Shown: positions 1 through 64,000 of the stretch, one piece after another
How positions within the stretch are numbered: the first letter of the stretch is position 1
How the letters are laid out: the number at the start of each line of letters is the position of its first letter
Origin: Armatimonadota bacterium
Lineage (GTDB): Bacteria > Sysuimicrobiota > Sysuimicrobiia > Sysuimicrobiales > Kaftiobacteriaceae
NCBI GenBank assembly: GCA_031459765.1
Contig: JAVKHY010000001.1
Span: forward strand, 1-64,000
Reading direction: 5' to 3'
Length of the DNA: 64,000 nt
Notes under the pieces: generated by a model
What the model saw: the letters and a program-made list of their open reading frames with translations, nothing else
Databases searched by the model: none
What the model was told of the DNA's origin: nothing
Translations under genes and position numbers: made by a program

Positions 1-1367
1 TCGTCGAGCGGGATGAGGCGCGGCGAGGCCCCCGTGCGTTCGCGGATCGCGTCCTCGCAGGACTGCAACCCGCACCAGCCGACCTTGACGAACCCCTTGA
101 TCCGGTCGATGGCCTCCGCCAGCTCGTCCAGCGTCGCCGCCTGCGTGGTGTGCGTATCGCGGTAGGCCTTCCCGCGGGTAAAGAGTTCGGCCTGGATCTC
201 GTCCAGAATCCGCCCGATCCTCTCTTCCAGCCCGTCCAGCGGCAGGGGCTCTTTGGCCCCTCCCGTGCGCCGGCTCAGCACGACCTGATGGTTCGCCACG
301 TCGCGCGGACCGATCTCCAGACGGACCGGCACCCCCCGCAGCTCCCATTCGTTGAATTTCCACCCCGCGGTATAGGCGTCGCGGTCGTCCAGTTTGACCC
401 GGAAGCGGGCGCTCAGCCGGGCGGCCAGCGCCTTCGCCGCCGGGATCACCCGGGCGTCGTCGCGGCCGAGGATCGGCACGATGACCACCTGGAACGGCGC
501 GATCCGCGGGGGCAGGACCAACCCTTTGTCGTCGCCGTGAGCCATGATCAACGAGCCGATCAGGCGCGTCGTCACGGCCCAGGAGGTGGACCAGATGTAC
601 TTCTCCTGGTTGTCGCGGTCCAGGAATTTCACGTTGAACGCCTTGGCGAAGTTCTGGCCCAGGAAGTGGGAGGTGCCGGCCTGGATGGCCTGGCCGTCCG
701 GCATCAAGGCTTCCAGCGTGTAGGTGTTGTCCGCGCCGGCGAAGCGCTCGCTGGGCGGCTTCACCCCCACCAGGACCGGGATGGCCAGCACCTCTTCGAG
801 GAGTTCGCGGTAGATGCCGAGGATCAACCGGCACTCGGCGTCGGCCTCTTCGCTCGTCCGGTGCGCGGTGTGCCCCTCGTGCCAGAGGAACTCCGCCGTG
901 CGCAGGAACAGCCGCGTGGCCTTCTCCCAGCGGACGACGCTGTTCCACTGCAGGAGCAGGATGGGCAGGTCGCGGTAGGACTGGATCCACTTGGCGTACA
1001 TGGGCAGGATGATCGCCTCGGAAGTCGGCCGCACCGCCAGACGCTCGCTCAGCTCCTCCTCACCGCCGTGGGTCACCCAGGCCACCTGCGGGGCGAAACC
1101 CTGGACGTGCTCCGCCTCCTTCTTCAGCAGGCTCTCCGGGATGAGCAACGGGAAGTAGGCCGTGACGTGACCCGTCTCCTTGAAGCGGCGGTCCAGCCAG
1201 GTCTGGATGCCCTCCCAGATGGCGTAGCCGTAGGGCCGGATGGCCATCGACCCGCGCACCGGCGTGTAGTCCGCCAGTTCCGCCCGCAGGGCGACCTGCG
1301 TGTACCACTCGCTGAAGTTCTCGGATTTCCTAAGCAGGGCCTGAACGCTCTCGCGCTCCTGCACCAC
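1..1367 (-). CDS. proS: Prolyl-tRNA synthetase, archaeal/eukaryotic-like type, 3'-truncated by window edge
   Basis: Class II aminoacyl-tRNA synthetase that charges tRNA-Pro in the cytosol. About 455 codons are visible and the 3' end runs off the window. The N-terminal half carries class II signatures: VRPTSEAIILPMYAKWI, then VRWEKATRLFLRTAEFLWHE, then the proline-pocket segment GTSHFLGQNFAKAF. A C-terminal anticodon-binding domain follows (VVIVPILGRDDARV). This order, without the long editing insertion of the Escherichia coli enzyme, is the ProS type 3 layout. The GTG start has AGGAGG 7 nt upstream; a GTG one codon later is an alternative. A T-box leader lies directly upstream, so expression should respond to uncharged tRNA-Pro. 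Confidence 0.93.
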   Translation of the reverse strand, partial: MVQERESVQALLRKSENFSEWYTQVALRAELADYTPVRGSMAIRPYGYAIWEGIQTWLDRRFKETGHVTAYFPLLIPESLLKKEAEHVQGFAPQVAWVTHGGEEELSERLAVRPTSEAIILPMYAKWIQSYRDLPILLLQWNSVVRWEKATRLFLRTAEFLWHEGHTAHRTSEEADAECRLILGIYRELLEEVLAIPVLVGVKPPSERFAGADNTYTLEALMPDGQAIQAGTSHFLGQNFAKAFNVKFLDRDNQEKYIWSTSWAVTTRLIGSLIMAHGDDKGLVLPPRIAPFQVVIVPILGRDDARVIPAAKALAARLSARFRVKLDDRDAYTAGWKFNEWELRGVPVRLEIGPRDVANHQVVLSRRTGGAKEPLPLDGLEERIGRILDEIQAELFTRGKAYRDTHTTQAATLDELAEAIDRIKGFVKVGWCGLQSCEDAIRERTGASPRLIPLD

Positions 1368-1404
1368 AACGGTTCCTCCTCTCGCCGTCGCCTGATTCCG
1401 CCCG

Positions 1405-1440
1405 CCAAACAAACAACCCCGTCCGCAAAGGGACGGGGTT
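1405..1440 (-). terminator. Intrinsic terminator of the proS T-box
   Basis: AACCCCGTCC pairs with GGACGGGGTT around a 6-nt loop, followed by GTTTGTTTGG on the minus strand. It sits between the T-box core and the proS ribosome-binding site, where a T-box terminator is expected. Confidence 0.85.
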
Positions 1441-1561
1441 CTCCCGTGGTACCACCCTCATTCCGGCCTGTCGACCGGCGCTCGTCCGCCGATATCGGGG
1501 CGGAACCGGCGCCCTTTCGGACGCAGGCTCGGGGGTGGGAACCCCGTCACAGCCCGTGTAC
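1405..1561 (-). promoter_or_regulatory. T-box leader of proS
   Basis: On the minus strand the leader carries the T-box core AGGGTGGTACCACG (1458 down to 1445), matching the family consensus AGGGTGGNACCGCG except G to A. It is followed at once by a GC-rich terminator hairpin. T-box RNAs bind uncharged tRNA and switch from terminator to antiterminator. From the predicted start near 1561 the leader is only about 155 nt, so stem I must be much reduced. I cannot assign the specifier codon with confidence; CCC triplets occur near 1535-1545. Confidence 0.85.
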
Positions 1562-1567
1562 GCCGGA

Positions 1568-1597
1568 ATTCTAGCATACGCCCCCGCCGCGTCGCAA
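1568..1597 (-). promoter_or_regulatory. Predicted proS promoter
   Basis: TTGCGA (1597-1592) and TAGAAT (1573-1568) are separated by 18 nt on the minus strand, which places transcription start near 1561. This is a housekeeping-sigma type promoter read by eye. Confidence 0.55.
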
Positions 1598-1640
1598 TGC
1601 AGACCCCGTGCTCGTCCGGACTCGCCCGGGCTGATGCGCG

Positions 1641-1669
1641 TTGACAGCCGGGGAACAGCGCAGTAGGGT
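1641..1669 (+). promoter_or_regulatory. Predicted promoter of the plus-strand fluoride-switch transcript
   Basis: TTGACA (1641-1646) is followed after exactly 17 nt by TAGGGT (1664-1669). Start would be near 1676, about 10 nt before the riboswitch aptamer. It is divergent from the proS promoter. Confidence 0.6.
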
Positions 1670-1685
1670 GGTGGTACCAACCGTA

Positions 1686-1738
1686 TAGCGATGGAGCTCG
1701 CGGAGCCGCCCGGTTTCGGGCTGATAGCTCCTACTGGT
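1686..1738 (+). promoter_or_regulatory. Fluoride riboswitch 1 (crcB motif)
   Basis: The aptamer contains GCGATGGAGCTCGC (1688-1701), a GCCCG-GTTT-CGGGC hairpin (1708-1721) and CTGATAGCTCCTAC (1721-1734). GGAGCT (1693-1698) pairs with AGCTCC (1726-1731), forming the pseudoknot of this family, and the conserved ATGG and CTGAT ligand-pocket segments are present. The internal loop reads GGAGCC rather than the usual A-rich stretch, which is the one clear deviation. The 3' strand of the pseudoknot overlaps the 5' arm of the following terminator. This is the known ON-switch layout: fluoride stabilises the pseudoknot and prevents termination. It precedes two uncharacterised genes, not crcB. Confidence 0.85.
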
Positions 1739-1759
1739 GTCAACCGGTAGGGGTTTTTT
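1728..1759 (+). terminator. Expression-platform terminator of fluoride riboswitch 1
   Basis: CTCCTACTGGT (1728-1738) pairs with ACCGGTAGGGG (1743-1753) over 11 bp including wobbles, with loop GTCA and tail TTTTTT. Its 5' arm is the pseudoknot strand of the aptamer, so the two folds are mutually exclusive. Confidence 0.88.
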
Positions 1760-1784
1760 ATGTGCGCAGGAGGGTGGACCCTGG

Positions 1785-2273
1785 ATGGCCGGAGCGCGCC
1801 GGATAGATGTGCAGTTTCTCGCGGACGACCTCCGTGAGATTGCCGCCCTGCTGCCCGAGGGGATGTCGCAGGAGGGGCTGGCCCGTCTCCTCGGCCAAGC
1901 CCTGACCCTCTTTCGTCGCGACGAGGCCGCCTGGCAGCACCTGGAATCCCGGGATGGACCCCGGGCGGAAGCGGAGCGGACCGAACTCAAGCGCAGAGAG
2001 ACCACGGCCCTGCTGGTCTCCATGCGCTCCCGCACCATCCTGAGTGAGATGGAGATGTACGAACTCCGGGAACGGGTGCGGGAACTGGGGCGGCGGCATG
2101 CGGAGCAACGGGCCGAGGCCGACCGCCTCCGGCAGTCCATCGCCCGGCTCCACCGTCGGATCGCCCAGGTGGAGGCGCTGCTCGCCGCTGCCGCCCCCTC
2201 TTCGAACCGCGACGGAGCGCGGTCTCCGGAACGCGGCCCGCTCACCGGGTGGTGGAGGAAACGCAATGGCTGA
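1785..2273 (+). CDS. Uncharacterised coiled-coil protein under fluoride riboswitch control (gene 1)
   Basis: A protein of 162 residues that I do not recognise. It begins with a short helical segment (DVQFLADDLREIAALLPEG), then charged helices dominated by Arg, Glu, Leu and Ala from about residue 55 to 135 (RERVRELGRRHAEQRAEADR) that should form a coiled coil, and ends in a low-complexity basic tail. There are no membrane segments, cysteines or catalytic motifs. ATG 1785 is chosen because the longer in-frame start at 1737 lies inside the riboswitch terminator; AGGAGG sits 11 nt upstream. It overlaps the next gene by 8 nt. The fluoride switch upstream implies induction by fluoride; the function is unknown. 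Confidence 0.75.
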   Translation: MAGARRIDVQFLADDLREIAALLPEGMSQEGLARLLGQALTLFRRDEAAWQHLESRDGPRAEAERTELKRRETTALLVSMRSRTILSEMEMYELRERVRELGRRHAEQRAEADRLRQSIARLHRRIAQVEALLAAAAPSSNRDGARSPERGPLTGWWRKRNG

Positions 2274-2751
2274 CGCCGCTCGCCCGGTCTTTCCTCCGTT
2301 GGCCGCCGTCAGACTGTATCTTCACGGCGACCTCCGAGGCGAGTTCGAAGCGATGATTCGCGATCGCGGCTGGACGGAGGAGGAGGGGGTCAAGATTCTC
2401 CTGGCCTACGCCGCGGCCGCCGCGCGCGGCCCGCGGCTGTCGCCCGACCAATCCCGCGACGAATTGGGCGCCGCGCGGGGCGAACTCTCCGTGCTCCGCC
2501 ACCGGGCCTTTATGGCGGATGACGGCATCAAGACGCTCCGGATGAACGTCACGGGATACGAAAAGTCGCTGGAGCAATTTGCGCGGACCCTGCCGCGGCT
2601 GCGGCAGGCAGAACAGGAACTGCAGGCGCGCCTGGAGCGGCTGCTGGCCGAGGCGATCCGTCTCGGGATCGAGCTGCCGCCCGAGGAGGATGAGCATCTG
2701 CCGCCGCGGCGCAGCTTCATCGACTTCTACCGCCGCCATGCGCGACAGTAG
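2266..2751 (+). CDS. Uncharacterised helical protein under fluoride riboswitch control (gene 2)
   Basis: A protein of 161 residues that I do not recognise. Residues about 15-50 form a compact conserved-looking segment (LYLHGDLRGEFEAMIRDRGW, then TEEEGVKILLAYAAAAARG) that could be a small helical domain. Residues about 65-135 are an amphipathic coiled coil, and the C-terminus (RRSFIDFYRRHARQ) is basic and aromatic. The start overlaps gene 1 by 8 nt with GGAGG just upstream, so the pair is translationally coupled and may form a complex through the coiled coils (inference). It ends 27 nt from the convergent stop of the DUF6062 gene. Confidence 0.72.
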   Translation: MADAARPVFPPLAAVRLYLHGDLRGEFEAMIRDRGWTEEEGVKILLAYAAAAARGPRLSPDQSRDELGAARGELSVLRHRAFMADDGIKTLRMNVTGYEKSLEQFARTLPRLRQAEQELQARLERLLAEAIRLGIELPPEEDEHLPPRRSFIDFYRRHARQ

Positions 2752-2778
2752 CGGAGCGCCGCCCCTCGACGCCGCCAG

Positions 2779-3534
2779 TTACGACGACTCTCCTGGGCGG
2801 TCCGACCGAGGATTCGTCTTCGCCCTCCGGAAAGAAGACGCAGTCCTTCCCTCCGCACCAACCAGCAGCTCGATGGCCCGCATCCAGGAGGCCGCTTCCT
2901 CCGGAGCGATGGGCTCGGCGCTGAAGCGGTAGTCGTGCTTACGGATGAGTTCGTCCAGATGCCGCCCGAGGTCGTCCAGGGCCGCGAGCTCGGCGTCGAT
3001 CAGTCGCGCCGCCGTCCGCTCGTCGGCAAGCGAGACGGCGCGGAGAAAGTGGGGCAGGCAGAGGGCGGAAGGGCCGCACAGGCGTTCCCACACCTCCGCG
3101 CGGGCAATCCGCGGCAGCAAGGCGTGCAGGGCGCCGTCCTCCATCGTCCGCACGTGCAGGCAGGCCGGACACTCGCCGCTCGGACGGAGCGCGGCGCGCA
3201 GGCGCAGCGACGACCGTGCCCGGCGCGGTCGGCTCGCCGCCGCTCGCCGGATGCCGGCGGCGAGGTCCTGAAGGAGATGGCGGTAGAGGATGGCGACGCC
3301 CATGGTGTCGCGGAGCGGGACGAGGGCCCAGGCATGGCGGGCGCAGAAACCGCGCGAGTCGATCAATTCGCGGCGGCTGGCGGGATCGTTCACCCGCTCG
3401 TAGAGGTATCCCCACAGGAACCGGGCGGCGCTCTCGTCTCCGATCCGGCAGATCGGACACCCCCCCGCCGCCAGCGCCTCTTCCACCCTGGCGAAGACGA
3501 GATCCGTGTCGGCGCGCTCCGGCGGTCGCGTCAC
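2779..3534 (-). CDS. DUF6062-like Cys-motif protein
   Basis: A protein of 251 residues with an N-terminal GCPICRI pair, a second RGFCARHAWAL motif near residue 80, a third GECPACLHVR motif near residue 140 and a CLPHFLRA motif near residue 185. This repeated C-x2-C / C-x2-H spacing matches DUF6062-type proteins of unknown role and suggests two metal or thiol sites. The GTG start overlaps the MFS stop as GTGA. It is the last gene of the operon led by the second fluoride riboswitch, so a role tied to that stress is possible but unproven. Confidence 0.7.
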   Translation of the reverse strand: MTRPPERADTDLVFARVEEALAAGGCPICRIGDESAARFLWGYLYERVNDPASRRELIDSRGFCARHAWALVPLRDTMGVAILYRHLLQDLAAGIRRAAASRPRRARSSLRLRAALRPSGECPACLHVRTMEDGALHALLPRIARAEVWERLCGPSALCLPHFLRAVSLADERTAARLIDAELAALDDLGRHLDELIRKHDYRFSAEPIAPEEAASWMRAIELLVGAEGRTASSFRRAKTNPRSDRPGESS

Positions 3535-4736
3535 GGCGCGGAGGCGGGGCGGATCTGGCGGTGCGACCAGACGATCAGGGGAATGGCCACGGCCTGGGCG
3601 GCGACCGAGAAGGCCACGAGCAGCGGGATGGAGACCGCGTAGAGGACTCCCATCGCCGCGCTCCCCAGAAACCAGCACAGTCCGTAGCCCGCATTGAAGA
3701 TCCCGTAGGCGGATCCGCGGCGGTCCGGTCCCACCATCCCGGCCACCGCGGCCCGCATGATGGACTCCTGCGCCCCCATGCCGATACCCCACAGCGTGAC
3801 GCCGAGCAGCGCGCCCTTCGCGCCGCCCAGGAAGGCCAGCGGCGCGAAGAACAGCGACAGCCCCACCCCCGCGGCGAGGATGCGGATGCCGAGGCGGTCG
3901 AAGATCCGACCGAAGCCCAGCGCGGCCAGGGCGTCCACGCCCATCGCCAGCGCGTACAGCAGGGGGATGGTCGCGGGCGGGACGACGGCCCGGCGGCCCC
4001 AGTGGAAGGCGAGGAGCGAGAAGTCGGCGTACCCGGCCCCGACCAGGGCCGCTCCGGCGAGGTAGATCCAGAAGGCGCGCGGCAGAACCGCCGCCTCCAG
4101 GCTCGTCGCCGTCGGCTCGAGGTCGCGCGGGTTCGGATGGTTCCGTCGCGCCGCCGCCAGCGCGGCGAGCGCCAGCGCGGCGGGGATGGAGAGCACCGCG
4201 AACCCCGCACGGTAGGAAGCCCGGGAGACCAGGACGCCCGCCACCGCCAGCGGTCCCAGCACGGCCCCGACCTGATCCAGCGCTTCGTGCAGACCGAAGC
4301 CCCACCCCCGACCCGTCCGGTGCGCGGCATGGGAGAGCATGGCGTCGCGCGCGGGGGTGCGCACCCCCTTCCCGATGCGCTCCAGAACGACGAGCGCAGC
4401 CGCGGCCGGCCAGGACCCGGCCAGCGCCAGCAGCGGCACTGCGCCGAGGTTGATCAGGTAGCCGGCGAAGGTGATGGTCCAGTAGCGGCGGGTGCGGTCG
4501 GCCAGGTAGCCCGCGCCCAGGCGCAGCGCGTAGCCGAGGAGTTCCCCGGCCCCGGCGGCGACGCCCACCGCGGCGGCGCTCGCACCCAGCAGGCCCAGGT
4601 ACGGACCGACGACGCTGCGCGCCCCTTCGTAGGTCATGTCGGCGAGGAGGCTGACGACGCCGAGCAGGACCACGAAGCGCACCGCCGCCCTGCGGGATTC
4701 GGGGCTTCCGCCCACCTCCCGGACGACCGTGGCCAT
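3531..4736 (-). CDS. MFS transporter in fluoride-riboswitch operon
   Basis: An integral membrane transporter of 401 residues with about 12 hydrophobic segments. The cytoplasmic loop between TM2 and TM3 reads GYLADRTRRYW, the usual MFS A-like motif, and the mid-protein loop RIFDRLGIRIL is its second-half counterpart. An ERIGKGVRTPARDAML segment is typical of a bacterial MFS subfamily of unknown substrate. It starts 1 nt after the uspA stop and overlaps the DUF6062 start, so it is co-transcribed from the fluoride riboswitch at 6.4 kb. Substrate unknown; fluoride, HF or an associated metabolite would be guesses. Confidence 0.85.
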   Translation of the reverse strand: MATVVREVGGSPESRRAAVRFVVLLGVVSLLADMTYEGARSVVGPYLGLLGASAAAVGVAAGAGELLGYALRLGAGYLADRTRRYWTITFAGYLINLGAVPLLALAGSWPAAAALVVLERIGKGVRTPARDAMLSHAAHRTGRGWGFGLHEALDQVGAVLGPLAVAGVLVSRASYRAGFAVLSIPAALALAALAAARRNHPNPRDLEPTATSLEAAVLPRAFWIYLAGAALVGAGYADFSLLAFHWGRRAVVPPATIPLLYALAMGVDALAALGFGRIFDRLGIRILAAGVGLSLFFAPLAFLGGAKGALLGVTLWGIGMGAQESIMRAAVAGMVGPDRRGSAYGIFNAGYGLCWFLGSAAMGVLYAVSIPLLVAFSVAAQAVAIPLIVWSHRQIRPASAP

Positions 4737-4737
4737 G

Positions 4738-5175
4738 CTAGGATTGTACTCCGGGGCCGACCACCAGCACCATGCACGGAGCATGATCCACGACCCGGTC
4801 GGCCACGCTGCCGACGAAGAACCGCTGCAGGTTGGACATCCCGCGGTGCCCCATCACGATCAGATCCATGCCGTGGGCGCGGGCGTACTCCACGATCGCT
4901 TCCGCCGGATGGCCGACGACGATCTCCAGACGCGGGTCGATGCCGTGCAGGCGCGCGTATTCCACGGCCTCTCTCTGGAAGCGCTCGACCACCCGACGTT
5001 GCTCCTGCGTGGCCTCCTGCACCTCGCCCATCGTGGCGGGGAAGGCCGGGACGTGGAGCGCCGTGAGCACGGTTACCGTGGCGCCGTAGCGGGCGGCCAG
5101 GTCCACGCCCACCTCCACGGCGCGCCTGGCCTGCGCGGAACCGTCGTGGGCGATGAGAATCCGGCCGATGGTCAT
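4738..5175 (-). CDS. Universal stress protein, UspA family
   Basis: A cytosolic single UspA domain of 145 residues. It begins RILIAHDGSAQARRAV and ends with the ATP-binding signature GHRGMSNLQRFFVGSVAD, which fits G-2x-G-9x-G-S. The start overlaps the antiporter stop as ATGA. UspA genes are known to occur behind fluoride riboswitches in other bacteria, and here it is second in such an operon. It may regulate the adjacent antiporter or transporter by ATP or AMP binding (inference). Confidence 0.9.
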   Translation of the reverse strand: MTIGRILIAHDGSAQARRAVEVGVDLAARYGATVTVLTALHVPAFPATMGEVQEATQEQRRVVERFQREAVEYARLHGIDPRLEIVVGHPAEAIVEYARAHGMDLIVMGHRGMSNLQRFFVGSVADRVVDHAPCMVLVVGPGVQS

Positions 5176-6341
5176 TCCGCCTCCTCCCCGGCGACCGGCT
5201 GCCAGAGGCTCTTCCGGGGCCCAGCGACCGCCCCCTGCCGGCGGGGATCGAACCACCGCTGGGCGATGACCGTGGGCAGTACGGCGCTCAGGATGACCGC
5301 GGTGACCAGCAGGGAGAACTGGGTGCGGTCGATGATCCCGGCCTGCAGGCCGTGCAGCGACGAGATCGTCCCGAAGGTGAGCCCGGTACTCATCAGCAGC
5401 GTGGCGTAGATCGGCCCTTCGGGCGCATGGCGGCGGGCCAGAGGGAGCACCCCGGCGACCTTGGTCACCAGCTTCACCCCGAGCAGCGCCGCCAGCACCC
5501 CCAGGTTCGTGTAGACGGCGGGCAGGGCTACATTCATCCCGGCCTTGATGAAGAAGAACGGCGTGAGCAGGGCGAAGGCGACGACCCGGAACCGCTGCTG
5601 CTCCGCGCGGTGCAGGGCGAAGACCCGGGAGACGGCCAGACCGAGGACGAAGGCGGGCAGCACGGCGTGGCTGTCGGCAAGACGGCCGAAGTACATCAGG
5701 ACGAGCAGGGCGGCAAAGGCACCCTTGATCTCCGGCTCGATCACCCGGTTCCCGTAGCGCCGGAAGAACCAGGGGTGCAGCCGGGGCATGGCCACGACGA
5801 CGGCCGCGGAGACGGCCAGGAACGCCGCGATCCACCACGTGGGACGGATAAAGAGGATGCTCAGCGCCGCGGCGGTGCCGAAGTCGGTGACGAAGGTGCT
5901 GGCCATGATGAGCTTGCCGAGCGGTGTGGCGGTGAGCCCCGTCTCCACGAGTACGGCGTAGACAACGGCGAGCGAGGTCGTGGACAGCGCCACGCCGGCG
6001 ATCTTCGCCGCGTCCGGCCCCCAGCGCAGGCCCCACAGGGCGAAGGCCCAGGCGCCGGCAAAGGGCAGCAGGAAGGAGAGACCGCCGAGGGCCAGGCTCG
6101 CGCCCAACTTCTCCCGCATCAGGTCCACATCAACTTCCGCGCCGGCCAGAAAGGTCAGGACGATGCTGCCGAATCCCGCCAGGTAGTCGATCCAGGGCGT
6201 CGTGTGCAGGCCGAGAAAGTTGCCACCGAGGACCCCGAGGACGATCTCGATGAGGGCCACGGAGACGCCCAGTTCCACGGAGAGGATCGCCGCCAGGAAG
6301 ACGAGCAGCCCCATCCCGACCGCGATCTGCGCATCGCCCAT
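5172..6341 (-). CDS. CPA2-type monovalent cation/proton antiporter under fluoride riboswitch
   Basis: A membrane protein of 389 residues with about 11-13 TM segments and the Na+/H+ exchanger fold. The membrane-embedded acidic motif is visible as STFVTDFGTAAALS near residue 150, and a second conserved segment is TPFFFIKAGMNVALP near residue 270. ATG 6341 follows a GGGGAG site. Antiporters are established fluoride-riboswitch targets in bacteria that lack Fluc or CLC-F; the presumed benefit is pH or ion homeostasis during HF entry. First gene of a four-gene overlapping operon with uspA, MFS and DUF6062. I cannot tell Na+ from K+ specificity. Confidence 0.9.
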   Translation of the reverse strand: MGDAQIAVGMGLLVFLAAILSVELGVSVALIEIVLGVLGGNFLGLHTTPWIDYLAGFGSIVLTFLAGAEVDVDLMREKLGASLALGGLSFLLPFAGAWAFALWGLRWGPDAAKIAGVALSTTSLAVVYAVLVETGLTATPLGKLIMASTFVTDFGTAAALSILFIRPTWWIAAFLAVSAAVVVAMPRLHPWFFRRYGNRVIEPEIKGAFAALLVLMYFGRLADSHAVLPAFVLGLAVSRVFALHRAEQQRFRVVAFALLTPFFFIKAGMNVALPAVYTNLGVLAALLGVKLVTKVAGVLPLARRHAPEGPIYATLLMSTGLTFGTISSLHGLQAGIIDRTQFSLLVTAVILSAVLPTVIAQRWFDPRRQGAVAGPRKSLWQPVAGEEAE

Positions 6342-6413
6342 GCACCGGTCTCCCCTCGGCCGCTGGAACGCGCAGCGGCCCCGTGCGCTCCGTCGAGCCG
6401 GGGCCGCGTACAC

Positions 6414-6446
6414 GAAAACAGCCCCTACCCGAACCGGGTAGAGGCT
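6414..6446 (-). terminator. Expression-platform terminator of fluoride riboswitch 2
   Basis: On the minus strand AGCCTCTACCCG pairs with CGGGTAGGGGCT over 12 bp with a 3-nt loop, followed by GTTTTCG. The 5' arm re-uses the pseudoknot strand AGCCTC of the aptamer. Confidence 0.87.
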
Positions 6447-6490
6447 ATCAGCCGGGACGTCCGGCGGTTCAGGCGAGCCTCATCGCCTCC
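6438..6490 (-). promoter_or_regulatory. Fluoride riboswitch 2 (crcB motif)
   Basis: Read on the minus strand: GGCGATGAGGCTCGCC, then TGAAC, a GCCGG-ACGTC-CCGGC type hairpin, and CTGATAGCCTCTAC. GAGGCT and AGCCTC pair as the family pseudoknot, and the pocket segments GATG and CTGAT are intact. It is closer to the crcB-motif consensus than the first copy. It lies between a consensus promoter and the antiporter gene, about 100 nt upstream of the start codon, and should turn the operon on with fluoride. Confidence 0.92.
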
Positions 6491-6496
6491 GGACTG

Positions 6497-6524
6497 ATTA
6501 TATCCGTGACCCTCTCGCTGTCAA
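6497..6524 (-). promoter_or_regulatory. Promoter of the antiporter operon
   Basis: TTGACA (6524-6519) and TATAAT (6502-6497), both perfect consensus hexamers, with a 16-nt spacer. Start would be near 6490, at the 5' edge of the riboswitch aptamer. Confidence 0.85.
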
Positions 6525-6546
6525 TCGGAACCTGCGCGCGGCGCGC

Positions 6547-6984
6547 TCATGACGTCTCCTGAGACTGGATCCGAACGGGAGCGCGCGCGCCGTTGAGATT
6601 CAACTGAGCGGCGAGCTTCTCCCAGCGGGTCATGCCGTGGTTGATCGCGACGATTCGCCCGCGGGGATCGATGACGACTGTGCTCGGGACCGTCATGATC
6701 CCGAATCGGTCGGCCAGATCAGGCTGGTCGGCCGCGTCTACCGCGCGGACCTCGACGCGTCCGGGATAGCGCCGCAGCAGTTCGTGGAGGGCCGGTTTCT
6801 GCTGGGTGCGGCACGGGACGCAGTCGGGCGTCGAAAACGCCAGCACCAGCGGCCGGGCGCGCCCGGGCGGCACCAGGTCAGCCGCCCCGGTCCGGCGGTA
6901 GCGGGCCGACCGCCAGCGCAGGATCAGCCAGACGATCGCCGCGCCCGCGGCCACCAGCATCAGGACCAGCAACCGGTCGGCCAC
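6547..6984 (-). CDS. Membrane-anchored thioredoxin-like protein
   Basis: A protein of 145 residues with one N-terminal TM segment (about residues 5-24) and a thioredoxin domain. The redox motif is CVPC in STPDCVPCRTQQKPAL near residue 55, and the cis-proline is in GIMTVPSTVVID. It should be an exported or membrane-tethered thiol-disulfide reductase. GTG start, 3 nt after the DUF4395 stop, so the two are co-transcribed from the promoter and cysteine leader peptide at 7.5-7.7 kb. A thioredoxin beside DUF4395 is also seen in actinobacterial thiosulfate-sulfurtransferase clusters, which matches the nearby rhodanese. Confidence 0.88.
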   Translation of the reverse strand: MADRLLVLMLVAAGAAIVWLILRWRSARYRRTGAADLVPPGRARPLVLAFSTPDCVPCRTQQKPALHELLRRYPGRVEVRAVDAADQPDLADRFGIMTVPSTVVIDPRGRIVAINHGMTRWEKLAAQLNLNGARAPVRIQSQETS

Positions 6985-6987
6985 GCG

Positions 6988-7428
6988 CTACTGCTGCGCC
7001 GCGGCTCGGCGGATGAGGCCGGCGCGGCGGAGCTGATAGTAGACGAAGCACCCGGCGCAGAAGTTGAAGACCACATTCACCATGGCCAGTACCGCGACGA
7101 GCAGTACCAGAGTCCAGCCCGCCACCGCCGCTCGCGCGGTCAGCGCGATCCATCCGGCGGCCAGAAACGCGGCGCCGACCCCCTGCGCAAATCGGTGCGG
7201 CGCCGGCTCATCGTCCACCAGGTTCGGACGCAGCCAGCCCAGCGGCAGAACGAGGCGCTGGTAGATCCCCCGGAACAGCCCCCAGGACGGCCGGGCGGTC
7301 GCCACCGCCAGAACCAAGGCCAGCAGCCCGGCCAGCCAGGGAAGATCGGCCAGGAAAGCGGCGGCCGAAACGACCGCGATGCTCACCTGATTGAATTTGA
7401 TCGCGTTGTGATCGACCTTCGTCACCAT
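6988..7428 (-). CDS. DUF4395 family membrane protein
   Basis: A protein of 146 residues with about four hydrophobic segments. The family signature is seen near the N-terminus (HNAIKFNQVSIAVVSAA) and at the C-terminal Cys pair in VVFNFCAGCFVYYQLRR. Function unknown; the CxxC at a membrane edge suggests a redox or sulfur-relay partner of the thioredoxin encoded 3 nt downstream. ATG 7428 follows AGGAGGGAGCG. The leader peptide and promoter upstream duplicate those of the rhodanese gene, tying both transcripts to the same signal. Confidence 0.85.
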   Translation of the reverse strand: MVTKVDHNAIKFNQVSIAVVSAAAFLADLPWLAGLLALVLAVATARPSWGLFRGIYQRLVLPLGWLRPNLVDDEPAPHRFAQGVGAAFLAAGWIALTARAAVAGWTLVLLVAVLAMVNVVFNFCAGCFVYYQLRRAGLIRRAAAQQ

Positions 7429-7523
7429 CGCTCCCTCCTCCGGACGCACCTGAATACACGAGATGCCACAACTACCGTCGGCGACGGTGGGTGGAAGCGG
7501 AGACGGGGTGTGCCTGAGAGCGA

Positions 7524-7628
7524 CTACGAGCGAGCCGGCGAAGGCACACGCTGCCTCCGCCGCGGACAGATGCACTGCCGGGGCGCGTACTGGACCGGCA
7601 ACCCTGCGCAGACGAATCGGAACGTCAT
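7524..7628 (-). CDS. Cysteine leader peptide B, upstream of DUF4395/thioredoxin
   Basis: A 34-residue ORF starting MTFRFVCAG and containing YAPRQCICPRRR near residues 14-25. The same PRQCICPRRR occurs in the leader peptide upstream of the rhodanese gene (9695-9769), in a similar position after a near-identical promoter. AAGGG lies 7 nt before the ATG. The RNA hairpin CGGCGGAGG / CCTTCGCCG (7562-7554 with 7544-7536) is also shared. I infer a ribosome-stalling attenuator responding to charged tRNA-Cys, by analogy with cysteine-responsive short ORFs of mycobacteria. Confidence 0.7.
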   Translation of the reverse strand: MTFRFVCAGLPVQYAPRQCICPRRRQRVPSPARS

Positions 7629-7658
7629 CGACGATCCCTTTTCCGACTCCTGCCGTCA

Positions 7659-7687
7659 AGATTAGGGGCGGGCCGCACCCCTGTCAA
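7659..7687 (-). promoter_or_regulatory. Promoter of the DUF4395/thioredoxin transcript
   Basis: TTGACA (7687-7682), 17-nt spacer, TAATCT (7664-7659), continuing TAATCTTGAC. The same hexamers, spacer length and TGAC extension recur at 9793-9821. Confidence 0.8.
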
Positions 7688-7711
7688 GGTTTCAGGCCCG
7701 GGGCTCTGCCT

Positions 7712-8686
7712 TCACATCCCGTTGCCCGAGGCCCGCCGGTGCAGCTCCGAGATGTGCGCGGCCGCCGCGGGGGAGACGCCGCTGGCCTCCAGGCGACGCA
7801 GGCAATTCTCGGCGAGGTCCCGCTGGAACTCCCGCACCAGGCTCACACCCCGCAGGAACGACGCGCCGGCCTCGCCCCCGCCGGCCAGCACGGCGAGGGA
7901 TTCCTGGATCTCCGGCGGGATGCCCGAGATGTCGCGCGCAAAACTGAGGCGCTCCTCCAGCGCGCCGACGAACCGGTCGATGGCCCGCGGATCCTGCCGG
8001 AGCTGGATCCGCACCCGTCCGGTGCCGTAGGCGACGTGGCGGGCCTCATCCTCGTGGGAGCGGGTGAAGATGGTGCGGCTGGCCTCCTCGGGGGCGATCC
8101 GGCGGAGGAAGGCGAACAGATCGAGGAACGTCCCCTCCCCCAGCACGTGCAGCAGGAAGGAGGCCTTGTCGAACTCGTCCTGGGCCAGCAGACCCCTCAA
8201 GGACGCCTCGGTGTTCGGATAGGCGCCGACGAAGCCCATGCCGTTCAAAAACAGACGCTTGGTGAACACCTCGACGTGGCGGGCTTCGTCCGCCACCTGG
8301 GTGGAGAGGAACAGCACCGGCTCCAGGTACGCCGGATGGATGCGGGGGACGAACTTCGCCGGGACATACCAGGCCGCGAACTCCTGCTGCACCATCCAGG
8401 TGAGCACCGCGCACAGCGCCCGCTCCACCGGCTCCGGAACACCGCGCCCCCGGGCCCAGGGAATGTCGCGGCCGGCATCCCACTGCCGTGCCCTGGCCTG
8501 CTCGTAGAGTTCCTCGACGCCTTCCGCCCACACCAGGCTCCGATCCAGCACCTGGAAGTCGTGGGCCACGCCTTCGCCCGGCGGATACAGCCCCCGCGGC
8601 GCCAGGCCCTGAGGGGTCGTGCGCTCCGGCGGGGCGCCGAGGATCGTCCCCAACCGCAGCTCAGGGCCCCGGATCGTCTCAGACAT
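7712..8686 (-). CDS. Ferritin-like di-iron protein of unknown function
   Basis: A protein of 324 residues with a ferritin-like four-helix core. Candidate metal ligands are Glu in MVQQEFAAWY, Glu and His in VADEARHVEVF, Glu in GEGTFLDLF and Glu and His in HEDEARHVAYG. The two ExxH motifs on paired helices are the pattern of ribonucleotide-reductase-R2-like and AurF-like oxygenases. The substrate is not readable. ATG 8686 follows GGAGGAG. It lies 48 nt downstream of the rhodanese gene on the same strand, so it may share that cysteine-leader transcript. Confidence 0.75.
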   Translation of the reverse strand: MSETIRGPELRLGTILGAPPERTTPQGLAPRGLYPPGEGVAHDFQVLDRSLVWAEGVEELYEQARARQWDAGRDIPWARGRGVPEPVERALCAVLTWMVQQEFAAWYVPAKFVPRIHPAYLEPVLFLSTQVADEARHVEVFTKRLFLNGMGFVGAYPNTEASLRGLLAQDEFDKASFLLHVLGEGTFLDLFAFLRRIAPEEASRTIFTRSHEDEARHVAYGTGRVRIQLRQDPRAIDRFVGALEERLSFARDISGIPPEIQESLAVLAGGGEAGASFLRGVSLVREFQRDLAENCLRRLEASGVSPAAAAHISELHRRASGNGM

Positions 8687-8734
8687 CGGTCTCCTCCGCA
8701 CCGGAGCGCCGGCGTGTCAATCGCAACGCGGTGA

Positions 8735-9577
8735 TCACCGCTCGATCGGCGCGCCGACCAGGCTACCCCACTCCGTCCACGAGCCGTCGTAGTTCTTCAC
8801 CCGCTCGTAGCCGAGGAGGTACTTCAGGGTGAACCAGGTCAGCGAAGACCGCTCCCCGATCCGGCAGTAGGCGACGACCTCCTGCTCCGGGCGGATCCCG
8901 TGAGCCTCGTAGAGGGCCCGCAGCTCCTCGGGAGCCTTGAACCGTCCATCCTCCCGGACGTTCTCCCCCCAGGGGATGTTGCGGGCGCCGGGGATGTGCC
9001 CCCCGCGCTGCGCGCCCTCCTGGGGATAGGCCGGAGGCGCCAGGAGGTCGCCGGAGAACTCCGCCGGGGAGCGCACGTCCACCAGGGCCACACCGGGATG
9101 GCCCAGGCTGCGCAGCAGGTCGTCCCGGAACGTGCGGATGGAGAGATCCGGGCCGCCGGCACGGTACTCCGTCGGCGAGAAGCGCGGGACCTCCGCGGTC
9201 AGCGCCCGGCCGTCCCGCAGCCAGCGGTCGCGGCCGCCGTTGAGGACGCGGACGTCGCGGTGGCCGTAGTACTTGAACAGCCAGAAGACGTACGTGGCGA
9301 ACCAGTTGTTGCGGTCGCCGTAGAGGATGACGGTGTGATCATGACTGACGCCGCGGTCGCCCAGGAGACGGGCGAAGCGCTCCCGGTCCACCCAGTCCCT
9401 CACCACCGGATCCTGGAGATCCTCCTTCCAGTGCAGACGGAGGGCGCGGGGAATGTGGCCCTCGTCATAAAGTCGCGGGTCCTCATCGGCCTCAATGATC
9501 CGCACCGCGGGGTCCGCGTGATGCGCATCGACCCAGTCGGTCTCCACGAGCACGTCGGGATACGCATAGCCGGCCAT
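8735..9577 (-). CDS. Thiosulfate sulfurtransferase, tandem rhodanese
   Basis: A protein of 280 residues with two rhodanese domains. The N-terminal domain is inactive (DRNNWF in the active-site loop) and the C-terminal domain carries the catalytic Cys in YCRIGERSS near residue 238, the loop type of actinobacterial CysA/SseA enzymes. It transfers sulfane sulfur from thiosulfate to an acceptor such as cyanide or a thiol. The C-terminal NYDGSWTEWGSLVG is also characteristic. ATG 9577 has AGGGAGGTGG upstream. It is preceded by a 192-nt leader with a cysteine-codon leader peptide. Confidence 0.92.
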   Translation of the reverse strand: MAGYAYPDVLVETDWVDAHHADPAVRIIEADEDPRLYDEGHIPRALRLHWKEDLQDPVVRDWVDRERFARLLGDRGVSHDHTVILYGDRNNWFATYVFWLFKYYGHRDVRVLNGGRDRWLRDGRALTAEVPRFSPTEYRAGGPDLSIRTFRDDLLRSLGHPGVALVDVRSPAEFSGDLLAPPAYPQEGAQRGGHIPGARNIPWGENVREDGRFKAPEELRALYEAHGIRPEQEVVAYCRIGERSSLTWFTLKYLLGYERVKNYDGSWTEWGSLVGAPIER

Positions 9578-9694
9578 GGTTCCACCTCCCTGATGATGAG
9601 GGAAACGCCTTCGGGTTTGAGCGGCTGCGGAGGCAGAGCCGGCGCCTTCGGAGGAGACTGCGGGATCAGCTCTCAGAGCGGCGAAGGCGCGGAG

Positions 9695-9769
9695 CTACCT
9701 CCGCCGGGGACAGATGCACTGCCGCGGGAGGTAATGCGCACGATGGCCAAGCGCGAAGCGGGATACCAT
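9695..9769 (-). CDS. Cysteine leader peptide A, upstream of rhodanese
   Basis: A 24-residue ORF, MVSRFALG then HRAHYLPRQCICPRRR, ending with TAG. Cys codons are TGC and TGT separated by one Ile codon. The last ten residues match leader peptide B. AGGAA precedes the ATG. The stop codon falls in the loop of the CGGCGGAGG / CCTTCGCCG hairpin. Within the coding part, ACCTCCC (9732-9726) is complementary to the rhodanese Shine-Dalgarno GGGAGGT (9590-9584), so ribosome stalling on the Cys codons could free the downstream site. Confidence 0.72.
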   Translation of the reverse strand: MVSRFALGHRAHYLPRQCICPRRR

Positions 9770-9792
9770 GACATTCCTGATAACTCGGGTCA

Positions 9793-9821
9793 AGATTAGG
9801 CGGATTCCGCCGTCGTGTCAA
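9793..9821 (-). promoter_or_regulatory. Promoter of the rhodanese transcript
   Basis: TTGACA (9821-9816), 17-nt spacer, TAATCT (9798-9793), continuing TAATCTTGAC. Same architecture as 7659-7687. It starts 5 nt after the terC stop codon. Confidence 0.82.
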
Positions 9822-9825
9822 TGCC

Positions 9826-10779
9826 CTATTTCGACTGGGACCCGGGGGGGGAGAGATCGCGCGCCACGCGGTGGGCGTTCCGGGCCAGGCGGATGCGGGT
9901 GGTGAAGAGGAGGGCCAGGACACGGGTGGCTCCCGCGAAACCGCTGAACAGCCAGGCGACGGGCTTCAGTGCCCACAGGAAGATCAGGCTGACCAGCCCC
10001 AGCACGCGCCTGAGCCAGGTAAGGTGCCGGCCGACCTTCTGGAGCGTTGCCGACCGGCCGTAGAGCACGCTGAGGACCAGGGTTCCCGCCGACACGGCGA
10101 ATTTCTGCGCATCGTCGAGGCGGATGTGCCAGAGATCTTCCAACAGCAGTTCGAGCCCGATGTTCAGCACCAGCAGGTAGGCCGCCGCCTCGAGCACCGG
10201 GTAGCGCTGAATCAGCCACACGAAGATCCCGGCGGCGAAGCGCATGGTGAGAATGCCCAGCGCCACCCCGGTGAAAACGACCCACAGTTCGCGCGAGAGG
10301 GCCACGGCGGCGACGACATTGTCCAGACTGAAGGCGAGGTCGGCCAGCTCGACGGCGACGACGACACTCCAGAAGGACCGCTCCCCCCGCCGGAGGGGCT
10401 CGCCGACGGCGTTTCGGGCATCTTCTTCGGCCGTCCCGGGGCCGAAATCTCCCAAGTGGTCCGCGGCCAGCTTGATGAGGTACAACCCCCCGAGCAGGAG
10501 CAGCCAGCGGTTCCGCACCACCCAGGTGGCGACGAACAGCATCGTCCCCCGGCCCAGGTAGGCGCCCAACAGCCCTACTTTGAGCGCGGCCAGGCGCTGC
10601 CCGCCCAGCAGCCGGTGCACGGGCTGCTGAAGGAATCTCAGGAGTCGGGGCCAGGGGATGGGGTCTTCCCTGGGCAGCCGGGAGACCATGGCGCCCAGGA
10701 CTGCGGCGTTGTCGATGGAGAGGATGCCCTCCAGGTAGATGAGCTGGAGGACGATCAGGACGACGCCGAGGTCAATCAC
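9826..10779 (-). CDS. TerC family membrane protein
   Basis: A protein of 317 residues with about 7-9 TM segments. Two acidic TM motifs of the TerC family are present: YLEGILSIDNAAVLGAM at the N-terminus and LAFSLDNVVAAVA near residue 148. Such proteins are linked to Mn2+ export or tellurium resistance. GTG start is the only reasonable choice, but the purine-rich GAGGGA abuts it, so the true start may be slightly different. It stands alone, with the rhodanese promoter directly after it. Confidence 0.88.
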   Translation of the reverse strand: MIDLGVVLIVLQLIYLEGILSIDNAAVLGAMVSRLPREDPIPWPRLLRFLQQPVHRLLGGQRLAALKVGLLGAYLGRGTMLFVATWVVRNRWLLLLGGLYLIKLAADHLGDFGPGTAEEDARNAVGEPLRRGERSFWSVVVAVELADLAFSLDNVVAAVALSRELWVVFTGVALGILTMRFAAGIFVWLIQRYPVLEAAAYLLVLNIGLELLLEDLWHIRLDDAQKFAVSAGTLVLSVLYGRSATLQKVGRHLTWLRRVLGLVSLIFLWALKPVAWLFSGFAGATRVLALLFTTRIRLARNAHRVARDLSPPGSQSK

Positions 10780-10817
10780 TCCCTCAGTCTATCGAACCCC
10801 CCGGACGGCCGCAACGC

Positions 10818-11300
10818 TCACCGGTGTTTGTACTGGCGCCGCAGGACGTAGATCTGCGCCGCGTGATACTGATCGTGGTGCGCGATCCCGATGGCAAAGT
10901 CGATGACGCGGGCCTGCCCTCCCTCCAGCCACCAGGCCTTGCCAAGAATTTCGGGCAGGCGCTCCTCGCGCAGCGCGCTCAACTCCTCCAGCAGCCGGCC
11001 GTGGGCGTCCTCGAGTTCCTTCCTGGCCTCCTCCCACCCCTGCGCCGTGGGCGCCACGGGGCGCCAGTCCATCTCCTCGCTGTACGTCCAGGGCCGGCCG
11101 GCCAGCCGCGCGGTCACGGCATCCTTCCAGTAGGCCATGTGTCGGACGATCTCGGCGATGGTGTGCTGCTCCGGGTTGGGTCGCCAGGATGCTTCTTCCG
11201 CGGTCACCCCCTCTAGAGAGGGCAGGACGCCGTTGCCGGCCCAGTTCCCCCGACGGTAGGTCTGGTCGCAGTGCTCGACGATCCAGCGGGTAATCTCCAT
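10818..11300 (-). CDS. DinB-like four-helix protein
   Basis: A protein of 160 residues of the DinB / YfiT-like superfamily. The metal-binding histidines appear as QHTIAEIVRHMAYWKD near residue 46 and HHDQYHAAQIYVLR at the C-terminus. Members are putative metal-dependent enzymes, some acting on bacillithiol or mycothiol conjugates; the substrate here is unknown. ATG 11300 has AGGAG 7 nt upstream, inside the tail of the radical SAM gene, which it overlaps by 88 nt. Confidence 0.85.
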   Translation of the reverse strand: MEITRWIVEHCDQTYRRGNWAGNGVLPSLEGVTAEEASWRPNPEQHTIAEIVRHMAYWKDAVTARLAGRPWTYSEEMDWRPVAPTAQGWEEARKELEDAHGRLLEELSALREERLPEILGKAWWLEGGQARVIDFAIGIAHHDQYHAAQIYVLRRQYKHR

Positions 11301-12274
11301 GCGGTTCTCCTTCCGAAGAGTTCGAGCTGCTTAGGCGGCTGCTCGGTGACGGTCGCGGGACCCGCCGCCGGGATCTCGCGCGACCGCAGGCCGACCCGGG
11401 CCTGGATCGCGGCCACAACACGCTGCACCTGCCTCCGATAAACCGGAGGCGCGTACTTGCCCCGGTAGAGTCGCCGATACTCCGGGACCAGTTGGGGATA
11501 CCGATGCGTCAGGAACTCGAAGAACGCATCGCGCGTGATCTCGCCCAGGTGCAGGGTCACCGTGGCCAGCGACGCCGCCCCGTACTCCCTGGCCGCGGTC
11601 ACCACCTCGGTCAGCGTCCGCACGTCGTCGGTGATGCCGGGGAGGACGGGGGCCAGCATGATCACCGTGGGGATGCCCGCCCGCGACAGCGTCCGCAGCG
11701 CTTCCAGCCGCTTGACGGGCGCGGGCGCCCCGGGTTCGATCTCCCTGGCCACGCGCTCGTCCATGGTGGCTACGCTGAAGCACACCCGCACGCCCGGCCC
11801 CCGGGCCAGCTCCCGCAGCACGTCCAGGTCGCGGACGATCATCGACGATCGGGTGATCAGCCCCACGGGGGTGCGATAGTCCCGCAGGGCCTCGAGGATC
11901 CGCCGGGTGATCTTGTAGGCCCCCTCGGCCGGCTGATAGGGGTCGGTCGCGGTCCCGACTTCCAACTCCTCATGCGCCCACGATGGATGCGCCAGTTCGC
12001 GCCGCAGGATCTCCGGCGCGTTGATCTTCACGAAGATGCGATTGCCCCAGTTGTTGACCCCGTCCTGGTCGAGGAACCAATGCGTGCGACGAGCGTAGCA
12101 GAACGAACACTGGTGCTCGCATCCCCGGTACGGATTGATGGACCATTGGAACGGCATCCCCCTGACCCGGTTGAGGACGGACTTCGCCTCCACCTCGACC
12201 CACACGACCCGGGGATTGACGCGGACCCCGGTGGTCTTGAAGAGCCGTGGCTGGAGCGCCACAGAGGACGTCAT
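11213..12274 (-). CDS. Radical SAM protein, Rv2578c / SplB-like family
   Basis: A protein of 353 residues. The [4Fe-4S] cluster motif is in YRGCEHQCSFCYARRTH near residue 50 (C-x3-C-x2-C). The following WGNRIFVKINAPEILRREL and TATDPYQPAEGAYKITR segments are typical of the Rv2578c-like group related to spore photoproduct lyase. A QLELF motif lies near residue 320, after which the reading frame continues 30 residues into the DinB gene. ATG 12274 is preferred; a GTG at 12298 is possible. A TATTACACT element just upstream suggests a short or absent leader. Substrate unknown. Confidence 0.85.
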   Translation of the reverse strand: MTSSVALQPRLFKTTGVRVNPRVVWVEVEAKSVLNRVRGMPFQWSINPYRGCEHQCSFCYARRTHWFLDQDGVNNWGNRIFVKINAPEILRRELAHPSWAHEELEVGTATDPYQPAEGAYKITRRILEALRDYRTPVGLITRSSMIVRDLDVLRELARGPGVRVCFSVATMDERVAREIEPGAPAPVKRLEALRTLSRAGIPTVIMLAPVLPGITDDVRTLTEVVTAAREYGAASLATVTLHLGEITRDAFFEFLTHRYPQLVPEYRRLYRGKYAPPVYRRQVQRVVAAIQARVGLRSREIPAAGPATVTEQPPKQLELFGRRTAWRLPAGSSSTATRPTVGGTGPATASCPL

Positions 12275-12345
12275 ACGGAAAAGTGTAATATCGAACACTT
12301 GTTCGCATCAATAGGGTGGCTGCCGCGCCGGCGGACGCGGATTTC

Positions 12346-13275
12346 CTACTCGGCGCAGGTCAGGCAGGGTTCGGGACCCAGCTTCGGCCGAGTCTCCACG
12401 GGGAGGGGCTGGCTGATGACCGCGGCATACACGCTGGCCAGCACGAGCCCTCCGCCGACCAGGAGAGAAGCCGACACCCGCGCGCCCTCGAGGATGGCGG
12501 CAACGACGATGGCCACGATCGGAAACAGGACGAACTGGTAGTTCGCGGCGGATGCCGTCCATCGCTTGAGGACGAACAGGAAGAGGACGAACGCGGTGCT
12601 CGAGCCGAGGAGGACCAGGTAGGCAAGCGCGATCCAGGTGCCCGTCCGCGCGGGAATCGCCCAGGGCTCGCGCAGCAGGAGCGAGAGGGCGGCGAGCACG
12701 ACGACGCCGGCGGCCAGTGCCACGACATTGGTGCTCACGGGATGCGTCTTGGGGAACTGCTTGACGAGGACCGTGGACTCGGCCACGCAGACGGCGGCGG
12801 CGACCATGGCCAGCATCGAACCGTAGGGAACTTCCGAGCTGACCGACCCCCGGAAGACGACGGCGATGCCGGCCAGTGCGATGACCCCGCCGGCCAGTGT
12901 CGGCCAGCGGAATGGTTCCTGGCGGTGGAGGACGGCCAGAAGAAACGTCAGGAGCGGCGCGGACGCCAGCACCACGGCGGCCAGACCGGCCGGTACGTGG
13001 CGCAAGCCCCAGTAGGCGAACGCATAGCCGGCTCCAAATCCCAGCAGGCCATAGATGACTGCGCCCAGCAACGCGCGCCCGCGCGGCAGGGGAACCCGCT
13101 GCACGAGGGCGAGCCCGAGCAGGAGCAGCGCCGCCGCAGCAAAGCGCAAGCTCGCACCCCAGAACGGCGGGAGCTCGCGGTTGCTGAAGCGCACGGCCAC
13201 GAAGTTCGTCCCACCGATCAGGACGATGACCGCGAAGACCAGCAGGGTCAGCCGATCAGGCACGCGGGGTGTCAT
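12346..13275 (-). CDS. EamA/DMT family transporter
   Basis: A protein of 309 residues with ten predicted TM segments in two EamA repeats (for example FWGASLRFAAAALLLLG and AAAVCVAESTVLVKQFPK). It should export a small metabolite such as an amino acid, but the substrate cannot be read. It ends in a short CLTCAE tail with two cysteines, unusual for the family. No clear partner gene adjoins it. Confidence 0.88.
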   Translation of the reverse strand: MTPRVPDRLTLLVFAVIVLIGGTNFVAVRFSNRELPPFWGASLRFAAAALLLLGLALVQRVPLPRGRALLGAVIYGLLGFGAGYAFAYWGLRHVPAGLAAVVLASAPLLTFLLAVLHRQEPFRWPTLAGGVIALAGIAVVFRGSVSSEVPYGSMLAMVAAAVCVAESTVLVKQFPKTHPVSTNVVALAAGVVVLAALSLLLREPWAIPARTGTWIALAYLVLLGSSTAFVLFLFVLKRWTASAANYQFVLFPIVAIVVAAILEGARVSASLLVGGGLVLASVYAAVISQPLPVETRPKLGPEPCLTCAE

Positions 13276-13428
13276 ATCAGCGCAGTTCGACGTCGGGCTC
13301 CCATGGCCTTTGCCGTTCTGGTCTGGCCCGCGTCCGGGCGAACGATTCACCGGTGATCAGCGTATCCCAGGGTAGCACCGCGTCTTGGACACCCTCCCCC
13401 GGGGAAGGCCGCAAGCGAAAGAGCTAGA

Positions 13429-13617
13429 GTGCTGCCGCGCCTCACCCTCGTCGAGCCGACGGCGAACGCCGATGCCATCCTGCGCCTGACCGTGGTCCGG
13501 CACGGCCTCGGCCCGGCGTCGGTCCGCGTGTACGTCGATCCGCGGACCACCCCAGGTCAGTTGCTCCGCCTGGCAGATGGCCTGGTTGTTCGTCGATGCC
13601 GCGGTGGTGACCGGTGA
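13429..13617 (+). CDS. Small hypothetical ORF (possibly 5' half of a frameshifted gene)
   Basis: A 62-residue ORF with GTG start and strongly GC-rich third positions, so it looks coding. It is not recognised. It overlaps the next ORF by 41 nt in another frame; the sequence RVYVDPRTTPGQLL reads naturally on into the second frame at about 13570, suggesting one gene of about 140 residues broken by a frameshift. No good ribosome-binding site is seen. Confidence 0.4.
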   Translation: MLPRLTLVEPTANADAILRLTVVRHGLGPASVRVYVDPRTTPGQLLRLADGLVVRRCRGGDR

Positions 13618-13849
13618 GACGATCCGGTGGCAGGGCCTTCTCCGGGCAAGACGCCGGTTGAACCTCCCCTGCGTCCGCCGTAATGTTCCGGTCATCGTCT
13701 ACACTCCCGCGGAAGACATCGATCCTCGACTGGTTCAGGACGTCGTCGATGACCTGGGGCGGCGACTTGCGGGCTATGTCCGGACGGAGTTCCGCGCCAT
13801 GCAGAACCCGCCCCCGCCGCCTCCCGCGGACGACGAGGTGAGCCGCTAG
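13577..13849 (+). CDS. Small hypothetical protein
   Basis: A 90-residue ORF with coding-like third-position GC. It begins MAWLFVDAAVVTGETIRWQG, has an acidic helical middle (EDIDPRLVQDVVDDLGRRL) and a Pro-rich tail. No family recognised. It may be the 3' half of the ORF starting at 13429, or an independent small protein. It is convergent with the chromate-resistance gene. Confidence 0.45.
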   Translation: MAWLFVDAAVVTGETIRWQGLLRARRRLNLPCVRRNVPVIVYTPAEDIDPRLVQDVVDDLGRRLAGYVRTEFRAMQNPPPPPPADDEVSR

Positions 13850-13868
13850 GTCGGCGCGCCCGGCCGGA

Positions 13869-14309
13869 TCACGCCCGGGCGTTCACGCGCTCCCGGCACC
13901 AGGCGTAGAGGGCGTCGTAGACCGGCATCTGCGCCTCGAGCTTCTCGTGGTCCCGGTCGCCGTAGAGCGTCGCGAACCCGTGGGCCACGGCGCGCAACCC
14001 CGCGGCTTCCGGCTCGAGGGCGATGTCCTGGGGGATGTCGGCGCCGTGCACGATGCGCCCCAGCAGCAACAGGCCCGGATCGCGCAGGTCGTACTTGCGC
14101 AGGATCGACTCGAAGCTGCAGCGGCCTTCGACGTGGCCCAGTTCGGCGCCCGCCACGTCGAACACAGTGGCCCCTTCATGGGCCGCCGCCTGCTCGACTT
14201 CGTCCGGCGCGACGTAGAGGAACTCGGCGGCGGGATCGATGAACCGCCGGATGAGCCACGGGCAGGCGATGCGGTCCACCTTCGCGTTCCTGCGGGTTAC
14301 CCATTTCAT
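13869..14309 (-). CDS. Chromate resistance protein ChrB-like, C-terminal domain only
   Basis: A protein of 146 residues matching the ChrB C-terminal domain: it begins KWVTRRNAKVDRIACPWLIR, continues FLYVAPDEVEQAA, and has HGADIPQDIALEPEAAGL near residue 90. Full ChrB also has an N-terminal half that is absent here; stand-alone versions are common. ChrB proteins sense or help detoxify chromate, but no chrA transporter is adjacent. ATG 14309 follows GGAGGAG. It lies 40 nt downstream of the peptide permease gene. Confidence 0.85.
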   Translation of the reverse strand: MKWVTRRNAKVDRIACPWLIRRFIDPAAEFLYVAPDEVEQAAAHEGATVFDVAGAELGHVEGRCSFESILRKYDLRDPGLLLLGRIVHGADIPQDIALEPEAAGLRAVAHGFATLYGDRDHEKLEAQMPVYDALYAWCRERVNARA

Positions 14310-14349
14310 GACACTCCTCCGCGGTTTGAAACCGTCGCTCTCCTTCGGA

Positions 14350-15249
14350 CTAGATCTGGGCCCGCGGGTCGAGGGCGTCGCGCAGGCCGTCCCCCAGGAG
14401 GTTGAACCCCAGCACGGTCAGGGCAATGGCCAGGCCCGGGAAGGTGGCGATGTGGGGCGCGATGAGGAGGTAGTCCCGGCCGGTGCTGACCATGAGCCCC
14501 CACGACGGTGCCGGCGGCTGCACCCCCAGCCCCAGGAACGACAGCGCCGCCTCCAGCAGGATGGCATTGGCCATGTACAGGGCCGAGTAGACGACGGCGA
14601 CGGAGATGCAGTTGGGCAGGATGTGGCGGGCGACGATCCGGCCCGGGCCGGCCCCGATCACCCGCGCGGCCACGACGTACTCCTGCGCTTTGATCGACAG
14701 GACGGCGCCGCGGATGACACGGGCGAACCCCGGCGTGGCCCAGATGCCCACGGCCAGGATGGTGTTCATCAACCCCGGGCCGAGGGCGCTGATGATGACG
14801 ATGGCCAGGAGCAGGTAGGGAAAGGCCAGCAGGACGTCCATCACCCGCATCGAGAGCTGATCGACGCTCCCCCCGTAGTAGGCGGCGGTGGTGCCGATCG
14901 CCGTCCCCAGGATCAAAGCGATGAGGACCGCAATGCCGCCGGCGAGCAGCGCCACGCGGCTGCCGAAGATGAGCCGGCTGAGGATGTCCCGCCCGAACTC
15001 GTCCGTGCCCAGCAGGTAGGCGCGCGAGGGCGGCAGGCGTTTGTCCTCCAGCGTCTGGGCGGAGGGGTCGCGCGGGGCGAGCCAGGGCGCGAGCACGGCG
15101 ACCAGAACCAGCAGGGCGACGATGGCCAGACCGGCCAGGGCCAATCGGTTGCGGCGCAGGCGGCGCCAGAACAGCTGCGCGCCGGTCCGCGGTGCCGGAC
15201 CGCTGCGCGGGACGGCGGCGCGCTCTTCGGCGGAGAAGGCCGCACTCAT
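14350..15249 (-). CDS. Peptide/nickel-type ABC transporter permease (DppC-like)
   Basis: A protein of 299 residues with an N-terminal TM, the OppC-type LGTDEFGRDILSRLIFGSR segment near residue 80, six TM segments in total and the EAA loop around EYVVAARVIGAGPGRIVARH. It pairs with the upstream DppB to form the inner-membrane channel for the binding protein encoded at 16.2-17.8 kb. The start overlaps the dppB stop as ATGA. No ATPase genes follow, so the ATP-binding subunits must be encoded elsewhere. Confidence 0.93.
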   Translation of the reverse strand: MSAAFSAEERAAVPRSGPAPRTGAQLFWRRLRRNRLALAGLAIVALLVLVAVLAPWLAPRDPSAQTLEDKRLPPSRAYLLGTDEFGRDILSRLIFGSRVALLAGGIAVLIALILGTAIGTTAAYYGGSVDQLSMRVMDVLLAFPYLLLAIVIISALGPGLMNTILAVGIWATPGFARVIRGAVLSIKAQEYVVAARVIGAGPGRIVARHILPNCISVAVVYSALYMANAILLEAALSFLGLGVQPPAPSWGLMVSTGRDYLLIAPHIATFPGLAIALTVLGFNLLGDGLRDALDPRAQI

Positions 15250-16166
15250 CCGTAGGTGATCCGCGGGTCGAAGTAGGCGTAGGAGAGATCGACCAGCAGG
15301 TTGACCGCCAGATAGGTCACGGCCAGCACGATCACGCCGCCCTGGAGCAGGATGTAGTCGCGGGCGAAGATGGCGCGCACGATCATCCGGCCGATGCCGG
15401 GCCAGGCGAAGACCGTCTCGGTGAGGATGGCCCCGCCCAGCAGCTGGCCGGTCTGCAGCCCCAGAACGGTGACCACCGGAATGAGCGCGTTGCGCAGGGC
15501 GTGCCGCGCCAGCACCCGGGGCCCGGGCACGCCCTTGGCCCGCGCGGTGCGGATGTAGTCTTCGCGCAGCACCTCCAGCATCGCCGAGCGCGTCATGCGG
15601 GCCAGCATGGCGACGGTGGGCAGGGCCAGCGTGAACGCCGGCATCACGAGGTGGGCGGGCGTGCCCCGTCCCCCGGCCGGCAGCCAGCCCAGCCACAGGC
15701 TGAACACCACGATCAGCAGCAGCCCGATCCAGAAGATAGGCATGGAGAGGCCGAAGAGCGTCGTCACCCGGACCAGGTTGTCGAGCCAGGAGTTGGGCCG
15801 GCGCGCGGACAGCACCCCGAGGGGGACGCCCGCGGCGACGGCGAGGACCAGGGCGGCGATCCCGAGCTCGGCGGTGGCGGTCCACACCTCCGCCAGCTCG
15901 TCGTTCACGCGGCGCCCTTCCCGGAAGGAGCGGCCCAGGTCCCCCTGGGCCAGGCGCACGACGTAGCGGACGTAGCGCACGGCCAGCGGTTTGTCCAGGT
16001 CGAGCGAGGCGCGCAGCCTGGCCACCATCTCCGCCGTAGCTCCCTCCCCCAGCATCAGCGCGGCGGGATCCCCCGGGATGAGGTCCACGGTAAGCATGAT
16101 GAACAGCGGCACGCCCAGGAGCACGGGAACGAGGGCCAGCAGGCGCTGCAGGACGAAGCGGCTCAT
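15246..16166 (-). CDS. Peptide/nickel-type ABC transporter permease (DppB-like)
   Basis: A protein of 306 residues with six TM segments, the family N-terminus RFVLQRLLALVPVLLGVPLF, a TVDLIPGDPAALM segment and the EAA loop REDYIRTARAKGVPGPRVL near residue 205. It forms the permease heterodimer with DppC. It is separated from the binding-protein gene by 65 nt that contain a strong hairpin. Confidence 0.93.
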   Translation of the reverse strand: MSRFVLQRLLALVPVLLGVPLFIMLTVDLIPGDPAALMLGEGATAEMVARLRASLDLDKPLAVRYVRYVVRLAQGDLGRSFREGRRVNDELAEVWTATAELGIAALVLAVAAGVPLGVLSARRPNSWLDNLVRVTTLFGLSMPIFWIGLLLIVVFSLWLGWLPAGGRGTPAHLVMPAFTLALPTVAMLARMTRSAMLEVLREDYIRTARAKGVPGPRVLARHALRNALIPVVTVLGLQTGQLLGGAILTETVFAWPGIGRMIVRAIFARDYILLQGGVIVLAVTYLAVNLLVDLSYAYFDPRITYG

Positions 16167-16183
16167 CGCGGATCAGCGACCGG

Positions 16184-16217
16184 GGTGGCCGGGGGAGGCG
16201 CGACACCCCCGGCCACC
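16184..16217 (-). other. Intercistronic stem-loop between binding protein and permease genes
   Basis: A perfect 12-bp stem, GGTGGCCGGGGG with CCCCCGGCCACC around a 10-nt loop, lies 15 nt after the binding-protein stop. No T-run follows, so it is more likely an mRNA stabiliser or processing element that favours the binding protein than a terminator. Confidence 0.6.
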
Positions 16218-16231
16218 GGCGATCGGCCGGG

Positions 16232-17824
16232 CTACTTGTCCAGCCAGATGTAGGCGAACCCCTGGTTGTATTCGATCGGGTGCGGCACGAAGTTCTTCAC
16301 GTAGGACCGCAGCACCGCGATCTCCTTGGTGGTGTAGAAGGGGATGAACATGATGTCGCGGGCGATCATCTCCTGCGCCCGCCGGTACAGCGCCTCGCGC
16401 TCCTCGGCCTTGACGCTGACGCGCGCCTGGTCCACCAGCCGGTCGAACTCCCGGTTCACGTACCGCCAGGTGTTCCACCCCGTCGGCGGGGCCATGTTGG
16501 ACCGGAACATGGGCAGCAGGCTGTAGTCGGCGTCGGCGGTGGTCGTCACCCAGCCCAAGGTGAAGAGGTGGTAGTCCAGCTGGGGGGCGCGGACGTGGGT
16601 GAAGACGGTACCCCACTCCAGAAAGTTCAGCTCCACCCGCACGCCGATCTGGCGCATCTGCGCCTGCCAGGCCTCGGAGATCTCGGCGTCTTTCAGGTAG
16701 CGTCCCCGCGCGCTGATCAGGCTGAGCACGAGCGGCATGCCGTCGCGCACCATGACGCCGTCGGGCCCGGGCCGGAACCCCGCCTCCTGGAGCAGCGCCC
16801 GCGCCTTCGCCGGGTCGTAGGGATACCGCCGGTCCAGCTCCATGGGCGCGTAGCCGAAGACCCCCGGGGCCAGGATGCCGTCCGCCGGAGCGGCCGCGCC
16901 CTCCAGCACGTTGTCCAGGATCGCCTTGCGGTTGGTCCCCATGAGCAGCGCGCGCCGCACCCGCACGTCGGTGAGCGGCGAGCGGGTCAGGTTCATGCCG
17001 ATGAAGACGACGCGCTGCCCCTGGGCTTCGGCCACGACAAAGTTGCTGTCGCGCCGGAAGGCCGCGAGCTGCGAAGGGGCGGGGACCAGCACCATATCCA
17101 CCTCGCCGGTGCGCAGGGCGATCATGCGCGCCGACTCCTCGGGGATGACGCGGAAGACGATGCGGTCGAGATAGGGCTTCGGACCCCAGTAGTCGTCGTT
17201 GCGCACCACCGTAATGCGGTCGTTGGTGCGCCACTCCTGGAACTTGAAGGGACCGGTGCCGACCGGGGCCCGGCTGAACTCCTGGCCCATTTTCTGCACG
17301 GCGGCGGGGCTGACGATGCCGGCGTAGAGCATCGCCACGCTGTAGAGCAGCGGGGCGTAGGGCTCCCTGGTGGTGATGTCCACGGTGAACTCGTCCACGA
17401 CCTCCGCGCCCTTGATGGGACCGGCCAGGCTGGCCCAGCGGGCCGGCGCCTTGGGGTCGAAGGCCCGATCGAAGGTGAACTTGACGGCCTGCGCGTTGAA
17501 GGGTGTCCCGTCGTGGAAGCGGACGCCCCGGCGCAAAGTGAACCGGATGCGGCTGGCGTCGATGACCCGATAGCCCGTGGCCAGGACGGGTTTGATCTTC
17601 ATATCCGGACCCAGCGCCACCAGGGGTTCGAGGATCATCTGGTAGATCCAGGCCCCGGGCGCCGTGGTCTCGAAGTGCGGGTCCAGCGAGACGGCATCCA
17701 CCGGCCGGGCGATGGTCAGCGTACCGCCCCGGCGCTGCGCCCGCGCCGCCGGCGCCGTCAGGCCGGCCAGCAGCACCACGGCGACGAGAACAGTTCCCCA
17801 CCGACATGCCATCGATCGTGTCAT
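16232..17824 (-). CDS. ABC transporter solute-binding protein, family 5
   Basis: A protein of 530 residues. A signal peptide is clear (basic start, hydrophobic run VLVAVVLLAGLTAPAARA, then AQ). The mature part starts RRGGTLTIARPVDAVSLDPH, a family 5 opening, with GTGPFKFQEW near residue 190 and VRRALLMGTNRKAI near residue 300. It delivers peptides or similar ligands to the DppB/DppC channel. ATG 17824 follows GAGGTGG. The ligand is not readable from sequence. Confidence 0.92.
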   Translation of the reverse strand: MTRSMACRWGTVLVAVVLLAGLTAPAARAQRRGGTLTIARPVDAVSLDPHFETTAPGAWIYQMILEPLVALGPDMKIKPVLATGYRVIDASRIRFTLRRGVRFHDGTPFNAQAVKFTFDRAFDPKAPARWASLAGPIKGAEVVDEFTVDITTREPYAPLLYSVAMLYAGIVSPAAVQKMGQEFSRAPVGTGPFKFQEWRTNDRITVVRNDDYWGPKPYLDRIVFRVIPEESARMIALRTGEVDMVLVPAPSQLAAFRRDSNFVVAEAQGQRVVFIGMNLTRSPLTDVRVRRALLMGTNRKAILDNVLEGAAAPADGILAPGVFGYAPMELDRRYPYDPAKARALLQEAGFRPGPDGVMVRDGMPLVLSLISARGRYLKDAEISEAWQAQMRQIGVRVELNFLEWGTVFTHVRAPQLDYHLFTLGWVTTTADADYSLLPMFRSNMAPPTGWNTWRYVNREFDRLVDQARVSVKAEEREALYRRAQEMIARDIMFIPFYTTKEIAVLRSYVKNFVPHPIEYNQGFAYIWLDK

Positions 17825-17922
17825 GAGACCACCTCGACGCGAACAGCTCCGAGATGGGCCGTCAATTCTTCGTCTTCCCGCGGCGCTCCTCCACCGCCTC
17901 ATCCGCTCTGCGGAACGACGCG

Positions 17923-18507
17923 TCACCAGACGAAGGGAATGAACCGGCTCGTGGTCCGGGCGTAGGCGGCGTAGGCGGCGCCGTGGCGGGCCAGCAACAG
18001 GCGTTCTTCCAGGGTGGCCTGGTAGTGGATGCGCAGGACGGCCAGCGGCGTGACCACGCCGAAGAGCAGGTTCGGCTGGAGCAGCCACGCCGCGACGTAG
18101 TAGGCGATGAATGAGGCGTAGATGGGGTGGCGCAGGTAGCGGTACGGCCCCTCCCGGACCAGCGGCCCCGGGGCGTCGGGATCGATCCCGATGCGAAAGG
18201 CCGGACCCAGCGTCCAGATCGCCGCCCGCTGCAGGAGGAGCCCGCCGGCGAAGAGGACGGCGGCCAGCGCGGGGAGCGCGGGCGACTGGATCACCGGACG
18301 GAACCAGCGCACCCCGGGTAGCAAGGTGGAGGCCACCAGCGCGGCGGGGAAGACCAACATCAGGGCGGCGGCGATCTTCATCTCCAATCCCCCGGACGGC
18401 GCGAACACGATCGGCCCGCCGCCGATCAACCGCCGGGTCCGGCGGACGGCCCCCACCGTCACGGCGTAGAAGCCAAGGGCGAAGAGCACGGCAATGGCGG
18501 GGATCAT
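17923..18507 (-). CDS. Isoprenylcysteine carboxyl methyltransferase-like membrane protein
   Basis: A protein of 194 residues with about five TM segments. The SAM-binding C-terminal signature of the ICMT/PEMT group is visible: GPYRYLRHPIYASF near residue 120 and EERLLLARHGAAYAAYARTT near residue 167, ending RFIPFVW. It probably methylates a lipid-like or small hydrophobic substrate at the membrane. It starts directly after the stop of the second ABC exporter gene, so it is likely the third gene of that operon. Confidence 0.82.
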   Translation of the reverse strand: MIPAIAVLFALGFYAVTVGAVRRTRRLIGGGPIVFAPSGGLEMKIAAALMLVFPAALVASTLLPGVRWFRPVIQSPALPALAAVLFAGGLLLQRAAIWTLGPAFRIGIDPDAPGPLVREGPYRYLRHPIYASFIAYYVAAWLLQPNLLFGVVTPLAVLRIHYQATLEERLLLARHGAAYAAYARTTSRFIPFVW

Positions 18508-20298
18508 CTACCTAGCAGTTGCCTGCGCCGACGCCGAATCCTCCCGCGCCTCGCCCTTCCACAAGCGCCGCATCTCGGGGGAGCGCCGGAGCAGATCCTC
18601 GAGCGCCCCTTCCGCCTCGACGCGTCCGTCCTTCAGCACGACGATCTGGTCGGCGCGGCGAAGCGCCACGCGGCGGTGGCTGACCACCAGGCAGGTGACG
18701 TCCTCGAGGGCGAAGAGGCGCTCCCACAGCGTGCGCTCGGTCTCCACGTCCACGGCGCTGCTGAGGTCGTCGATCACCAACAGCTCCGGCTTGCGCACGA
18801 ACATGCGCGCCGCCGCGGTGCGCTGGATCTGGCCGCCGGAGAGCTTCACCCCGCGCGGGCCGACCACCGTCTCCAGGCCCTTCTCCAGCATCTCGACGTC
18901 GCGCTCCATGACCGCGGACCACACCGCCCCCGGCAGATCCGCGCGGGCCGCGGGGAGTCCGAAGAGCACGTTGTCCCGGAGGGCCTCGCTGAAGAGGCGC
19001 GGCACCTGGGGAATGTACGCCGCCTGCGGCATCACGAAGAACTCGGCGGGACGCTCCACGCGTCTGCCGTTCCAGTGGATCTCGCCGGCGTCTTTGGGCA
19101 GCAGGCCGATGAGCACGCGCACCAGCGTGCTCTTCCCGGAACCGATGCGCCCGGTGACCACCGTGAAGGACCCGCGGCGCAGGGTGAAGCTGACGTCCTG
19201 GATCCCCCGCCCCGTCGCCGGATCGAGATAGGTCAACCCTTGCACCTCCAGGCGCTCCAGTCGATCCTCGTCGATCCGCTCGGGGACCGGGGCCTCCGGG
19301 AGCGCGCCCGTCAGGTGAAGGGGTTTGTGCTCGACGAGGCGCGACGGCGCTTCGCCCTGCAGCAGCTCGACCAGGCGCTGCACGGAGACGCCGGCCTGCC
19401 GGTACCGCGCCGAGAAGTTGCCGATGAGGGTCATGCCCTCGGTGACCAGCCCCAGGTAGAAGACAAAGAGGGCGAAGTCACCGACCGTGAACGCACCGGT
19501 GCGGATGGACCGGCCGGCCAGGAGCAGGATGAGGCCGGTGCCCAGGTTGATCGAGCTCCAGAACACGGCGCCCAGCAGCTCGGTCAGCAGGCTGTCTTTG
19601 AGCGAGACGCGGCGGCGCTCCTCGTTCAGCACGCGGAAGCGGTCGATGACGTGCGCCTCGGCCACGGCCACCTTGACCGCCTGCACCGCCCCGAACATCT
19701 CGCCGATCAGGTCGGTGACCCGCCCCGCCGCCTCCCGCGCCGCCCGCCGGTAGCGGAGGATGCGCTGGCGCAGAAGGGCCACGACGGCGACGATGGCCAC
19801 GAGCGGCAGCAGCACCACGGTCGTGATGAAGGGCTCGATCCGGAACATGATCGCCGCGCCGACGAATCCGGAAAGGACGATCCCCACGCCGTCCACCGTC
19901 ATCTCGATCAGCTTCAGCAGCTCATCGACGTCGTCGCGGAAGCGGCTCATCGCCTCGCCCGGCGAGTCGGGCAGCGCCTTCGCCCCGGGCCGGCTGAGAA
20001 TGCTCTCCAGGAGGTTGCGCCGCAGCAGCCCGGCCCGGTGGAAGAAGAACGTGGCCCAGGCGTCGACGCCGAGGATGTTGATCGCCACGCGTCCCAGGGC
20101 CACGCCGACCAGCAGGGCGAGCAGGCTCCACAGTCCCCATCCCGCGGTCTCCCCGCCGGTGATCGCGTTGAAGACGGCGCGGGTGACCAGCCCCATCAGG
20201 AGCGGCGTCAGCCAGAAGGCGGTCCACAGCACCATGTTCCAGGCGTAGGCCCACGGCTGATACGTCAGCAATCGCCAGAGCACGCGCCACGTGCTCAT
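18508..20298 (-). CDS. Heterodimeric ABC exporter subunit 2 (degenerate Walker B)
   Basis: A protein of 596 residues with an N-terminal six-TM domain and a C-terminal ATPase. Walker A is GRIGSGKST near residue 390, the signature is the canonical LSGGQ, and Walker B is [12 protein letters not shown], where the catalytic Glu is Asp. It is therefore the partner that supplies a good signature but a weak nucleotide site. ATG 20298 overlaps the stop of subunit 1 as ATGA; the longer in-frame ORF upstream is shadow. Probable multidrug or lipid export; see the leader-ORF region at 22.1 kb. Confidence 0.92.
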
Positions 20299-22031
20299 GC
20301 CAGCATCTCTTCCAGCCCGGTGCGCAGCAGCGAGGCGAACCGTGAGGCCGGATCGGCTGCCAGCTGCGCCCGCGGTCCGTGCTCGAGGACCGCGCCGTCT
20401 TCGAGAATGAGGATCTCGTCCGCCCGCTGCACCGTGCCCAGGCGGTGGGCGATGACGACCGCGGTGCGGCCGCGGAGCAGCGCGGCGACCGCCCGCTCCA
20501 CCAGCTGCTCGGTGGCCGGGTCGAGCCGCGAGGAAGCCTCGTCCAGGATCACCAGGCCCGGGTCCTTGAAGAACACGCGGGCGAAAGCCAGCAGCTGCGC
20601 CTCGCCGGCGGACAGCGACCGGGGGCCGATCGGGGTATCCAGACCCTGCGGAAGGGTTTCCATCCATTCCTGCAGGCCGAGTTCGCGCAGCACGGCGATG
20701 ATCTGGGCTTCCGAGATACGCGGATTGAAGAAGGTCAGGTTGTCGCGCACCGAGGCGTGGAACAGCTGCACGTCCTGCGTGACCAGGCCCACCCGGTTGC
20801 GCAGATCATCGAGCGGCACGTCGCGGACGTCGATTCCGCCCAACCGCACCGCCCCCGACGTCGGATCATAGAAGCGCACGAACAGCCTGCCGATCGTGGT
20901 CTTGCCGCTCCCCGTCCGGCCGAGCAGGCCGAGCACCCGTCCCGGCTCCAGACGAAAGCTGACATCCCGCAGGACAAGCTCGTCCTCGACGTAGCCGAAG
21001 GAGACCTGATCCGCTTCCACCGTCAGGGCCCCGCCGGGCAGCCGGAGCGCCCCGTCTTGCGTCGCGCTCCGCAGCCCGAGCAGATCGCCCACGCGGGAGA
21101 TGCTGGCGCTGGCCCGCTGCAGCTCCTGCATCTGCCGCGTGATCTGCTCCAGCGGCCGCCGCAGCATCTCCGTGTAATGGAAGAACAGGTACACGGTCCC
21201 CACCGTGATCAGCCCCCGGCGGAGCAACCACGCCCCCATCCCGAAGGCCAGGGCGTTGCCCACGGCCAGCAGCACCGCGGTCGTCGCCCACATCACCGTC
21301 CCCCGCAGCCACGCCCGACGGGATTTCTCGAGCTGGTTGCGCAGGGCCTCGGACAGCCGGCGGAGCACGTAGGGTACGGCGCCGCTGGCCCGGATATCCT
21401 CTGTGCCGGAGAGGCGCTCCTCGAGGAAGCCGAGCAGAATGGCCCCGGCCTGACGGGACTCCTTGAAGTATGGAATCGCCGCCTCCATCAGCCTGCGCAG
21501 CAGGAGCAACGTCGTCACGGTAAAGGCGGTGTAGACGAGCCCGACGCGCCAGTCCGCGCGGTAGAGCAGCACCAGGATGCCCGCGAGCAGCACGGCGTTG
21601 CCCAGGACCTTGATCACGAATTGCGAGAAGAAACCCGAGAGCTGCGTCACGTCGCCGTCCACGCGCTCGATCATCTCGCCCGGCGTTTTCGCGTTGTGGA
21701 ACGGCAGGTCGAGCCGCAGGCAGTGCAGGGCCAAATCCTCCCGCACCTTGTTGGTCGCCGTCCAGCCGACGTTCTCGCTGGCGTAGACCGACAGGGCGGA
21801 GATGAGGTGTCCGGTGAGCGCCACGCCCAGGAACACGCCGGCCAGACGCGCCAGGACCTCCGGCGACGCGCCGCCGCGGGCCAGGTCGATAAAGCGGGCC
21901 AGGATCTGCGGCATGAGCAGCTGCAGCGCAATGCTGCCGAACAGCAGCGCCGCGAGCAGGGCGACCCGCATCCTCTGCGGCTGCAGGTAGCTCAGCAGAA
22001 ACCGGCGATGTTGAGCGTATGAGACGGCCAT
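20295..22031 (-). CDS. Heterodimeric ABC exporter subunit 1 (degenerate signature)
   Basis: A protein of 578 residues with a six-TM domain and an ATPase. Walker A is GRTGSGKTT near residue 375, Walker B is [12 protein letters not shown] with the catalytic Glu, but the signature is SLSAGEAQ instead of LSGGQ. Combined with subunit 2 this gives one consensus and one degenerate ATP site, the arrangement of BmrCD, LmrCD and TM287/288. ATG 22031 follows GGGAG. Transcription passes through a 200-nt leader with a short ORF and a terminator hairpin. Confidence 0.93.
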
Positions 22032-22080
22032 AGAAGCTCCCGGACCTTCGGCTCGCGTTCGACCGGAAGATCGCAGCGCG

Positions 22081-22140
22081 GAAATGCAAACGGCCACGGG
22101 AACCGGCTCGTCCCCGTGGCCGCCACGACAGCGGTGGCGG
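22081..22140 (-). terminator. Attenuator-like tandem hairpins upstream of the ABC exporter
   Basis: On the minus strand CCGCCAC (22140-22134) pairs with GTGGCGG (22126-22120). A second 10-bp stem, CGGCCACGGG (22122-22113) with CCCGTGGCCG (22100-22091), follows and ends in TTTGCATTTC. The two stems share the CGG at 22122-22120, so they compete. The T-run is weak. The layout, short ORF then competing hairpins then exporter genes, resembles ribosome-mediated attenuation. Confidence 0.6.
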
Positions 22141-22185
22141 TTACTTACAGGTCACGAGGCGCACCCGGTCGGGTTCGCGCGCCAT
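22141..22185 (-). CDS. Alternative leader ORF of the ABC exporter operon
   Basis: A 14-residue ORF in another frame, MAREPDRVRLVTCK, ending at 22141 directly before the first hairpin. Its AGGA site is weaker than that of the 19-residue ORF. Either or both may be translated. Confidence 0.35.
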   Translation of the reverse strand: MAREPDRVRLVTCK

Positions 22186-22204
22186 CTTGGCGAATCCTGA
22201 TCAT
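22145..22204 (-). CDS. Leader ORF of the ABC exporter operon
   Basis: A 19-residue ORF (MIRIRQDG, then ARTRPGAPRDL) with a strong GGGAGGT site 6 nt before the ATG. It ends at the foot of the first attenuator hairpin. Leader peptides with this position control the BmrCD exporter in Bacillus by antibiotic-induced ribosome pausing. An overlapping alternative ORF is listed separately. Confidence 0.55.
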   Translation of the reverse strand: MIRIRQDGARTRPGAPRDL

Positions 22205-22310
22205 GGGCGCACCTCCCGTCTGTGGCAAAGTGTAACAGCAGACAGAGCGTAACAGTATGTGTACCAGAAGGGGCGTCGCCCGTCAACGGCGGAAGCGCGT
22301 CCCACCCCAG

Positions 22311-23831
22311 TCAGGGGACCGGGGCCTCCACCCAGATGGGCGTGCTCCACGCCCACTGATGGTTCGTCTGGCGCACCCGGGCGTAGTACCAGTCCCGATC
22401 GCCCTCCCCCTCGTGCTCCAGCGCAAAGGATCCCGAGAACATCCCGCGGCCCACCGCGCGGCCGAACCGACAGGCCGGCGTGTGGAACCCGCCGAGATAG
22501 TGGACGATGGCAGCCTCGCGGAGCGCGGCGAGCGGGACCACAACCTCCCGTCCGTTGATCCGACCGGCAATCCTGGTGGACTCGTCACCGTCGACGCTGA
22601 GACTGACGGCCTGGATGCCCGGCGTCACTGGATTGGGGTTGCCCCAGGTCGTGGTCTCGAGCAGGATCTGGTTCCCTCGGCGTTCCCACGCACTCAGGAC
22701 CGGGCCCCGGTCGCCGCCCTCTTCCCTGGGAGAGACGATGTCGTCCCCGCGCAGCCGCGGCTCGACGTCCAGCAGGCGGCCGCCTTCGACGGCGAGCTCC
22801 ACATGCCACCGGACGGGGACGGCCCGATCGCCCCACCCTAGTTCCAGCGTCACCTTCCAGGGACCGGACGCTCCGCGGTCCGGGGTAGGGGTCCAGCGAT
22901 GAAGCAGTCTGCCGTTGTGCACGACGTCCACGTAGTCGATCGCGTCACCGGCTTCCACGGACACCTGGATGTGCCGCCGGCGCGCGAACCGCAGGACCGT
23001 CCCCATCGGGTGTCCGTTGACGGCGAAGGCCAGCACGATGCGGTCGCCGGTCAGCGCATATGTCCGGCGCCGCGTCAGGGCGTCCCAGACGGCGTGGCGC
23101 GTCAGTTCCGCGGCCCAGACCGCGGCCCGACCCCAGCCGTGGCTGCCCGGATAGGCGGCGTGATGGTCGGTGGAGCCGATGACGCCGAACACCTTTCCCA
23201 ACCGCAGGCCGTGCTGCATGGTACCCTGGCCGTCGCGCGGGCCCATGGTGTGGAGATAGGGATAGGGTGCGTGGTCTCCTTCGGCGACACCATGCATGGA
23301 GACGATTTCCACCACGGGCGAGAATTCCGGCGTAAAGGCCGCCCAGTCGATCCCCCGGTAGCCGGCCCGATACCCGATATGATGCGGAATGATGAGAGCC
23401 GCCCGGCCCGAGGCCGCCAGGCGCCGCAGCGCAGCCCGCACCTCCTCCAGGTCGGCCGCCTCGACGATCTCCCCGTCGCCGTCCCGGTAGTAGACATTGT
23501 GGTCGCCGTACCGCAGAGAGTGCCATTCGTAGCTGAGGAACGTAACGAAGCGTCCCTCGACATTGGCCGCGTTGGTCACCTCGCGCAGGTGGGGCCATCG
23601 CGCCGCGGCCCGCTGGAAGCCGCGCCTGTGATAGTCCACCGTGTCGGCCAGGCGCGTCTCGGACACGGGCATGTCCGGCCACGCGGCGTGGGCCGTGACG
23701 CTGGCGAAATCCAGCTGCAGCCGGGCGTTGGCGTAGGCGTCCTCGGGCGTACCGCGGCCGTATCCGACGTCGCAGTGGCTGTGGAGATCCCCGAAGTACG
23801 CCGTCAACCCCGCGTAGCCCGGTAGGGTCAC
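22311..23831 (-). CDS. CehA/McbA-like PHP-fold metallohydrolase
   Basis: A protein of 506 residues. Metal-binding motifs of the PHP fold are seen as YFGDLHSHCDVGYG at the N-terminus, VTAHAAW near residue 46, IIPHHIGY near residue 150 and GSTDHHAAYPG near residue 220. A beta-rich C-terminal half follows. This matches DUF3604/CehA-like hydrolases; the substrate is unknown. GTG start with GGAGGG upstream, overlapping as GTGA the stop of an oxidoreductase fragment, which shows it was once second in an operon. Confidence 0.8.
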   Translation of the reverse strand: MTLPGYAGLTAYFGDLHSHCDVGYGRGTPEDAYANARLQLDFASVTAHAAWPDMPVSETRLADTVDYHRRGFQRAAARWPHLREVTNAANVEGRFVTFLSYEWHSLRYGDHNVYYRDGDGEIVEAADLEEVRAALRRLAASGRAALIIPHHIGYRAGYRGIDWAAFTPEFSPVVEIVSMHGVAEGDHAPYPYLHTMGPRDGQGTMQHGLRLGKVFGVIGSTDHHAAYPGSHGWGRAAVWAAELTRHAVWDALTRRRTYALTGDRIVLAFAVNGHPMGTVLRFARRRHIQVSVEAGDAIDYVDVVHNGRLLHRWTPTPDRGASGPWKVTLELGWGDRAVPVRWHVELAVEGGRLLDVEPRLRGDDIVSPREEGGDRGPVLSAWERRGNQILLETTTWGNPNPVTPGIQAVSLSVDGDESTRIAGRINGREVVVPLAALREAAIVHYLGGFHTPACRFGRAVGRGMFSGSFALEHEGEGDRDWYYARVRQTNHQWAWSTPIWVEAPVP

Positions 23832-23935
23832 GTCGGCGCCCTCCCGAAGATGACGGGTTCACTGCGCCCGCTGGCCGCGGCGCGGTAGGCGGCGAGGATC
23901 ATCTCCACGGAAGTTCCGTTCGCGTCAACCGGACT
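23828..23935 (-). pseudogene. C-terminal remnant of a Gfo/Idh/MocA-like oxidoreductase
   Basis: In the frame ending at TGA 23830-23828 the translation reads PVDANGTSVEMILAAYRAA then ASGR..., the usual C-terminal end of Gfo/Idh/MocA dehydrogenases. Only about 35 codons remain; upstream is unrelated sequence and then the LuxR-type gene. The stop overlaps the hydrolase GTG, as in an intact operon. I infer loss of the 5' part by deletion or rearrangement. Confidence 0.6.
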
Positions 23936-24028
23936 TCGCTGAGGATGAGCTATTGGGAGCCGCAGATCCAGCGCCAGACAGGTGTCACCGCTGCCCTCGC
24001 GCGGGACCCGCCGGCCGTGCCGCCGGCA

Positions 24029-26980
24029 TTACGGAGAAACAGGCTCCTGAGGCGGGAGGGTGAGGTGCTTGGCCGCCCACGCCGCGGCTTGCGTGCGAGT
24101 CTGGATGCCGAGTTTCCCCAGGATGTGGCTCACGTGGACTTCGACGGTGCGTTCCGAGATGTACAGACGCGCGGCGATGGACGCGTTGCTCAACCCCTCG
24201 GCCAGGAGAGTCAGGACTTCGCGCTCGCGCTCGGTGAGAGTTGTCCCAGACGGCTTGCGGCCGCTGATCCGCTGCACCGCCTGCCGCGCCAGGATGGCGT
24301 CCGGTCCTGCTCCCAACGCCTCGAACCCGGCCGCCGCGGCGAGGAGGAGCGACCGGGCCTCACGGCGATCCCCCCGATCTCCGCGTCGAAGGAGACAGAG
24401 CCCCAGATCCAGGCGGAGCAGCGCTGCCTCATAGGGCTGGCGCGCGCCCTCAGGTGTACTCAGCGCCGCGCGATAGACCGCTGCGGCGCTGCTCAGGTCG
24501 CCGCCAGCCGCGGCGATGCGGCCACGCACGAGCTGGATCCTTGGGAACAGAAAGGCGGCGGGGCGCTGGGCGAGCACCAGTTCCAGCTCAGCCGCAGCCT
24601 CGTCGCTCCGTCCTGACGCAACCCAGGCCTCAGCCAGCAGGAGATGGGACTTCGCCAGCTCCCAGGCAGGAACACCGCCACGCTCAAGAGCCGCGGCGAG
24701 GATCACCCTCGCCCGGTCCGGCTCGCCATCCCTGAGGGCCATACGCGCACGCACGCCATCGATGAGGGTAAGCGACCAGGAGTCTGATCCGGCCTCGGCA
24801 GATCGCTGGGCGTCGTCGAGCAGCGCGGCGGCGTCCTCAGCGTGTCCCCGGAGAAAACGTACCAGTGCGAGCGATGCCGCATCCGCCGCGTAGGGCCACA
24901 CCTGATTGTGGCGTTCGGCGAGAATGCCCGTCGTCTTTCGGAGCAGGCTTTCCGCCTCATCCCACCGTCCCTCGTAGATGGCAAGTTCGGCCAGCGAGCC
25001 AATCGGGAGGAGCAGCGTCGGCAAGGCTCCGACCTTCTCCACCAGTGCCGCACCTCGTTCCAGTGCGGCGCGCGCCTCATCGAACCTCCCCTCATCCATG
25101 GCGAAGTTACCCACGTCGTTGAGCGCTTTCAACTCGGCCTCGAGGTCGCCCGCTTCCACGGCAAGATCGCGAGCACGCTTCAGGTATTCGCCGACGCCGT
25201 CCATGCGGCCAGCGGCCTGGAGGTTCAGAGCCAGACTCTTGCAGGCTCGGCTCTGGGCGCCTTTGTCTCCCGCGCGGACGGCCGCGGCGAGGGCCGCCTC
25301 CGCTTCTGCGATCCCCCGGTCGAACTGCCCGGTGAGGAAGGCGACTTTCGAGGCCTGCTCGCGGATCATCGCCTCCTCGGCAGGATAGTCGACTCCCGTG
25401 AGGACAGCGAGTGCCTTCTCCCATGACGGCAGTCCCGACCCCAGCTCCAGCTCGTTCTGCGTCCGACCGAGCTTCCGCCACGCCCTGATCATCTCCCGGG
25501 GCATCGTCGCGGATTCCGCCATGTGACCCATCCGTGTGTATGCGGTGACGGCGTTCTCAAACGTTCCGGCATGAAACAGCGCATCGCCCCATCCCTCGGC
25601 CGCGGCAATGCGGTTTTCGGTCTCACCTTCCGGCAGAGCGGCGAGGACAACCGCGTAGTAACGTGCCGCGTCTTCGTACGCGCACACGCCGTCAGCTTCC
25701 TTCGCTGCGGCCAGCGCGTAGCGGACCATCCGAGCTGTATCGCCCGCCGCCCGGAAATAGTTGGCGAGCAGCGACGACGGCGCCGCTGCCCTCTCATGAA
25801 ACTCGCCGGCACGTTGGTGCAGCCGACGTCGCTCGTCCGGCGCAAGGGCCTCGAGCATCACCTCCCGGATGAGGTGGTGACGGAATCCGTACCGGAGAGG
25901 AGTCTGGTCTGCCTTCAGCAGATGCAGCGTCAGGAGCGGCATGAAAGCCCGCGTGAATGCTTCGCCTGCAACGGATGTCACATGTTGCAGCGCATCCAGG
26001 TCGAAAGTGCGTCCCAGGACGGCCGCCGCAGCAAGGACGGCCCGAGAGGGTCCCTCGAGCTGGCCGACTTGGGCCAGAATCGTCTCTCGCACGGTAGACG
26101 GCACGGGGAGGGTGCCCAAAGCCTGGACGTCTAGCCGGAGCAGATGCGCGCCCCCACTCTCAACCACGACGCGAAGGATCTCTTCAATAAAGAAGGGGTT
26201 GCCGTCAGCGAAGGTGTGCACCCATTCCGCGAACCCGCCCGGTGAGGGGGCCAGGGGACCAAGGACGGCCTCTACCATCGTCCCCGTTTCGGCCGGGTCG
26301 AGAGGGGCGAGGGGCAACTCCTCGGCCAGCCGTTCGCGTAACAGCTCCTGACGCAGTCGTCGCATGTCTGTTGCCCGGTCCAGTTCCTCCGGGCGATAGG
26401 TGGCGAGGACGAGCCATCGATCACGCGCCAAACGCCGCGCCAGGACGTGGAGGAAACTCAGGGTCGCCGGATCAGCCCAGTGCACGTCCTCGAGCGCAAG
26501 GATGACCGGAACGTCGGTGGCCATCTGGCGCAGCGCAAGGTAAAGACTCTCAAAGAGGCGACTTCGTTCTTCGGCGGGAGTGAGGCGAGGGCTCGGCTGC
26601 GGGGCCGGGATGACGTGGGCGAGCTCCGGGACCAGTTTCATGATCTCGGAGATATGAGGACCGAGTATCCTGGCGGTCTCTTCCAGACCTCGGACGCGGA
26701 CGATACCGCGGAGGGCTTCCCTCAAGGGTGCGTACGGGAGGGGGGCGTCGAAGACGGAGCACTTGCCCTCGAGAACGGAGACCTCGCGTTCCCGCGCGCG
26801 GATGGCCAGTTCGCCAACGAGGCGAGTCTTGCCGATGCCGGCCTCTCCGGCAAGAAAGACGAAGGCGCCATGGCTGCGGCGGGCTTCTTCCAGACGTTCC
26901 TGCAGCCAGAGAAGCTCCGCTTCACGCCCGACGAATCGCGGACACGGAATCCGTAAGTGCCCGATGGCCTGGATGCCCAT
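24029..26980 (-). CDS. Large ATP-binding LuxR-family transcriptional regulator
   Basis: A protein of 983 residues. An N-terminal AAA-like ATPase starts [19 protein letters not shown] with Walker [12 protein letters not shown] near residue 47 and Walker [20 protein letters not shown] near residue 160. The middle (about 430-880) is TPR-like helical repeats. The C-terminus is a LuxR helix-turn-helix: [20 protein letters not shown] then [20 protein letters not shown]. It should be a ligand- and ATP-gated activator. A 40-bp dyad lies over its promoter. Its target is unclear; the secreted cupin or exporter genes nearby are candidates. Confidence 0.92.
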
Positions 26981-27030
26981 CTCCGCCTACCCTTTCCAGG
27001 GGTGGTTCGTGCCCAGATTGTACACCTTGG

Positions 27031-27070
27031 AGCCACGATACCCCCTGGGTCGGGAGGGGGCATCGTGGCT
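27031..27070. promoter_or_regulatory. Large inverted repeat upstream of the LuxR-type regulator
   Basis: AGCCACGAT (27031-27039) with ATCGTGGCT (27062-27070) and inner CCCCCT with AGGGGG form a near-perfect 40-bp dyad. On the minus strand it ends 6 nt before GGTGTACAATC, a good -10 (TACAAT, 27022-27017), so the -35 region lies inside it. It could be an operator or a terminator of the upstream cupin gene; no T-run follows, which favours an operator. Confidence 0.5.
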
Positions 27071-27150
27071 GGCACGTATCTTATCCGCGGCGTGACCGGC
27101 GGGGACCTTGTGGCATCCACTCGATCTTGGCCGGGTCATACTCGACACTC

Positions 27151-27684
27151 CTACCGGCTTCCGCTTCCCCGCGGGTCGTCCGCCGGGTTGACATAAGTGA
27201 TTCCCCAGGGCCCGACGCTATGGAGCTGGATGATGGTCTCCGCCGTCGTCCAGGCGTAGTGCCGCATCCCCACCGGCATCACGAAGAAGCTCCCGGGGCC
27301 GAGGGCTGTGCCCTTGGACTTGTCCAGCGTCTCGCCCATGGCGATGAAGAAGCGCCCCGACAGCACCGTGACATGCTCCAGCGCCGGATGGTAGTGGGGC
27401 GCGATCACGTAACCGGCCGGGAACTTGAGGCGCATAGTGATGGGGACCGCCTGCGCCGGGTTGCCTTCGAGAACAACGATCTGGGCGCCAGGGGGCAGCG
27501 AGGGCGGAGCTGCCTGCCACTTCAACTGTGCGGGCGTGAAGGCCGACATGGCCTCTTGGGCCGTGGCGACCGCCGAGATCACGACACTCGTTCCCGATGA
27601 TCCTCCCGGTCCCGGATCAGGCATCGCCATCACCGGGAGCGCCATTGCCAGAACCATGGCCAGGATGGTCAGTTTTCGAAACAT
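27151..27684 (-). CDS. Secreted cupin-domain protein
   Basis: A protein of 177 residues with an N-terminal signal peptide (MFRKLTILAMVLAMALPVMA). The cupin barrel shows PHYHPALEHVTVLSGRFF near residue 100 and MPVGMRHYAW near residue 145, giving the His, His, Glu, His metal set. It may be an exported metal-dependent enzyme or sensor. ATG 27684 follows GGGAG; a longer in-frame start at 27774 would hide the signal peptide. The 281 nt upstream hold no clear gene. Confidence 0.82.
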   Translation of the reverse strand: MFRKLTILAMVLAMALPVMAMPDPGPGGSSGTSVVISAVATAQEAMSAFTPAQLKWQAAPPSLPPGAQIVVLEGNPAQAVPITMRLKFPAGYVIAPHYHPALEHVTVLSGRFFIAMGETLDKSKGTALGPGSFFVMPVGMRHYAWTTAETIIQLHSVGPWGITYVNPADDPRGSGSR

Positions 27685-27965
27685 CTCTTCTCCCGTCCCT
27701 TTGCCGAGCGAGATTGGCGCACCCGGCGCCTGCCCGGTGAAGGCGATCTTAGCCCCCGGCGTGTGGACGGTCATCGGTGGAACCCCGTATCTTCCACAAG
27801 CGATGTACCTAAGAATGAGCCGAACCGACCAGATGGGCGGACGAACGACTAATTCCCTGGGGCGATGACGAGAAAGAAGGTCGCGCTGAGAATGGCGAGG
27901 ACCGTCTCACCTATTCGTCAAAGAAGGGACTGCTGACGCAGCCGCATGAAGCGCGCCGCGTCCCC

Positions 27966-28919
27966 TTACGCCCGCACCTCCTGCCGCTGGAAGAGCACGT
28001 AGCCGCCGGCGAACAGGACCAGCGTGGCGGCGAGCAAGCCCGTGAATTGCGGCCAGGCCAGCAGCAGGCTCTGCCCCAGCGGCAGCGGCGTGCCCAGCAC
28101 CGCCCCTTCCAGCTGGGCGAGGAAGACCGGGCCCAGCGAGCGGACTTCGGGGTTCAGCAGGACCAGGAGGACCTCCGCGTACAGCGTGTTCGGCGACAGC
28201 CGGGACAGGCCCAGGCGCAGGCGCGTGTGCGCCAGTTCGGCGAAGGGGGTGCCGCCCTCGACGGGCCGCACCACCCCCGCCACCAGGCCGACGATGATGT
28301 CCCAGAAGACGGCGACGAACAGCCAGACGGCGATGGAGGCGAGCGCGGAGGTGGCGGGCTGGCGGAAGATCACGGAGAACATCATCGCCAGCGCCAGCCA
28401 GATCCCGGCGTAGCCCAGCGTGGCCAGCAGGAACAGCAGTCCCCGGGCCACCTCCTCGCCGCTGGGGACCACGCCCAGGCGCAGCAGGCCCAGTCCGGTG
28501 ACCAGCAGCCACAGCGCCAGCAGGTTCAGGGCGATGGTGCCCAGCGCCGCGAGGAACTTCCCCAGTAACACCGCGTCCCGGTAGATGGGCTGGGAGAGGA
28601 TCCGGCTCAGCGTCCGCCGGTTGTGCTCGCCGTTGATGGCGTCGAAGCCCAGCGCGATCGCCACCAGCGGGATGAGGAAACTCAGGAAGGCGATGAACGA
28701 CGGCAGCGGCTCCCGCGCCGTCGTGAAGAGTTTGAGATAGAGGAACGGATCCTCCGCCACGGTGGCGCGCAGCTCCTGCGCCGCCGCATAGGCCGAGCCC
28801 AGCGCGGTGAGGAAGATCAGCCCCTCCAGCAGCTGCATGCGGATGCTGCTGAGGTGATCGGCCAGTTCTTTGAGCGTCACCGCCCACAGGCCCGTCCAGG
28901 GCGAGCCCTCACGCGTCAT
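27966..28919 (-). CDS. ABC-2 type exporter permease
   Basis: A protein of 317 residues with six to seven TM segments, opening with [20 protein letters not shown] and containing [20 protein letters not shown] near residue 95, which are typical of NatB/NosY-like ABC-2 permeases. It overlaps the ATPase stop by 11 nt. With the ATPase and the NEW3-domain protein it forms a three-gene exporter operon. Cargo unknown. Confidence 0.9.
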
Positions 28920-29847
28920 GTCGCGCCTCCTGGAAGTACCGGGCGTAGATCTCGTCCAGGGTGGGCCGCGCCAGGGCCAGACCCAGCAGCGGCGCGCCGC
29001 GCTGCACGAGCGTTCGCGCCACCTCCGCCCGGCAGTCCACCCGCGCATCCAGGTGGTACACGCCCGGCCGGTCCATCCGGACGCCCTGCACCCCCGGCAC
29101 CGAGGCGAGCACCGGGGCCAGGGCGTCCGTGCGGGTTTCGACGATGATGCGGTAGGCCCCGCCGAGCACGCGGTCGGCCAGGGTTTCGAAGGCGCCCTCC
29201 AGCACCATGCGCCCCCGGGAGAACAGGCCCACCCGGTCGCAGACCGCCTGCACCTGGTGCAGCAGGTGCGAGGAGAGCAGGACCGTCATCCCCTGCATCT
29301 TGAGGGTGCGGATCAACGCCAGGAACTCCATGGCGGCTTCGGGGTCGAGGCCGGCGGTGGGCTCGTCCAGGATGGTGATCTCCGGACGCTTGATCAGCAC
29401 ATCGGCCAGTCCCAGCCGCTGGCGCATCCCGCGGGAGAAGGCCCCGACGCGGCGGTCCGCCACCTCGGTCAGCCCGGCCTGGGCCAGGGCCTCCTCGATG
29501 CGCCGCTCCGCTTCCCGGCGGGGGAAGCCGTTGAGCCGCGCCGTGTAGGCGAGGTTCTCCCGCGCCGTGAGGTCGTCGTAGAACCCCACGGAGTCGGGCA
29601 GATAGCCGACGCGCCGCTTTACCGCCAGCGGGTGCCGCGACGGATCCTCGCCCAGCACCCGGACGGTACCCTCGTCGGGATCGGTGAGGCCGAGCAGCAT
29701 CAGGATCGTTGTGGTCTTCCCGGAGCCGTTGGGCCCGAGCATTCCGAAGACTTCGCCCCGCCGGAGCACCAGCGTCAGGCGATCGACCGCGACCACCGAT
29801 CCGTAGCGCTTGGTCAGACCCTCCGCCTCGATGACCGGTTCGCTCAT
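28909..29847 (-). CDS. ABC transporter ATP-binding protein (ABC-2 exporter)
   Basis: A protein of 312 residues. Walker [11 protein letters not shown] near residue 40, signature [12 protein letters not shown] near residue 140, Walker [16 protein letters not shown] and switch His in [12 protein letters not shown]-terminal extension of about 90 residues is common in NatA/CcmA-like exporters. Start overlaps the NEW3 gene stop as ATGA. Confidence 0.93.
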
Positions 29848-30998
29848 CGCCGCCCGTACCGGTTCACGGCAAAGGTCACGACCCCCAGCCCCGCCGCCAC
29901 CACCAGCACGCCGACCAGCCCCCACAGGGTGGAGGTCGTCACCGTGATCCGGAAGTCCGCGGAGCTCGAGACGTCTCCGGAGGAAGCCGTCATCGTCACC
30001 ATGTAGTCGCCGGTCAGCGCCTTGGGCGAGGGCCGGATCGTCGCCGTGAACTCGGCCTCGCCGTTGGGGGCGATCTCGTCGACGCGCTCCGGCGAGAAGG
30101 TCACCTCCCAGCCCGACGGCGGGAAGGACGAGAGCGTCACATTGCGCGCCGGCGCGCTGCCGTTGTTCTTCACGATCACCTTGAGCGGGCTGTCCCGCCC
30201 GGCGTTGGCCCGGCCGGAGAGCCGGCCCTCCGGCGCGGTGACGGTGAGCTCCGGCCGCCCGGTGATCTCCAGGGTGAGCTGGGTGGACGTCCGCGCATCC
30301 CCGGTGCTGGCCCGCACCGTGATGGGGTAGGTGCCCGCGGCCACCCGCGGCGGCAGGGAGACCTCGGCGTCGAGGTCCCGGCTCTCGCCGGCCTTCAGGG
30401 GCACGCTGGCCACCTGCTGGCCGAACAGCGAGAAGTTGACCTGGAACCCCCGGGGAGCCTGCGCGTCGATGTTCACCAGCGCATCCTGGTCGCTCTCGTT
30501 GCGCAGGGTCAGCCGGTAGCGGAAACTGGCGGTCGGCGCCCCCCGGAGCACGGGGAGTTCAGGCTCCAGCGACAGACGACGCGGGGTGACGGCGCCCAGC
30601 GTGAGTGTGAGCGGCAGCGCGGCCTGCCCGTCCTGCCCCTGAGCCACCAGCCGGAAGTGGTAGGTCCCCGGACGGAGACCCTTCGGAGGCTCGAGCCGCA
30701 ACGTCACCGTCGCCTCCTGGTCGGGCGCGACGTAGACGGATCGCACCGGCCGCCCGGAACCCAGGAAGGTCAGCTGCCATCCCCGGGGAGCCTCGGCCAC
30801 CCGCAACGCCACCACCTGCGGGGGCAGGCCGAAGTTCTTCACGGTCAGGACCAGCGTCTGGGTCTCGCCGGCCCGGACGGTCTGCGACGGAAACGGCGTC
30901 GAAAAGCCCAGCCCTCGAAAGCCCGCGGCGACCATCGAGGGAAACGCAGCCACGACGATCACCGCGGCCAAGACCGCCATTCGCGACAGATGCCGCAT
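29844..30998 (-). CDS. Secreted, membrane-anchored NEW3-domain protein
   Basis: A protein of 384 residues with a signal peptide ([18 protein letters not shown]), three Ig-like or NEW3 beta domains (for example [20 protein letters not shown] and [20 protein letters not shown]) and a C-terminal TM anchor ending in VNRYGRR. It is the first gene of the ABC-2 exporter operon and probably assists substrate handling outside the membrane. ATG 30998 has AGGAGG 6 nt upstream. A TACAAT box near 31119-31114 is a possible -10. Confidence 0.85.
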
Positions 30999-31128
30999 CT
31001 TCGCCCTCCTCAAAAGGTGGAAACCCCGCCGTTATGCGCACCGGGGGAGGGGCAGCCGCCCGGTGGAGAGTGCGACGTCCCTGGGATGGACGCCTTCGTG
31101 CCTAGGGAAAATTGTAGCGAACGGAGCG

Positions 31129-32346
31129 CTACTCGTACAGCAGGTGCTCCCGGCGCAGGCGCAGGAAGCGCGCCAACCCGGGCTGCCAGGCCCGCACGAT
31201 CGCCTCCGCCGGCTCGCCGCGCTGAAGGGCCGACCGCACCTGGCCGGTCCCCCAGACCAGATCGAAGAGGGGCGGCGCGCGGCGGGACAGGCGGAACCGG
31301 AACCGGTCCCCGTGCATCCGGCGGATCTCGGCCAGGATGTAGACCGAGGTCGTGGAGGGCCGGAAGATCCTCGGGTCGGTGATGTGCAGCCGGACACCCT
31401 GGTACACTTTGCCGTTCAGCGGATAGGGAATGGCGGACGGGGTAAAGTGCACGCCCGGCAGCTGGTACCGGTTCAGCCGCTCCGCCAGGCGCGGGGCGTC
31501 GATCCACGGCGCGAGGGCGACGCGGAACCGCGATTCCGTGGCCACCCCGTTCCACACGTTGGTCCCGTCAAAGGGCCCGGTGGCCGCATAGTAGGGAGCG
31601 ATATCGGGGTCGACCAGCCCCGGGGAGGGCGCGGCCCAGGGCAGCCCCGTGTCCGCCCAGATCATCCGCCGCTCCCAGCCCCGCATCGGGACCACGGTGA
31701 GGCGCGCGTTGATGCCGAAGGCGGAGTTGTAGAGGGCGGCCAGTTCGCCGAGCGTCATGCCGTGCACGTAGGGGATGGGATACAGACCGATGAACGAGGC
31801 GTACCGCGGGTCGAGGACCGGGCCGTCCACGGTCAGTCCGCCGAGGGGGTTGGGACGGTCCAGGATGACGACCGGCTTCCCCGTTTCGGCCGCCGCGCGC
31901 ATGACCAGAGCCATCGTCGACGCATAGGTGAACGGCCGCACGCCGGCGTCCTGCAGGTCCACCACCAGCGTGTCGACGCGGGCCAGCATCTGGCGCGTAG
32001 GCTGAAACACGCCGCCGTACAGGCTGTAGACTGGCGTCCGGCCCCGGCTGACGGTGGGCACCCGCACGCCGGCGCCGTAACTGCCGTCGATCCCGTGCTC
32101 GGGGGCGAACAGCGCGCCGATCTCCACCTCGTCCCTGGCGGCCAGAGCGTCCATGGTGAGCCGGCCGTCGCCGGTGGTCCCGGCACTGTGGGTGACGAGT
32201 CCGATCCGCCGGCCGGCCAGCACGCCGCCGTCGGTCAGCACCACGTCGGCTCCTACCCGGACGGCGGGAGGCTGGGCCAGGATGGCCGGCGAGAGCCGCC
32301 CGGCCAGAATGATCAGGCCGATGCATACTGCAGCAATGAACCGCAC
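31129..32346 (-). CDS. Exo-beta-N-acetylmuramidase NamZ-like (DUF1343)
   Basis: A protein of 405 residues with a signal peptide and the DUF1343 fold. Signature segments are GADVVLTDGGVLAGRRIGLV, LFAPEHGIDGSYGAGV near residue 80, VVDLQDAGVRPFTYASTM near residue 128 and DRPNPLGGLTVDGPVLDP near residue 165. NamZ removes terminal N-acetylmuramic acid in peptidoglycan recycling. It is divergent from a D-aminopeptidase gene, which fits a cell-wall recycling pair. GTG start, 405 residues, normal for the family. Confidence 0.88.
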   Translation of the reverse strand: MRFIAAVCIGLIILAGRLSPAILAQPPAVRVGADVVLTDGGVLAGRRIGLVTHSAGTTGDGRLTMDALAARDEVEIGALFAPEHGIDGSYGAGVRVPTVSRGRTPVYSLYGGVFQPTRQMLARVDTLVVDLQDAGVRPFTYASTMALVMRAAAETGKPVVILDRPNPLGGLTVDGPVLDPRYASFIGLYPIPYVHGMTLGELAALYNSAFGINARLTVVPMRGWERRMIWADTGLPWAAPSPGLVDPDIAPYYAATGPFDGTNVWNGVATESRFRVALAPWIDAPRLAERLNRYQLPGVHFTPSAIPYPLNGKVYQGVRLHITDPRIFRPSTTSVYILAEIRRMHGDRFRFRLSRRAPPLFDLVWGTGQVRSALQRGEPAEAIVRAWQPGLARFLRLRREHLLYE

Positions 32347-32512
32347 GATGGTCTGGCCTCACTCCGAGGAAATCGAGACGGTCGCGTTCGTCCCCCCGCG
32401 CCGCAGGCTCCGGCCTCGGGATTATGCCCTCGTTCGCCCAGGCTCAGGCCTCTTCCTCGCAGGGTCGCCGTCCCGTCCGGTGAATCCCGCTTCGGAAGGA
32501 GGCGATCACACG

Positions 32513-33352
32513 GTGCGGGTGTACATCTCGGTCGATATGGAAGGGATCACCGGCGCGGCGGCGGGCAAGCACGTCCAGGCCGGGGAGAAGGACTACGACC
32601 GGTTCCGGCGGCTGATGACCCAGGAGGCCAACGCCGCTGTTGAGGGCGCCCGGGCCGCGGGCGCGACGGACGTGGTCGTCAGCGACGGCCACGGCCCCAT
32701 GACCAACATCATGATCGAGGAGCTGCACCCGGGGGCCCGGCTGATCAGCGGCAGCAACAAGCTCTTCGGGCAGCTGGAAGGGATCGACCGGGGCTTCGAC
32801 GCCGCATTTTTCGTCGGCTACCACCAGCGCGAGGGCGGCGGCGACGGCATCATGAACCACACCTACCTCGGACGGTTCGTCTACGAGATCCGCATGCACG
32901 GCGAGCCGGTGGACGAGGCCGCGGTGAACGCCGGCCTGGCCGGGGCGTTCAATGTTCCCGTCGCACTCGTCACCGGCGACGACCAGGTCTGCGCCGACGC
33001 CGAGCGACGCCTGCCGGGGGTGGTCACCGCTCCGGTGAAGGAAGCCCTCGACCGGTTCGTCGGCCTGAGCCTGACCCCGACGAAGGCCCAGGAACTCATC
33101 CGGGAACGCGCCCGCCAGGCGGTGGAAGCGGTGCGCGGCGGCCGCGTCAAACCCTACCGGGTGAAACTTCCCGTCACCTTCGAGGTGGACTTCAAGCGCA
33201 CGTCCCCGGCGCACCTGGCCACGCTGTTCCCCGGGGTCGAACGCCGCGGGCCGCGCACCATCGCCATCACCCAGGCGGATTATGTCGCGGCCTTCAAGCT
33301 GCTGTGGGGGACCCTGATCATCGCCCTCGCGGTGTCGGAAGGACTCCTCTAG
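32513..33352 (+). CDS. M55 family D-aminopeptidase DppA-like
   Basis: A protein of 279 residues, beginning VRVYISVDMEGITGAA. Zinc-site segments are SVDMEG, VSDGHGPMTN near residue 60, FFVGYHQREGG near residue 105 and GIMNHTYLG. DppA hydrolyses D-Ala-containing peptides. GTG 32513 is chosen because AGGAGG sits 10 nt upstream; the longer in-frame ORF begins inside the divergent NamZ gene. Neighbouring NamZ suggests recycling of wall peptides. Confidence 0.92.
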   Translation: MRVYISVDMEGITGAAAGKHVQAGEKDYDRFRRLMTQEANAAVEGARAAGATDVVVSDGHGPMTNIMIEELHPGARLISGSNKLFGQLEGIDRGFDAAFFVGYHQREGGGDGIMNHTYLGRFVYEIRMHGEPVDEAAVNAGLAGAFNVPVALVTGDDQVCADAERRLPGVVTAPVKEALDRFVGLSLTPTKAQELIRERARQAVEAVRGGRVKPYRVKLPVTFEVDFKRTSPAHLATLFPGVERRGPRTIAITQADYVAAFKLLWGTLIIALAVSEGLL

Positions 33353-33460
33353 CAGCGCCCCGGACGGGAGGGGGACCGGCAGGGATCGGACGGCCGACGC
33401 GAAAGTAGTAGCGAAGAAATAGGATCACTTAGGTCTGGATTCCTCGGGAGAAGGGCGGCC

Positions 33461-34233
33461 ATGCCGGGCACTCCGCGGCTGGCTCTCAACCTGGGGATCG
33501 TTGTCGTCCTCGCTCTCCAGCCTGTACCTGCCTCCGCGGTGGCGGCTTGGACCGCGCCGGTCGCCCTTCCGGTCGTCCACAAGCAGAGCGTTCCGCCCGG
33601 GGCGCGCACGGTACTCCATGTCCGGACGTCAGGGGCCGTTGAGGTTGTCATCTTCGAGGATGCCGGTGAGCCCGATCTCTTGAAGCTGTTTCAGACCGGC
33701 GGAGTCCCCCGGACGGCTAAGCTCTTTCCGAATGTCAAGGAGCTCGCCTATCCCCTGGCCAGCGAGACGGGGGCGGACTTCCACATCAGGGTCCGGTCCC
33801 TGACCCCGGGAGCCATCACCGTTCGCTATGAGCCGGGAACAATCGCTCAGGCCATGGCCCGCCTGCGCGGCGGACAGAATCTCGTCCGAAACCGCGGCGT
33901 CGTCGTGGTGGGACGCGACCCCCACCGGATGCCGCTGTACCAGCTGGTACCCGGCACCATAATCCGGCTGGAAATCCGCGGCGGGAACGGCATCGCTGCG
34001 CTCCTGAAGACCCAGGATTATGTCTCTGTCCGCACCGGTCGCGCTCCGCTCGCCGGCCGGTGTGTCCTGGGATCATGCCTGCGCTCGCCCATGGACGGTC
34101 GCGTCCTTGAGCTGCGGGTCAATGATATGACGACCGCTATCTTGCCGCCGCTTCGACCGGAGGTCTGCTCGTCCTCGCCTACGAGATCGTCGCCACCCCG
34201 GAGGTGCTCAACTCCATCACCACCTGCCAGTGA
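33461..34233 (+). CDS. Secreted hypothetical protein with a probable frameshift
   Basis: The N-terminus has a signal peptide (LALNLGIVVVLALQPVPASA). The mature part is beta-rich and not recognised (RTVLHVRTSGAVEVVIFED). Near 34126 the coding signal switches frame: the first frame becomes Ser/Pro-rich nonsense, while another frame gives YDDRYLAAASTGGLLVLAYE ending in NSITTCQ and TGA at 34231. So the gene as written needs one frameshift. It precedes the flavoprotein gene by 80 nt and may be its partner. Confidence 0.5.
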
Positions 34234-34312
34234 TCGGGCCCTGGCGGCGGCAGGGGATGATCGCGCGATCTGCGGTGATTCGGCGTTCCGCTTCGAAAGG
34301 AGGAGGCAACCG

Positions 34313-35585
34313 ATGGATCTGACCCGCAGGCAGGCGCTGAAGGTCATGGGGGGAGCGGCTCTCGCCGGGATGTCGGTCGGGTGGCTGGGCCCCTACCGGG
34401 GACTGATGCGGGGCGCTCGTCACCTCCGCCGCGCCCGGGCCGCTGCTGCCCGGTGCGAATCGACGCGTCGTCATCGTCGGAGGAGGCATCAGTGGAGCGA
34501 TGTGCGCGCGCACCCTCCGCCGGCTGGCTCCGGACATCGAGGTCGTGGTGCTGGAGCGGAACCCCACGTACGTCTCCGGACCTTCCCATGTCGACTACGT
34601 CGTCGGGCTCGAGGAACGAGCGCGGATGACGGTGGGCTTCGAGGGCCTCGTCCGGGCAGGCGTCCGCATCATCCGGTCCGCGGTCACCGCGATCCGGCCC
34701 GCGGAGAACCGCGTCGTGACCCCGCAGGGGATCGTGGACTACACCATCCTGGTCGTCGCCACAGGGATGGTCCCGGCCGACAACGAGATCGCAGGCCTGC
34801 TGGAGAACGCCGGCATGAACGCCCACGCCTGGACCTGGCCCGGAGCGCTGGCCCTGGCCCGGGCGGTCCAGAGCTTCGAGGGCGGGACGTTTGTCCTCAG
34901 CGTCCCGCCGCCCCCCTCCAAGTGTCCGCCGGGTCCCTACGAGGTCGTCAGTCTCATCGACGAGTTCTGGAAGAGAAAAGGGGTGCGGGCGGAGATCGTC
35001 GTCCTCGATGCCAACGATCGACCGCAGCCCCCGACAATGGCCGACCTGTGGCGGGGGGTGTTCTCGGAGCGGCGGATCGCCTACCGGCCGAGCTTCAAGG
35101 TGGTGGAATTTGATCCGGGCCGCAGGACGCTTGTCTCGGACAGGGGCGAGCGACAGCAGTACACGCTGGCCTCCGTCATTCCTCCGGCCAAGGCTCCGCT
35201 CTTCATCGAAGAATCAGGACTCGACTACCCATTCATCGATGCCGATCCGACCACGTTCCGGTCGCGGCGGCACCAAAACATCTATGCCGTGGGAGACGTT
35301 ACCAGGACGCCGTACCCGAAGACCGCGTACGTGGGATTCCTCGGGGGACGGAACGCCGCCTACCACATCGCGCGCACCCTCGGCGTGGATCGGGGCGAAC
35401 CTGATCCCGTCTTGAACCAGTGCTGGCCCTTTGTGTCCAGCAAGGAGGCGATGTTCGTGGAGGTGGCCTGGACGAAGGATGGGCGGCCCATCCCGGAACG
35501 GACGCGCGTGCTGGGAGCCCGCCCTGAGCACGTCAGCCATCGGAAGGCCTGGGAGTACGGCATCCTGCGCGCGGCTTACGGCTGA
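34313..35585 (+). CDS. FCSD/SQR-like FAD-dependent sulfide dehydrogenase flavoprotein, frameshifted near the N-terminus
   Basis: A Tat-type signal opens the gene (MDLTRRQALKVMGGAALAGM) behind AAAGGAGGAGG. About 34 codons in, near 34409-34414 (a GCGGGGC run), the frame must change to reach the FAD-binding RRVVIVGGGISGAM and the rest of the protein. The main frame gives the FCSD family features: VLERNPTYVSGPSHVDYVVG, PPPSKCPPGPYEVVSLIDEF with a redox Cys, and IYAVGDVTRTPYPKTAYVGF. It should oxidise sulfide or a related sulfur compound on the outside of the membrane. Its 3' end overlaps mazG by 10 nt. Confidence 0.7.
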
Positions 35586-35926
35586 GCCTTGCCGCGGGAG
35601 GTCCGGACGGGATACTTTCGGCGGTTCTGGGACAGTTTGAATCGGACCGCGCCGGCGATGTCAAGCCCCGCGCGGTTGGCGAACGCCAGGCAGTAGATCA
35701 CCACGTCGGCCAGCTCCTCCTGCGCCGCCCGCCGCACCTGCGGACGGCGCAGGAGGTCGCCGCTGGACGCGCCGTCAACCCACTGGAAGACCTCCATGAG
35801 CTCGGCCGCCTCCACCGCGATCCCCATGGCCAGGTTCTTCGGGGTATGAAATTGCTCCCACGCGCGCTGCCGGACGAACCGTCGGACCAGGTCTTTCAGG
35901 CCACCGACCGTCGTCGTTCTATCCAT
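35576..35926 (-). CDS. MazG-like nucleotide pyrophosphohydrolase
   Basis: A protein of 116 residues. The ExxE...ExxD metal motif is seen as AVEAAELMEVFQW near residue 39 and EELADVVIYCLAFA near residue 75. It is close to the iMazG/dCTPase type that hydrolyses non-canonical dNTPs. ATG 35926 is used; the longer ORF upstream is antisense shadow. Convergent with the flavoprotein gene. Confidence 0.88.
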   Translation of the reverse strand: MDRTTTVGGLKDLVRRFVRQRAWEQFHTPKNLAMGIAVEAAELMEVFQWVDGASSGDLLRRPQVRRAAQEELADVVIYCLAFANRAGLDIAGAVRFKLSQNRRKYPVRTSRGKAQP

Positions 35927-35967
35927 ACCCGGGTGATTGCCGCAGGCGCGGCGGTTTCCTGCCACGC

Positions 35968-37458
35968 TCAGCGGCTGATGGTGATGCGGCCCTCCGGCCG
36001 CGGGCTGATGGTCCGGGCGCGCTGGATGGCCTCGATGACGGCGGTCACCATCAGCGGGCCGCCCGATGGGCCGACCAGGACCTCGCCCGAGGCCAGCATC
36101 GCGTAGCCGTCGCCGCCGCGCAGCATGAAGTCGTTCGTCGCCACCGTGTAGGTGGCCGCGTCGTCCAGCGGGCGTCCGCCGACGCGGATCTCCAGGAGGC
36201 GCGAGCCGACGGTGCGGTCGGGGTTGAAGCTGTACGTCAGACCGGACACCTGGGGGAAGCGCCCGCCGACCTGCTGCCACTGGCTGACCCCGTTCTCCAG
36301 GGCGGATCGGATCGCCGTCCCACGCACCGCCACCTTCACGATGACGTTGCCGAAGGGCAACCAGGCGAAGACGTCGCGCCGGCGGATCGGTCCCGGCGGG
36401 AAGAGCGCGTTCGTGCGGATCCCGCCGCCGTTCGTGATCGCCACGTCGGCGGCCACTGCGGCGCGCATCACGTCCGCGATGTAGTTTCCAAGCGCCGACT
36501 CCTGCTGGCGCACCGTCTGGTTGCGGGCATCCAGGGGTGTGGTCGTCTCGCCGATCACGACCTCCAGGTCCCTGGCCAGCTGATCCGCGTAACGCCTGAG
36601 AAGCGCGGCCATCGCCGGATCGGCCGGGGTCTTCTCGTCGATGGTGACCAGCTCGTGGGCGGCCCGCGGCGCGCCCCGCAGGGGCACGCGCGTCACCCCG
36701 AGCCACTTCGCATCCGAGCCGGCTTTGGCGATCAGGCGTCCGCCCACGGTACGCGTCAACGGATCGTGCTCGTGCCCGCCGATGACGAGATCGACCTCCG
36801 GGACGGCGGCGAGCAGGCGCTCATCGTCCTCGACCCGCAGGTGGGTCAGGGCGATGATGCGCTCCGCGCCGGCCCGCCGTATCACGGACACAACGGCGCG
36901 GGCGGAGGCAATCGGATCTCCGAACCAGGTTGCCCCCGGCGACGACGAGGTCTCGGTCTCAGGCGTGAGCAGGCCGAAGATGCCGACGTTGACGCCGCAG
37001 ACGTTGCGGATGAGATACAGCCGCGTGCCGGGAAAGGGCCGCGCGCCGGCCACGAAGACGTTCGAGATCACCCACGGGAACTTCGATTCGCCAATCCGCC
37101 TTTGCAGCTCGGCCGGTCCGTAGTCGAACTCGTGGTTGCCTAGAGTGGCTGCGTCCACGCCGAGGAGGTTCAACCCGTCGATGAGCTGCGCCCCTTTGAA
37201 CACCGACGACTCCACCGAGGGTGAGATCAGGTCGCCGGCAAAGAGCAGCAGCGTGCACCGCTCGCTGGCCCGGAACCGCCGCACGGCTCCGGCCAGGCGG
37301 TCCAGACCGCCCAGCTTGCCGTTCTCCACGGCGCTCAACTGGTAGTCGTCGTTGAAGTGCAGGACGACCAGCGTCGACGGCTGAGGAACGGCGGACGGCG
37401 CCGGCCCGAGCAGCAAGAGCAGCATGGCGATGAGAGCGGAAAGCCGCAGGCGCTTCAT
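35968..37458 (-). CDS. Secreted 5'-nucleotidase / 2',3'-cyclic phosphodiesterase (UshA-like)
   Basis: A protein of 496 residues with a signal peptide (LSALIAMLLLLLGPAPSA). The metallophosphatase domain shows LHFNDDYQLSAV, LLFAGDLISPS, TLGNHEFDYGP and VIGGHEHDPL; note HFNDDY where the common form is HTNDxH, so the usual second His is Tyr. The C-terminal nucleotide-binding domain has AITNGGGIRTNALFPPG and ATNDFMLRGGDGY. It scavenges phosphate or nucleosides outside the cell. ATG 37458 follows GGAGG. Confidence 0.9.
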   Translation of the reverse strand: MKRLRLSALIAMLLLLLGPAPSAVPQPSTLVVLHFNDDYQLSAVENGKLGGLDRLAGAVRRFRASERCTLLLFAGDLISPSVESSVFKGAQLIDGLNLLGVDAATLGNHEFDYGPAELQRRIGESKFPWVISNVFVAGARPFPGTRLYLIRNVCGVNVGIFGLLTPETETSSSPGATWFGDPIASARAVVSVIRRAGAERIIALTHLRVEDDERLLAAVPEVDLVIGGHEHDPLTRTVGGRLIAKAGSDAKWLGVTRVPLRGAPRAAHELVTIDEKTPADPAMAALLRRYADQLARDLEVVIGETTTPLDARNQTVRQQESALGNYIADVMRAAVAADVAITNGGGIRTNALFPPGPIRRRDVFAWLPFGNVIVKVAVRGTAIRSALENGVSQWQQVGGRFPQVSGLTYSFNPDRTVGSRLLEIRVGGRPLDDAATYTVATNDFMLRGGDGYAMLASGEVLVGPSGGPLMVTAVIEAIQRARTISPRPEGRITISR

Positions 37459-37548
37459 GGACACCTCCGAAAATCCCCAAGGGAACAGGGGAGGAGTTCA
37501 AGAATCACCCGACGACCCCCTGGCGGAAGGCGCATCGCAGACGCGGCG

Positions 37549-38058
37549 ATGACATCCACCGAAGTCCTGGCCCGCCTTACCCGCATGGGCAACCCCACCA
37601 ACGTCGCCGGAATGGCCCGGTTCGGGATCACACCCAAGACCCGGATCTCGTCGATCAGGTCTGTGCGCTCATCGCACGCACGCCCTTCGTGCTGAAGAAG
37701 ATCCGCCAGTGGTCGAAGCGCGACGAGGAGTTCGTCAAGCGTACGGCGTTCTCTTTGATCGCCGAGCTGGCCTGGGGGACCGGCGGCTGACCGGCGCGGA
37801 GCTCGAGCGGTTCTTCCCGATGATCACAGCCGCGGCGACCGACGAGCGGAACTACGTGCGGAAGGCCGTGAACTGGGCGCTGCGCAACATCGGCAAGCGA
37901 AATCGTGCGCTGAACCGGCGGGCGATCGCCGTGGCGAAGGAGATCGGGAAGAGGGACTCCAGGGCGGCCGCTGGATCGCCGCCGACGCGCTGCGCGAACT
38001 GACCAGCGACAGGGTTCAGGCCCGCCTGAGCAGGCCGTCACGGACCCGGGAGATGTAA
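37549..38058 (+). pseudogene. Decayed DNA alkylation repair (AlkD-like) gene
   Basis: Fragments of an AlkD-like HEAT-repeat glycosylase are spread over frames: MTSTEVLARLTRMGNPTNVA then GITPKT, then DQVCALIARTPFVLKKIRQW and SKRDEEFVKRTAFSLIAELA, then DERNYVRKAVNWALRNIGKR, and finally AARWIAADALRELTSDR ending at TAA 38056. About 60-70 codons between the first two blocks are missing and at least two frameshifts follow. It is non-functional as written. This accounts for the otherwise gene-free stretch of 600 bases. Confidence 0.75.
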
Positions 38059-38065
38059 GGGATGA

Positions 38066-39343
38066 TCAGTCCCGGGCCAGGGTCGCCAGCAGGGGCATGA
38101 TGTCCACCCCGAAGAGCAGACCGAGATCCCCTTTCGCCGCCTCCCGCTCGCCGAAAGCCGTGGTGGCGTCGGGCTGCACGCCGGGGCCGGCGATCAGCAG
38201 CGGAACCGGGTCGGCGGAGTGACCCCGCAGGGCGCAGGGGGTGGCGTGGTCCGCCGTGACCGCCAGGATGACCTCCCGGCGGTCGATCCGGGGGAGCAGC
38301 TCGCCGAAGAACGCCCGGTCGATGAGCGCAATCACGTCGCGCTTGGCCGCGCAGTCGCCGTCGTGGCCGGGTTCATCGGGCCCTTTGAGGTGCAGATAGA
38401 GGCCGCCGTGGCGGCGGATCTCCTCCGCGGCGCGGTGCGCCCAGGTGCGGTAGGCGCTCTCCCGATCCCTGGCGCTCGGCGGGACTTCGATGATACTCAT
38501 CCCCAGCAGCCGGGCGATCCCGCGCTCGACCGGCATCTCCACGAAACAGCCGATCTCGACCCCGAAGCGGTCCTTGATGGAAGGGACCCGGGGCAGATGA
38601 TCGCCCGCGTCGCGCACCAGAATGACGTTGCCGGGCGGCTTGCCCTCGGCGCGCCGGCGTTGGTTCACCGGGTGACCGTCCATGATCTCCCGACTCTTCC
38701 GGGTGAACTCGTTGACGAGCTCGGCGGAGATCCAGGCCTCGGGGGAGTCGTCGAGGGGCGTGCACTCCATCACCTCGCGGCCGGGGTTGACCACGGCCAC
38801 GCCCAGGCCTTCCATCCGCGCGTAGGCCGGGTCGGTGTTGGAGATTTTGGCGGAGAGCCGCCCCTCGCGCGGGTAGAAGACGACGGCGCAGCGGTGCCCG
38901 ATCGTGGCCCGTACGGTGACGTCCGCCGGTCCCTGCCGCAGTCTGAGCTCGCTGTTCACGGCCTCGGCCAGGGCCCGCGCTTCCTCCGAGGTCAGGTTGC
39001 GGCCGACCCGGCGATCCACGATCGTCCAGCCCTCGCCCAGCGTGGCGAAGTTCCCGCGCAGAGCGAGGTCCCCGTCCTTGAAGGGTAGGCCGCTGCCGAG
39101 GGCTTCCAGCGGCCCCCGGCCGGCGTGGTAGCGCAGCGGGTCGTAGCCGAGGATGGCCATCACCGCCACATCGGATTCGGGCGCCACGCCCTTGCCGACG
39201 GTGATCACCGTGCCCTGCCGCCCTTCGGCGGCCAGGCGGTCGAGGTGGGGCGTCGGCGCCGCCTCCAGGGGGGTCTGCCCGCCCAGCGCCGGGGACGGAC
39301 GATCGCCCAGGCCGTCCAGGATGACGTAGAGGATCTTCCTCAT
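38066..39343 (-). CDS. apgM: Cofactor-independent phosphoglycerate mutase, archaeal type
   Basis: A protein of 425 residues of the alkaline-phosphatase superfamily. It begins KILYVILDGLGDRPSPALGG, has GVAPESDVAVMAILGYDP near residue 52 with the nucleophile Ser, YLHLKGPDEPGHDGD near residue 320 and AVTADHATPCALRGHS near residue 375. It interconverts 3- and 2-phosphoglycerate. The start overlaps the DapF-like stop as ATGA. Related proteins act as phosphonoacetate or homoserine-phosphate enzymes, so the exact substrate is not certain. Confidence 0.87.
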   Translation of the reverse strand: MRKILYVILDGLGDRPSPALGGQTPLEAAPTPHLDRLAAEGRQGTVITVGKGVAPESDVAVMAILGYDPLRYHAGRGPLEALGSGLPFKDGDLALRGNFATLGEGWTIVDRRVGRNLTSEEARALAEAVNSELRLRQGPADVTVRATIGHRCAVVFYPREGRLSAKISNTDPAYARMEGLGVAVVNPGREVMECTPLDDSPEAWISAELVNEFTRKSREIMDGHPVNQRRRAEGKPPGNVILVRDAGDHLPRVPSIKDRFGVEIGCFVEMPVERGIARLLGMSIIEVPPSARDRESAYRTWAHRAAEEIRRHGGLYLHLKGPDEPGHDGDCAAKRDVIALIDRAFFGELLPRIDRREVILAVTADHATPCALRGHSADPVPLLIAGPGVQPDATTAFGEREAAKGDLGLLFGVDIMPLLATLARD

Positions 39344-40209
39344 CGCGCCGCCTCCACCGCCTCGAGGAAAGCCGGGCTGAGCACGCCGGTGTAGACCTCC
39401 ACCGCCGGACCCGACATCCGCACCGTCCAGTCCTCGCCCACCGTGATCGCCAGCTCGCCGCCCGGCATGACGATCGCCACCTCGCGGTCGGCCAGTCCTT
39501 TGCGCACCGCGGCGCAGGCCACGGCGCAGGCGCTGCTGCCCGAGGCCATCGTCTCGCCGGCGCCGCGCTCCCAGATCACGGCCGCGATCCGCCGGCGCGA
39601 GTGGACCTGCGCAAACTGGACATTCGTGCGGGCGGGGAAGAGCGGGTGCGTCTCCAGGCGCGGGCCGAGCCGGTGCAGGGCGACGGCGGCCAGGTCGGGG
39701 ACGAACACCACGCAGTGCGGGTTGCCCACCGACACCGCGGTGATCTGCAGGCGCTGGCCGTCGACCTCCAGGGGTTCATCCACGACCTCGCGCGGCGGGC
39801 CGGCCACGGGGATGCGCTCGCTGCGGAAGGTCGCGGCGCCCATGTCCACGGTGATCCGCTCCACGCGCCCGCCGACCTGGTGCAGCGTGACGTGGACGAG
39901 GCCGCCGGCCGTCTCCACCGTGAACGCCGGACCGGCGGTCAACCCGTGATCGTGCAGGTAGCGCGCGAAGATGCGCAGGCCGTTGCCGCTCTTCTCCGCC
40001 TCGCTGCCGTCCGGGTTGAAGATGCGCACCCCGAAGTCGGCGACGGACGAGGGCACGCGGGCGAGGATGCCGTCGGAGCCCACTCCGCGATGACGGTCGC
40101 AGAGCAGGCGGATCGCCGCGGGGGTCAGCGGGAACGACAGGGCGTCCGGCTCGACGACGATGTAGTCGTTCCCCAGGGCGTGGGATTTCACGAAGCCGTT
40201 GCGCCGCAT
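39340..40209 (-). CDS. DapF-like racemase/epimerase with both catalytic Cys replaced by Ser
   Basis: A protein of 289 residues with the diaminopimelate epimerase fold: KSHALGNDYIVVEPDAL, FNPDGSEAEKSGNGLRIFAR near residue 65 and ERGAGETMASGSSACAVA near residue 214. In true DapF the two catalytic Cys sit in CGNG and ACGSG; here they are Ser74 and Ser223. The thiol-pair chemistry of DapF is therefore not available as usual. It may be a divergent isomerase of another substrate or use serine. Genes around it (ddl, NUDIX, apgM) do not settle the role. Confidence 0.8.
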   Translation of the reverse strand: MRRNGFVKSHALGNDYIVVEPDALSFPLTPAAIRLLCDRHRGVGSDGILARVPSSVADFGVRIFNPDGSEAEKSGNGLRIFARYLHDHGLTAGPAFTVETAGGLVHVTLHQVGGRVERITVDMGAATFRSERIPVAGPPREVVDEPLEVDGQRLQITAVSVGNPHCVVFVPDLAAVALHRLGPRLETHPLFPARTNVQFAQVHSRRRIAAVIWERGAGETMASGSSACAVACAAVRKGLADREVAIVMPGGELAITVGEDWTVRMSGPAVEVYTGVLSPAFLEAVEAAR

Positions 40210-40237
40210 GAGCCGCTGGAAGGATTCGGCGCGGAGG

Positions 40238-40780
40238 TCAGGAGTTCTTGCGCAGCAGCTCTTCCACGAGGCGGTGGACGACCGCCCGGAACCGCCCCCA
40301 ATCCCGCCAGGTGCTCTCAAGGTCGGGGGCCTGCTCCGGCCCCAGCGCCTCGAGCGCGCCGGCCAGCGCGACCAGCGTCCCCGAGGGCACCCAGCGGAAG
40401 TCGGCCACCTGCTCGTGCGGATCCTGCGGTCGGGGCGCGCCGTCCACCCCCTCGATCAGGAAGACGAACGACCGGCAGGCCAGAGCGGGGCCGCCGCGGT
40501 AGGTCACCACGGCGATCGGAACGGTCTGCGCCGGCGCCACCGTCCAGCCGGTCTCTTCCCACGCCTCCCGGTGCAGGGCGTGCAGCACCGCTTCGCCCGG
40601 CCGGATACCCCCGGTGGGCAGCCGGTACACGCCTGACGGGTAGAACGTCTTGCGCATGACGAGGACGTCGCCCCCCGGCCGACGGAAGACAATGCAGACC
40701 TCGTCGGGCCGGGCCGCGCCGCGAGGAAAGGCGAAGGTGTTCGCGCCCAGCTCGACCGCGCGCCGCACGGGGCCGCTCAC
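40238..40780 (-). CDS. NUDIX hydrolase
   Basis: A protein of 180 residues. The NUDIX box GGIRPGEAVLHALHREAWEE then TGW is complete near residue 58. It hydrolyses a nucleoside-diphosphate-linked substrate that cannot be named. GTG start overlaps the ddl stop as GTGA. It is 28 nt upstream of the DapF-like gene. Confidence 0.88.
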   Translation of the reverse strand: MSGPVRRAVELGANTFAFPRGAARPDEVCIVFRRPGGDVLVMRKTFYPSGVYRLPTGGIRPGEAVLHALHREAWEETGWTVAPAQTVPIAVVTYRGGPALACRSFVFLIEGVDGAPRPQDPHEQVADFRWVPSGTLVALAGALEALGPEQAPDLESTWRDWGRFRAVVHRLVEELLRKNS

Positions 40781-41835
40781 CGTCCCGCCCGGCGCAGGGC
40801 GGAGCGGATGATCCGGTCCAGCAGCTCCGGGAAGGAGATCCCGGCGGCCTTCGCCGCATCGGGCAGCAGGCTGGTCGCCGTCATGCCGGGGATGGTGTTG
40901 ACCTCGAGCACGACGATGTCGTGGTCCCGCGCGATCATGTCCACACGGCCCATCCCTTCGCAGCCCAGCGCCTGGTAAGCCCGCACGGCCAGGGCCTGGG
41001 CCCGCTGGGCCACGTCCTCGCTGACCCGGGCGGGGATGAGGTGGTCGCTGCCGCCGCTGCTGTACTTCGCCTCATAGGTGTAGAACTCGGCGTGGGGGAG
41101 GACCTCGATGAGCGGGAGGGGCACGGGGGTGCGGGTCTCGGGATCGTCGAGGATCCCGCAGGTCAGCTCCACCCCGGCGACATACTCCTCGACGAGCGCG
41201 AGGGGGCCGTGGGCCAGCGCCGCCTCCATCGCCGCGTCCAGCGCGCCGTCCCCGCGGACCAGCGAGACGCCGATGCTGCTGCCCACCGCGTTCGGCTTGA
41301 CCACGCAGGGATAGCCGAGCAGCCGCTCCACCTGGTGGTGGACATGCCTGCGGTCCCGCCAGAGATCGGCCGTGACGCTGAGATAGCCGGGAACCGGGAT
41401 GCGGTGCCACTCGAAGATCTGCCGGCTGCGCAGTTTGTCCATGGCCAGCGCGCTGGCCAGGACGCCGGAACCCGTGTAGGGGATGCCCAGGAGTTCCAGT
41501 AGCCCCTGCATCGTGCCGTCTTCGCCGTAGGGCCCGTGCATGGCGATGAAGGCGACATCCACCTGGTCCCGCTCGACGAACCGGCCGCAGGGGCCGGCCG
41601 CCCCACGGTCTTCATCGTCCGTGCGCCGCAGGCGCAAACCCTCCCCGGCACCGCCGGCGGGAAGCGTCAGCAGGTCAGACCGCGGCAACCACCTCCCCTC
41701 CCTGGTGATCTCCACAGGGAGGACGCGGTACCGCTGCGGATCGAGCGCCGCGACGACCTGGACGCCCGTCGCGATCGAGACGTCGCGCTCGGGCGAGGGC
41801 CCTCCCATCAGCACCGCAACCCGCAACTTCCTCAC
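40777..41835 (-). CDS. ddl: D-alanine--D-alanine ligase
   Basis: A protein of 352 residues of the ATP-grasp family. It begins RVAVLMGGPSPERDVSIATG, has FIAMHGPYGEDGTMQGLLEL near residue 93, VVKPNAVGSSIGVSLV near residue 175 and VLEVNTIPGMTATSLLP near residue 315. It makes D-Ala-D-Ala for peptidoglycan. GTG start overlaps the GntR stop as GTGA, so ddl is the second gene of a five-gene operon. Confidence 0.95.
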   Translation of the reverse strand: MRKLRVAVLMGGPSPERDVSIATGVQVVAALDPQRYRVLPVEITREGRWLPRSDLLTLPAGGAGEGLRLRRTDDEDRGAAGPCGRFVERDQVDVAFIAMHGPYGEDGTMQGLLELLGIPYTGSGVLASALAMDKLRSRQIFEWHRIPVPGYLSVTADLWRDRRHVHHQVERLLGYPCVVKPNAVGSSIGVSLVRGDGALDAAMEAALAHGPLALVEEYVAGVELTCGILDDPETRTPVPLPLIEVLPHAEFYTYEAKYSSGGSDHLIPARVSEDVAQRAQALAVRAYQALGCEGMGRVDMIARDHDIVVLEVNTIPGMTATSLLPDAAKAAGISFPELLDRIIRSALRRAGR

Positions 41836-42845
41836 GATCGGGATCCCCGGCGGGCGTCGTCTCGTCGCGCCCCGGCGGTCCGCTGCGGCGGGCGCCCGCG
41901 CCAGGCCCGGATCCGTTCCGCCAGCAGCGCCACGGCGCCCTCGCCCAGCACGCTGGCGAAGGGGATCACCCGCGCCCGGGAGGGAATCTGCGCGGCGATG
42001 CGCTCGAGCACCTTGGGCGAGGCCAGGACGACGTCGGCCGCCCGAAGCACCTGGCGCAGCCGGGCGGCGTGCTGAAGCGTCGCCGTCAGGATGCGGGCGC
42101 GGGAAATCCCCACGGCGCGGATCGAGCGGGCCTTGCTCTGCACTCCTTCCTGGGTGGCGCAGACCAGCGCGATCCGGCTGCCGGGGGGCAGGTGGCCGAC
42201 CTCGTCCAGCGTGTGGAAGTCCGGCGCCGCCATCAGCCCGACGACCTCGTGGCGGGGCAGGGCGGCCTGGACCTCCTCGACGTGAAACAGGGTCGTGGCC
42301 ACGATGTCAAGACGCTCCGCGGCGCCGCGGAGGTCGGACAGGAGGACCGCCTCCAGCGGATAGCCCAGCCTGGCGCTCAACTGCCGCGAGAAATACGCCA
42401 GGTCCGACGGATTGCACTCCACGAACCCCACCCGGGGTCCGGCCTGCTCCCACCGGGCGGCGGCACGCGAAGCCACGAGGTCGGCCACCGCCGTCTCGGA
42501 GAGGCCCCGCGCGGCGGCCTCCGCCAGGAGACGATCGGCCAGCGGCACGAGCTCGGCGGCGCCGTCGGAGGGAGGGGTCGGGGGCACGTACGTGCCCCGT
42601 CCCGGGGCCGTCACCACCCATCCCTCCCGTTCCAGCGCGGCGTACACCTTGGCCACGGTGTTGCGGTTGACCCGGAGAAAGCCGGCCAGGACGCGCACCG
42701 GCGGCAGGCGATCCCCGGGCGCGAGGTGCCCGGCCCGGATGAGCGCCTGCAGCTGACCGGCAATCTGGCGGGCGATGGGCAACGGGCCGTCCCGGCGGAC
42801 ACGGACGGCGAGGGGGGTGATTGTCCTGGTCTTAGTAGGACACAC
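41832..42845 (-). CDS. GntR family transcriptional regulator with a long effector domain
   Basis: A protein of 337 residues. The winged helix is at residues about 15-85: PLPIARQIAGQLQALIRAGH then LAPGDRLPPVRVLAGFLRVN and NTVAKVYAALEREGW, as in the YtrA/MocR-like groups. The C-terminal 240 residues are not the aminotransferase domain of MocR and resemble a ligand-binding domain (VGFVECNPSDLAYFSRQL). It leads the ddl operon and divergently faces the PAS/MBL operon. The GTG start lies only 7 nt after the predicted -10 box, so the mRNA is probably leaderless. Confidence 0.85.
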   Translation of the reverse strand: MCPTKTRTITPLAVRVRRDGPLPIARQIAGQLQALIRAGHLAPGDRLPPVRVLAGFLRVNRNTVAKVYAALEREGWVVTAPGRGTYVPPTPPSDGAAELVPLADRLLAEAAARGLSETAVADLVASRAAARWEQAGPRVGFVECNPSDLAYFSRQLSARLGYPLEAVLLSDLRGAAERLDIVATTLFHVEEVQAALPRHEVVGLMAAPDFHTLDEVGHLPPGSRIALVCATQEGVQSKARSIRAVGISRARILTATLQHAARLRQVLRAADVVLASPKVLERIAAQIPSRARVIPFASVLGEGAVALLAERIRAWRGRPPQRTAGARRDDARRGSRS

Positions 42846-42852
42846 TATGACA

Positions 42853-42882
42853 ATTATGCCCGCCCCCGCAGGATCCAGTCAA
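42853..42882 (-). promoter_or_regulatory. Promoter of the gntR-ddl operon
   Basis: On the minus strand TTGACT (42882-42877), 18-nt spacer, CATAAT (42858-42853), with the GTG start at 42845. TAGT and ACTA half-sites with a 7-nt gap (plus strand, 42834-42848) overlap the start codon and may be an autoregulatory GntR operator. Confidence 0.6.
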
Positions 42883-42963
42883 CCTCCCCGGCGGGGAGTG
42901 CGGGAAAGGGACGGGCCACCTCCGGCGAATACTCTCCGGGTCGGGCGGATCCGGGGGAGGCCG

Positions 42964-43359
42964 ATGGCGCAGAAAGAGATCGAGGTCATCCTGATGCGAC
43001 AGCTGGCCAGCTACCTCAGCGTGCCCATCTTCGTCGTCAACCCCGAGGGAACGCTGCTCTTCTACAACGAGCCGGCCGAGGGCCTGCTCGGCGTGACCTA
43101 TGATGAGGCCGGCGAGATGCCCATGGCGGAGTGGTCCACGATCTTCAAGCCCACGGACGAAGCCGGTCGGCCTCTGCCTCCGGACACGCTGCCGCTGGTG
43201 GCCACCCTGCGCACAGGATTGCCTTCCCGCGCCACCTTGTGGATCACGGGTCTGGACGGGGTGCGCCGCAAACTCGACATCATCACCTTCCCCCTCAGCG
43301 GACAGGGCCACCGCCTCCTGGGGGCCGCGGCCATCCTCTGGGATGTGAACCCCCGATGA
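42964..43359 (+). CDS. PAS-domain protein
   Basis: A 131-residue single PAS domain (SVPIFVVNPEGTLLFYNEPA near residue 18, then WSTIFKPTDEAGRPLPPDTL). It has no output domain, so it may act as a free sensor or partner. ATG 42964 has GGGGGAGG just upstream; the longer ORF begins inside the gntR promoter. Its stop overlaps the start of the MBL gene. Confidence 0.82.
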   Translation: MAQKEIEVILMRQLASYLSVPIFVVNPEGTLLFYNEPAEGLLGVTYDEAGEMPMAEWSTIFKPTDEAGRPLPPDTLPLVATLRTGLPSRATLWITGLDGVRRKLDIITFPLSGQGHRLLGAAAILWDVNPR

Positions 43360-44204
43360 TGGTGACCCTGTGGGGCACCCGGGGCTCGCTGCCCAGCGCC
43401 GGCCCCGAGACGGTGCGCTACGGAGGAAACACCTCCTGCGTCGAGGTGCGGGGCGAGGACGGCACCCTCATCGTGCTGGACGCCGGAACCGGAATCCGCC
43501 GGTTGAGCGCGGCGGTGGACCCGGACGACCGGCGCATCCACATCCTCCTCACGCACCTGCACATGGATCACCTCCAGGGGTTGGGGTTCTTCGAGCCCCT
43601 GTACCGCCCCGACGTCGAGGTGCACCTCTGGGGACCGCCGTCCACCACGCACGACCTGCGCACGCGTCTCCTCAAGTACCTCTCCCCGCCGCTGTTCCCG
43701 GTGCGTCTGCGCGATCTGCCCTGCCGCCTGTTCCTGCACGATGTCCCCATGCGGGACTTCCCGCTGGAATCGTTGCGCGTCCACTGCGCGCTGGTCTGTC
43801 ACCCCGGCCCGACGGTGGGCTACCGCCTCACCGAGGACGGAGCCGCCCTGGTCTACATCCCCGATCACGAGCCGGCCCTCGGCGCCAGGCGCTTCCCGCT
43901 CGCCCCGGAGTGGACGTCGGGCTACGACCTGGCCAGAGACGCCGACCTGCTCATCCACGACGCGCAGTTTACCGACGCGGAGTACGCCAGGAAGGTGGGC
44001 TGGGGACACAGCGCCCTCCGTCACACGGTGGCCTTCGCCTCCCTCGCCCGGGTACGACGTCTGGTGACGTTCCACCACGACCCCGGCCACAGCGACGACC
44101 TGCTGGACGCCCTCGCCGGGGAGGCGCGCCGGGCCGGGCCGCTGCCCTTCGAGTTCATCCCGGGCCAGGAAGGGATGATTTTCCAGGTGCCCTCGCGCGC
44201 GTGA
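43356..44204 (+). CDS. MBL-fold metallohydrolase
   Basis: A 282-residue metallo-beta-lactamase-fold protein. It begins VTLWGTRGSLPSAGPETVRY, a pattern of the phosphodiesterase-like group, with VLDAGTGIRRL near residue 40 and metal motif LLTHLHMDHLQGL near residue 68. Further ligands are in VCHPGPTVGYR and IPDHEP. The likely substrate is a phosphodiester or similar small molecule. It may work with the PAS protein encoded just upstream. Overlapping starts and stops tie it to the PAS and MFS genes. Confidence 0.87.
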   Translation: MMVTLWGTRGSLPSAGPETVRYGGNTSCVEVRGEDGTLIVLDAGTGIRRLSAAVDPDDRRIHILLTHLHMDHLQGLGFFEPLYRPDVEVHLWGPPSTTHDLRTRLLKYLSPPLFPVRLRDLPCRLFLHDVPMRDFPLESLRVHCALVCHPGPTVGYRLTEDGAALVYIPDHEPALGARRFPLAPEWTSGYDLARDADLLIHDAQFTDAEYARKVGWGHSALRHTVAFASLARVRRLVTFHHDPGHSDDLLDALAGEARRAGPLPFEFIPGQEGMIFQVPSRA

Positions 44205-45433
44205 CCGACGTCGGGCTGATCCTGGCGGCCCGGGGAATCCGCACCTTCGCCTACGGGTATCTCAGTGTGCTGCTCGGGGTCTACCTGGAGCAGATCGGTG
44301 TTGCGCCCTGGCAGGTCGGCGCCCTCCTGACCACGACCCTCGCCGGCTCCGCCGTCCTCACCCTCGGCCTCTCCGCCGCCGCCGACCGCTGGGGACGTCG
44401 CCCGATGCTGATGGCGAGCGCGCTGCTCATGGCGGCCTCCGGGGCTGCCTTCGCCGCAACCGCACGCTATCCGCTGCTGATCCTGGCCTCGCTCACCGGC
44501 ACGATCGGCGTCACCTCCGGCGAGGTCGGCCCGTTTCTGTCCCTGGAGCAGGCCACCCTGACCCAGGCGGCGCGGCCGGAGCGGCGCAACGCCGCCTTCG
44601 GCTGGTACAACACGGTGGGAGCACTCAGCGGCGCCCTCGGTGCGCTCTTCGCCGGAACTCCCGCCCTGCTCCAGGCTTGGCTGGGATGGAGCTCCACGGC
44701 GGCGCTGCGGGTCATGTTCGTGCTCTACGCCGCGATCGGGCTGGTCGGATTCCTGCTCTTCGCGCGGCTCTCGGCGGCCGTTGAGGTGGCCTCCGGCAGC
44801 GGCGCTGCCGCGTCCGCCCGGGGGATGCCGGCGCGGGGCGGTCTGGGTCGTTCCCGGGCCCACGTCCTGCGCCTGGCCGCGCTCTTCGGCCTCGACTCGC
44901 TGGCCGGCGGCTTCGTCGTGCAGAGTCTGATCGCCTTCTGGTTCCATCTGCGCTGGGGCGCGGGCCCTGAGGTGCTCGGTCCCATCTTCCTCGGTGTCGG
45001 CCTGCTCCAGGCGGTCTCCTTCCTCATCGCGGCGCGGCTCGCGGACCGATTCGGGCTGATCAACACCATGGTCTTCACACACCTGCCGAGCAACGTCTTG
45101 TTGATGCTCATCCCCGCGGCGCCGACGCTGTCCTCTGCCGTGATCCTGCTGCTGGCCCGTCACGCCCTCTCCCAGATGGACGTCCCGACGCGGCAAAGTT
45201 ACGTCATGGCGGTGGTTGATCCCGAGGAACGGAACCGCGCCGCAGCGGTGACCCACGTCGTCCGCAACGCGGCGCAGGCCGTGACCCCCATCGTCTCCGG
45301 GTACGCGATGCAGGGGGCGGCGCTCGGGCTGCCCTTCGTCGTCGGCGGCGCGTTGAAGAGCGCCTATGATATCATCCTCTACGTGCAGTTCCGTCATCTC
45401 CGCCCGCCCGAGGAACGCGCGCCGCGGCGATGA
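44201..45433 (+). CDS. MFS transporter
   Basis: A protein of 410 residues with about 12 TM segments and the MFS loop GLSAAADRWGRRPMLMASAL near residue 55. The second-half loop is ARLADRFGLINTM. Substrate unknown. The GTG start overlaps the MBL stop as GTGA, and its stop overlaps the HAD start as ATGA. Confidence 0.9.
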   Translation: MTDVGLILAARGIRTFAYGYLSVLLGVYLEQIGVAPWQVGALLTTTLAGSAVLTLGLSAAADRWGRRPMLMASALLMAASGAAFAATARYPLLILASLTGTIGVTSGEVGPFLSLEQATLTQAARPERRNAAFGWYNTVGALSGALGALFAGTPALLQAWLGWSSTAALRVMFVLYAAIGLVGFLLFARLSAAVEVASGSGAAASARGMPARGGLGRSRAHVLRLAALFGLDSLAGGFVVQSLIAFWFHLRWGAGPEVLGPIFLGVGLLQAVSFLIAARLADRFGLINTMVFTHLPSNVLLMLIPAAPTLSSAVILLLARHALSQMDVPTRQSYVMAVVDPEERNRAAAVTHVVRNAAQAVTPIVSGYAMQGAALGLPFVVGGALKSAYDIILYVQFRHLRPPEERAPRR

Positions 45434-46167
45434 TCCGCGGGGTCATCTTCGATCTCGGCGGGACGCTCGTCTACTCCGCAGAGTTCGAGGCCGCCAACGC
45501 GCAGGCCCTGACGCGCTGGCTGCGCGCGCGCGGGTACACCGTCCCGGACGAGTTCGCCCCCGCCGTGATGGAAGAACGGAGGGCGCGGTGGGCGGCCCGC
45601 CGCGGGACCGAGGAAGTCACGGCGCACGAGGCGCTCCAGGCCGTGCTGGAGCGGTACGGCCTGCCGGCGGATGCGGCGTTCGTGGCGGACGCCGAGCGGG
45701 CGTTCTTCGGGCCGGAGCTGGAAGGGATGCGCCCCCGGCCCGGGGCGACGGCCTTGCTGGCCCGACTGGCGGGAGCGGGGCTCGCGCTCGGACTCATCTC
45801 CAACGCCTCGTCTCACTATCTGATCGTCGCGTGCTGTCGCCGGCTGCTGTTCGAGCCCTACCTGGACCCGATCGTGGTCTCGGCCGCGGTGGGGTGGCGT
45901 AAGCCCGATCCCCGGCTCTTCCGCATCGTTCTGCGGCACTGGAACCTGGAAGCGTCACAGGTGGTCATGGTGGGCGACTCGCTTGAGGCGGACATCGCCG
46001 GCGCGCAGGCGGTCGGCATGCGGTCCATCCTGGTCACCCCGGAACCCGATGGCCGGCCGTCCGCCCCGCCGGACCCCGCCGCCGTCGCCGACGTCCGCCC
46101 CGACGCCGTCGCCGCGGATCTCCGCCAGGTGGAAGCGATCATCGACCGCTGGAGGGAAGAGCCGTGA
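45430..46167 (+). CDS. HAD superfamily hydrolase
   Basis: A protein of 245 residues. Motif I is VIFDLGGTLVYS (the second Asp of DxD is Gly, as in a known subset), motif II LGLISNASS, motif III Lys in GWRKPDPRLF and motif IV VMVGDSLEADIAGA. Because the acid/base Asp is missing in motif I, phosphatase activity could be reduced. Last gene of the PAS-MBL-MFS-HAD operon. Confidence 0.88.
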   Translation: MIRGVIFDLGGTLVYSAEFEAANAQALTRWLRARGYTVPDEFAPAVMEERRARWAARRGTEEVTAHEALQAVLERYGLPADAAFVADAERAFFGPELEGMRPRPGATALLARLAGAGLALGLISNASSHYLIVACCRRLLFEPYLDPIVVSAAVGWRKPDPRLFRIVLRHWNLEASQVVMVGDSLEADIAGAQAVGMRSILVTPEPDGRPSAPPDPAAVADVRPDAVAADLRQVEAIIDRWREEP

Positions 46168-46198
46168 CCACCTGGTCGCCGCGCCCGGAAGCTCACCG

Positions 46199-46588
46199 TC
46201 ATCCGCCGCAGAGAGCGGTGATCACGGCGACGCAGCGGTCGAGATCCGCATCCCTCACCAGCACGTAGTCGTTGTGGAAGGACGGCAGCAGCTGCGCCTC
46301 AAGACCACTGTCGGCCAGCGCCTGCCTGAGGCGGGCCGGAAACGCCGCATCGGGTCCCGGCGGCGTCACCGCCACCAGTCGGTATCCTGCCGTCGCGGTC
46401 GCGGCCGGGAAACGCGGGGCCAGCCGCTCCCACTCCCGCCGCTGGGCGATGACGACGACGAAGGCGCCTTCCCGGTACGTGAAGAAGGGCGCGGGCACGC
46501 CGGCCAGGGCGAGCTGCAGGCTGCGCTCCAGATACCCGGGGACGCGGGAGCGCACGAACTCCGGGTCGTGCACGTGGACGGCGCTCAC
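46199..46588 (-). CDS. Small protein with a possible ACT-like domain
   Basis: A 129-residue protein with GTG start. The C-terminal part (SFHNDYVLVRDADLDRCVAV) resembles ACT-type regulatory domains, and the N-terminal half (FFTYREGAFVVVIAQRREWE) is compact and soluble. I cannot name a family with confidence. It lies 56 nt upstream of metB's 3' end on the same strand order (downstream of metB). Confidence 0.6.
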   Translation of the reverse strand: MSAVHVHDPEFVRSRVPGYLERSLQLALAGVPAPFFTYREGAFVVVIAQRREWERLAPRFPAATATAGYRLVAVTPPGPDAAFPARLRQALADSGLEAQLLPSFHNDYVLVRDADLDRCVAVITALCGG

Positions 46589-46644
46589 CGGCGTCGCCGC
46601 AGGTCCAGACCCATGATCTCCCCCCCGGACCGGCCCCCGGCCGA

Positions 46645-47820
46645 TCAGGCCGCGGCCAGCGCCTGCTGGAAGTCCTCGAGGAGGTCCTCCGGATCCTCGA
46701 TCCCGACGCTGACCCGGATCAGGCCGTCGGTGATCCCGGCCGCCTCGCGGACCTCGCGGGGCATGTGCACGCTGCTGAGCGAGGCGGGATGGGAAACCAG
46801 CGTGGTGGTGCCGCCCAGGCTGGTGGCGCGTTTGGCCACCCGCAACGCTTCCAGGACGCGCACGCCCGGCCCGTACCCGCCCCGCACCTCGAAACTCAGC
46901 ATGCCGGAGAAGCCGCGCATCTGTCGTCGGGCCAGGGCGTGTCCCGGGTGGGAAACCAGCCCGGGGTAGTGCACGCGTTGCACCTTCCGGTGCTCGGCAA
47001 GGAACTCGGCCAAACGCTGGGCGGATGCATTCTGTCTCTCCACCCGCAACCCCAGCGTGAGCAGGCCGCGCGAGGCCAGCCAGGCCCCGAAGGGATCGAT
47101 CGTCGCCCCGAAGATGCGCAGGATGCGTTTGGCCCGCGCGATGAAGGCGGCGCGGCCGGCCAGCACGCCAGCGGTCAGATCGTGGTGGCCGCCCAGGTAC
47201 TTGGTCGCGCTGTGCACCACCACATCCACCCCCAGCGCGATCGGGTTCTGGTTGTACGGCGTGGCAAAGGTGTTGTCGGCGATCGTCAGAGCGCCGTGGT
47301 GACGCGCCAGCTGGGCGACGCCGGCGATGTCGGTGATCCCCAGGAGGGGATTGCTGGGGGTCTCGATGAACAGCAGCCTGGTATTCGGTCGCAGGGCGCG
47401 CTCATAGGACGCCACCGCCGTATCGGGGATCAGCGTGGTCTCGATCCCATAGGACGGCAGGAGGTCGGCGAACAACTGGTAGGTGGCCTGGTAGATCGCC
47501 TGCGGCGCCACGGCATGGTCTCCCCGCCCGACCGCCGTGAGGACGGCGGTGGAGATGGCCGCCATGCCTGAAGCCGTCGCCAGGGCCTCCTCCGCCCCTT
47601 CGAGCAGCGCCACTTTCTCTTCGAACACCCGTGTCGTCGGGTTCGCCCACCTGGTGTAGACGTAGCCCGGAGGAATTTCCTGGCCGAGACGGATCCCTTC
47701 CTCGGCCGTGTCGTAGTAAAAGGTGGCCGTCTGGTAGAGGGGCGGGACGACCGATTTGTGCTTGTCCGCCATCGCCCCGCCGTGAACGGCTGTGGTCGTG
47801 AATCCCCAGCGTGATGTCAT
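46645..47820 (-). CDS. Cystathionine gamma-synthase / Cys-Met metabolism PLP enzyme
   Basis: A protein of 391 residues of the Cys/Met PLP family. It begins RWGFTTTAVHGG, has YTRWANPTTRVFEEKVALLE near residue 55, the PLP-binding Asp in IADNTFATPYNQNP near residue 180 and the Schiff-base Lys in VHSATKYLGGH near residue 203. It could be cystathionine gamma-synthase, gamma-lyase or methionine gamma-lyase; sequence alone does not decide. ATG 47820 follows GGGGAG. Confidence 0.9.
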   Translation of the reverse strand: MTSRWGFTTTAVHGGAMADKHKSVVPPLYQTATFYYDTAEEGIRLGQEIPPGYVYTRWANPTTRVFEEKVALLEGAEEALATASGMAAISTAVLTAVGRGDHAVAPQAIYQATYQLFADLLPSYGIETTLIPDTAVASYERALRPNTRLLFIETPSNPLLGITDIAGVAQLARHHGALTIADNTFATPYNQNPIALGVDVVVHSATKYLGGHHDLTAGVLAGRAAFIARAKRILRIFGATIDPFGAWLASRGLLTLGLRVERQNASAQRLAEFLAEHRKVQRVHYPGLVSHPGHALARRQMRGFSGMLSFEVRGGYGPGVRVLEALRVAKRATSLGGTTTLVSHPASLSSVHMPREVREAAGITDGLIRVSVGIEDPEDLLEDFQQALAAA

Positions 47821-47881
47821 CGGTATCTCCCCGGGATGCGCGTTTGGGGAATCTTCTGCGGCAGCGCGAATCCACCCTATC

Positions 47882-48799
47882 GTGAAGCTCGGCGCCCACG
47901 TCAGCATCCGCGGACGCATCCACCTGGCCGTGGACCGCGCCCGGGCCATCGGTTGCGAGTGCCTGCAGATCTTCGTCGGCAGCCCGCGGCAGTGGCGGGA
48001 GGTCGTCTATGCGGACGCCGATCTGGACCTGTTCATCGAGAAGCGGGCCCGGGCCGGGATCGACCCGCTGGTCGCGCATACCGCCTACCTGATCAATCTC
48101 GGCGCCGCGGACAGCGCGGTACACCGGAAGTCCACGGCGGCTCTGGTGTATGCCCTGCGCACCATGGACCGCCTGCAGGGGCTGGGGGCCGTCACCCACC
48201 TGGGCAGTCGCGGCGGGCAACCGTGGGCCCGGGCCTCGGCCCGCGTCGTCGCCGCCCTCACGGCGGCGCTGGAGGCCACGGATCGCGCCATGATCCTCAT
48301 GGAGCACAGCGTCGGCGCCGGCGGACAGATCGGCGGCACCTTCGAGGAGCTCGCCGAAATCCTCGACCGCATGGACCACGATCCGCGCCTGGGGATTTGC
48401 CTGGACACCTGCCACCTCTTCGCCGCAGGCTACGATTTGCGCACCGCGGACGGCGTGGAGGCGACGCTGCGGGCCTTCGACCGGATCGTGGGGCTGCGCC
48501 ACCTGCACGCCCTGCACCTCAACGACTCCCGGGGGGCGCTGGGCTCGAGGCTCGACCGCCATGAGGATATCGGGAAGGGCCGTATCGGCCTGGCCGGGTT
48601 TCGGGCCCTGGTGAACCATCCGCGGCTGCGGCGGCTCGGGGCGTTCATCGAGACCCCGCACTTCGAAGAGGAGGGCCCCGATCGCCGGAATCTCGACCTG
48701 CTGAAACGTCTGCGCAGGGAAGGGGCGGCTCAGCGCCGCGTCGGCGCGGCCGGAGGGGTGAGACGCAGGAACAGGTGTTCCAGCAGCAGCCGCGGATGA
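47882..48799 (+). CDS. nfo: Endonuclease IV (AP endonuclease)
   Basis: A protein of 305 residues, TIM barrel. It begins VKLGAHVSIRGRIHLAVDRA, has VAHTAYLINLGAADSAVHRK near residue 60, MEHSVGAGGQIGGTFEELAE near residue 140, CLDTCHLFAAGYDLR near residue 175 and HEDIGKGRIG near residue 228: the zinc-ligand motifs of the family. It cleaves DNA at abasic sites. The start is inferred from the family N-terminus. Its last 70 nt overlap the convergent holB gene. Confidence 0.92.
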   Translation: MKLGAHVSIRGRIHLAVDRARAIGCECLQIFVGSPRQWREVVYADADLDLFIEKRARAGIDPLVAHTAYLINLGAADSAVHRKSTAALVYALRTMDRLQGLGAVTHLGSRGGQPWARASARVVAALTAALEATDRAMILMEHSVGAGGQIGGTFEELAEILDRMDHDPRLGICLDTCHLFAAGYDLRTADGVEATLRAFDRIVGLRHLHALHLNDSRGALGSRLDRHEDIGKGRIGLAGFRALVNHPRLRRLGAFIETPHFEEEGPDRRNLDLLKRLRREGAAQRRVGAAGGVRRRNRCSSSSRG

Positions 48800-49776
48800 A
48801 CGTTGCGCGCCAGCGCGTCCCGCGCCTCCTGCACGGCCGTGATGCGCGCCGAGAGCACCGCGGGCGGAATCCGTGCCGCCAGCTCGGCGATCTTCCCCTT
48901 GCGGTCGAGGTTGATCAGGAGCGCCTCGTCCCTGGTCTCCTGCCAGACAAGGAGGTCGCGGAACCAGAACATGGCCACGTCCAGCAGATCGGCCAGGCGA
49001 CCCTTCTCCGCGGCCATCGCTTCGGCGGCGTCCATCCGTTCCAGCGGGTCGGCCGTCTCCAACCGCTCCAGCAGATCGAGCGCCTGCTCCCGCCAGGCCA
49101 GCGCCTCCGGCGAGGCGGCCCAGGTGATCGCCCGACCCAGCTGGCCGCCGGCCAGCGCGGCCATGAAGCGGGCGCGGCCGGGATCGACCCCGTGGCGGGA
49201 GATGAGCGCCTGTTCGATCTCCGCGCTGGGAATGAGCGAGAAGCGGACGAGCTGGCAGCGGGAGACGACGGTGGGAAGCATCGGCACCGTGGTTTCCGCG
49301 ATAAGGATGATCACGACCTGCGGGGGCGGCTCCTCCAGGATCTTCAGCAGGCTGTTGGCCGCATCCACCTGCATGCGGTCGGCGCCGACGAAGATGTAGA
49401 CTTTGCAGCGGCCCTCCAGGGGCGGAAAGGCCACCTCGCGACGGAGGGCCCGAACCTGGGCGATGCCGATGACCTTCTTCTTCTGCTCCTCCGGATCGGC
49501 GTCGAGGAGCAGGCCGCGTTCGGCGTCGATGAGGCGCACGTCGGGATGCTGGTCGGCGCCGATCAGCCGGCAGGCCCGGCAGTCTCCGCAGGCGTCGCCG
49601 ATCTGGGCGTGGGGCCGTTCGCAGTTCAGCAGTTGGGCGAAGGCCCTGGCCGCAGCAGTGCGGCCGACCCCGGCCGGGCCGACGAAGAGGTAGGCGTGGG
49701 TCACGCGTCCGGTGCGGACCGCGGTGCGCAGCACCATCACGGCGTGACTTTGATCGATGAGGTCCCGAAAGGGCAT
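48730..49776 (-). CDS. holB: DNA polymerase III delta' subunit
   Basis: A protein of 348 residues of the clamp-loader AAA+ family. The P-loop is degenerate (FVGPAGVGRTAAARAF, Lys replaced by Arg), as expected for delta' which does not hydrolyse ATP. The zinc module is CGDCRACRL near residue 60; SLLKILEEPPP near residue 142 and the SRC motif VVSRCQLVRF near residue 175 follow. It is part of the tmk-darA-holB cluster. Confidence 0.93.
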   Translation of the reverse strand: MPFRDLIDQSHAVMVLRTAVRTGRVTHAYLFVGPAGVGRTAAARAFAQLLNCERPHAQIGDACGDCRACRLIGADQHPDVRLIDAERGLLLDADPEEQKKKVIGIAQVRALRREVAFPPLEGRCKVYIFVGADRMQVDAANSLLKILEEPPPQVVIILIAETTVPMLPTVVSRCQLVRFSLIPSAEIEQALISRHGVDPGRARFMAALAGGQLGRAITWAASPEALAWREQALDLLERLETADPLERMDAAEAMAAEKGRLADLLDVAMFWFRDLLVWQETRDEALLINLDRKGKIAELAARIPPAVLSARITAVQEARDALARNVHPRLLLEHLFLRLTPPAAPTRR

Positions 49777-49826
49777 CGCCGGTTACCGCCCGTCCACCGG
49801 AGGGAGGGGACGTGGCTCCCGCGGGA

Positions 49827-50165
49827 TCAGAAGCGCTCCATACGGTCGACGCTCATGACGAAGACGATCGCCCCGCCGACCTCCACCCGCACCGGGTAGG
49901 TCACATAGGAATCCACCGGCTCCACGGCCGGCGGCATCGGGCTGACGAACTGTTCCCGGCGGCGGCAGGACCGCTCGATGGTGCGCAGGACAGCGTCCAC
50001 CTGGCTGTCGTCGACCCCGACGAGAATCGTCGAATTCCCTTCGCGCAGGAAGCCACCCGTGCTGGCCAGCATCGTCGCGTTGATCCCCTGTTCGGTCAGG
50101 GCATCGATCAGCCGCCCGGCATCCTTCTCCTGGACGATGGCTAGGACGAGCTTGATGCCCGCCAC
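49827..50165 (-). CDS. darA: Cyclic-di-AMP receptor DarA/PstA-like
   Basis: A 112-residue PII-like protein. It begins [19 protein letters not shown], has MLASTGGFLREGNSTILVGV near residue 32, the signature of DarA (YaaQ), and ends EVGGAIVFVMSVDRMERF. It binds cyclic di-AMP in Firmicutes. Its place between tmk and holB is the Bacillus order. The GTG start, inside the tmk 3' end, is the best candidate although the Shine-Dalgarno is poor. The organism presumably makes cyclic di-AMP. Confidence 0.9.
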   Translation of the reverse strand: MAGIKLVLAIVQEKDAGRLIDALTEQGINATMLASTGGFLREGNSTILVGVDDSQVDAVLRTIERSCRRREQFVSPMPPAVEPVDSYVTYPVRVEVGGAIVFVMSVDRMERF

Positions 50166-50821
50166 CCCCTCGCGCCGAGGAACGCCTCGACCAGCCGCAC
50201 GATCTCCTCGTGCACCACCTGCGGCGGGCGGTTACCGTCGACGAGGCGTATCCGGTCGCGTTCTTTGGACGCGATGGCGAGGAATCCTTCCCTGACCCGC
50301 GTGAAGAACGCCAGGTCTTCCTGTTCCAGCCGGTCGCCGCGGCCGATCCGGCCCTCCTTGCCCCCGGCCTGGCGCGCGCGGATCAGCCCGACGGCGGGGT
50401 CGATGTCGAGCAGCACTGTGAGATCCGGCCTGACCCCGCGCGTGGCCACCTCGTTGACCGCGCGGACGACCTCCACACCGAGGCCCCGGCCATACCCCTG
50501 GTAGGCCAGGGAGGCATCGACATAGCGCTCGCAGAGCACCAGGCGCCCGGCGCGCAGGGCCGGTTCGAGCGTCTGGGCCACAAACTGCGCCCGCGAGGCC
50601 GCGAAGAGCAGCATCTCGGTCTCGGGGGTCATCTCCCGGTGCCGTTCGTCCAGGAGCAGGGCGCGGATCCGCTCGCCGAGGGGCGAGCCGCCGGGCTCCC
50701 GAGTGTAGAGGACGTCATAGGACCGACGGAGGTGATCGGCCAGCAACCGGGCCTGCGTGGTCTTGCCGGCCCCTTCCGGACCTTCGAGGGTGATGAACAG
50801 CCCCCGGGACGGTGGGGTCAT
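50141..50821 (-). CDS. tmk: Thymidylate kinase
   Basis: A protein of 226 residues. P-loop [20 protein letters not shown] near residue 8, then [20 protein letters not shown], the DR-like [16 protein letters not shown] near residue 97, and the LID region with [16 protein letters not shown]. It phosphorylates dTMP. It overlaps the R3H ATPase stop as ATGA and the darA start by 25 nt. Confidence 0.95.
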
Positions 50822-52368
50822 CGGGGGAAGATGACGACCCGGCGGAAGGGTTCCTCCCCCCGGCTCTCCGAGGCCAGCCCGTAGCGCTGCACCAGCTGGT
50901 GCTGCAGCCGTCGGACGTAGGAGTTCTGGGGCGACAGCTCCACCGGCTGGGTGGACCGGATGACCTCGGCGATCGCCTCCTCCACCTCGCGCAGGGCCAC
51001 CTCCTGCTCGTCCTCCTCCGCCGGCTCGCCCTCGATGTCGAAGAGGCTGCGCAGGAAGGCCTGGATCTGGGTGACCGTGTTGCTCTTCAGGACGTGCAGC
51101 CCCTTGCCCCGATCCACCGCCTCGCGCAGCTTCTTGGGCTGGCGGCGCTCCTGGGACTTCAGGGTGAGCACCACGTCTGCGTCCTGCAGGGTGTCGGTGA
51201 TGTAGGCCGGGACCCGCAGCTCACGGATGGCCCGCTCCAGGCGGTTCCGGCTCACGGCGTAGGGGTAGATCCGGATCGGCCGGCGGCCCGGGCGGGTGAG
51301 GTCCTCGGCGGGCGGCGGGCTCAGGCGGCCCTGGGGCGCCCAGGATGCCGCCTGGGGACGCGGTGCCTCAATCTCCACCTCGCCCTCTTCGGTCCGCACG
51401 CGCACCTCGGGACGCGGGACGACGCCGCGCAGGAAGCGGTCCACCACCGTGGCCACGTCGTGGTGCACGGCCAGGCGGTGCTTTTCAATGATCTCGATGA
51501 TGACGTCGAAGGTGGGGGGCGCCTTGCGCTCCAGCACCGTCTTCTGGGTCCCGCGGCGGCGCGCCTCCTCGTCGGAGAGCGTCACGGCCTGGATCCCGCC
51601 CACCAGGTCGGAGAGGGTGGGGTTCTGCAACAGATTGTCCAGGGTGTTGCCGTGGGCGGTGGCGATGAGTTGCACCCCGCGCTCGGCGATGGTCCGCGCG
51701 GCCAGCGCCTCGGCCTCAGTCCCGATCTCGTCGATGACGATGACCTCGGGCATGTGGTTCTCCACAGCCTCGATCATCACGGCGTGCTGCAGTTCGGGGT
51801 GCGGTACCTGCATGCGGCGCGCTCCCCCGATGCCCGGGTGGGGAATGTCGCCGTCTCCGGCGATCTCGTTGCTGGTGTCCACGACCACGACGCGCTTGCC
51901 CAGCTCATCGGCCAGGACCCGCGCCGCCTCGCGCAGCAGCGTGGTCTTGCCCACGCCGGGCCGGCCCAGAAGGAGAATGCTCTTCCCGCTCTCGATCACG
52001 TCGCGGACGATATCCACCGTGCCGAAGACGGCCCGCCCCACCCGGCAGGTCAGGCCGATGATCTCGCCCTGGCGGTTGCGGATCGCGGAGATGCGGTGCA
52101 GGGTTCGCTCGATCCCGGCGCGGTTGTCCTTGCCGAAGGCGCCCACCCGGCTCGTCACGTAGCGAATCTGCTCCGCGCTGACGTACTCCTCGCTGAGGTG
52201 GACGACGCCGGTAGGGAAGCGCGCCTCCGGCAGCCGGCCGAGGTCGAGGACGATCTCCAGCAGCGTTTCCAGGTCGGGCCGCTGCTCCAGCGCCTCGCGC
52301 AGGGGGGGCGGGATGACCTCCAGGAGCAGGTCCAGGTTATCGGTGATCTGGATTTGTCGGGGCACCAC
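50818..52368 (-). CDS. R3H-domain ATPase, Ycf45/SpoIIIAA-like
   Basis: A protein of 516 residues. AAA-type ATPase with Walker [19 protein letters not shown] near residue 138 and Walker [21 protein letters not shown] near residue 205. The R3H nucleic-acid-binding domain is at the C-terminus (about 435-500: [20 protein letters not shown]). It resembles plastid Ycf45 and cyanobacterial or actinobacterial homologues. Role unknown, probably in nucleic-acid handling. First gene of the tmk-darA-holB operon. GTG start. Confidence 0.88.
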
Positions 52369-52409
52369 TTCGGCGATCCCTCCAGGGGTGTCGGCGGCGG
52401 ATCAAAGGC

Positions 52410-52444
52410 AGACAAAAGGAGGGGAACCCAGCGGCTCCCCTCCC
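52410..52444 (-). terminator. Intrinsic terminator upstream of the R3H ATPase gene
   Basis: GGAGGGGA and TCCCCTCC form a strong stem on the minus strand, followed by TTTTGTC. It lies 140 nt after the rlmI stop and 42 nt before the R3H start. It is either the rlmI terminator or an attenuator in the R3H leader; a weak -10 (TATGCT near 52514-52509) upstream of it would favour the latter. Confidence 0.65.
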
Positions 52445-52583
52445 GGTGTCGGTCGTACTTCGTTCACGCTGCGACGTGGGTCGGCCACGTTCCTCGTATT
52501 TTAGTCTAGCATATACCACCCACAGGGGAATTTACCCTCCGGCCCCTTCGTCCGGACCACCCTCCGCCGGAACCCGTCCGCTC

Positions 52584-53756
52584 CTACCGCACCTCGAGGA
52601 TCAGACAGGTCAGGTACCGCGTCTCCGGCATGGCGGGATGGACCGGGTGGTCGCGGGGGTGACCGCGGCTTTCCACGAGGCGAACCTCGCGCTTGGCGTC
52701 CACGGCGGCGCCGGCCACCACCTGCTGGAGCAGGGTCTCGCTGATGTGGGCGGAGCAGGAGCAGGTGATCAACAGGCCCCCGGGGCGGAGCAGCTTGAGG
52801 GCGCGCAGGTTGATCTCCTTGTAGGCCGCCGCGGCCTTGTCCACAGCCTCCCTGGCGCGGGCGAAGGGCGGCGGATCGAGGATCACGACGTCGAATCGCT
52901 CACCGCCCTCACTGCGCCGCCGCAGGTCGTCGAAGGCGTTGGCCTCGACGAAGACACACCGCTCGGCCACCTGGTTCATCTCCGCGTTCCTGCGGGCCAG
53001 GGCCAGCGACTCCGCGGACGAATCGACGGCCGTCACAGACCGGGCGCCGCCCAGCGCCGCCTGGACGGCAAAGCCGCCCGTGTAGCAGAACACATCCAGC
53101 ACCTCCCGGTCCCTGGCCAAGGCGGCGGCAACCAGCCGGTTGTCGCGCTGGTCGAGGTAGAACCCGGTCTTCTGTCCGCCGGCCACATCGACGAGAAAGC
53201 GCGCCCGGCCCTCCCGGATCTCGACCAGCGGATCGCGCTGGCCCATGAGCCACCCGGTGCGCAGCGGCAGTCCCTCCAGGGTGCGCACCGAGGGATCGTT
53301 GCGCTCGTACACCGCGGCCGGCCGGAGGAGATCGCCGAGGACGGCCAGCAGCATCTCCCGGCGCAGGTCCATCCCCAGGGACAGCGTCTGCAGGACCAGC
53401 ACGTCGGCGTACCGATCGACAATCAACCCGGGCAGGAGATCCCCCTCGCCGTAGACGACGCGGCAGGCGTCGGCGGAGGGCACCATCCGCCGACGATACT
53501 CCCAGGCCTCGCGGATCCGTCGGCGGAAGAAGGCCTCATCGATAGGCTCGGGGCGGTGACTCAGCAGGCGCACGGTGAGCTGGGAGCGGCGGTTCAGAAA
53601 TCCCCGGCCGATCCATCGACCGCGGGCGGAGCGGACGTCGACGATCGCGCCGTCGGGAGCGGTCCCGTCGATCCGCAGAATCTCACCGGCGAAGACCCAG
53701 AGATGCCCGGAGGCCACCCGGGCCTCCCGGCCGGGCTTGAGGAAGACGGTCGTCAC
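52584..53756 (-). CDS. Class I rRNA (cytosine-C5) methyltransferase RlmI-like
   Basis: A protein of 390 residues. An N-terminal PUA-like domain (FLKPGREARVASGHLWVFAG) precedes a Rossmann methyltransferase: VLDVFCYTGGFAVQAALGGA near residue 220, VVILDPPPFARAREAVD near residue 290 and CSCSAHISE near residue 335. Homologues modify a cytosine of 23S rRNA. GTG start. It is 31 nt from the EndoQ stop on the same strand, so likely co-transcribed. Confidence 0.9.
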   Translation of the reverse strand: MTTVFLKPGREARVASGHLWVFAGEILRIDGTAPDGAIVDVRSARGRWIGRGFLNRRSQLTVRLLSHRPEPIDEAFFRRRIREAWEYRRRMVPSADACRVVYGEGDLLPGLIVDRYADVLVLQTLSLGMDLRREMLLAVLGDLLRPAAVYERNDPSVRTLEGLPLRTGWLMGQRDPLVEIREGRARFLVDVAGGQKTGFYLDQRDNRLVAAALARDREVLDVFCYTGGFAVQAALGGARSVTAVDSSAESLALARRNAEMNQVAERCVFVEANAFDDLRRRSEGGERFDVVILDPPPFARAREAVDKAAAAYKEINLRALKLLRPGGLLITCSCSAHISETLLQQVVAGAAVDAKREVRLVESRGHPRDHPVHPAMPETRYLTCLILEVR

Positions 53757-53787
53757 CAGGTCAGCCAGTCAGATCGGGAGTGCGGCC

Positions 53788-55050
53788 CTAGAACAGGGAC
53801 GTCTGGGCCGGCTGCTGTTCCCGTCCCGTGGGTTCCGTCCCGGAGGGAGCCTCCGTCTCGCCGAAGATGCGGATCTCGCCGTAGGTGCCGTCGTACCCCG
53901 GTTTGATCTCCACCCGCCCCTCGCGCACACGCCGCACGCCTTCTGCGATCCGGGCCGTGGTGTGCCGGGCCAGTTCCTCGACCGGCACGTCCAGCAGGAC
54001 GGCGAACTCGCCGCCCAGCCGGGCGCAGAGTTTGAAGTACTCCTCCCGCACCGCGCCCGTCCCCACCTGCGCGCCCATCGCCTCGGCGATGATTTCCTCG
54101 AGGGGAATGAGGTTCCGGTAGGGCACGGCGCCGGGCGGCACGAACCCCTCCTCGCGGTCGGCAAGGTCTTCCACACGGTGCATCACCCCCACCGTGAGGG
54201 GCCGGCCGCACACCGGGCAGCGGTTCCCCCGCGCCTTGGCCTCCTTGGGCGCCAGGCGGGCGTTGCAGTTGCGGTGGCCGTCGTAGTGGTACTTGCCTTC
54301 CTGGGGGAAGAACTCGATGGTATACAGGAACCTGCTGGTGTCTCTCTCCCGCAGGATGCGCATCAGTTCGTAGTAGTCGGGTTCGGCCTCAAAGACGTTG
54401 GCCTCGCGGCCGAGCTTGGCCGGCGAGTGGGCGTCGGAGTTGCTCAGCAGGAGCGTCCGGTCCAGCTGGCGGAGCCGCCAGTTCATCGGCGGGTCCGAGC
54501 TCAGGCCCGTCTCCACCGCCACGATGTGCCGGCTCTGGGCGCCGAAACACTCCTCCAGGCTATCGAAGCCGGAGTTGCTCCCGAACAGGCTGAACCACGG
54601 CGTCCAGGCATGGGCCGGGACGACCATGCAATCCGGAGAGATTTCCATCACGTACTCGACGAGCTTGTCGCTGGGCAGCGTGAGCGTCGGCCGGCCGTCG
54701 GCCAGCAGCGAGCCGAAGCGGCCGAGGACGGCGTTGATCCGTTCGGCGACCTCGAAGGACGGCGCGAAGAGGATGTTGTGGATCTTGCGCAGGCGGCCGT
54801 CCTGGGGGTAGATGTTGCTCACCTCGACGGTGAGCATGAAGTGCACGCCGCCGTAAGTGTACAGCCCCCGATCGTTGGGTTTGAGCCGGGCCTTCAGTTC
54901 GCGGAGCCAGATCGGGTGGGTGAAGTCGCCGGTGCCGACGACGCCGATGCCCTTGACCTTGCACCAGCGGGCCATGTTCTCCACATCCATCTCCCGGCTC
55001 GTGGCCCGGCTGTACTTCGAGTGGAGGTGGAGGTCGGCGATGATCCGCAT
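53788..55050 (-). CDS. Endonuclease Q-like PHP-domain DNA repair protein
   Basis: A protein of 420 residues. The PHP domain shows IIADLHLHSKYSRATS at the N-terminus, GTGDFTHPIWLREL near residue 40, PAHAWTPWFSLFGSNSGF near residue 145 and SNSDAHSPAKLGRE near residue 200. A zinc-finger segment (C-x-A..., CPVCGRPLTVGV) follows near residue 280. This is the EndoQ layout known from Thermococcales and scattered bacteria, which nicks DNA at deaminated bases. The C-terminus ends QTSLF, resembling a bacterial clamp-binding motif. Confidence 0.87.
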   Translation of the reverse strand: MRIIADLHLHSKYSRATSREMDVENMARWCKVKGIGVVGTGDFTHPIWLRELKARLKPNDRGLYTYGGVHFMLTVEVSNIYPQDGRLRKIHNILFAPSFEVAERINAVLGRFGSLLADGRPTLTLPSDKLVEYVMEISPDCMVVPAHAWTPWFSLFGSNSGFDSLEECFGAQSRHIVAVETGLSSDPPMNWRLRQLDRTLLLSNSDAHSPAKLGREANVFEAEPDYYELMRILRERDTSRFLYTIEFFPQEGKYHYDGHRNCNARLAPKEAKARGNRCPVCGRPLTVGVMHRVEDLADREEGFVPPGAVPYRNLIPLEEIIAEAMGAQVGTGAVREEYFKLCARLGGEFAVLLDVPVEELARHTTARIAEGVRRVREGRVEIKPGYDGTYGEIRIFGETEAPSGTEPTGREQQPAQTSLF

Positions 55051-55144
55051 GCCTGAAGGGTTCCGCCCTGGGCTGTAACTTTCCTAAGGCTTCCCTTCTC
55101 CGGACCTGTTCTCCTCCGGCGGTCTGAATCTTGGAGGCGATGCG

Positions 55145-56425
55145 TTACTCGAGGTGGCCGTTCGTTCCCGCCGAAAGCCGTGCGCCGCCATCCCACAGGG
55201 CCTGGAGACCATAGCGCACAGCCTTTACCAGCACCGCGCTGACCGGGCGAACGAGGGACCAGCGCAGGGTGGCGGCCAGGGCGGGGGCGATGAGGCGGGA
55301 TTGGTAGGCCGTGTCCCCTCGCTGCTCCACCATGCGGCGGAACCGCTCGTCGTCGCCGATTGAGGCGATCAGGGCGTTGAGTTCGCCGTCGGTCATGTGG
55401 TTGATGGTGACCCGGGCGAACGCCGTGGCGTGCAGCTCGCGGCCGAACCGCCGACGCCACTGGGCTTCGTACCAGGCCAGCGCGCCCCCGTCGCCTCCGA
55501 GGAAGCGGTGCGCGGCCAATGCAGCCAGCCGGCCGGCAATCAGGGAGAAATAAATTCCGCCGCCGCTCGTGGCCTTCACCTGCCCGGCGGCGTCGCCGGC
55601 GATGAGCATCCGGTCGATCACCGACGGCCGGCGCGCGCCCAGCACCGGGATTGGACCGGCCAGTTTGCGCTCGACCACGGCGCCGCGCAGCCGGCGGGAG
55701 GCCACAGGATGCTCCCGGATCAGCCGCTCCAGATAGTAGCCGGGGCCGTGGGAGGCCTGCCGGGGATCCACGCAGAGCCCCGCCCGGGCCCGGCGGCCGC
55801 CGATGGGCATGATCCAGGCAAAGAATCCCGGCGCGTAGGCCCGGCCGAGGTAGATCTCGGGACAGTCTTCCTCCTCGAGATCCACGCGGTCCATCTGGTA
55901 CTGCAGCCCGAGCACGTGCGCCCGCGGCAGCCGAAGCCCGAGTGAGGCGGGTAGCGCCGGCCGCGCGCCTTCGGCGTCGACGACGAGCGGCGCGGTCAGG
56001 GTGATGGTGCGTCCGTCTCGCCGGCCGCGCACCCGCATCACGCCATCCCGCCGCTCGACCGCCAGGAGCCGGGTGCCCAGGATCAGGTCCGCGCCGTGGC
56101 GCTGGGCCTCGTCCGCCAGCCAGCGGTCGAAAAGGGTGCGGTCCACAACATAGGAGTCGGGCTCGGATCTCCGCAGCCGCGCCACCGAGCCGTCGGGAGC
56201 GTAGAAGGCCCCGGCCCGCAATGTGTTCATGATGAGGTGCTGGGGCAGGGCAAACTCCCGGAAGGCATGGAGCTGGATCTTGCCGGAGCAGTGGGCGGGC
56301 CAGCCGACCTGGGGATGCTCCTCCACCAGGGCGACGCGGAGCCCGGCCTTCGCCGCCGTGAGGGCGGCCATCCCTCCGGCGGGACCGGCTCCGGCCACGA
56401 TGAGGTCGTAATCAGCGCGAACCAT
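55145..56425 (-). CDS. Geranylgeranyl reductase-family FAD-dependent oxidoreductase
   Basis: A protein of 426 residues. FAD-binding Rossmann motif DLIVAGAGPAGGMAALTAAK at the N-terminus, ahead of CSGKIQLHAFREF near residue 47, VVDAEGARPAL near residue 150 and RMLIAGDAAGQVKATSGGGI near residue 290. It reduces isoprenoid double bonds, for example on quinones, lipids or carotenoids; the substrate is not readable. ATG 56425 follows AAGGAT. It diverges from the DUF192 gene. Confidence 0.9.
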   Translation of the reverse strand: MVRADYDLIVAGAGPAGGMAALTAAKAGLRVALVEEHPQVGWPAHCSGKIQLHAFREFALPQHLIMNTLRAGAFYAPDGSVARLRRSEPDSYVVDRTLFDRWLADEAQRHGADLILGTRLLAVERRDGVMRVRGRRDGRTITLTAPLVVDAEGARPALPASLGLRLPRAHVLGLQYQMDRVDLEEEDCPEIYLGRAYAPGFFAWIMPIGGRRARAGLCVDPRQASHGPGYYLERLIREHPVASRRLRGAVVERKLAGPIPVLGARRPSVIDRMLIAGDAAGQVKATSGGGIYFSLIAGRLAALAAHRFLGGDGGALAWYEAQWRRRFGRELHATAFARVTINHMTDGELNALIASIGDDERFRRMVEQRGDTAYQSRLIAPALAATLRWSLVRPVSAVLVKAVRYGLQALWDGGARLSAGTNGHLE

Positions 56426-56523
56426 GACACGGGATCCTTCGTGCCGGCGGGGAGGCCTTCCTGGAAAGGGGACGAATCCACGAATCAGCGAGAGAATCGG
56501 AAGGGACCGCACACGCGCACCGA

Positions 56524-57066
56524 GTGAACATCCGACTGTCGGCTCTCATCGTCTTCGGCCTCATGCTCTCCGCCCCCGCGGTGCCCCGGGCGTCCGTCCC
56601 GCCGGCGCCGATCCTGCCGGCGGCCGGCGGGACCCCGGCCTCATCACGGGAATGCCCGCTGGCGAGTCAGGCCGCCTTTACGAAGGGCGTGCTCACCATC
56701 ACTCGGGGGTCCCGCGTCGTCCGGCTCCGGGTGGAGGTGGCCGAGACCCCCGCGGCGCGGGCCCAGGGGCTGATGTGCCGGACCCGGCTGGATGCGGACG
56801 CGGGGATGCTCTTCATCTTCGAGGAGACCACGCGGGGGAGTTTCTGGATGAAGAACACCCTGATCCCGCTGTCCATCGCCTTCATCGATGAGACCTGGCG
56901 GATTGTCGAGATCCTCGACATGGAGGTCGAACGGGATCCGGCAACCCCTGTCGCCTTCTACTCGCCCAAGAAAGCGTATCGCTACGCCCTGGAGGTCAAC
57001 CGGGGGTTCTTCGTCCGCCACAACATCACGGCCGGGGCCAGCGTCACCTACCGGCCGCAACCGTAG
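56524..57066 (+). CDS. Secreted DUF192 protein
   Basis: A protein of 180 residues with a signal peptide (IRLSALIVFGLMLSAPAVP). The DUF192 domain has VEVAETPAARAQGLMCRTRL near residue 72, GMLFIFEETTRGSFWMKNTL and IPLSIAFIDE. Function unknown; the fold is a small beta barrel found in exported proteins. GTG start; convergent with the methyltransferase gene. Confidence 0.88.
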   Translation: MNIRLSALIVFGLMLSAPAVPRASVPPAPILPAAGGTPASSRECPLASQAAFTKGVLTITRGSRVVRLRVEVAETPAARAQGLMCRTRLDADAGMLFIFEETTRGSFWMKNTLIPLSIAFIDETWRIVEILDMEVERDPATPVAFYSPKKAYRYALEVNRGFFVRHNITAGASVTYRPQP

Positions 57067-57142
57067 ACGGTCCTCCGGGCGCCCGGTGCCTTCGCGCGGC
57101 TCGCGCTCTCCACGGCTCGAGCCCAATTTCGAACCCGCGCCC

Positions 57143-58348
57143 TCAATCGTCGAACCAGCAGACGACATCGGACCAGCGGTACCGGAGCACCCATCGCTCC
57201 CGGCCGTTCGGCCCCCGGCCCTCCGGCGTCCGGCCCTCCGTCACAGCCTCCGGGGGTCTGTCGTCCGCCGGCCATACCTCGAGATGCAGATGGTCGAGCG
57301 GCGGCCGACCCCGGGCCACCCACTCCAGGACTCTGGAACGGAGCCGTCCGGCCGCCGCATCCGACCCGTACACGACGACGCCGTCGGGCCGGATCAGACA
57401 CAGGCTCCGCGCGGAGATGTCCAGCAGGCCGCTGACGCTGTGGAACCCCCAGCGCTCCGGAGCGGCCGTGAAGATGTCCACCATGCCCGGCTCCTGGAGG
57501 GCGAGATAGACTCCGAGCCCACCGCCCAGACCAAAGGTGTTCACGGGCACGATCAGCCCGCCGACGCGCCGGGGCGGAGCGGACAGCAGGGCCTCCAGGA
57601 GATCAGGGGGGACCTTTCGGGCGGCGGGGCCGCTCAGGAAGAGCCCTTCCCCCAGGTCCACGACCGGGTCGTCGCCTGCGTACGCCCCGCGGAGGTACAT
57701 GAACCCGCAGCTCTGGACGCTCTGGCTGCGCAACACATCGCCCTCCCGGCTGAAGGCGACGCTCAGGCACTGGGTACGCACCCGGAGGGGCACGACCAGC
57801 CGTCCGCCCGGGACCAGTTGCTGGCGCCAGGCAGGGGGGATGTCCGCGCAGCTCGCGGTCACGATGATGCGGTCATAGGGAGCCTCGGGGGAGTAGCCGA
57901 CCCCGCCGTCGGCGGCCACCACCGTCACATCGGGATAGCCTGCGGCGGCCAAGTGCAGGGAGGCCTCCTGCGCCACATCGGCCTGGATCTCGACGGTCAC
58001 CACACGCCCTTCCGGCCCCACCAGCTCGCGAATCAGCGCCGCATTGTACCCCGTCCCGGTGCCCACCTCGAGGACGCGGTGGCCGCGCTGCGGCGCCAGT
58101 TGCTCCAGCATGATAGCCATGATGCTCGGCTGACTGCTGCTGCTGCTCGGCAATCCCGTCGCGTCGCGGCGCGTGACCACAACGTCGTCGCGGTAGGCGT
58201 CGGCCAACGCCACCTGGGGCAGGAAGAGATGCCGGGGGACCCGCCGGAACGCGGCCTCCACGGGCGCCGAGCGGACGGCCGCCCGGCGCCGCAACCAGTC
58301 CGCCAGGCCCTGACGGAGGTGCAGGCTATCCATACCACCGGCTTCCAT
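57143..58348 (-). CDS. Protein-L-isoaspartate O-methyltransferase-like protein with C-terminal extension
   Basis: A protein of 401 residues. The N-terminal 210 residues form a Pcm-type SAM methyltransferase: SQPSIMAIMLEQL near residue 73, RVLEVGTGTGYNAALIRELV near residue 90, YDRIIVTASCADIPPAWRQQ near residue 158. About 190 further residues lack homology that I can name. Long Pcm homologues occur next to lanthipeptide clusters in actinobacteria, but no such precursor is seen here. Start at 58348 is tentative; MDS at 58333 is also possible. Confidence 0.85.
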   Translation of the reverse strand: MEAGGMDSLHLRQGLADWLRRRAAVRSAPVEAAFRRVPRHLFLPQVALADAYRDDVVVTRRDATGLPSSSSSQPSIMAIMLEQLAPQRGHRVLEVGTGTGYNAALIRELVGPEGRVVTVEIQADVAQEASLHLAAAGYPDVTVVAADGGVGYSPEAPYDRIIVTASCADIPPAWRQQLVPGGRLVVPLRVRTQCLSVAFSREGDVLRSQSVQSCGFMYLRGAYAGDDPVVDLGEGLFLSGPAARKVPPDLLEALLSAPPRRVGGLIVPVNTFGLGGGLGVYLALQEPGMVDIFTAAPERWGFHSVSGLLDISARSLCLIRPDGVVVYGSDAAAGRLRSRVLEWVARGRPPLDHLHLEVWPADDRPPEAVTEGRTPEGRGPNGRERWVLRYRWSDVVCWFDD

Positions 58349-58404
58349 GATCGGTGAACCTATCGTACCCAGCCCTGGGGTCCTCGCGCTATGATGAGTG
58401 CGAT

Positions 58405-60024
58405 ATGGCCGGCAAGTCCGCCGAGATCACGGCGCTGCGCGCCATCAGCCGCGCCATCGGCCAGGCGGTGGACCTGGACAGCACGCTGCACCTCATCACG
58501 CGCACCACCGCGGAGGTGATGGGGATGGACTCGTGCTCGATCTACCTCCTGGACCCGGCGGGCGAGTACCTCATCCTCAAGGCCACGACCGGGCTGGCCC
58601 CCGAAGCGGTGGGACGGGCGCGCCTGCGCTTCGGGGAGGGGCTCACCGGCTGGGCAGCCCGGCAGGCTCAGCCGGTCGCCAGTTCCGACGCGGCAAGCGA
58701 TCCCCGGTTCGTCTACCTGCCCGAGACTCACGAGTACCACTTCCGGTCCCTGGCCGCGGTCCCGCTGATCACGGCCGGCAAAGTCATCGGGGCCGTCAAC
58801 GTGCAGACCGCCCAGCGCCACGAGTACACGCCGGAAGAGATGGAGTTGCTGGGGGTGATCGCGGATCTGGCCGCGGGCGCCATCGAGAAGGCCACGCTCT
58901 ACGACAACATGCGCCGCCAGATCCGCGAGTTGAGTACGCTGGCCGAGGTCAGCGAGACCCTGACGTCTCCGCTCTATCTCGAAGAGATCCTGCGCCTGAT
59001 CGTCGAGATGGCGTCCCGGACCATGGAGGCGAAGACCTGCTCCCTGATGCTGATCGACGAGGAGACGAAGGACCTCGTCCTGGCCGCGGTGCAGAGCGCC
59101 GGCGCCGGCTATCTGAACCGGCCCACCCTGAAAGTGGGTGACGGCATTACCGGCACCGTGGCCCGGGAGGGCACGCCCATCGCGGTGGCCGACGTGCAGG
59201 CCGATCCGCGCTACCTGCTCAAGGAGATGGCGGCCCGGGAGGGCCTGCGCGCCCTGCTCTCGGTGCCCCTGGTCGTTCGCGACCGCGTGATCGGCGTCTT
59301 CAACTGCTACAAGGACCGGCCCCACCACTTCACCGACGCGGAGATCAAACTCTTCACCACCCTGGCCAACCAGACCGCGCTGGCCATCGAAAACGCCAAC
59401 CTGGTCGTGCGCTCCGCGGTCATCCGCGAGATGCACCACCGGGTCAAGAACAACCTGCAGACCGTGGCCATGCTCCTGCGACTGCAGCTGCGGGACGGCC
59501 GTCAGGTCTCCGGCCGGGAGGTGCTCCAGGAAACGATCAACCGGATCCTGAGCATTGCCGCGGTGCACGAGATCCTCTCGGTGGAAGGATTCCGGCTGGT
59601 CAACCTGCGGCAGCTGCTGGAACGGGTCATGCACAACGTCGTCCAGACCATGGCCGCACCGACCCTGCGGCTGAGCGGTGCCGTCCGCGGAGACGACATC
59701 TACCTCAACTCCCACCAGGCGACCTCCCTGGCCCTGGTCGTCAACGAACTGCTCCAGAATGCCATCGAGCACGCCTTCCCCGGTCGCCCGGAGGGACGGG
59801 TGGAGATCCGTCTGGCGCGGCGCGACGGCGGGCTCACCGTCGAGGTGGAGGATGACGGGCGGGGGCTCCCGCCGGGATTCGAACCCGGCGGGGGCGGCGA
59901 GCTGGGGTTGAAAATCGTCCAGGCCCTGGTCACCGAGGACCTGGGCGGGACGATCGCCTTCAGCCCCGGACCGGGGACACGGGTGGTGATCGCCATCCCG
60001 CGCCTGGAGACCGGACGGGCATGA
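58405..60024 (+). CDS. GAF-domain sensor histidine kinase, PdtaS-like
   Basis: A protein of 539 residues. Two GAF domains (about 20-165 and 195-335) precede an HWE/HisKA_2-type kinase with the phospho-acceptor His in VIREMHHRVKNNLQTVAML near residue 350 and ATP-binding boxes NELLQNAIEHAF and DDGRGLPPGF. It should phosphorylate the ANTAR response regulator encoded next. ATG 58405 sits 9 nt after a TATGAT box, so the mRNA may be leaderless. Confidence 0.92.
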   Translation: MAGKSAEITALRAISRAIGQAVDLDSTLHLITRTTAEVMGMDSCSIYLLDPAGEYLILKATTGLAPEAVGRARLRFGEGLTGWAARQAQPVASSDAASDPRFVYLPETHEYHFRSLAAVPLITAGKVIGAVNVQTAQRHEYTPEEMELLGVIADLAAGAIEKATLYDNMRRQIRELSTLAEVSETLTSPLYLEEILRLIVEMASRTMEAKTCSLMLIDEETKDLVLAAVQSAGAGYLNRPTLKVGDGITGTVAREGTPIAVADVQADPRYLLKEMAAREGLRALLSVPLVVRDRVIGVFNCYKDRPHHFTDAEIKLFTTLANQTALAIENANLVVRSAVIREMHHRVKNNLQTVAMLLRLQLRDGRQVSGREVLQETINRILSIAAVHEILSVEGFRLVNLRQLLERVMHNVVQTMAAPTLRLSGAVRGDDIYLNSHQATSLALVVNELLQNAIEHAFPGRPEGRVEIRLARRDGGLTVEVEDDGRGLPPGFEPGGGGELGLKIVQALVTEDLGGTIAFSPGPGTRVVIAIPRLETGRA

Positions 60025-60599
60025 GGCCGCCCCTGCGCATCGTCATCGCCGACGACGAGGCGGTCATCCGCCTCGGTCTGCGGGCGATGCTGGAGGATCA
60101 GGGATACCAGGTGGTCGGTGAGGCCGCCGACGGCCGCCGTCTCCTGGACCTGGTGGGGAAACTGCGTCCCGACCTGGTCTTCCTGGACATCAAGATGCCG
60201 GGCCTGGACGGGCTGCAGGCGGCCGGGGTGCTCCTCCGGGAGCGCGCCGTGCCGGTGATCATCCTCACCGCCTACGCCGACCGCGACTTCATCGATCGGG
60301 CGCGCGAGGCCGGAGTGCTGGCCTACCTGGTCAAGCCGGTGCGCGAGAGCGACCTGGCTCCGGCGGTGGAGATGGCCATGGGCCGCTTCAAGGAGATCAC
60401 GGCCCTGCGCCGGGAGATCGGCGATCTGGAGGAGACCCTGCGCACGCGAAAGCTCGTCGAGCGGGCCAAGGGCATTCTGATGCGCCGTGAGGGACTGGAT
60501 GAAGCGCAAGCCTTCCTGCGCATCCAGCGCGCCGCCCGCGACGGTCGGAAGACGATGCGCGAGGTCGCCGAGGCCATCATCCGCGGCCACGGTGGCTAG
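60021..60599 (+). CDS. ANTAR-domain response regulator, PdtaR-like
   Basis: A protein of 192 residues. Receiver domain with IVIADDEAVIRLGLRAMLED, phospho-acceptor Asp in DLVFLDIKMPGLDG near residue 56, Lys in YLVKPVRESD, then a C-terminal ANTAR RNA-binding domain (VERAKGILMRREGLDEAQAF near residue 147). ANTAR proteins act as phosphorylation-controlled antiterminators on paired hexaloop hairpins. The start overlaps the kinase stop as ATGA. Confidence 0.93.
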   Translation: MRPPLRIVIADDEAVIRLGLRAMLEDQGYQVVGEAADGRRLLDLVGKLRPDLVFLDIKMPGLDGLQAAGVLLRERAVPVIILTAYADRDFIDRAREAGVLAYLVKPVRESDLAPAVEMAMGRFKEITALRREIGDLEETLRTRKLVERAKGILMRREGLDEAQAFLRIQRAARDGRKTMREVAEAIIRGHGG

Positions 60600-60617
60600 C
60601 GGGAAGCGTTGTCCCCG

Positions 60618-60626
60618 TTATCCACA
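60618..60626 (+). promoter_or_regulatory. Perfect DnaA box
   Basis: TTATCCACA matches the bacterial DnaA-box consensus exactly. It lies in the intergenic stretch 60600-60883, 23 nt upstream of the -35 of the candidate RNA promoter. Only one box is seen, so this is not an origin. Confidence 0.45.
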
Positions 60627-60683
60627 ACAGGGAAACGACAGTTCCGCATTGACCCCGGGTCCGGCCGCGTGATACAACGATGC

Positions 60684-60810
60684 TCGCCAGCGGACAGCGA
60701 GTGTTCGAGGTGGGAGTGAGGTACCGCATCTGCACCCGACGCCTCCGGCGTCGCCCGCAGATCGGCAACCCGGCCTAACTCAGCAGTCCTGCTCCGCTGG
60801 CGCTGTGTTT
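60684..60810 (+). ncRNA. Candidate structured RNA with long closing stem, 6S-like layout
   Basis: TTGACC (60649-60654) and ATACAA (60672-60677) at 17-nt spacing place a start near 60684. The transcript then opens with CGCCAGCGGA (60685-60694), which pairs perfectly with TCCGCTGGCG (60793-60802). Inside is a large bubble and a terminal arm with ATCTGC/GCAGAT (60728-60733 with 60757-60762) and GACGCC/GGCGTC (60738-60743 with 60747-60752). A small AGCAG/CTGCT hairpin sits on the 3' side of the bubble. Closing stem, bubble and terminal arm recall 6S RNA; I see no SRP or RNase P signature. Confidence 0.5.
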
Positions 60811-60841
60811 CCCCCCGCGCCCTTCCTGCGGTCCGTCCCTC

Positions 60842-60869
60842 CGACCCCGCCCGCCTCTTGCCCTATAAT
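60842..60869 (+). promoter_or_regulatory. Predicted nadE promoter
   Basis: A perfect TATAAT (60864-60869) lies 14 nt before the nadE ATG, giving a leader of about 8 nt or a leaderless mRNA. The -35 (CGACCC region) is weak. Confidence 0.55.
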
Positions 60870-60883
60870 GGGCTCAGACGCTG

Positions 60884-62644
60884 ATGCTCCGCATCGGCAT
60901 GGCCCAGCTCAACACCACTGTCGGGGACCTCGAGGGCAACACCCGCCGGATCTGTGAGACGATCGACCGCGCCCGGGACCTGGGCGTCGACGTCGTCTGT
61001 TTCCCCGAGCTGTCCGTCCCCGGCTATCCGCCGGAGGACCTGCTCCTCAAGCCGGATTTCGTCCGCGCCAACCTTGCCGCCCTGGCCGAGGTGGCCGGGG
61101 CCACCCGGCACATCACGGCCGTGGTGGGATTCGTGGACCGGGACGGCCCCCTGTACAACGCCGCCGCGGTCCTCTCCGACGGCCGGCAGGTCGGTGTGTA
61201 CCGCAAGCACCGCCTTCCCAACTACGGCGTGTTCGACGAGAAGCGCTACTTCCACCCCGGACGGAGTGCGCCGGTCTTCCTCATCCGCGGCGTGCCCGTG
61301 GGGATCACCATCTGCGAGGACATCTGGCTCCCGGGCGGGCCCTGCCAGGCCGAAGCCGCCGCCGGGGCGCTGGTCATCCTCAACATCAACGGCTCCCCCT
61401 ACCACCGGCACAAGTGGCAGCAGCGGGAGGAGATGCTGCGCACCCGGGCCCGCGAGTACGGCGTCGTGCTCTGCTACAACAACCTGGTCGGCGGGCAGGA
61501 CGAGCTGGTCTTCGACGGGATGGGGATGATCGTCGACCACACCGGGAGGTTGCTGGCCCGAGGCCGGCAGTTCGAAGAGGACCTGGTGGTCTGTGACGTG
61601 GACCCGGAGGCCGTGAGGCGCCAGCGTCGCGTGGCCCCGGGGCCGCCCCCGGAGGAGGAAGGCGGACCGATCGCCACGCCCACCGTTTACGTCTCGGACG
61701 CGCCGTCCCCCTCCGGCGCGCCGCCGACGCCCCGGCCGCCCGTGGAGCCGCAGATCCCGCCGGCCCTGGACCCGACCGAAGAGGTGTACCGGGCGCTGGT
61801 CCTGGGTACACGGGACTATATGCGGAAAAACGGCTTCACCGACGCCGTCGTCGGCCTCTCCGGCGGCATCGACTCCGCCCTCGTGGCCACGATCGCCGTG
61901 GACGCGCTGGGCGCGGAGCACGTCCACACCGCCTGGCTCCCCTCACGCTTCAGCTCCGAGGACAGCCGCCGGTTTGCCGCCGCGGTGGCCCAGAACCTCG
62001 GCGTGGAGCGCCTCGATCTGGCGATCGATCCCATCTACCAGGCCTTCCTGGACAGCCTGAGCGCCACCTTTGCCGGTCGCGCGGCGGATGCGACGGAGGA
62101 GAACATCCAGGCCCGCATCCGCGGGACGCTGCTCATGGCCCTGTCCAACAAATTCGGCTGGCTGGTGCTGGCCACGGGCAACAAAAGCGAGATGAGCGTG
62201 GGCTACGCGACGCTGTACGGCGACATGGCCGGCGGCTTCGCCGTGATCAAGGATGTGCCCAAGACGCTGGTCTACGAGCTGGCCCGCTGGCGGAACCTGC
62301 GGCAGCCGATCATCCCGGAGGGCGTGATCACCCGGCCGCCGACCGCCGAACTCCGCGCCGGCCAGAAAGACACCGACACCCTGCCGCCCTATGAGATCCT
62401 CGATCCGATCCTCCGGCTCTACATCGAGGAGGATGTGCCGCCGGAAGAGATCGCGGCCCAGGGCTATCCGGCCGAGGTGGTGGCGCGCGTGGTGACGATG
62501 GTCGACCGGAACGAGTACAAGCGCCGCCAGGCCCCGCCGGGCATCAAGATCACGCCCAAGGCCCTGGGCAAGGACCGGCGCCTGCCCATCACCAACCGGT
62601 TCCGCCATTCGCTGCCGCGCCCTGCGCCGGTCGACCCCTCCTGA
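60884..62644 (+). CDS. nadE: Glutamine-dependent NAD+ synthetase
   Basis: A protein of 586 residues with two domains. The N-terminal nitrilase-type amidase (about 1-260) has the Glu in FPELSVPGYPPEDLLL, Lys in RKHRLPNYGVFDEKRYF and the nucleophile Cys in GITICEDIWLPGG. The C-terminal synthetase has the P-loop VGLSGGIDSALVATIAVDAL near residue 325 and ATGNKSEMSVGYATLYGDMA near residue 430. It converts deamido-NAD+ to NAD+ using glutamine-derived ammonia. No strong ribosome-binding site is seen, consistent with a near-leaderless mRNA. Confidence 0.94.
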   Translation: MLRIGMAQLNTTVGDLEGNTRRICETIDRARDLGVDVVCFPELSVPGYPPEDLLLKPDFVRANLAALAEVAGATRHITAVVGFVDRDGPLYNAAAVLSDGRQVGVYRKHRLPNYGVFDEKRYFHPGRSAPVFLIRGVPVGITICEDIWLPGGPCQAEAAAGALVILNINGSPYHRHKWQQREEMLRTRAREYGVVLCYNNLVGGQDELVFDGMGMIVDHTGRLLARGRQFEEDLVVCDVDPEAVRRQRRVAPGPPPEEEGGPIATPTVYVSDAPSPSGAPPTPRPPVEPQIPPALDPTEEVYRALVLGTRDYMRKNGFTDAVVGLSGGIDSALVATIAVDALGAEHVHTAWLPSRFSSEDSRRFAAAVAQNLGVERLDLAIDPIYQAFLDSLSATFAGRAADATEENIQARIRGTLLMALSNKFGWLVLATGNKSEMSVGYATLYGDMAGGFAVIKDVPKTLVYELARWRNLRQPIIPEGVITRPPTAELRAGQKDTDTLPPYEILDPILRLYIEEDVPPEEIAAQGYPAEVVARVVTMVDRNEYKRRQAPPGIKITPKALGKDRRLPITNRFRHSLPRPAPVDPS

Positions 62645-64000
62645 TGGGCTCCGCCCCCGCCTCCCGCTACCACATCGCCACCGCCCCGGCCCCCCCGCCG
62701 TTTCCGCCTCCGGCGCGCTTCCGTCTGGGGGAGAACGACGAGTATGTGAAGTACGGCAAGCCGCCCTTCTCCACCCCCGGGCGGGGCGATCCCTACTGGA
62801 CCCCGGAGATCATCACTCAGACGTGGTACATGGCCGAGCGCGGGAAGATCCCGATCTCGGGCGCCGGGTACGGCGGCCCCTTCGCCGGGCCGGGGTTCGA
62901 CGCGTTGTGGCTGGACATGTCCGAGATCGTCCGCCCCACGCGGGACGGCATCCACGGCCGGGAGTACATCAGCACGGGCGTCGATCTGGGCCGCAAGCTG
63001 CCGTCTCTGCGCTTCGCCGGGGCGACGCCCGGCGAAGCCTCCGCTCCCCCGTTGGTCGAACTCCCCCTGCCCGTCATCTTCAACCCGTTTCCGTTCCCCC
63101 TCGCCGGCCGCAGCCAGATCCTCGGCATCGCCCGGGCGGCCTCCGCGCTGCGCACGCTCGCCGTGATCACCCCTGAGATGTGGGCCGACGACCTGGTCCC
63201 GTACGCGGCGTGGCTGGCGCCGCGCCTGGCTCCCGGCGAGGTGACGGTCCACAGACGGCTGTGGGCCCAGGCGCGGTACATCGAGATCGAAGGGGACGAT
63301 GCGCAGGACGCCGTCGCCAGGGTGAAAGGCGCGCGCCCCGACGTGGTCGTCGGGCAGCGCCTCCCGATGGATGCGGCGGACCCCGGAAGGGTCGAGAATC
63401 TCGTGCGCGCCGGCGCCGAGGTCATTCACCTCTTCGCCGACGAATCCGGCCAGTCGTCCCGGGGATTCATCGCCGAGGCCCTGCGGGCGGTCCACCGCCA
63501 TCTCGTGGCCCGGGGCCTCCGCGACGAGGTCACGCTCCTCGCCAGCGGGGGCATCGCCGCCGCGGAGCACGTGCCAAAAGCCATCGTCTGCGGCGCGGAC
63601 CTCGTGGCCGTGGACTTCGTCCTCCCCGTGGCCTTCGGCTGCGCCCTGTGGGCCGACCGCGCCTACTGCGGCGCGGAGCGCGGCGAGTTCGACGCGGCGT
63701 GGGGGGCGCAGCGCCTGATGAATCTCTTCAACGCCTGGCGGGACCAGCTGCTGGAGTGCCTGGGCGCCATGGGCATGCGCGAGGTCCGCCGGCTGCGCGG
63801 GGAAACCGGCCGGGCCATCTTCCAGCCCGAGGAAGAGGCGCAGTTCCGCGCGCTGTTCCCCGTGACCCGACCGGCGCCCGCCGAGAAACCGCTGACCGAG
63901 ATTCCCGAGATGGGCGATCTGCGCTGGACCCAGGAGCTGCTCCAGGCGACCTGGACGCAGGCCGCGACGGGAGCTCCCCCGGCGCGGGGGGAGGCGCGGG
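62644..64000 (+). CDS. Glutamate-synthase-domain FMN-binding protein, 3' end outside window
   Basis: At least 452 residues are visible. The barrel shows SGAGYGGPFAGPGFDALWLD near residue 75, LASGGIAAAEHVPKAIVCGA near residue 300 and LPVAFGCALWADRAYCG. These match the FMN-binding domain of glutamate synthase large subunit-like proteins, but without the N-terminal amidotransferase domain. It may belong to a stand-alone GltB2-like group. The ATG overlaps the nadE stop as TGATG, so the two are coupled. Confidence 0.8.
   Translation, partial: MGSAPASRYHIATAPAPPPFPPPARFRLGENDEYVKYGKPPFSTPGRGDPYWTPEIITQTWYMAERGKIPISGAGYGGPFAGPGFDALWLDMSEIVRPTRDGIHGREYISTGVDLGRKLPSLRFAGATPGEASAPPLVELPLPVIFNPFPFPLAGRSQILGIARAASALRTLAVITPEMWADDLVPYAAWLAPRLAPGEVTVHRRLWAQARYIEIEGDDAQDAVARVKGARPDVVVGQRLPMDAADPGRVENLVRAGAEVIHLFADESGQSSRGFIAEALRAVHRHLVARGLRDEVTLLASGGIAAAEHVPKAIVCGADLVAVDFVLPVAFGCALWADRAYCGAERGEFDAAWGAQRLMNLFNAWRDQLLECLGAMGMREVRRLRGETGRAIFQPEEEAQFRALFPVTRPAPAEKPLTEIPEMGDLRWTQELLQATWTQAATGAPPARGEAR

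Follow-up and report, generated by a model that had tools for sequence, protein, structure and literature searches.

The bacterial fluoride exporter families that have been reviewed are Fluc and CLC-F, and genes for CPA2-type antiporters and universal stress proteins (Usp) are classic fluoride-switch genes. The fluoride riboswitch class, RF01734 or the crcB motif (Weinberg 2010, PMC2864571; reviewed in PMC7266159 and PMC11139923), has a known ON architecture in which the terminator overlaps the 3′ strand of the pseudoknot (PMC2864571). Antiporters are the next most common class of riboswitch-associated genes after exporters (PMC11139923), and a Usp gene acts in the fluoride resistance of Enterobacter cloacae FRM (PMC5533749). 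Sysuimicrobiota (CSP1-3), a group of one order and several families that was split from Armatimonadota, is described in a paper that is silent on fluoride (PMC11604079). An incomplete search of the literature returned no paper on DUF6062, none linking the MFS family discussed below to fluoride riboswitches, and none on fluoride riboswitches together with DUFs. Here we describe a locus from an uncultured member of this group, located in a 64,000-nt stretch of contig JAVKHY010000001.1 (the window), in which two riboswitch-type leaders face each other across six genes (Table 1).

Table 1. Positions of the predicted features of the locus in the window
Feature	Position	Strand	Basis
Putative footprint of inserted fluoride island	1557..6584	.	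block missing at this site in congener
Promoter of switch 1 (TTGACA, 17 nt, TAGGGT)	1641..1669	+	weak −10
Fluoride-type aptamer 1 (ccA type)	1678..1740	+	RF01734 30.3 bits, E 1.7e-5, sub-threshold
Intrinsic terminator 1	1726..1760	+	overlaps 3′ pseudoknot strand
ccA, 162 aa, N-terminal helical domain and long coiled coil	1785..2273	+	alignment A1; model pLDDT 82
ccB, 161 aa, ribbon-helix-helix-like N-terminus and coiled coil	2266..2751	+	alignment A2
DUF6062 protein, two CxxC...CxxH motif pairs	2779..3534	-	PF19538 51 bits; motif alignment
MFS transporter of fluoride-locus clade	3531..4736	-	PF07690 115 bits; tree
Universal stress protein (Usp)	4738..5175	-	PF00582 131 bits
CPA2-type Na+(K+)/H+ antiporter	5172..6341	-	PF00999 123 bits; TIGR00932 92 bits, below its cut-off
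Intrinsic terminator 2	6414..6446	-	overlaps 3′ pseudoknot strand
Fluoride aptamer 2 (CPA2 type)	6432..6496	-	RF01734 43.2 bits, above cut-off
Promoter of switch 2 (TTGACA, 16 nt, TATAAT)	6497..6524	-	12/12 match

Two facing aptamers with overlapping terminators

When the whole 2.8-Mb genome was searched with RF01734, the two aptamers of this locus were the only ones recognised. Since the third-best match in the genome reached only 15.8 bits, both lie far outside chance, and the initial annotation was right to place two real aptamers face to face. Relative to the curated (gathering) cut-off of 34 bits, switch 2 passes with 43.2 bits, whereas switch 1 scores 30.3 bits over a full-length match; the assignment to RF01734 on both strands therefore stands for switch 2 and is sub-threshold for switch 1, which by its sequence is an RF01734-like, divergent and low-scoring sub-type. 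Both pseudoknots pair at all six positions (GGAGCT/AGCTCC in switch 1 and GAGGCT/AGCCTC in switch 2), the two helices differing by compensatory changes, and in both leaders the 3′ pseudoknot strand doubles as the 5′ arm of the terminator hairpin. The proposal that each switch has an overlapping terminator and a promoter of its own thus stood for both terminators and for the perfect promoter of switch 2, whereas the promoter of switch 1 combines a perfect −35 box (TTGACA) with a poor −10 box (TAGGGT, 3/6). TTGAC[AG] and TAnnnT boxes are found at the matching place before nearly all orthologous ccA switches. By analogy with the described members of the class, we infer that both leaders would be switched by fluoride.

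Gene content of the two operons

Gene calls and Pfam matches agreed with the six-gene content and arrangement claimed earlier, with ccA and ccB in the plus operon and the CPA2 antiporter, Usp, MFS and DUF6062 genes in the minus operon; PF00999, PF00582, PF07690 and PF19538 all exceeded the Pfam cut-off in their four genes. The CPA2–Usp pair also occurs in fluoride loci of Rubrobacter, Methylocystis and Enterobacter (with MutS).

No Pfam family matched ccA or ccB. Their relatives differ from one another with dN/dS values of about 0.2–0.6, which argues that both are real genes, and alignment of the two profiles (A1 versus A2, each built from only 9–10 sequences) with hhalign gave a probability of 92.9 % and an E value of 3.6e-7; as judged from these profiles, ccA and ccB are distant paralogues. 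A Foldseek search with the single-chain model of ccB returned mostly ribbon-helix-helix (RHH) proteins (NikR, CopG, VapB, MatP and others), each with E above 1, and one region of its N-terminus gave weak profile matches to RelB (E 0.16) and RHH_5 (E 0.0022, one member). ccB is likely to consist of an RHH-like domain followed by a coiled coil. The fold search with the single-chain model of ccA gave no meaningful match. We suggest, speculatively, that ccA and ccB form a complex on the RHH-like dimerisation domain and the coiled coil, and that this complex might regulate the response or serve it as a scaffold. Comparison of ccA, ccB and DUF6062 with phage families gave nothing convincing, and no ccB was found on plasmids. 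A search of 84,980 genomes returned relatives at only 5 loci, the named ones in Armatimonadota / Armatimonadetes MAGs, and the ccA–ccB pair was seen in no other phylum in the searches made here.

DUF6062 was found in 30 of 386 genomes. Because both of its CxxC...CxxH motif pairs are kept across phyla in the alignment, the sequence suggests that the protein carries two zinc sites; its probable, though speculative, role is that of a soluble accessory protein with two zincs. A fluoride switch lies immediately upstream of DUF6062 in 6 of 20 non-phylum genomes, the 6 belonging to five different families; under a crude model, this linkage outside the phylum is far above chance.

Recurrence of the gene set in the phylum

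Of the 43 phylum genomes, 14 carry ccB. Each of these also has an RF01734 match a short way upstream of ccA and in the same orientation, the distance being 16–45 nt in 12 of them, 192 nt in another and about 23 nt in G005. These 14 genomes span five families and are related, so they do not represent 14 independent events. The arrangement is convergent in three genomes (G000, G020 and G023) and tandem in four (G011, G025, G028 and G031), one member of the gene set being absent from some of the versions in G020, G023, G025, G028, G031 and G011. In G014 one switch is followed by ccA-ccB-DUF6062-CPA2-Usp-MFS as a single operon, and in G005 one switch is followed by ccA-ccB-DUF6062-MFS. Because the arrangements are shuffled across the phylum, the face-to-face layout is incidental and the gene set is the conserved feature. 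We therefore rejected two-switch convergence as an essential feature, and the expectation of a conserved two-switch layout was not borne out. Other switch targets in the sister genomes are MutS-like, H+-pyrophosphatase, NADH dehydrogenase/hydrogenase-like and CrcB genes, all known fluoride-regulon types.

The stop codons of ccB (2751) and DUF6062 (2779) are 27 nt apart. Since neither a terminator-like site nor a stable hairpin was found in the intervening sequence (2752–2778), and since it is less stably folded than its shuffled counterparts, the two convergent transcripts probably overlap; the gap described in the initial annotation is real, whereas its picture of transcripts that merely meet there probably is not.

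Absence of CrcB and CLC

Neither CrcB (PF02537) nor CLC (PF00654) was found in the island or in the genome, an assembly of 2.8 Mb in 29 contigs with an estimated completeness of 99.2 %. The lack of crcB previously noted for the island is thus confirmed and extends to the whole genome. CrcB is present in 3 and CLC in 6 of the 43 phylum genomes, and 12 of the 14 ccB genomes have neither. Some 25 phylum genomes have a switch match, as counted at E <= 0.01 and including some weak matches; about 18 of them lack both CrcB and CLC, and 12 of those carry ccA–ccB. The same searches were positive in most control genomes.

A fluoride-associated branch of an MFS subfamily

Close homologues of the MFS transporter were found in 15 phylum genomes, nearly all within a fluoride locus; the copy in G029 lies at a contig edge and was assigned to fluoride by its genome. 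A tree of 43 sequences placed the copies of all 15 phylum genomes in one clade (support 88/97) with a copy from a Burkholderia cenocepacia plasmid. All members of this clade are fluoride-linked; the region around the plasmid copy carries four fluoride switches as well as crcB, a CLC-type gene and MutS. More distant relatives adjoin crcB or eno/gpm in Streptomyces, Chroococcidiopsis and Aquicella, or eno and a DUF190 gene in Mycobacterium branderi, and in Rubrobacter one is located near a switch-CPA2-Usp unit. Other relatives have no fluoride context, the Calothrix, Nostoc and Legionella copies lying in arsenic or metal loci, and a switch is nearby in only 2 of 22 non-phylum genomes; a universal link between this MFS family and fluoride was therefore rejected. 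As judged by phylogeny and gene context, the subfamily is broad and the island holds its fluoride-associated branch. The view of the MFS protein as a simple stand-in for CrcB was not supported, because some other genomes encode both it and CrcB, and because G012 has the ccA operon and no close MFS copy. Four members of the locus had initially been counted as having no known fluoride role: ccA and ccB do look confined to the lineage, whereas for MFS and DUF6062 other phyla, too, show a link to switches or crcB, so that the count was too broad.

Of the proteins of the island, the MFS transporter is the foremost candidate for an exporter, and we tentatively see in it the likeliest path by which fluoride or a fluoride-derived species may leave the cell. 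That its clade constitutes a third class of bacterial fluoride exporter beside Fluc/CrcB and CLC-F, assisted by DUF6062 and ccA/ccB in a phylum mostly devoid of both, is a bolder proposal that we consider possible and somewhat doubtful. BenE-I was dropped as a precedent for non-canonical efflux, as it raises fluoride tolerance and internal fluoride is not lowered (PMC13104614).

Evidence for horizontal insertion

In the congener G001 (L216/L210), the sequences that align with window positions 1–1556 and 6585–7590 are separated by only 63 nt, and proS, which has a T-box leader, is followed directly by a thioredoxin-like gene; in other members of the family, too, trx either adjoins proS or lies no more than one gene away. 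The short distance between the flanks in G001 identifies the block of about 5 kb as a probable insertion. In addition, the MFS protein of the window groups with that of G020, from another family (99/93), and not with that of G005, from its own family. Together, the adjoining flanks and the tree favour a horizontal insertion over a loss of the cassette in the relatives, which is possible but less simple. The island edges showed no target-site duplication or terminal repeats beyond chance 8-mers, and no tRNA genes were found in the window.

Discussion

We consider it probable that the block is a horizontally moved, fluoride-inducible tolerance cassette. In the model that we propose, each transcript would start at its own promoter and stop at the terminator of its leader. 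As fluoride rises, the F−/Mg2+-bound aptamer would keep the 3′ strand in the pseudoknot, the terminators would be blocked and both operons would be expressed. The antiporter and Usp would counter the acidification and energy stress caused by HF, and, more speculatively, the MFS protein might provide efflux of fluoride or a fluoride-derived species in a cell that has neither Fluc nor CLC, with DUF6062 as a putative soluble two-zinc accessory protein and the putative ccA/ccB complex as a regulator or scaffold. The source bacterium probably survives fluoride with proteins of previously unrecognised role, a candidate exporter among them. The proposal of a dedicated fluoride-response island with a different gene set is supported, and is strengthened by the lack of both CrcB and CLC from the genome.

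Several other explanations were weighed against this cassette. The ccA-type aptamers score lower against RF01734 than the CPA2-type aptamers of the same phylum (22–48 versus 42–61 bits) and their AACC joining segment is missing, as would be expected of a diverged sub-class that recognizes another ligand or has another fluoride threshold, in which case the two operons would answer different signals or doses. They nevertheless keep the core GATG and TGAT, the pseudoknot and the terminator, a single switch is common to the ccA and CPA2 genes in G014, and the MFS gene, too, is under a ccA-type switch in G005 and G014, so that separate signals seem unlikely. It is decidedly unlikely that tolerance of fluoride rests on the antiporter and Usp alone, the MFS, DUF6062, ccA and ccB genes being passengers or responding to another stress that comes along with fluoride, for instance arsenic or geothermal metals. 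The first two are indeed the classic members and some MFS relatives lie in the arsenic or metal loci mentioned above; yet a fluoride switch precedes ccA–ccB in every genome that has the pair (14/14), DUF6062 directly follows a switch in six non-phylum genomes of five families, and fluoride loci are the only setting in which the MFS clade is found.

The 27-nt gap without a terminator-like site, together with the convergent order in G020 and G023, could also mean that the layout is itself a device, the two operons adjusting one another through the antisense overlap of their transcripts. This is very improbable given that the same genes stand in tandem in G011, G025, G028 and G031 and in single operons in G005 and G014, and that even in G020 and G023 DUF6062 sits across the junction, on the opposite side. 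Equally improbable is that a CrcB or CLC-F gene was missed through incomplete assembly, the island then being an ordinary add-on: the genome is in 29 contigs, which leaves some room for a gap at its estimated completeness, whereas the scarcity of both families is phylum-wide, 12 of the 14 ccB genomes lack both, and identical searches detect them in most control genomes.

In the MFS clade, the inducible cassette that we favour provides a named candidate for a novel efflux protein that can be put to the test. DUF6062, which is tied to fluoride in several lineages unrelated to one another, offers a route to the function of a domain of unknown function, and ccA/ccB would be a new lineage-specific protein pair under riboswitch control.

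Comparison with known fluoride systems

The locus resembles the E. cloacae FRM island (ppaC-uspA-eno-gpmA-crcB-orf5249; PMC5533749), which likewise has six fluoride-induced genes behind a riboswitch, Usp among them, and is a genomic island that moved horizontally. FRM differs in having one switch, CrcB and duplicated fluoride-sensitive enzymes, and its gene set includes neither MFS nor DUF6062 nor coiled-coil genes. Relatives of the MFS gene also stand beside switches, crcB or eno/gpm in the plasmid fluoride islands of B. cenocepacia, Rubrobacter radiotolerans and Streptomyces sp. F8, of which that of R. radiotolerans has the switch-CPA2-Usp unit as well; these islands, however, usually carry CrcB or CLC and MutS, and no ccB was found on any plasmid. 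With the RF01734 regulon as described, the locus shares the aptamer, the pseudoknot, the overlapping terminator, the ON logic and the antiporter and Usp targets, and the sister genomes add the MutS, H+-PPase, CrcB and dehydrogenase targets. It departs from that regulon in that its genome lacks CrcB and CLC, that switch 1 is a low-scoring sub-type, and that ccA, ccB, the MFS clade and DUF6062 are further targets unnamed in the papers found. In summary, the sensor and the overall logic are known, whereas the novelty, a variation on that theme, lies in which genes are targeted and in their being used without Fluc or CLC.

Fluoride switches and their surroundings

Within the Sysuimicrobiota, the fluoride switches of family f7 have a gene for a MoxR-type AAA ATPase behind them, followed by two uncharacterised genes; to our knowledge, this gene set has not been described as a target of fluoride switches. 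In genome G012, a switch is followed by ccA, ccB and DUF6062 genes, with a gene for an H+-translocating pyrophosphatase downstream. The fluoride switch of genome G005 lacks its own promoter. A tRNA-Asp/tRNA-Phe pair sits 30 nt upstream of this switch, and transcription from the tRNA promoter may run on into it; the end of the tRNA may be an integration site. In the window, a T-box-like leader scoring below the cut-off precedes proS, itself truncated by the start of the contig, and adjoins the insertion point of the island.

Coordinates of the features
Feature	Locus	Position	Strand	Score
f7 switch and MoxR-type AAA ATPase	L056	6928-10804
f7 switch and MoxR-type AAA ATPase	L058	11634-8157
f7 switch and MoxR-type AAA ATPase	L125	8880-7939
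H+-translocating pyrophosphatase (G012)	L055	2203-4563	-
Fluoride switch region (G005)	L050	7031-7281	-
T-box-like leader	window	1426-1559	-	52.4 bits (cut-off 93)

Comparison with related systems

Genome G179, from outside the phylum, has an MFS homologue and a DUF6062 gene under the control of two divergent fluoride switches placed back to back (L196 1130-1376). Because an arsenic locus on a Calothrix plasmid (L138 1940-6158), with genes for GAPDH and an ArsJ-like MFS protein, contains a relative of the fluoride-locus MFS, there is a hint that this subfamily has more than one substrate.

The switches preceding ccA (L119 3818, L120 2361, L121 8623, L122 228, L062 5979 and window 1678, among others) make up a sub-type with low scores and no AACC joining motif. 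This sets them apart from the CPA2, MutS and crcB switches of the same phylum, from which they may also differ in affinity or specificity.

Follow-up and report, generated by a model that had tools for sequence, protein, structure and literature searches.

In Bacillus subtilis, an initiating ribosome on the three-codon upstream open reading frame (uORF) of vmlR blocks an anti-antiterminator; according to the available part of that report, initiation on the uORF is essential, its residues are interchangeable, and the leader senses ribosomes held at initiation (PMC9226507). The bmrB leader of bmrCD is reported to place a terminator under uORF control upstream of a heterodimeric multidrug ABC exporter, with three alternative structures proposed, and in this it resembles the leader analysed here. 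However, the bmrB terminator lies within a 53-codon ORF behind an AbrB-controlled promoter (PMC4191407), whereas here the leader ORF (ORF1) stops 22 nt before the hairpin. Thus, the parallel with bmrCD drawn in a preliminary description of this DNA holds for a uORF and a hairpin before an exporter, but not for a terminator within the ORF.

The same description had envisaged ribosome-mediated attenuation. The present study supports this idea through a conserved uORF-plus-hairpin anatomy, but not through a conserved peptide that could mediate specific arrest. The leader is real and conserved, a variant of known attenuation, and most likely ribosome-mediated.

Results

The leader and its exporter

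The window (the whole 64,000-nucleotide stretch of DNA analysed) carries the locus on its minus strand, in a 2.8-Mb genome, between a gene of the same strand, whose end lies at 22311, and the two genes of an ABC exporter. Its features are as follows.

22258..22286, minus strand: probable promoter, −35 TTGACG at 22286..22281, 17-nt spacer, weak −10 TACACA at 22263..22258
22211..22217, minus strand: Shine-Dalgarno (SD) sequence GGGAGGT of leader ORF1
22205..22215, minus strand: segment 1, SD arm GAGGTGCGCCC of helix P1 in minimum-energy (MFE) folds, proposed anti-antiterminator
22145..22204, minus strand: leader ORF1, MIRIRQDGARTRPGAPRDL, ATG 22204 to TAA 22145, 19 codons
22141..22185, minus strand: ORF2, MAREPDRVRLVTCK, overlapping ORF1
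22156..22166, minus strand: 3' arm of P1, GGGTGCGCCTC (anti-SD), at the end of ORF1
22153..22159, minus strand: segment 2, CCTCGTG, common to P1 (CCTC) and the proposed antiterminator
22120..22140, minus strand: stem 1 (P2), CCGCCAC 22140..22134 with GTGGCGG 22126..22120, taking the CGG foot of the terminator
22112..22118, minus strand: segment 3, CACGGGG, complement of segment 2
22091..22122, minus strand: candidate terminator hairpin (stem 2), CGGCCACGGG(G)..CCCGTGGCCG, arms 22122..22113 and 22100..22091
22081..22090, minus strand: T-rich run TTTGCATTTC, 3' of the hairpin
20295..22031, minus strand: exporter gene 1, 578 aa, start ATG 22031, Walker B LVILDEAS, signature LSAGE
18508..20298, minus strand: exporter gene 2, 596 aa, Walker B LLVIDDLS, signature LSGGQ

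The GGGAGGT, the short ORFs and the two stems sharing three bases (22122..22120) all lie, on the minus strand, where the preliminary description had placed them. Its interval, 22081-22204, encloses elements of the leader but is too short, since the leader also comprises the SD arm at 22217..22205 and, further out, the promoter with its −35 at 22286..22281. ORF1 starts 7 nt past GGAGG, and both ORFs stop immediately before stem 1. Folding of the leader beat all 200 dinucleotide shuffles (z −3.66); for a longer 194-nt stretch, z was −2.56 and 2 of 200 shuffles were equally good. The GUGA internal loop was weighed as a possible K-turn, and this reading was abandoned.

Gene 1 combines the canonical Walker B glutamate with a diverged LSAGE signature, and gene 2 combines IDD with LSGGQ. 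By the usual roles of these Walker B and signature residues, the sequences indicate a heterodimer-like exporter built of two half-transporters, one of its ATP sites being degenerate. The BmrCD type assigned earlier stands in this broad sense only, and BmrCD is not the closest solved bacterial relative of the pair: gene 1 prefers TM_0288 (269.8 bits against 217.1 for YheH/BmrD), and YheI ranks first for gene 2 only, by a narrow margin (155.9 bits against 154.5 for chain B of 5mkk/6raf). Judged by these scores, the exporter is not specially close to BmrCD. Elsewhere in the window, at 6432-6496 on the minus strand, a fluoride riboswitch (RF01734) scored 43.2 bits.

A proposed position-sensing attenuator

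The exporter leader is best read, and probably rightly so, as a cis-acting transcription attenuator that would read the position of the leader ribosome. Segment 1 would be the SD arm of the uORF and segment 2 its last codons; the terminator stem would consist of segments 3 and 4. With the SD free of ribosomes, 1:2 (P1) would form, segment 2 would be occupied and 3:4 would terminate transcription (OFF). A ribosome reaching the stop would cover segment 2, and 3:4 would again form (OFF). Were a ribosome held on the start or on the codons right after it, segment 1 would be covered, segment 2 would pair with 3, and the exporter would be transcribed (ON). An inhibitor of the first peptide bonds could cause such holding, and P2, where present, may assist the ON state by taking the foot of the terminator. 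On this model the uORF is presumably translated, and antibiotics may be the signal. We regard ribosome-mediated attenuation in general as likely, and its initiation-sensing version as plausible and somewhat doubtful.

Conservation within the phylum

Orthologues of the exporter, 65-87% identical, were found in 7 other genomes among the 60 relatives searched; the remaining matches, among those listed, reached at most 37% identity or covered only about 200 residues. The leader is present in all seven readable loci (window, G002, G003, G006, G008, G009 and G040), which span four genera and two families; the contig of G007 begins inside the leader and shows the end of the hairpin. These leader-bearing relatives are MAGs named Armatimonadetes bacterium or ANGP1, the latter placed in Candidatus Sysuimicrobiota (NCBI).

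Kept in 7/7 loci are the SD (GGAGG or GAAGG), a short ORF, a GYGCGCCUYGUGA-like block, the stops and the CGGCCACGGG/CCCGTGGCCG hairpin. The block ends in CTCGTGA or CTTGTGA (CTCGTG/CTTGTG in 7/7). Every locus (L002, L003, L004, L005, L006, L008 and L009) has stops in two different frames, separated by 4 or 7 nt, an apparent regularity. The start codon lies 7 nt past GGAGG/GAAGG in six of the seven, the exception being G040, where the spacing between SD and ATG is 12 nt and the ORF ends early. The body of the uORF drifts; SD, start spacing, CUCGUGA block, stops and hairpin arms are constant. Neither the short ORF nor the hairpin is missing from any of the seven loci, and the earlier proposal, which hinged on the conservation of one or the other, stands on this point.

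A sigma-70-like pattern (TTGACN-16..19-TANNNT) lies 50-52 nt upstream of the SD in 5/7 loci. The window locus and G040 did not match it; the window promoter retains TTGACG with a poor −10.

A covariance model, R1, built from five of the seven leaders (the insert-bearing G008 and G009 left out), was run on 43 genomes of the phylum and at E ≤ 0.01 matched 8; seven of the matches lie at this exporter, and the remaining one, in G038, is weak (0.0019). At E ≤ 0.1 it matched 13 of 43, the extra ones being partial or weak. Within the phylum, the leader is near-exclusively associated with this exporter. R1 matched nothing in the genomes of L058, L059, L060 and L118, and the relatives L058 and L059 (56% identity) had no such leader by R1 or by R2, the Bacilli model described below. 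The leader pattern had no match in viral contigs. A c-di-GMP-I-GGC riboswitch was noted near the G040 exporter (L129:2102-2186, minus strand).

Helix P1

In MFE folds, P1 comprises 11 bp, two of them G-U, between the SD arm GAGGUGCGCCC and GGGUGCGCCUC at the end of ORF1; across the seven loci its longest uninterrupted helix measures 7-10 bp within a 12-nt SD stretch. It beat shuffles in the window (p 0.0165), G002 (0.0085) and G040 (0.029), and was not above them in G006 (0.146), G003 (0.395), G008 (0.113) and G009 (0.380). Since GC-rich sequence pairs easily, the case for P1 rests on conservation. Changes at one pair (A-U, G-U, G-C) and at another (C-G, U-G) are compatible with pairing; covariation in alignment A2 was not above column shuffles (288-335 of 500). 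The preliminary description had taken the two stems for the main competitors. They overlap by just three bases and coexist in the MFE structures of the window and G002, and the conserved partner, which it had missed, is the SD:ORF-end helix P1.

In the leaders of G008 and G009, an insert of about 77 bp separates P1 from segment 2 (L004:3362-3444; equivalent position in L009). Its ends form long inverted repeats, and CTCGT-like repeats flank it. The insert duplicates GAGTGCGCCT, and P1 could therefore form with either copy. Its reading as a repeated element was rejected, as it is single-copy in each of the two of seven genomes that carry it.

The candidate terminator hairpin and stem 1

Both 10-nt arms of the hairpin are identical in 7/7 loci by exact search, and 10/10 pairs are invariant in alignment A2. 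A terminator scan of the leader region was not above chance (1 found against 1.8 expected in shuffles), and the T run is weak. Thus, it is the conservation of the hairpin, not the scan, that lifts the terminator call; the earlier impression of a terminator-like second stem gains support on the former ground and not on the latter. The hairpin is a putative terminator of transcription. Its reading as a genome-wide repeat was rejected: GGCCACGG..CCGTGGCC occurs at three places in the source genome, one being this leader. In L004, L005, L008 and L009, a second similar hairpin (GACCACGG..CCGTGGCC or GGCCGCGGG..CCCGCGGCC) precedes the exporter, giving the appearance of tandem terminators.

A hairpin taking the CGG foot (stem 1 or one with an equivalent 3' arm) was supported in the window (p 0.021), G002 (0.003), G009 (0.04) and G008 (0.011), and unsupported in G006, G003 and G040. 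With a simulated ribosome at the start codon, the terminator probability fell to 0.38-0.56 in G008, G009 and G040, and stayed at 0.89-0.91 in the window (0.90), G002, G006 and G003.

The proposed antiterminator

By its sequence, segment 2 (CCUCGUG) could pair either with the SD or with CACGGGG in the 5' arm of the terminator. The 2:3 complementarity extends over 6-7 nt in 7/7 loci and is strong in G040 only, where 12 bp join GUGCGCCUCGUG with CACGGGGCGUAC. There, before the terminator loop is made, the 2:3 probability rises from 0.00 to 0.93 with a ribosome over the start. Once the whole loop is transcribed it is 1.00 even without a ribosome, so the clean switch exists at one transcript length only. 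In the window RNA, 2:3 was not favoured (P ≤ 0.22) in any state or length tried. Shuffling of the terminator loop indicated that the loop helps 2:3 in G040 (p 0.009), G002 (0.011) and G008 (0.034); the effect was weak in the window (0.108) and G009 (0.103), and failed in G006 (0.762) and G003 (0.708). Combined over four lineages, p was 0.057 or 0.001, depending on the genus representatives chosen. A 2:3 antiterminator may form, and these results, together with those for stem 1 and the start-codon ribosome across loci, make it the least certain step of the proposed mechanism.

A leader without any antiterminator has to be weighed, in which P1 does no more than restrict translation of the uORF and the second hairpin serves RNA processing or is related to Rho. 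The better supported structures, P1 and the second hairpin, are the ones that it needs, and the window results for 2:3 and the weak T run fit it. However, T-rich runs follow the hairpin in the window, G002 and G003, a second hairpin with a T-rich end is found in G006, G008 and G009, and the Bacilli counterparts mostly end in T runs. We consider this explanation rather improbable.

The uORF peptide and other explanations

Outside the segment-2 block, the leader peptide is not conserved in the seven loci (e.g., MIRIRQDGARTRPGAPRDL, MRRIRPGDAARTRPGAPRDS, MFMLLPVVSALRLRAPCDL, MGNQRSMGQTLLGAPRDA). The peptide conservation in relatives that the preliminary description had suggested looking for is thus absent, and a specific arrest peptide becomes unlikely. 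Furthermore, an ORF resembling ORF2 exists in G002 only; the G040 counterpart has a GTG start, and none was found at that place in G006, G003, G008 and G009. The suggestion of ORF2 as an alternative sensor therefore finds no support.

The same observations bear on an attenuator of the hflXr/erm R-x-R kind, in which a drug-bound ribosome would stall at a peptide motif in ORF1 or ORF2. R-x-R does occur in ORF1 of the window, G002, G006 and G040 (4/7), and attenuation of hflXr reportedly involves an ORF of 14 aa that contains RLR (PMC6310831). Yet in these leaders the motif sits at differing codons, is absent from G003, G008 and G009, and is presumably easy to obtain in Arg-rich ORFs of GC-rich DNA; nor do the peptides align beyond the segment-2 block. 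Such stalling is unlikely here.

The invariant hairpin arms and the conserved block could also be a binding site, as in a riboswitch or protein-binding attenuator, or the SD hairpin could respond to temperature, the ORF being incidental in each case. No Rfam family matched at the leader in the window or its relatives, and the retention of the start 7 nt past the SD in 6/7 loci argues for a functional ORF, which leaves such explanations with little probability. That the hairpin is a constitutive terminator of the upstream gene followed by chance ORFs is very improbable: in the window the preceding gene does end nearby on the same strand (22311), but the leader travels with the exporter while the same-strand frames before it differ between lineages (window; G002; G003/G008/G009; G040).

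Leaders of like plan in Bacilli

A scan with the exporter protein across 84,980 species gave 108 relatives; among the 80 retained, 70 are from Bacilli (44-49% identity). Eleven Bacilli loci, judged by eye, have a leader of like plan: an SD GGAGGUCGCC and a uORF, then GGCUGACC and a hairpin that spans the stop, and finally GCUCCAGGCGG..CGCCUGGAG with T after it. A covariance model, R2, built from nine of the eleven first seen, matched 12 of 74 loci tested (the 70 Bacilli loci and 4 others, one further locus being left aside). At E ≤ 0.001 it also had matches in two wider sets, the Cohnella family (20 of 394 genomes) and the Alicyclobacillus order (9 of 59). Among 31 distinct R2 loci, an exporter homologue (42-46% identity) lies downstream in 26/26 stronger matches, nine of which had built R2, and in none of the five weakest (Cohnella family). 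The 26 leave out the weak L153-L157, L144 and a second match in L143. The weak matches in L153, L154 and L155 (about 1501-1636) show hairpins such as AGCCCTGGCGCTTGCGCCAGGGCTTTG, lack an exporter homologue and are perhaps other attenuators.

In an alignment fitted to P1 and the terminator, 97.1% of their cells are paired (against 18-50% when slid), and their 10 two-sided changes (2 in P1, 8 in the terminator) exceed those of any of 500 shuffles. For the antiterminator, to which the alignment was not fitted, 82.5% are paired (against 34-50% slid) and five pairs show two-sided changes, a marginal result against column shuffles, of which 33-153 of 500 reach the observed values. In simulations of 24 leaders (L163 and L164 omitted), the mean antiterminator probability was 0.14 without a ribosome, 0.26 with one at the start, 0.12 at codon 10 and 0.00 at the stop; blocking the start raised it in 8 of 24 leaders and lowered it in 2.

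In five leaders (L141, L150, L158, L159 and L162), the ORF passes the block in another frame, which favours a role of the RNA over that of the peptide. Most of the others keep an ADxxVRM-like C-terminus, and in those a peptide role is possible. The uORFs of L133-L162 have a AUAGGCUUG-like block shortly upstream of GGCUGACC, kept although the frame differs in some. Separately, 23 of the 70 Bacilli loci (L064-L131), from Paenibacillus, have a different uORF of about 22-31 codons ahead of the same exporter. It ends in DSS or DSA right before the stop (e.g., MVNICSTYQLWAGNADFNVIMYDSS), its conserved C-terminus looks like an arrest peptide, and these loci do not overlap the 12 of R2 type.

Discussion

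In searches both ways, R1 did not match the Bacilli leaders and R2 did not match those of the phylum. Direct homology thus finds no support from the covariance models, and the likeness is one of plan. We tentatively suggest a cross-phylum architecture for one exporter family, in which the SD of the uORF is itself a switch strand and start-held ribosomes would be sensed whatever the peptide. In this still conjectural reading, 16S rRNA pairing, anti-antiterminator, antiterminator and terminator would be chained by complementarity. Its span, equally provisional, would cover Sysuimicrobiota-type MAGs and, with other sequence, Paenibacillaceae and Alicyclobacillales.

If true, antibiotic-sensing attenuation would extend to an uncultured phylum, and also to an exporter family that occurs in many Bacilli as well as in Chloroflexi-labelled MAGs. 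The design would be a simple one: with the SD built into the switch, start-held ribosomes would be sensed and no conserved peptide would be needed. Named Bacilli in culture are among those whose leader is similar in plan, which makes the attenuation model testable.

We found no description of such an exporter leader in the open-licence PMC literature, and the uORF's own SD as a switch strand is not described for vmlR, bmrB or hflXr in the available parts of their reports (PMC9226507, PMC4191407, PMC6310831). The rli80/hflXr leader of Listeria, as far as the accessible text describes it, similarly has a short ORF within the anti-antiterminator region and antibiotic-dependent read-through, but differs in its RLR arrest motif and target gene (PMC6310831). 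The nearest tested system is vmlR, which, in the portion of the report at hand, encodes an ABC-F protein, whereas the leader here precedes an exporter (PMC9226507). Furthermore, the vmlR uORF has three codons and its SD is single-stranded before SL-1, as far as that portion describes it, whereas the exporter leader has the SD arm in its first helix and a uORF of about 19 codons. Nevertheless, the two share the order of anti-antiterminator, antiterminator and terminator, and vmlR, as partially available, provides the precedent for sensing start-held ribosomes with an indifferent uORF sequence (PMC9226507).
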